From: Methylobacterium sp.
Lineage (GTDB): Bacteria; Pseudomonadota; Alphaproteobacteria; Rhizobiales; Beijerinckiaceae
Reading direction: 5' to 3'
Length of the DNA stretch: 15,052 bases
NCBI GenBank assembly: GCA_021154065.1
Contig: JAJKJG010000129.1
Span: 1-15,052 of the forward strand
The translations under genes and the position numbers were made by a program. The number at the start of each line of letters is the position of its first letter. Position 1 is the first letter of the stretch. This document shows positions 1 to 15,052 of the stretch, piece by piece. The notes under the pieces are model-generated. The model made no database searches, was not told the origin of the DNA, and was given only the letters and a program-made list of their open reading frames with translations.

Positions 1-2503
1 CGCCGAAGGCGTCGCGATGCCGCCGCACCGTCTCCTCGGCGATCTCGGCCATGCCGGCGCCCTCGATTGTCGTCGCGGTCCCGAAGAAGTCGCGGTCGAC
101 GGACTTCGAGGACAGGCCGACGGCGTCGAAGATCTGCGCGCCGCAATAGGACTGGTAGGTCGAAATGCCCATCTTGGACATCACCTTGAGCAGCCCCTTG
201 CCGATCGACTTGATGTAACGCTTGACCACCTCCTTGGCCTCGACCTCGACCGGCAGCTCGCCGCGCTGGTGCATATCGAGCATGGTCTCGAAGGCGAGGT
301 AGGGGTTGATCGCCTCGGCGCCGTATCCGGCAAGGCAGGCGAAGTGGTGCACCTCCCGCGGCTCGCCGGACTCGACGACGAGCCCGACCGAGGTCCGCAG
401 GCCCTTGCGGATCAGGTAATTGTGCACCGCCGCCGTCGCGAGCAGCGCCGGGATCGGAATGCGGTCGGGGCCGACGAGCCGGTCCGACAGGATGATGATG
501 TTATAACCGCCGTGCACGGCGGCCTCGGCGCGGTCGCAGAGGCGGTCGAGGGCGCCGTCGAGCGCCGCCGCGCCCTGCTCGGCCGGATAGGTGACGTCGA
601 GCGTCTTCGTGTCGAACGAATCCTCGACATGGCCGATGCAGCGGATCTTCTCGAGGTCCTTGTTGGTCAGGATCGGCTGGCGCACCTCGAGGCGCTTGCG
701 GCGCGAGGTGCCCTCGAGATCGAGGATGTTCGGCCGCGGCCCGATGAAGGACACGAGGCTCATGACGAGCTCCTCGCGGATCGGGTCGATCGGCGGGTTC
801 GTCACCTGGGCGAAGTTCTGCTTGAAGTAGGTGTAGAGCAGCTTCGGGCGATCCGAGAGGGCCGAGATCGGCGTGTCGGTGCCCATCGAGCCGACCGCCT
901 CCTGGCCGGTGATCGCCATCGGCTGCATCAGGAGCTTGAGATCCTCCTGCGTGTATCCGAAGGCCTGCTGGCGATCGAGCAGCGACACGTCGGTGCGCGA
1001 CTCCCGCGCCTGCACCGGCTTCAGCGCCTCGAGCACGATCTGCGTGCGGCGAAGCCAATCCTTGTAGGGATGGCGGGCGGCAAGCTCCTTCTTGATATCG
1101 TCGTCCGAGACGATGCGCCCTTGCTCGAGATCGATCAGCAGCATCTTGCCGGGCTGCAGGCGCCACTTCTCGACGATCGTCTCCTCCGGGATCGGCAGCA
1201 CGCCCATCTCGGAGGCCATGACCACGAGCCCGTCCCGGGTGACGAGATAGCGCGCCGGCCTCAGGCCGTTGCGGTCGAGCGTGGCGCCGATCTGGCGACC
1301 GTCCGAGAAGGCGATCGCCGCCGGCCCGTCCCAGGGCTCCATCAGCGCCGCGTGATACTCGTAGAAGGCGCGCCGATCCTCGTCCATGAGCGGATTGCCG
1401 GCCCAGGCCTCCGGGATCAGCATCATCATGGCGTGCGCGAGCGGGTAGCCGCCGCGGACCAGGAACTCGAGCGCGTTGTCGAAGCAGGCGGTGTCGGACT
1501 GGCCCTCATAGGAGATCGGCCACAGCTTCGAGATGTCGTTGCCGAAGAGCTCCGAGTCGACCGAAGCCTGGCGCGCCGCCATCCAGTTGACGTTGCCGCG
1601 CAGCGTGTTGATCTCGCCGTTATGGGCGATCATCCGGTAGGGATGCGCGAGCTGCCAGGTCGGGAAGGTGTTGGTCGCGAAGCGCTGATGCACGAGCGCG
1701 AGCGCGCTCTCGAAGCGCTCGTCCTGCAAGTCCTTGTAGTACGACCCGAGCTGGGTCACGAGCACCATGCCCTTGTAGACGACGGTGCGCGAGGACAGGC
1801 AGACCGGGTAGTAGCCCGTGGTGCGCTCGTCCTTGAGATCATAGACCGCGTTCGAGATCACCTTGCGGACGATGAAGAGGCGCCGCTCGAACGCGTCCAC
1901 GTCGGCGAAGGGCTTTGGGCTCGCGATGAAGATCTGCTTGTGCACGGGCTCGGTGGCCTTGACCGATCGGCCGAGCTCGGTGTTGTCGACAGGCACGTCG
2001 CGCCAGCCGAGCAGCGTCAGGCCCTCGTCCTTGATCGCCTTTTCGATGATCTTCTGGGCGACCTGCCGCCCGTCCTTGTCGCGCGGCATGAACAGGTGGC
2101 CGACGCCGTATTGGCCGGGCTCCGGCAGGGCGATGCCGATCGCCGCGCACTCCTCGGCGAAGAAGCGGTGCGGGATTTGGACCAGGATGCCGCAGCCGTC
2201 GCCCATCATCGGGTCCGCGCCGACGGCGCCCCGGTGGGCAAGGTTCCTCAGGATCGCGAGCCCCTGCTCGACGATGGCGTGCGACTTCACGTTCTTCATG
2301 TCGGCGATGAAGCCGACGCCACAGGAGTCCTTCTCGTTCTTCGGGTCGTAGAGTCCCTGGCGCGCCGGTAGCCCGGGATCGCGCACGGAGCGCTTGGGGG
2401 CGTGCCCGCGCGGTGCCGGAGCGGAGGTCTTTTCGCGCCTGACGACCTCGTCCTCGTTGCCCGCGGCCGGCTTCGTCGGCTTTCTCGCTCCGGGCTCGGT
2501 CAT
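1..2503 (-). CDS. gltB: Glutamate synthase (NADPH-type) large subunit, N-terminal part; runs off the left edge
   Basis: Large (alpha) subunit of glutamate synthase, which with GltD makes two glutamates from glutamine and 2-oxoglutarate in ammonium assimilation. The window holds 834 codons, a little over half of a typical ~1500-residue protein. The start ATG (complement of 2501-2503) has a GAGGTGA ribosome binding site 4 nt upstream (2508-2514). Residues 1-60 form a polar propeptide. The mature enzyme should begin at Cys61 (motif DSCGVGFIADMK), the class II amidotransferase nucleophile. Other amidotransferase signatures are HQRFATNTF around Arg274, HNGEINTLRGN at 294 and SDTACFDNALE. The central domain follows from about residue 520 and includes TNPPIDPIREE near 566. 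The FMN, 2-oxoglutarate and Fe-S domains lie beyond the edge. All motifs are read directly; subunit and cofactor roles are family knowledge. A long antisense open frame opposite this gene is a codon-bias shadow. Confidence 0.97.
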   Translation of the reverse strand, partial: MTEPGARKPTKPAAGNEDEVVRREKTSAPAPRGHAPKRSVRDPGLPARQGLYDPKNEKDSCGVGFIADMKNVKSHAIVEQGLAILRNLAHRGAVGADPMMGDGCGILVQIPHRFFAEECAAIGIALPEPGQYGVGHLFMPRDKDGRQVAQKIIEKAIKDEGLTLLGWRDVPVDNTELGRSVKATEPVHKQIFIASPKPFADVDAFERRLFIVRKVISNAVYDLKDERTTGYYPVCLSSRTVVYKGMVLVTQLGSYYKDLQDERFESALALVHQRFATNTFPTWQLAHPYRMIAHNGEINTLRGNVNWMAARQASVDSELFGNDISKLWPISYEGQSDTACFDNALEFLVRGGYPLAHAMMMLIPEAWAGNPLMDEDRRAFYEYHAALMEPWDGPAAIAFSDGRQIGATLDRNGLRPARYLVTRDGLVVMASEMGVLPIPEETIVEKWRLQPGKMLLIDLEQGRIVSDDDIKKELAARHPYKDWLRRTQIVLEALKPVQARESRTDVSLLDRQQAFGYTQEDLKLLMQPMAITGQEAVGSMGTDTPISALSDRPKLLYTYFKQNFAQVTNPPIDPIREELVMSLVSFIGPRPNILDLEGTSRRKRLEVRQPILTNKDLEKIRCIGHVEDSFDTKTLDVTYPAEQGAAALDGALDRLCDRAEAAVHGGYNIIILSDRLVGPDRIPIPALLATAAVHNYLIRKGLRTSVGLVVESGEPREVHHFACLAGYGAEAINPYLAFETMLDMHQRGELPVEVEAKEVVKRYIKSIGKGLLKVMSKMGISTYQSYCGAQIFDAVGLSSKSVDRDFFGTATTIEGAGMAEIAEETVRRHRDAFG

Positions 2504-3086
2504 CGGCTCACCTCGCTCGCTACGTGCGATCTCGTAGACAACTCGCGTCGCAAGTTTCGGACGCGTCCGGAGCCAATTCCGTTCGCCCGCTGCTTGCTCT
2601 TTTGGAGGTTCGGACCGTTTCGTCGCCGCGGCCCGCACCTCGCGGGCGTCGCGGCTCAACTAGCCGCGAAGCACCCGCTCCGCCCGATCGTTGCGGGCGG
2701 CCGCTTTCGAATCTCGTTTGGCCGGGGTAGGGGCCATCGGTTCGCCTTCAAAGGCTGGTGTCGGCAGCAATATTGGACAGCATCACTGCCCTAATGCCTG
2801 ACGTTGCCAGACTTTCAAGGCACGCACAAGCCTGATTCGTGAAGGGCAACGAATTTTCGTTTCGCCTGCGAGCCCCGGCCCGCAATTGTCCGCTTCGGGC
2901 GAATGGCGCCGCGAAGAACGAACGGGCGCAAACCCGGCGTGTGGCATCGGCAACCGGACTTCCCATATTGGCATTACGCCTGTCTGCCGGGCATCGATTC
3001 GGCGCCGTTTCGTTCGAAACTTGTTCCGCGTTCAAGCCGAGCCGTGGCAATCGCGAGACCCTCAGAGGCAGGATCACCCTTCAGCG
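2504..3086. other. Divergent intergenic region between gltB and the helicase gene
   Basis: A 583-bp stretch with no convincing gene. Short frames on both strands lack family features and good ribosome binding sites. It must contain the promoters of the two divergent genes, but no convincing -35/-10 pair could be picked. The part from about 2760 to 2870 is less GC-rich than its surroundings, as expected for a promoter area. The one clear structure is a hairpin at 2642-2678, listed separately. Confidence 0.6.
2642..2678. other. Hairpin in the gltB/helicase intergenic region
   Basis: TCGCGGCT (2649-2656) and AGCCGCGA (2662-2669) are perfectly complementary around a 5-nt loop. An outer GCGGG/CCCGC pair (2642-2646 with 2674-2678) extends the stem across an internal loop. 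No U-run follows on either strand, so a classical terminator is unlikely. It could be a structure in the gltB 5' leader or a protein-binding palindrome; the function is unknown. Confidence 0.4.
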
Positions 3087-6000
3087 ATGCTGCGCCGCTC
3101 TCTTCCCTCGCAAGCTCGTTCCCGCGGCGTCACCGCCGTGCTCGGGCCGACGAACACCGGCAAGACCCATCTCGCGATCGAGCGCATGCTCGGTCACGCG
3201 AGCGGCATGATCGGGCTGCCGCTTCGGCTTCTCGCCCGCGAGGTCTACCAGAAGGTCGTCGACAAGGCCGGCGAGCACAACGTCGCCCTCGTCACCGGCG
3301 AGGAGAAGATCAAGCCGGACAAGCCGCGCTACTGGATCTCAACCGTCGAGGCGATGCCGCGCGACCTCGACCTCGCCTTCGTCGCGGTCGACGAGATCCA
3401 GCTCGCAGCGGACCTCGACCGCGGCCACGTCTTCACCGATCGGCTGCTGAACCAGCGCGGCCGCGAGGAAACGCTGCTCATCGGCTCCGCGACCATGCGC
3501 CCGCTGGTCGAGGTGCTGGTCCCGGGCGTGCACGTGATCAGCCGACCGCGGCTGTCGAAGCTGTCCTTCGCCGGCGAGAAGAAGATCTCGCGCCTGCCGA
3601 GCCGCTCCGCCATCGTCGCCTTCTCGGCCGAGGAGGTCTACGCCATCGCCGAGCTGATCCGGCGCCAGCGCGGCGGTGCCGCCGTCGTGCTCGGCGCGCT
3701 CTCGCCGCGCACCCGCAACGCCCAGGTTGAGCTGTTCCAGAACGGCGACGTCGACTACCTCGTCGCCACGGACGCGGTCGGCATGGGCCTGAACCTCGAC
3801 GTCGACCACGTCGCCTTCGCCTCCGACAAGAAATTCGACGGCTTCCGCTTCCGAAAGCTCCATCCGGCCGAGCTCGGACAGATCGCCGGCCGGGCCGGCC
3901 GCTACATGCGCGACGGCACCTTCGGCACCGCGGGGCGCTGCCCGCCCTTCGATCCCGATGTCGTCGACGCGCTCGAGAACCACGCCTTCGATGCGGTGCG
4001 CGTCCTGCAATGGCGCAACCCGGACCTCGACTTCTCGACGCTCGCGAAGCTGCAGGAGAGCCTTGCCGACCAGCCGCGCGAGCACGGGCTGATCAGGGCT
4101 CCGTTCGGCGAGGACGTCCTCGCGCTCGAGCACGTCGCGCGCGAGGACGATGTCCGCGGCTTCGCGCGCTCGCCCGCCGCCGTGCAGCGCCTCTGGGACG
4201 TGTGCCAGGTGCCGGACTACCGCAAGGTCTCGCCGGCCGGCCATGCCGATCTCGTCGGCACGCTGTACCGCTTCCTGATGAAGGACGGCGCGGTGCCGGC
4301 GGAGTGGTTCTCGAGCCAGGTCGCGATGCTCGACCGCACCGATGGCGACATCGACACCCTCTCGAACCGCATCGCCCAGGTCCGGACCTGGACCTTCGTC
4401 GCCAACCGCCCCGACTGGCTGAAGGAGCCCGAGCATTGGCAGGCGGTGACCCGTCGGGTAGAGGACAGCCTGTCGGACGCCCTCCATGAGCGGCTCGCCC
4501 AGCGCTTCGTCGACCGGCGCACGAGCGTGCTCATGCGTCGCCTGAGAGAGAAGGCCAGAATGGAAGCGGAAATCACGGCCACGGGCGACGTGAGCGTGGA
4601 GGGGCAGCATGTCGGCCACCTGCACGGCTTCCACTTCGTGCCCGACCCGCAGGCGGCGGGCGAGGAAGCGAAGGCGTTGCGCAACGCCGCCCAGCAGGGC
4701 CTCGCGAGCGAGATCGAGGCCAGGGCCGAGCGCTTCTCGGCGGCGGCGGACTCATCGCTCGTGCTCTCGAACGACGGTGTCATTCGCTGGCTCGGTGACC
4801 CGGTGGCGAAGCTCGAGCCGGGCGAGAAGCTGTTCGAGCCGCGCCCGCGCATCGTCGCCGACGAGGAGCTCGCCGGGCCGGCGCGGGACAAGGTCGAGGC
4901 GCGGCTCAAGGCCTGGCTCAAGGCCCATATCGTGCGCCTCCTCGGGCCGCTTCTGACGCTTGAGGAATCGCCCGAGCTCACGGGCATCGCCCGCGGCATC
5001 GGCTTTCAGATCGCCGAGGCGCTGGGCGTTCTCGAGCGCTCGCGGGTCGTGAGCGAGGTCCGCAGCCTCGACCAGGACGGGCGCGCCGCGCTGCGCAAGC
5101 AGGGCATCCGGTTCGGCGCCTATCATCTCTATCTGCCGGCGCTGCTGAAGCCGGCGCCGCGGCTCCTCGCGACGCAGCTCTGGGCGCTGAAGCACGGCGG
5201 GCTCGACCAGAAGGGCGTCGCCGACATCGCGCATCTGGCAAGCTCGGGCCGCACCTCGATCCCCGTCGATCCGGAGATAGCAAAGGGACTCTACCGCGCC
5301 GCCGGCTTTCGCGTCTGCGGCGGCCGGGCGGTGCGGGTCGACATCCTCGAGCGGCTCGCCGACCTCATCCGTCCGGCGATCAATTACCGCCCCGGCCTGA
5401 GCCCCGGTCCGCCGCCGCCGGGCACCGCCGATAACGACGGCTTCATTGCGACGGTCGGGATGACCTCGCTCGCCGGCTGCTCGGGAGAGGATTTCGGCTC
5501 GATCCTCAAGTCGCTCGGCTACGCGGCGGACCGCCGCGCCGGTCCGGCGATCACCGTGCCGCTGCTCCAGCCCGCCGCGGCGGCGCCGGCTCCCGGTCCG
5601 GAGCCGGCCGAAGCCGAGGCGGCAGCGATGTCCGAAACCGGCCCGGGACAACCCTCCGAGACGCCGGAGAGCACCCCTCTGGCCGACGCATCCGCGGTCG
5701 CCGAGGAGGCTCCGGCCCCTGCCCCGGAGGTCTCGACCACGATCGAGCCCGATGCCGCCGAGATGGAGGCGCAAGGGCTTGAATCCGCTGCCGTCGACCA
5801 TGCCCATGCAACCGAGCTCATGGCCGAGGCCGGAATGACGCTTCCGGGCGACGAGACGGTTGCGGAGGGCTCTATCCCTGTCGAGGCAGTCGAACCCGCC
5901 GATGCCGCCGTGGCGGCGGCTGGACCGGTCGAACCTGCCTCATCGGCTGCCGCCGTCGAGACGGCGTCCGAGGAGCCTGCGGAGCCAATCCTGATCGAGG

Positions 6001-6404
6001 TCTGGCGCCTTCACCGGCACCACCACCGCGAGGCGGGACCGCGCCACGCCCGTGGCCGGCCGGACCAGAGACGCGGCGCGCGCCCCGATGCCGCCGCCGG
6101 CATGGCCCGTCACCAGGACCGACCGCCGCGCCAGGAGCGCCGGGCGGACGCGACGCCGCGGCCGGATTCACGCCCCGATCGTGGCCCGGGCAAATCCGAC
6201 GAGCGCCGGGGTGCGCCGCGCGGCGACCGGGCACAGGCGCGCCGAGAGAACAACGGCAAGGGGCCGCGCCCGGAGCAGCGCCCTGACCAGCGCCAGGATC
6301 GCCGCCCGGAGCGGCGCGAAAAGGCACCGGATCCGAACTCCCCCTTCGCCAAGCTCCTCGCCCTGAAGCAGCAGCTCGAGAGCCGCGACACCGACAAGCG
6401 CTGA
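3087..6404 (+). CDS. SUV3-like DExH-box RNA helicase with long acidic linker and arginine-rich tail
   Basis: An 1105-residue superfamily 2 helicase resembling the mitochondrial SUV3/bacterial MgpS-like group, with an expected ATP-dependent RNA-unwinding role. From the chosen start the motifs are: Walker A GPTNTGKTH (20-28), motif II DEIQ (102-105), motif III GSATMRP (133-139), motif V ATDAVGMGLNLDV (227-239) and motif VI QIAGRAGR (265-272). A long helical C-terminal part follows. Residues about 825-970 are an Ala/Pro/Glu-rich acidic linker, and about 975-1090 are an Arg/Pro/Asp-rich basic tail ending in a conserved-looking SPFAKLLALKQQLE segment. The ATG at 3087 is chosen because the conserved region begins about 15 residues later; an in-frame start at 2886 would add 67 residues of no recognisable character. 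The frame is unbroken. The S4-domain gene follows 33 bp downstream, which suits a shared role in RNA metabolism. The precise substrate is not known from sequence. Confidence 0.9.
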   Translation: MLRRSLPSQARSRGVTAVLGPTNTGKTHLAIERMLGHASGMIGLPLRLLAREVYQKVVDKAGEHNVALVTGEEKIKPDKPRYWISTVEAMPRDLDLAFVAVDEIQLAADLDRGHVFTDRLLNQRGREETLLIGSATMRPLVEVLVPGVHVISRPRLSKLSFAGEKKISRLPSRSAIVAFSAEEVYAIAELIRRQRGGAAVVLGALSPRTRNAQVELFQNGDVDYLVATDAVGMGLNLDVDHVAFASDKKFDGFRFRKLHPAELGQIAGRAGRYMRDGTFGTAGRCPPFDPDVVDALENHAFDAVRVLQWRNPDLDFSTLAKLQESLADQPREHGLIRAPFGEDVLALEHVAREDDVRGFARSPAAVQRLWDVCQVPDYRKVSPAGHADLVGTLYRFLMKDGAVPAEWFSSQVAMLDRTDGDIDTLSNRIAQVRTWTFVANRPDWLKEPEHWQAVTRRVEDSLSDALHERLAQRFVDRRTSVLMRRLREKARMEAEITATGDVSVEGQHVGHLHGFHFVPDPQAAGEEAKALRNAAQQGLASEIEARAERFSAAADSSLVLSNDGVIRWLGDPVAKLEPGEKLFEPRPRIVADEELAGPARDKVEARLKAWLKAHIVRLLGPLLTLEESPELTGIARGIGFQIAEALGVLERSRVVSEVRSLDQDGRAALRKQGIRFGAYHLYLPALLKPAPRLLATQLWALKHGGLDQKGVADIAHLASSGRTSIPVDPEIAKGLYRAAGFRVCGGRAVRVDILERLADLIRPAINYRPGLSPGPPPPGTADNDGFIATVGMTSLAGCSGEDFGSILKSLGYAADRRAGPAITVPLLQPAAAAPAPGPEPAEAEAAAMSETGPGQPSETPESTPLADASAVAEEAPAPAPEVSTTIEPDAAEMEAQGLESAAVDHAHATELMAEAGMTLPGDETVAEGSIPVEAVEPADAAVAAAGPVEPASSAAAVETASEEPAEPILIEVWRLHRHHHREAGPRHARGRPDQRRGARPDAAAGMARHQDRPPRQERRADATPRPDSRPDRGPGKSDERRGAPRGDRAQARRENNGKGPRPEQRPDQRQDRRPERREKAPDPNSPFAKLLALKQQLESRDTDKR

Positions 6405-6437
6405 GCTTTTTCGGCACGCCGGGCGTTGTGTTCGGCG

Positions 6438-6740
6438 ATGCGCGAGGATCGGCAGCGGCTTGACAAGTGGCTCTGGTACGCCCGCTTCGCCAAGACGCGC
6501 AGCTTTGCGGCGAGGCTCGTCACCGATGGCTATGTGCGAGTGAACGGAGAACGCGTCGAGAACGCCGCCAAAGCGCTCGCGGTCGGCGACGTCGTCACGG
6601 TCGCGGCCGTCCATACCACCGCCGTCGTCCGAGTGCAGGAGCTTGGCCGGCGCCGCGGCCCCGCCCCGGAGGCAAGACGGCTCTACGCGGCGCTCGACCG
6701 CGACGATGGCGCGCTTGTCAGCGCTCCGGACACTCGATAG
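6438..6740 (+). CDS. S4-domain RNA-binding protein, Hsp15-like
   Basis: A 100-residue protein starting MREDRQRLDKWLWYARF, the hallmark opening of an S4 domain of the Hsp15 (HslR) type. It is followed by KTRSFAARLVTDGYVRVNG, the S4 RNA-contact helix-turn-strand. Known relatives bind ribosomal RNA, and Hsp15 binds stalled 50S subunits carrying nascent peptidyl-tRNA. Whether this protein does that is inference. TTG (6426) and GTG (6428) codons lie upstream, but the ATG at 6438 puts the S4 domain at the very N-terminus, as in the family. It lies 33 bp after the helicase and 36 bp before fdxA, so the three are probably co-transcribed. Confidence 0.88.
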   Translation: MREDRQRLDKWLWYARFAKTRSFAARLVTDGYVRVNGERVENAAKALAVGDVVTVAAVHTTAVVRVQELGRRRGPAPEARRLYAALDRDDGALVSAPDTR

Positions 6741-6776
6741 AGCCGCGCTTGGGCGGGCCCGAGGGCAAAAACGCGA

Positions 6777-7115
6777 ATGACCTACGTCGTCAACGATAAC
6801 TGCATCAAGTGCAAGTACATGGACTGCGTCGAGGTCTGCCCGGTCGACTGCTTCTACGAAGGCGAGAACATGCTCGTCATCCACCCCGACGAGTGCATCG
6901 ACTGCGGCGTCTGCGAGCCCGAATGCCCGGTCGACGCGATCAAGCCCGACACCGAGCCCGGGCTCGAGCAATGGCTCAGATTGAACGCCGACCTGGCGAA
7001 GAGCTGGCCGAACATCACCCAGAAGAAGGAACCGCCGGCGGACGCCAAGAGCTTCGAGGACGTGCCCGGCAAGTTCGAGAAGTACTTCTCGCCGAATCCC
7101 GGCGAGGGCGACTGA
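6777..7115 (+). CDS. fdxA: Seven-iron ferredoxin FdxA ([3Fe-4S][4Fe-4S])
   Basis: A 112-residue cytoplasmic electron carrier. The cysteine pattern matches the Azotobacter FdI type: Cys9, Cys17 and Cys50 for the 3Fe cluster, and Cys21, Cys40, Cys43 and Cys46 for the 4Fe cluster, with extra Cys12 and Cys25. Both clusters end in a CPVD motif (CPVDCFYEG and CPVDAIKPD). The C-terminal tail, from about residue 60, is the usual acidic and lysine-rich extension of this family. The redox partner cannot be read from the window. The ATG at 6777 starts directly with [13 protein letters not shown], the standard N-terminus. It sits between the S4-domain gene and carD, an arrangement familiar from Hyphomicrobiales genomes. 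Confidence 0.96.
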
Positions 7116-7549
7116 GCCTCGCCCGTTAACCTCGTTCTCATTCGGGCTGAACCGCCCGCGCCCCAGCGAAGCGGAGCAGAATCGCGGCCGGGTATGCGCG
7201 AGAAGCACGACTTTTCAGCGCTTTCCGGCGCGCTTTAGTCAAAAAACCTTTGATTTTAGGCCTTCCTTGTGCTAGGGTCCGATTTGCCGTCGCCTGCGCC
7301 CGACGTGCACCTCCAACCCCCGCTCGTGAGCGGCTCAAATTAACGAACCTGAACGTGCACGGCCAAGGACAGGGATAGGTTATCTCCGGACTTGGGCGGA
7401 CGGGCGCTCGTTGCAATCGGCTGAACAGGGAGCCGGCGGATTTTCGTGCGATCCGCCGCAGGTCAAGCTTTTGTCTCCGGCGTCCCTGGCGGGAGACGAC
7501 CATCGTGCCCGCGGGCGAGCGCGGGCCAAAACAGGAAGGTCCTTCGCGT
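7116..7549 (+). other. Long intergenic leader upstream of carD
   Basis: A 434-bp region without a supported gene; reverse-strand open frames here are shadows. It contains a relatively A/T-rich stretch (7235-7280) with a candidate promoter, then about 270 bp of putative leader. Within the leader, GGCGGAT (7435-7441) and ATCCGCC (7451-7457) form a 7-bp hairpin with a 9-nt loop. An AGGAAGGT ribosome binding site lies at 7533-7540. If the promoter is correct, carD has a long untranslated leader. No terminator is visible after fdxA, so read-through is also possible. Confidence 0.5.
7250..7278 (+). promoter_or_regulatory. Candidate carD promoter
   Basis: TTGATT (7250-7255) is followed after 17 nt by TAGGGT (7273-7278), inside the context TGTGCTAGGGT that resembles housekeeping alphaproteobacterial -10 regions. 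The surrounding 7235-7260 stretch is the most A/T-rich part of the gap. This is pattern matching by eye only. Confidence 0.4.
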
Positions 7550-8116
7550 ATGTCGATTGCCAAGAAGACGGCTCAGCGTCAGGGGTTCAAGACCGGGGAG
7601 GCGATCGTCTACCCGGCTCACGGGGTCGGCCGCATCACCGCCATCGAGGAGCAGGAGATCGCCGGCTTCAAGCTTGAGCTGTTCGTCGTCGCGTTCGAGA
7701 AGGACAAGATGGTTCTTCGCGTCCCGACCGCGAAGGCGATCACGGTCGGCATGCGCAAGCTCGCCGAGCCGAAGCTCATCACCCGATCCCTCGAGGTGCT
7801 GACCGGCCGCGCGCGGGTCAAGCGGACCATGTGGTCGCGCCGGGCCCAGGAATACGAGGCCAAGATCAATTCCGGGGACCTCATCGCCGTCGCCGAGGTC
7901 GTGCGCGACCTCTACCGTTCCGAGGCCCAGCCCGAGCAGTCCTATTCGGAGCGCCAACTCTACGAGGCGGCGCTCGACCGCGTGGTGCGGGAGATCTCGA
8001 CCGTCAACAAGATCACCGAAACCGAGGCGCTGAAGCTCATCGAACAGAGCCTCGCCAAATCGCCGCGGCGCATGAAGGCGGCGGAGGCCGAGGAGCTGCA
8101 GGACGAGGCCGCCTGA
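7550..8116 (+). CDS. carD: CarD/CdnL-family RNA polymerase-binding transcription regulator
   Basis: A 188-residue regulator. The N-terminal CarD RNA-polymerase-interacting domain opens with TGEAIVYPAHGVGRI (the family's VYPxHGVG motif) and runs to about residue 65. The helical C-terminal DNA-binding domain contains MWSRRAQEYEAKINSGDL and DLYRSEAQPEQSYSERQLYE. Relatives such as CdnL stabilise open promoter complexes at growth-related (rRNA) promoters; that role is assigned by family. The start at 7550 is chosen for the AGGAAGGT site 9 nt upstream. A start at 7505 would add 15 residues with no family resemblance. A strong intrinsic terminator follows 26 bp after the stop, making carD the last gene of its transcription unit. 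Confidence 0.93.
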   Translation: MSIAKKTAQRQGFKTGEAIVYPAHGVGRITAIEEQEIAGFKLELFVVAFEKDKMVLRVPTAKAITVGMRKLAEPKLITRSLEVLTGRARVKRTMWSRRAQEYEAKINSGDLIAVAEVVRDLYRSEAQPEQSYSERQLYEAALDRVVREISTVNKITETEALKLIEQSLAKSPRRMKAAEAEELQDEAA

Positions 8117-8142
8117 GCGGCATCGTCCAAGGCTCGAAGATG

Positions 8143-8171
8143 AAAAGCCCGGCTTACGAGCCGGGCTTTTT
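8143..8171 (+). terminator. Strong intrinsic terminator after carD
   Basis: A perfect 12-bp stem, AAAAGCCCGGCT (8143-8154) with AGCCGGGCTTTT (8159-8170), around a TACG tetraloop. It ends in a T-run, with A residues opposite, so it could act in both directions. It separates the housekeeping block from the sox block. Confidence 0.93.
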
Positions 8172-8299
8172 GATGTTTCGGCCGGCGCCGATCGCTCTTA
8201 CAAAACCGCGATGGATTGAATATGCTTTTGCCGCCGACGGGATGGAACACGGGCGTTCTGCGCGACGCCGCCCGGGCCGGTCGGATGGAGACGGATGTC

Positions 8300-8755
8300 A
8301 TGACCCTTCAGGTGAGCCGGCGGCAGGCTCTGGCGCTAGCGGCGGGCGGGCTCGCTGCCGCGACCGGCGTCCTGCCGACGGCGGCGCTCGCGAAGAACGA
8401 CGCCGACGAGATCATCAAGAGCTTCACGGGCGGCAAGGAGCCGCTCAAGGGTAAGGTCAAGCTCGATCTTCCCGAGATCGCCGAGAACGGCAACACGGTC
8501 CCGATGACGGTCTCGGTCGAGAGCCCGATGACGGACGCCTCATACGTCACCGAGATCCTCATCGTGGCGGACCAGAACCCGCGCGCCGGCGTCGTCCACT
8601 TCCGCCTGTCGCCGCTGAGCGGCGTCGCCGAGGCGAACACCCGCATCCGTCTCGCCGAGACGCAGAACGTCATTGCCCTCGCCAAGATGAACGACGGCGC
8701 GGTTTTCACCGACTCGAAGCTCGTCAAGGTCACGATCGGCGGCTGCGGCGGCTGA
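8300..8755 (+). CDS. soxY: Sulfur-carrier protein SoxY (thiosulfate oxidation)
   Basis: A 151-residue periplasmic SoxY, the subunit of SoxYZ whose C-terminal cysteine carries sulfur intermediates covalently through the Sox cycle. The protein ends in the diagnostic GGCGG, with the cysteine third from the end. The N-terminus MTLQVSRRQALALAAGG is a twin-arginine signal with a following Ala-rich stretch and a likely A-L-A cleavage site. The ATG at 8300 is chosen because it puts the RR motif close to the start and has a GGAG box (8287-8290) 9 nt upstream; in-frame ATGs at 8216 and 8285 are less suitable. The soxZ gene follows after 41 bp. This is the first sox gene after the carD terminator, so the sox promoter should lie in 8172-8290. 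No clear promoter or SoxR operator could be identified there. Confidence 0.95.
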   Translation: MTLQVSRRQALALAAGGLAAATGVLPTAALAKNDADEIIKSFTGGKEPLKGKVKLDLPEIAENGNTVPMTVSVESPMTDASYVTEILIVADQNPRAGVVHFRLSPLSGVAEANTRIRLAETQNVIALAKMNDGAVFTDSKLVKVTIGGCGG

Positions 8756-8796
8756 CGCCTCGGGCGCGCGCCCCTGACCGGAACAGGATTTTTCCC

Positions 8797-9126
8797 ATGG
8801 CAGACGTGAAGCCCCGCATCCGCCTCGACAAGAAGACCGCCCAGAAGGGCGACCTCGTCGAGGTCAAGACCCTCGTTTCGCACGTCATGGAGTCGGGGCA
8901 GCGCCGCGACAGCGCCGGCGCGGTCGTTCCGCGCAAGATCATCAACAAGTTCACCGTCGAGCTCAACGGCAAGCCGCTCTTCGCGGCCGACCTCGAGCCG
9001 GCGATCTCGGCCAATCCCTACATGCAGTTCAAGTTCAAGGCCCAGGAGAGCGGCACCCTCACCTTCACCTGGATCGACGACGACGGCACGAAGATCACGG
9101 CCGAGGAGAAGATCACGGTCTCCTGA
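8797..9126 (+). CDS. soxZ: SoxZ, SoxY partner subunit
   Basis: A 109-residue SoxZ. It forms the SoxYZ heterodimer and helps present the SoxY cysteine arm to the Sox enzymes. Family features read in the sequence include PRKIINKFTVELNGK, the NPYMQFKFKA segment and the terminal TFTWIDDDG beta strand. There is no signal peptide, as expected, since SoxZ is exported together with Tat-targeted SoxY. A weak CAGGA ribosome binding site lies at 8784-8788. Unusually, the next gene is soxB: soxA, which lies between soxZ and soxB in the classical Paracoccus order, is replaced here by a palindromic repeat. Confidence 0.95.
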   Translation: MADVKPRIRLDKKTAQKGDLVEVKTLVSHVMESGQRRDSAGAVVPRKIINKFTVELNGKPLFAADLEPAISANPYMQFKFKAQESGTLTFTWIDDDGTKITAEEKITVS

Positions 9127-9143
9127 CGAGCTTATCCGCGGGG

Positions 9144-9240
9144 GTCGTCCCGGACGATCCGAAGGATCGATCCGGGACCCGACAGCTCCGCCGGCTGCGC
9201 TGGCGACCCGGCTCTTCGCTTCGCTTCGGCCGGGATGAGC
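9144..9240 (+). repeat. Palindromic element A (soxZ-soxB junction)
   Basis: A 97-bp element of two half-units in inverted orientation. The left half is a near-perfect hairpin, 9148-9177: outer stem TCCCGGA/TCCGGGA, inner stem CGATCC/GGATCG, loop GAA, and one unpaired A. The right half ends in GCCGGGATGAGC, mirroring the left end. It has the same plan as the element at 12447-12546: flanks and loop are shared, while the inner stem sequence differs completely but still pairs. It encodes no gene. Confidence 0.8.
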
Positions 9241-9262
9241 GCCGTTTGTCCAAGAGGCGAAA

Positions 9263-10948
9263 ATGACCTCCCGCCGCGACTTCCTCCAGATCGCCGCCGC
9301 CGCGGCGGCCGTCCTGCCGAACGGGTGGAGCCGGGCCTTCGCGCAGCAGCGGCTCGCGCAGGGCGACCTCCTCGCCTTCGAGCCGCTCGGCAACGTCACC
9401 CTCGTCCATCTGACCGACATCCACGCCCAGCTGCGGCCGATCTTCTTCCGCGAGCCGTCGATCAATCTCGGCGTCGGCGAGGCGAGGGGCGAGCCGCCGC
9501 ATGTCGGCGGCAGGGCGTTCCTCGAGCGCTTCGGCATCGCCGCCGGGTCGGCCGCCGCGCACGCGCTGACGCCGGAGGATTTCACCGCACTCGCCAAAGC
9601 CTACGGCCGCATGGGCGGTCTCGACCGGATCGCGACCGTGCTGAAGGCGATCCGCGCCGAGCGCGGCGACAACCGCGTCCTGTTCCTCGACGGCGGCGAC
9701 ACCTGGCAGAACAGCTACACGGCGCTCGCGACCAAGGGCCAGGACATGGTCGATTGCATGAAGCTCCTGCGGCCCGACGCCATGGTCGGGCATTGGGAGT
9801 TCACGCTCGGCGCCGAGCGGGTGAAGGCGATCGTCGACGACCTCGGCTTCCCGTTCCTCGGGCAGAACGTGCGCGACGCCGAGTGGAACGAGGCAGCCTT
9901 CGAGCCGATGGCGATCATCGAGCGCGGCGGCGTCAAGGTCGCGGTGATCGGTCAGGCCTTCCCCTACACCCCGATCGCCAATCCGCGCTGGCTGATGCCG
10001 AACTGGTCCTTCGGCATCCGCGAGGAGGAGGTGCAGGCAAACGTCGACAAGGCCAGGAAGGGCGGGGCGGAGGTTGTCGTGCTGCTCTCGCACAATGGCT
10101 TTGACGTCGATCGCAAGCTTGCATCACGCGTGCGTGGCATCGACGTGATCCTCACCGCGCACACCCATGACGCGCTGCCGGAGGCAGTGGCGGTCGGAAA
10201 GACCCTCCTCGTCGCCTCGGGCAGCCACGGCAAGTTCGTGTCGCGGCTCGACCTCGACGTCCGCGGCGGCGAGGTGAGGGGCTTCCGCTACAAGCTCATC
10301 CCGATCTTCTCGGACGCGATCGCGCCCGACGCCGCGATGGCGGCGACGATCGACGCCATCCGGGCCCCGCACGAGGCCATGCTGGCCGAGGAGGTCGGAC
10401 GCACGGAAACGCTGCTCTACCGCCGCGGCAACTTCAACGGCACCCTCGACGACGTCATATGCGACGCGCTCATCGCCGAGCGCGACGCCGAGATTGCGCT
10501 GTCGCCGGGCTTCCGCTGGGGCAATTCGCTGCTCCCGGGCCAGGCGATCACCCGCGAGGACGTCTACAACGCGACCGCGATCACCTACCCGGCCGCCTAC
10601 CGCATGACGATGACCGGCGCCCGCCTCAAGGACATCCTCGAGGACGTCGCCGACAACCTCTTCAACCCCGACCCCTACTATCAGCAGGGCGGCGACATGG
10701 TCCGGGTCGGCGGGCTCGGCTACACCGTCGACGTGGCGGCCCCGATGGGAAGCCGCATCTCCGACCTGCGCCTTTTGCGCACCGGCCGGCCGCTCGAGGC
10801 GGGAAAGGACTACACCGTCGCCGGCTGGGCGAGCGTCAACGAGGGCACCGAGGGTCCGCCGATCTGGGAGGCGGTTTTCGGGCACCTGGCGAAGAACAAC
10901 GTCGTGGCGCCGCGCGAAGCCGGGCATGTGAAGGTGGTCGGGGGATAG
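9263..10948 (+). CDS. soxB: SoxB, S-sulfosulfanyl-L-cysteine sulfohydrolase (thiosulfohydrolase)
   Basis: A 561-residue periplasmic SoxB, a di-manganese metallophosphoesterase-fold enzyme that releases sulfate from the thiosulfonate bound to SoxY. The Tat signal is MTSRRDFLQIAAAAAAV. Metal-site motifs appear in order: HLTDIHAQLRP (Asp52, His54), DGGDTWQNS (Asp143-Asp146), VGHWEF (His177, the SoxB variant of the usual GNHE), LSHNGFD (His277) and AHTHD (His300, His302). The C-terminal domain resembles that of 5'-nucleotidases. The length is normal for the family and the frame is intact. The ATG at 9263 has an AAGAGG box at 9252-9257. Palindromic repeats lie on both sides of the gene, an unusual layout for genes expected to be co-transcribed. 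Confidence 0.97.
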   Translation: MTSRRDFLQIAAAAAAVLPNGWSRAFAQQRLAQGDLLAFEPLGNVTLVHLTDIHAQLRPIFFREPSINLGVGEARGEPPHVGGRAFLERFGIAAGSAAAHALTPEDFTALAKAYGRMGGLDRIATVLKAIRAERGDNRVLFLDGGDTWQNSYTALATKGQDMVDCMKLLRPDAMVGHWEFTLGAERVKAIVDDLGFPFLGQNVRDAEWNEAAFEPMAIIERGGVKVAVIGQAFPYTPIANPRWLMPNWSFGIREEEVQANVDKARKGGAEVVVLLSHNGFDVDRKLASRVRGIDVILTAHTHDALPEAVAVGKTLLVASGSHGKFVSRLDLDVRGGEVRGFRYKLIPIFSDAIAPDAAMAATIDAIRAPHEAMLAEEVGRTETLLYRRGNFNGTLDDVICDALIAERDAEIALSPGFRWGNSLLPGQAITREDVYNATAITYPAAYRMTMTGARLKDILEDVADNLFNPDPYYQQGGDMVRVGGLGYTVDVAAPMGSRISDLRLLRTGRPLEAGKDYTVAGWASVNEGTEGPPIWEAVFGHLAKNNVVAPREAGHVKVVGG

Positions 10949-10951
10949 CGC

Positions 10952-11098
10952 TGTCATTCCGGGGCGGGCCGGAGGCCCGAGCCCGGAACCCATAACCGCT
11001 GCAGCTTGGAAGGACGGCGCCGAAGCATCAGACCAAGCAGCCCAACCGCAGTGTTTATGGGTTCCGGGCTCTCGCCTGCGGCGAGCCCCGGAATGACA
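10952..11098 (+). repeat. Palindromic element B (soxB-soxC junction)
   Basis: A 147-bp element with 44-bp inverted arms (10952-10995 and 11055-11098) around a 59-bp centre. Each arm is itself a hairpin: 10957-10988 (outer TTCCGGG/CCCGGAA, inner CGGGCC/GGCCCG, loop GGA) and 11062-11093 (same outer stem, inner CTCGCC/GGCGAG). The arms are identical outside the inner stem, and the inner-stem differences are compensated so pairing is kept. The outer end TGTCATTCCGGGG matches a repeat type I recall as common in Rhizobiales intergenic DNA. Confidence 0.85.
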
Positions 11099-11154
11099 AA
11101 CGCTTTCCCCATCCTCGATTCTGCCTATGATCGCGGCACCTCGCGGAGACCCGA

Positions 11155-12426
11155 ATGGCGAAGGATCGGCCTGATCACGCCCCCTCCCGCCGCGTGCTGC
11201 TGCGCTCGGGCCTTATCGCCGGCGCCGCGACGCTCAGTGGCAAGGCGGCGGCCGCCGGCAATCCGGCGAACCAGCCGCCGAACGTGCCCGACTGGTCCAA
11301 ATACCTCGGCGACGGCGTCGCGGTGCGGGCCTACGGCAAGCCCTCGCGGCACGAGGCGCATGTCGTGCGGCGCGACGTCGAGTGGCTCACCGCCGCAAAG
11401 GAAAGCTCGGTCAGCTTCACGCCGCTGCATGCGCTCGAGGGCGTGATCACCCCGAACGGACTTTGCTTCGAGCGCCATCACGCCGGCATCGCCGAGGTCG
11501 ACCCCGCCGACTACCGGCTGATCCTGCATGGCCTCGTCGACAAGCCGCTGGTCTTCACGCTCGACGACCTCAAGCGCTTCCCGCGCCTGAACCGGGCCTA
11601 TTTCTGCGAATGCGCCGCGAACTCCGGCATGGAGTGGCGCGGCGCCCAGCTCGACGGCTGCCAGTACACGCACGGCATGGTGCATTGCGTCATGTACACC
11701 GGCGTGCCGCTGCGCCTCCTCCTGCAGGAGGCCGGCCTCAAGCCTGCCGCCAAATGGCTGCTGCTCGAAGGCGCCGATGCCGCCGCCATGACGCGCTCGC
11801 TGCCGCTCGAGAAGGCGCTCGAGGACGCGCTCGTCGCAACCCACATGAACGGCGAGATGCTGCGGCCCGAGAACGGCTATCCGGCCCGCATCGTGCTGCC
11901 CGGCTGGGAAGCCAATATGTGGGTCAAGTGGCTGCGCCGCATCGAGGTCGGCGACGAGCCCTGGCACACCCGCGAGGAGACCTCGAAATACACCGACCTC
12001 CTCGAGAACGGCCGGGCGCGCCGCTTCACCTATGTCATGGACGCGAAATCGGTGATCACGAGCCCGAGCCCGCAGGCGCCGCTCAACCACCGCCGCGGCC
12101 TGACGGTGCTGTCGGGGATCGCCTGGTCCGGCCGCGGGCGGATCGCGCGCGTCGACGTCTCGCTCGACGGCGGCCGCAACTGGGTGACGGCGCGGCTCGA
12201 CGGGCCGGTCTGGGACAAGGCGCTGACCCGCTTCTACCACGACTTCGACTGGGACGGCCGCGAGCTCCTCCTGCAGTCACGCGCCCTCGACGAGACCGGC
12301 TACGTGCAGCCGACGAAGGCGGAGCTGCGCCGCCACCGCGGCGTCAACTCGATCTACCACAACAACGGCATCCAGACCTGGCACGTGAAGACGAGCGGGG
12401 AGGTCGAGAATGTCGAGGTCGGGTGA
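11155..12426 (+). CDS. soxC: SoxC, molybdenum-cofactor subunit of sulfane dehydrogenase SoxCD
   Basis: A 423-residue sulfite-oxidase-fold protein that with SoxD oxidises the sulfane sulfur on SoxY in the periplasm. The Tat signal is SRRVLLRSGLIAGAA (RR at 12-13). The Moco-ligating cysteine lies in YFCECAANSGMEW; Cys153 is the best candidate, with an additional Cys151. Other family features are HGLVDKPLVFTLDDL, the GYPARIVLPGWEANMWVKWL segment and a C-terminal dimerisation domain from about residue 280 ending in GIQTWHVKTSGEVENV. A GGAG box lies at 11145-11148, 6 nt before the ATG. The last 17 nt overlap the start of soxD, which indicates translational coupling. Having SoxCD predicts complete oxidation of thiosulfate to sulfate rather than sulfur-globule storage; this is family knowledge, not seen directly. 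Confidence 0.95.
   Translation: MAKDRPDHAPSRRVLLRSGLIAGAATLSGKAAAAGNPANQPPNVPDWSKYLGDGVAVRAYGKPSRHEAHVVRRDVEWLTAAKESSVSFTPLHALEGVITPNGLCFERHHAGIAEVDPADYRLILHGLVDKPLVFTLDDLKRFPRLNRAYFCECAANSGMEWRGAQLDGCQYTHGMVHCVMYTGVPLRLLLQEAGLKPAAKWLLLEGADAAAMTRSLPLEKALEDALVATHMNGEMLRPENGYPARIVLPGWEANMWVKWLRRIEVGDEPWHTREETSKYTDLLENGRARRFTYVMDAKSVITSPSPQAPLNHRRGLTVLSGIAWSGRGRIARVDVSLDGGRNWVTARLDGPVWDKALTRFYHDFDWDGRELLLQSRALDETGYVQPTKAELRRHRGVNSIYHNNGIQTWHVKTSGEVENVEVG
12397..12403 (+). promoter_or_regulatory. Ribosome binding site that decides the soxD start
   Basis: GGGGAGG lies inside the 3' end of soxC, 6 nt before the ATG at 12410. It is the strongest Shine-Dalgarno-like sequence near soxD. The alternative in-frame ATG at 12542 lies inside the end of the palindromic repeat and has no comparable site. 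Confidence 0.7.
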
Positions 12427-13177
12427 GCCGACGCGCGCCCTCCCCTGTCATCCCGGAAGCCGCGAAGCGGCTATCCGGGACCCATGGCCCAAGCGCCGCG
12501 GGCGCCGGTGGATCCCGGCTCTCCGCTTCGCTGCGGCCGGGATGACGGTGCTTGTTGCGGCGGCAGGAGCCCTCGCTCAACCGAAGAAGCTCGGCATCGG
12601 CCGCGAGGCGACGCGCGAGGAGATCGCCGGCTGGGACATCGCCATCCGCCCCGACGGGCGCGGGCTGCCGCCCGGCAAGGGCACGGCGAAAGCCGGCGAG
12701 GGGCTCTATCTCGAGCGCTGCGCGTCGTGCCACGGCGAGTTCGGCGAGGCGAACGGGCGCTGGCCGGTCCTGTCCGGCGGCGACGGCACGCTGGCGAGCC
12801 ACGACCCGGTCCGGTCGATCGGCTCGTATTGGCCCTACGCCGCGACGGTGATGGACTACATCCGCCGCGCCATGCCCTTCGGCAATGCGCAATCGCTGAC
12901 CAACGACGAGCTCTACGCGGTGACGGCCTACGTCCTCTACCTCAACGACGTGATCAAGGACGAGGGCTTCGAGCTGAACGAGCGGAGTTTCGCGGCGATC
13001 CGGCTCCCGAACGAGCCGAATTTCCTCGACGACGACCGCGAGACGGCCGAGCGCGAGTTCTGGAAGCCGGAGCCGTGCATGGCGAGCTGCCTGCCTGGCG
13101 AAGCCCGGATCGTCGGCCGCGCCAGGGCCGTCGACGTGACGCCGGAAACCGGCAAAACCGGCCCGAAGGTCGAATAA
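12410..13177 (+). CDS. soxD: SoxD, c-type cytochrome subunit of sulfane dehydrogenase, with repeat-derived leader
   Basis: A 255-residue cytochrome c that takes electrons from SoxC. One haem site is visible, CASCH (Cys104, Cys107, His108), with a probable axial Met155 in RRAMPFGN and a C-terminal CMASC cysteine pair (223/227). Paracoccus SoxD is diheme and, as I recall, about 380 residues, so this is the short single-haem form. The start at 12410 is favoured by a GGGGAGG site 6 nt upstream and the soxC overlap. Codons 13-45 are encoded by palindromic element C. The resulting Sec-type signal reads KRRGRRWIPALRFAAAG followed by MTVLVAAAGALA, with cleavage probably after ALA (residue 56). Starting instead at the ATG at 12542 would leave a 12-residue leader without any positive charge, a poor signal peptide. 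The identity is secure; the exact start is inference. Confidence 0.87.
   Translation: MSRSGEPTRALPCHPGSREAAIRDPWPKRRGRRWIPALRFAAAGMTVLVAAAGALAQPKKLGIGREATREEIAGWDIAIRPDGRGLPPGKGTAKAGEGLYLERCASCHGEFGEANGRWPVLSGGDGTLASHDPVRSIGSYWPYAATVMDYIRRAMPFGNAQSLTNDELYAVTAYVLYLNDVIKDEGFELNERSFAAIRLPNEPNFLDDDRETAEREFWKPEPCMASCLPGEARIVGRARAVDVTPETGKTGPKVE
12447..12546 (+). repeat. Palindromic element C inside the soxD reading frame
   Basis: A 100-bp element bounded by GTCATCCCGG and CCGGGATGAC. The left half-unit is a hairpin at 12451-12480 (TCCCGGA/TCCGGGA outer stem, AGCCGC/GCGGCT inner stem, GAA loop, one bulged A). The right half-unit ends at 12546 and contains CCGC/GCGG. It begins 21 bp after the soxC stop and lies wholly within the soxD open frame with no stop codon. 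Flanks and loop are the same as in the element at 9144-9240, but the inner stem is entirely different and still paired. Confidence 0.85.
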
Positions 13178-13289
13178 GCCGGAGTGATGGATGGCGATGG
13201 CGAGCCCGTGCAACGGTGATGGAACGATGCCATGGAAATCCTTCCACGGCGTGCGATACCTTCCACGACATCCCGATAGGGGTCGGCCG

Positions 13290-14255
13290 ATGGCTTCAGA
13301 CGACAATCCCCCCGGCGCGCCGACCCGCAGGGCGGTCATCGGCGGCCTCGCGGCGCTGACCGGCGGGCTCGCCGGGGCGACGCTCGGACCACGCCGCGGC
13401 GCCGCCGCGACGGTCTCGGCGCCGGTCCGGGTCGGCGACATCGAGCTGATGGTGGTGAGCGACGGCACGCTGGCGGCGCCGCGCGCCTTCGCCCTGCCGC
13501 AGACGCCGCCGGCCGAGGTCGAGGCGCTCTACCGGGCGCACGGCGCCGAGGCGCCGCCGCAATTCGTGTCGCAGACGAACGCGACGCTGGCCAAGATCGG
13601 CGGCGAGCTCATCCTCGTCGACGCCGGCTCGGGCCCGAACTTCCAGGCGACGGCCGGCCGGCTGTCGCAGAACCTCGAGGCGGCCGGCATCGATCCGGAG
13701 ACGATCGCCAAGGTGGTCTTCACCCACGGCCACGCCGACCACCTCTGGGGCGCGCTCGACGATTTCGAGGATGCCGAGCGCTTCCCGAACGCGAGCTACG
13801 TCATCCCGGCCGCCGAGTGGGATTTCTGGACCAATCCCGACACGCCGGGCCGCCTGCCGGACTGGCTCAAGGGCATGGCCCGCGGCTCGGCGCGGGTGCT
13901 CCGCAAGATCGAGGCCAAGGTCGAGCGTCGGCGCGCCGGCGAGGCGGTGGCAGCAGGGCTGACCTACCTCGACACCGCCGGGCACACGCCGGGCCATATG
14001 GCGGTCATGGCCGAGAGCCGCGGCGAGCGGCTCCTCGTCGGCGGCGACGCGCTCAACAATGCCGTCGTCTCGTTCGCCCGCCCGGACTGGCCGTTCGGCA
14101 GCGACCTCGACAAGGACGCCGCCGCCGCGACCCGCCGGACGCTGCTCGACCGGCTCGCCACCGACCGCATCCCGCTCATCGGCTTCCACCTGCCCTGGCC
14201 CGGCATCGGCCGGGTCGCGCGCGAAGGGGTGGGCTATCGCTTCGAGCCGCTGTAG
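13290..14255 (+). CDS. Tat-exported metallo-beta-lactamase-fold hydrolase, SoxH-like
   Basis: A 321-residue MBL-fold protein. A Tat-type signal [16 protein letters not shown] lies at residues 11-26. The metal-binding set is complete: THGHADH (His146, His148, Asp150, His151), His236 in GHTPGHM, Asp253 in VGGDALNN and His300 in GFHLPWPG. This predicts a binuclear, probably zinc, periplasmic hydrolase. MBL proteins called SoxH accompany sox clusters in Paracoccus and others, but their reaction is not settled. The symbol is left blank because orthology cannot be proven by eye. The ATG at 13290 is chosen because the signal then starts properly and an ATAGGGG site lies at 13276-13282; the longer frame from 13191 would bury the signal. 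It lies 112 bp after soxD on the same strand. Confidence 0.88.
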
Positions 14256-14272
14256 CGCGAACTCCCTCCCGG

Positions 14273-14294
14273 AGACCTCTGCGAAAGGTCTTTG
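14273..14294 (+). terminator. Weak candidate terminator after the MBL gene
   Basis: AGACCT (14273-14278) and AGGTCT (14286-14291) form a 6-bp stem followed by only two or three T residues. It is correctly placed just after the MBL stop codon, but short and weak. The large inverted repeat immediately downstream may do the work instead. Confidence 0.25.
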
Positions 14295-14509
14295 GAGCCG
14301 CTTCGCGGCGGCTTCTTGCGCTGGGTCCCGGGTCGCATTCCGCTTACGATGAGCCCGGGAAAGCCGTGGAGGGATTGGCGCGAACCCCTCTCCCGAACGG
14401 AATTGGCGTTCGCTCTCTCAACAGCGCTTTCCCGGACGCCTGCAACGCAGCGAAGCGAAGTGGAAGGCGATCCGGGACCCAGCGCAAGACCCGCCGCGAA
14501 GCGGCGCCG
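14294..14509 (+). repeat. Large nested inverted repeat D behind the sox block
   Basis: A 216-bp element. The 18-bp arms TCTTGCGCTGGGTCCCGG (14314-14331) and its exact complement (14472-14489) are flanked by further near-perfect arms (14294-14311 with 14491-14508, one mismatch). Inner arms CCGGGAAAGC (14355-14364) and GCTTTCCCGG (14426-14435) add a third layer around a 61-bp centre. The TCCGGGACCCA string is shared with the copy at 12447. No open frame in it is convincing. It may be a MITE-like unit or two nested palindromic repeats. Confidence 0.75.
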
Positions 14510-14695
14510 AATCTCACCTTTCGCGGGGTTCCTCGTTACGGCAGCACCGAATGTTGCATTTCCGCGGCTTTCCGCATAAATGGCGCACCACGCGGAAGGT
14601 GCGCCGGCCGGGTCCTCGTGGATCCCCCGCCCCGTCCGCTTTTCATTTGCGATTGGCCGGTCCTCGATGACCGTGACCCTACGGAGATCGGACCG
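14510..14695 (+). promoter_or_regulatory. rpmJ upstream region with candidate promoter and leader hairpin
   Basis: The region between element D and rpmJ. TTGCAT (14554-14559) and ATAAAT (14576-14581), 16 nt apart, form a plausible promoter in an otherwise GC-rich background. Just downstream, GCGCACC (14583-14589) and GGTGCGC (14598-14604) form a 7-bp hairpin in the putative leader. A GGAG box (14683-14686) precedes the rpmJ ATG by 9 nt. The promoter assignment is by eye only. Confidence 0.35.
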
Positions 14696-14821
14696 ATGAA
14701 GATCCGCAATTCCCTCAAGTCGCTGCGCGGGCGCCACCGCGACAACCAGATCGTGCGCCGCAAGGGCCGCGTCTACGTCATCAACAAGACGCAGAAGCGC
14801 TACAAGGCCCGCCAGGGCTAA
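14696..14821 (+). CDS. rpmJ: 50S ribosomal protein bL36, cysteine-free (zinc-independent) type
   Basis: A complete 41-residue bL36, [18 protein letters not shown] to [11 protein letters not shown]. It contains no cysteine, so the C-C-C-H zinc ribbon of classical bL36 is absent; this is the C-minus form usual in alphaproteobacteria. It is an RNA-binding component of the large ribosomal subunit. It stands alone on the plus strand with its own putative promoter and a hairpin directly behind the stop codon. It is not functionally related to the sox block. The identification rests on near-complete agreement with remembered alphaproteobacterial bL36 sequences. Confidence 0.95.
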
Positions 14822-14868
14822 AGCATGATCCCGAAAAGTGGCTACCGGTTTTCGGGAAAGATCATGCT
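14822..14868 (+). repeat. Palindromic repeat directly after rpmJ (possible terminator)
   Basis: A stem-loop: AGCATGAT pairs with ATCATGCT (14861-14868), and CCCGAAAA (14830-14837) with TTTTCGGG (14849-14856), with a small AAA/G bulge. The GCATGATC...CCGAAAA...TTTTCGG...GATCATGC form is one I recall as a very frequent intergenic repeat in Rhizobiales. It overlaps the rpmJ stop by a base or so and lacks a U-run, so terminator function is only possible. Confidence 0.75.
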
Positions 14869-14879
14869 CAAACAAAGAG

Positions 14880-14922
14880 GTAGAGCGGGATGACGACTCG
14901 AAGAGAAGTCATCCCGCTCTAC
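14880..14922 (+). repeat. Second palindrome after rpmJ, 15-bp perfect stem
   Basis: GTAGAGCGGGATGAC (14880-14894) and GTCATCCCGCTCTAC (14908-14922) are exact complements around a 13-nt loop. It lies 11 bp after the previous palindrome. Pairs of this type recur in Rhizobiales genomes as far as I recall. It would make a very stable RNA hairpin and could block read-through or protect a 3' end. Confidence 0.75.
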
Positions 14923-14963
14923 GCGCCGTCGCCCGCGCCGCGCGGGTGAGCCTCGCGCCCCTC

Positions 14964-15015
14964 CTCCCCCTTGTGGGGAGGACCGACTCGGCCGAAGGCC
15001 GAGCGAGAAGGGGGT
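14964..15015. repeat. Third palindromic intergenic repeat near the right edge
   Basis: CCCCCTT (14966-14972) pairs with AAGGGGG (15008-15014), enclosing CTCGGCC-GAA-GGCCGAG (14987-15003). The GAA triloop is shared with the sox-junction elements, but the flanks differ, so it belongs to another repeat family. It is non-coding. Confidence 0.55.
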
Positions 15016-15023
15016 CGCCGGGC

Positions 15024-15052
15024 ATGGAGCACCTGACCGACGAGGGACTCAA
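15024..15052 (+). CDS. Possible start of a gene cut by the right edge
   Basis: An ATG at 15024 opens a frame reading MEHLTDEGL up to the window end, with a G-rich stretch (15010-15014) about 10 nt upstream. Only nine codons are visible. It may equally be random sequence after a repeat, and no function can be suggested. Confidence 0.15.

Follow-up and report, generated by a model that had tools for sequence, protein, structure and literature searches.

The sox locus and its palindromic element

The window, by which we mean the whole 15,052-nucleotide stretch of Methylobacterium sp. DNA that was analysed, carries soxY, soxZ, soxB and soxC, all of which scored above the cut-offs of their NCBIfam models, and soxD, whose frame opens within the end of soxC (Table 1). 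The SoxD reading frame and its heme motif CASCH are intact, and residues 60–248 aligned with PDB chain 2xts_B (E 2e-61), which is labelled a cytochrome in the match table and which we take to be Paracoccus SoxCD. Because this match begins at residue 60, mature SoxD should start 3′ of a palindromic element, element C, that lies in the soxD leader. An earlier note on this DNA had placed the soxD ATG inside soxC, behind a Shine-Dalgarno-like site and with element C wholly in frame, and the sequence is as it described. The gene 3′ of soxD (13191–14255) encodes a metallo-beta-lactamase-fold hydrolase; since it reached 150 bits against an AidB lactonase model with a cut-off of 360, it was not assigned to the AidB family. 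An ORF of 291 aa (12484–13359, plus strand) overlaps soxD in another frame, starting at an ATG within element C, and is probably a chance product of GC-rich DNA.

Table 1. Features at the soxC–soxD junction, in positions of the window
Feature	Position	Strand	Basis
soxC, molybdenum subunit of sulfane (sulfite) dehydrogenase	11155..12426	+	NCBIfam TIGR04555, 633.6 bits against a cut-off of 420; stop codon 12424-12426
GGGGAGG, Shine-Dalgarno-like site of soxD, within soxC	12397..12403	+	Sequence; 6 nt to ATG 12410
soxD, c-type cytochrome subunit of SoxCD	12410..13177	+	Open frame, 255 codons and stop; Pfam PF13442/PF00034
Residues 1-12 (MSRSGEPTRALP), putatively left over from the older leader; initial codons overlap soxC	12410..12445	+	Repeat-free homologues start with MSR/MSK at the same overlap
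Element C, palindromic, head-to-head CGTC-type REP dimer, tags TGTC/GACG	12446..12547	+	102 bp, soxD codons 13-46; family definition in PMC3733652
Left REP: tag TGTC, stem TCCCGGA/TCCGGGA, loop itself able to pair, tail CCC(A)	12446..12483	+	By eye against PMC3733652
Putative basic n-region KRRGRR from element C, residues 28-33	12491..12508	+	Translation; net charge +6 over the 15 residues preceding the h-region
Right REP, inverted: tag CGTC, stem ATCCCGGC/GCCGGGAT, 16-nt loop, tail CCACC	12507..12547	-	By eye against PMC3733652
Predicted h-region FAAAGMTVLVAAAGALA, residues 40-56	12527..12577	+	7 residues (F40-T46) from the element, 10 (V47-A56) from the older signal peptide
Rival start ATG in the right terminus of the element	12542..12544	+	Forms ATGA with a TGA in another frame; next in-frame ATG after 12410

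The length of 100 bp reported earlier holds for the conserved core of element C, GTCAT...ATGAC (12447–12546), but not for the whole unit, which with one further tag base on each side is 102 bp long. As this equals 34 codons, the insertion need not have shifted the frame, and the earlier argument that a simple insertion must do so is not supported here or in the related locus L002, where the tagged unit is 120 bp. Folded as single-stranded DNA, element C reached −37.5 kcal/mol, compared to −25.2 ± 2.8 kcal/mol in shuffled sequences; none of 200 shuffles was as low, indicating a palindrome beyond chance. Rfam gave no match in the window.

Element C resembles the CGTC-tagged REPs of Di Nocera, De Gregorio and Rocco (2013; PMC3733652), as characterized in the family description there, in its CGTC/TGTC end tag, a stem starting with AT, a CCA-like tail and head-to-head dimers. 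The unpaired tag, which in that family may be CGTC, TGTC or CCTC, is TGTC on the left and CGTC on the right in the window and CGTC at both ends in L002. Its first base is loose in the family of element C, because the base outside GTC was most often G (25 of 45 loose-pattern matches, two of the 45 being in the window and some not being repeats). The right REP has an 8-bp stem starting with AT, within the 8–9 bp of CGTC REPs, whereas the left stem is only 7 bp long, with A facing C (by eye). The tails, CCC(A) and CCACC, and the inverted dimer also agree, as do the many dispersed copies in a related genome, G001 (38 clean copies in 34 stretches). By contrast, the loops are 16 nt long instead of 4–5, and we therefore call element C CGTC-type without placing it in any of the four CGTC REP families. 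According to the same description (PMC3733652), CGTC REPs are mostly alphaproteobacterial and have no known dedicated transposase, and intragenic copies occur. The REPIN/RAYT system (PMC3116915 and others) differs in its RAYT transposase gene: Y1_Tnp (PF01797) was absent from both relatives, G001 and G002, and present in 5 of 14 control genomes. Mobilization of element C by a RAYT was rejected on this absence in the two relatives. In structure a REPIN is nevertheless alike, with two inverted REPs forming a single dispersed unit.

Dispersed copies and homologues that read through the element

G001 and G002 are the genomes of the soxD loci L001 and L002, respectively, the latter belonging to Rhizobiales bacterium YIM 77505. 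A 109-base query around element C gave at least 51 matches in G001 (40 of 120 candidates scored, some places being matched on both strands) and at least 13 in G002 (40 of 70 candidates scored). A search of the genus of these genomes returned the same two and no others, and among 397–398 genomes of the family no relative was closer. The viral contigs searched contained no relative, and four plasmid records matched the query only up to about position 12417, which is its soxC part. The cores of the 38 clean G001 copies ranged from 87 to 114 bp and formed three length classes (14, 13 and 11 copies). With tags included, 13 of the 38 had a length that was a multiple of three, so an in-frame length was a chance open to one copy in three; 20 of their 76 orientations combined an open soxD frame with the same length class. 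Copies of this repeat family thus readily offer an open frame. Among these copies, nine ORFs looked like coding sequence on one or both sides of the repeat. Pfam analysis of three of them revealed one, at L148, in which two domains, apparently of neighbouring genes, were joined across the repeat, and two putative N-terminal overlaps with the repeat.

In L002, the element spans 120 bp (40 codons) and its tag begins 36 nt after the ATG, the same offset as in the window. Alignment of the two leaders at the DNA level required three 9-nt gaps, two within the element and one after it. The common offset and the in-frame length point to, but do not prove, a single shared insertion that would have been kept in frame. 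Among the matches listed in a survey of SoxD homologues (the best 120 of 5429 with E ≤ 0.001), at least 10 proteins (P0001–P0009 and P0018) run from MSR or MSG across the repeat into SoxD. A contig is listed for seven of these (P0001, P0002, P0006, P0007, P0008, P0009 and P0018) and for none of P0003–P0005; because P0003 is moreover chimera-like, with a window-type leader and a dissimilar C-terminal part, the seven weigh more. The annotated start of P0010 is a valine inside the element. Element-bearing homologues are 75–96% identical, and the clusters of P0001 and P0002 hold 60 and 62 sequences. Searching with residues 1–60 alone yielded 6 of 160 candidates, P0001–P0006, all known from the full-length search.

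In a tree of mature SoxD, the 11 read-through rows, including the window, did not form one group. They required 6 changes, a value as low in 2 of 500 label shuffles, and 4 of the 35 inner branches were well supported. The tree does not distinguish loss of the frame, gene conversion and repeated insertion within the clade.

Start codon and signal peptide of SoxD

To place the start of soxD, we compared 113 soxD-bearing loci, some of them duplicates, of which 96 had a plus-strand match and 91 were distinct. By sequence pattern, 45 of the 91 have an ATG within the last part of soxC, which in 44 of these 45 was in frame with mature SoxD; the other 46 loci had no ATG of that pattern and are outside this count. 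Judged by this pattern, ATG 12410 is the old soxD start. A single search pattern for a tagged palindrome in the leader matched 3 of the 45 loci (L002, L137 and L001) and gave no match in 42. Repeat-free homologues such as L003–L007 begin with MSR or MSK and continue into a normal hydrophobic stretch. The comparison of N-termini with and without the repeat that the earlier note had proposed placed the start of such repeat-free relatives at the ATG in soxC. The start at 12410 with the element read in frame, as first suggested, agrees with this old ATG, with the frame kept in L002 and with P0008. In that protein the codon at the element's end reads T in place of M, and the mature domain is reached without any later M; its translation must therefore begin upstream or at a non-ATG codon.

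By crude sequence measures, the leader read from 12410 has the arrangement of a Sec signal, with a basic n-region (net charge +6 in 15 residues), a 17-residue hydrophobic core and an AxA site ahead of the mature start. Cleavage after ALA (12577/12578) is likely by the AxA rule. The peak hydropathy, 2.46, is near the median of 2.6 among 118 comparison homologues, which start with MSR or MSK, fall outside the read-through set and have a median h-region of 18 residues and a median charge of +1. The element does encode the basic n-region, as had been claimed, and 7 of the 17 core residues rather than half of them. c-type cytochromes use Sec, and a twin-arginine signal was rejected, RR being missing before the core in P0005, P0007 and P0018.

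In the 10 read-through leaders, a net charge of +2 to +7 precedes an h-region of 16–18 residues. Peak core hydropathy was below the 5th percentile of the 118 others (2.16) in five of them (P0004, P0005, P0006, P0009 and P0018). When the insert was deleted at the protein level, the last AxA-like site fell at residue 20–26 and the remaining core was 18 residues long in P0007 and P0009, 14 to 17 in P0001–P0003 and P0008, and only 9–12 in P0004, P0005, P0006 and P0018. Given the short residual core in 4 of the 10, a clear older signal peptide can be recognized in only some of the relatives. Our reading is that the repeat split an existing signal peptide, the upstream half of which would since have decayed in some lineages.

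The motif PALRFA(A/S)AG is identical in all 10 read-through proteins. Its constancy would fit a working signal that has moved into the element, with selection on the new leader; however, the arms are also conserved as a repeat, and their conservation could mirror the repeat rather than the protein. Among 26 distinct right arms carrying NCG at the relevant codon, 15 encoded a proline in the stretch that serves as h-region in SoxD (FAPAG; G001 stretches, 10 of 19; G002, 5 of 7, the L002 soxD copy being left out), compared to 0 of 10 read-through SoxD sequences. This contrast counts related sequences as separate and is not significant with two or three independent lineages (0.18, 0.08).

We consider it probable that a REP dimer inserted into the signal-peptide region of soxD and interrupted and rebuilt the signal peptide instead of creating one. 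The tagged dimer would have entered about 36 nt after the old start in an ancestor of a Beijerinckiaceae-related lineage. Since the insertion adds a net length divisible by three, the frame from ATG 12410 in the end of soxC would still run into mature SoxD. The element would have come to lie between the former n-region and the latter half of the former hydrophobic core, and would itself have supplied a new basic n-region, by its R/K-rich spacer and the arginine of PALRF, together with the first seven core residues; export of the preprotein would still be by Sec, with cleavage after ALA as in the older protein. The proposal of the earlier note that the repeat created the export signal is not supported, because in repeat-free relatives the same ATG opens a normal signal peptide; an origin of the signal from nothing was rejected on the same ground.

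Alternative readings, precedents and neighbouring repeats

A start at the 12542 ATG, with element C separating soxC from soxD either as untranslated sequence or as a leader ORF, and with an upstream frame that is open by chance, seems to us unlikely. The count of 20 among 76 copy-orientations shows how readily such a frame arises, and PMC3733652 warns, in its treatment of REPs in coding regions, that most N-terminal copies may be extragenic and included through misannotation. Elsewhere, starts at repeat ends do seem to occur, which in part is the outcome that the earlier note had named as refuting: P0011, P0014, P0015, P0019 and P0042 are annotated from M-T, consistent with the element-end ATGAC, and by analogy with L001 may restart there. 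In the 4765–4950 region of L001, a different CCTC-tagged palindrome (131 bp, 45 nt after the ATG) is out of frame, and the frame from the old ATG runs for 57 codons to a TGA that overlaps, as ATGA, the ATG of MRGVVLGLAAVVAVGAAAEP in the repeat's end, where SoxD seems to start; elsewhere in G001 mostly partial copies of this repeat were found. In the window allele, however, a start at 12542 would leave a leader of 12 residues with a charge of 0, as the earlier note had pointed out, and no Shine-Dalgarno site was seen by eye. Because this crude measure also scores 23 of the 118 comparison homologues as lacking any net positive charge in the leader, charge alone cannot exclude this start, and the argument from length is the stronger one. 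P0008, which does not have that ATG, and the frame kept in the window and L002 despite different element lengths also argue against it.

A main role of the repeat as an RNA hairpin that sets the SoxC:SoxD ratio, with the encoded leader a tolerated by-product, appears improbable. The RNA of the region folds strongly (−106.2 kcal/mol, z −3.9), and REPs lie mostly near gene 3′ ends, many being plausibly transcribed, according to the general description in PMC3733652; but the hairpin begins 36 nt inside the ORF, past the start codon, and the 42 of 45 loci in which the one search pattern found no tagged repeat indicate that it is not generally needed. Such a role can coexist with an insertion that rebuilt the signal peptide. 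Least probable by far is a recent or neutral insertion that damaged SoxD and left an early pseudogene. P0034, 98% identical over the part covered (172 aa), has another, short N-terminus in its annotation, and at the protein level this would fit a frameshift between the repeat and the mature part; against this stand the intact frame and heme motif in the window and the recurrence of the arrangement in the element-bearing homologues and the two large clusters described above.

Other repeats have entered the same leader. In genome G253, the soxD leader of L137 (1246–1400) contains a CCTC-tagged palindrome, in frame and 38 nt after the ATG, as an independent insertion; the repeat was scored at 40 places in that genome, itself included. 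It is 106 bp long with its tags, yet in frame, so the flanking bases also matter to the frame. P0124, available as protein only, reads through another palindrome-like peptide, VIPGG...PGMT, which we assume to be derived from a palindromic repeat. A tentative idea, which we hold to be possible though not favoured, is that tagged palindromes land in the soxD leader again and again and that these repeats carry a built-in rescue. With a right terminus of ATGAC or ATGAGG, one frame would give harmless read-through into the signal peptide, and entry in the wrong frame would lead to the overlapping stop-start ATGA, at which SoxD would restart. If so, overlapping operons would continually be offered new signal peptides and start sites by such repeats.

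Events of this kind are already known. In Yersinia, an RU-2/YPAL repeat encodes the signal peptide of YPO1552 (Delihas 2007, PMC2759123; reviewed in PMC2229807); as presented in the account of that gene (PMC2759123), the repeat belongs to another family, the product is a 144-aa putative exported protein and its relatives have signal sequences unrelated to RU-2. Compared to YPO1552 as presented there, soxD is the gene of a known enzyme subunit, with repeat-free relatives and a visible insertion point. Rickettsia palindromic elements (RPE; Ogata et al. 2000, via PMC2229807 and PMC3733652) resemble element C as palindromes that are read in frame; they lie within functional proteins of another lineage, as summarized in these two sources; PMC3733652 counts RPE-4 and RPE-6 among the CGTC REPs. 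No signal-peptide case was seen in the RPE passages of these two papers or in the REP account of PMC3733652, which suspects misannotation for most N-terminal REP copies and mentions that Rickettsia conorii proteins with an N-terminal RPE-1 are expressed. At the level of titles and abstract openings, the literature searched yielded no repeat-encoded signal peptide besides that of Delihas (2007), and none in soxD. With this precedent, the novelty lies in which repeat family is involved, in the conserved enzyme that it entered and in a place of insertion that can be seen, with relatives on both sides. The locus provides a clear case of selfish-looking DNA apparently adopted into a working part of a conserved enzyme precursor. 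Insertions of this kind seem to be tolerated by signal peptides, and the locus offers a testable example against the usual dismissal of N-terminal REPs as misannotation.

Further palindromes are present in the window. Between soxZ and soxB (9144–9239) lies one related to element C, GTCGTCCCGG...CCGGGATGAGC, whose two arms show 76% and 94% agreement with the arms of element C and whose right end is worn. Between soxB and soxC (10952–11098) we observed a longer TGTC-tagged palindrome of another type, with 58-nt arms that are 83% complementary. A composite inverted repeat with 32-nt arms 112 nt apart (14314–14489) follows the metallo-hydrolase gene downstream of soxD.
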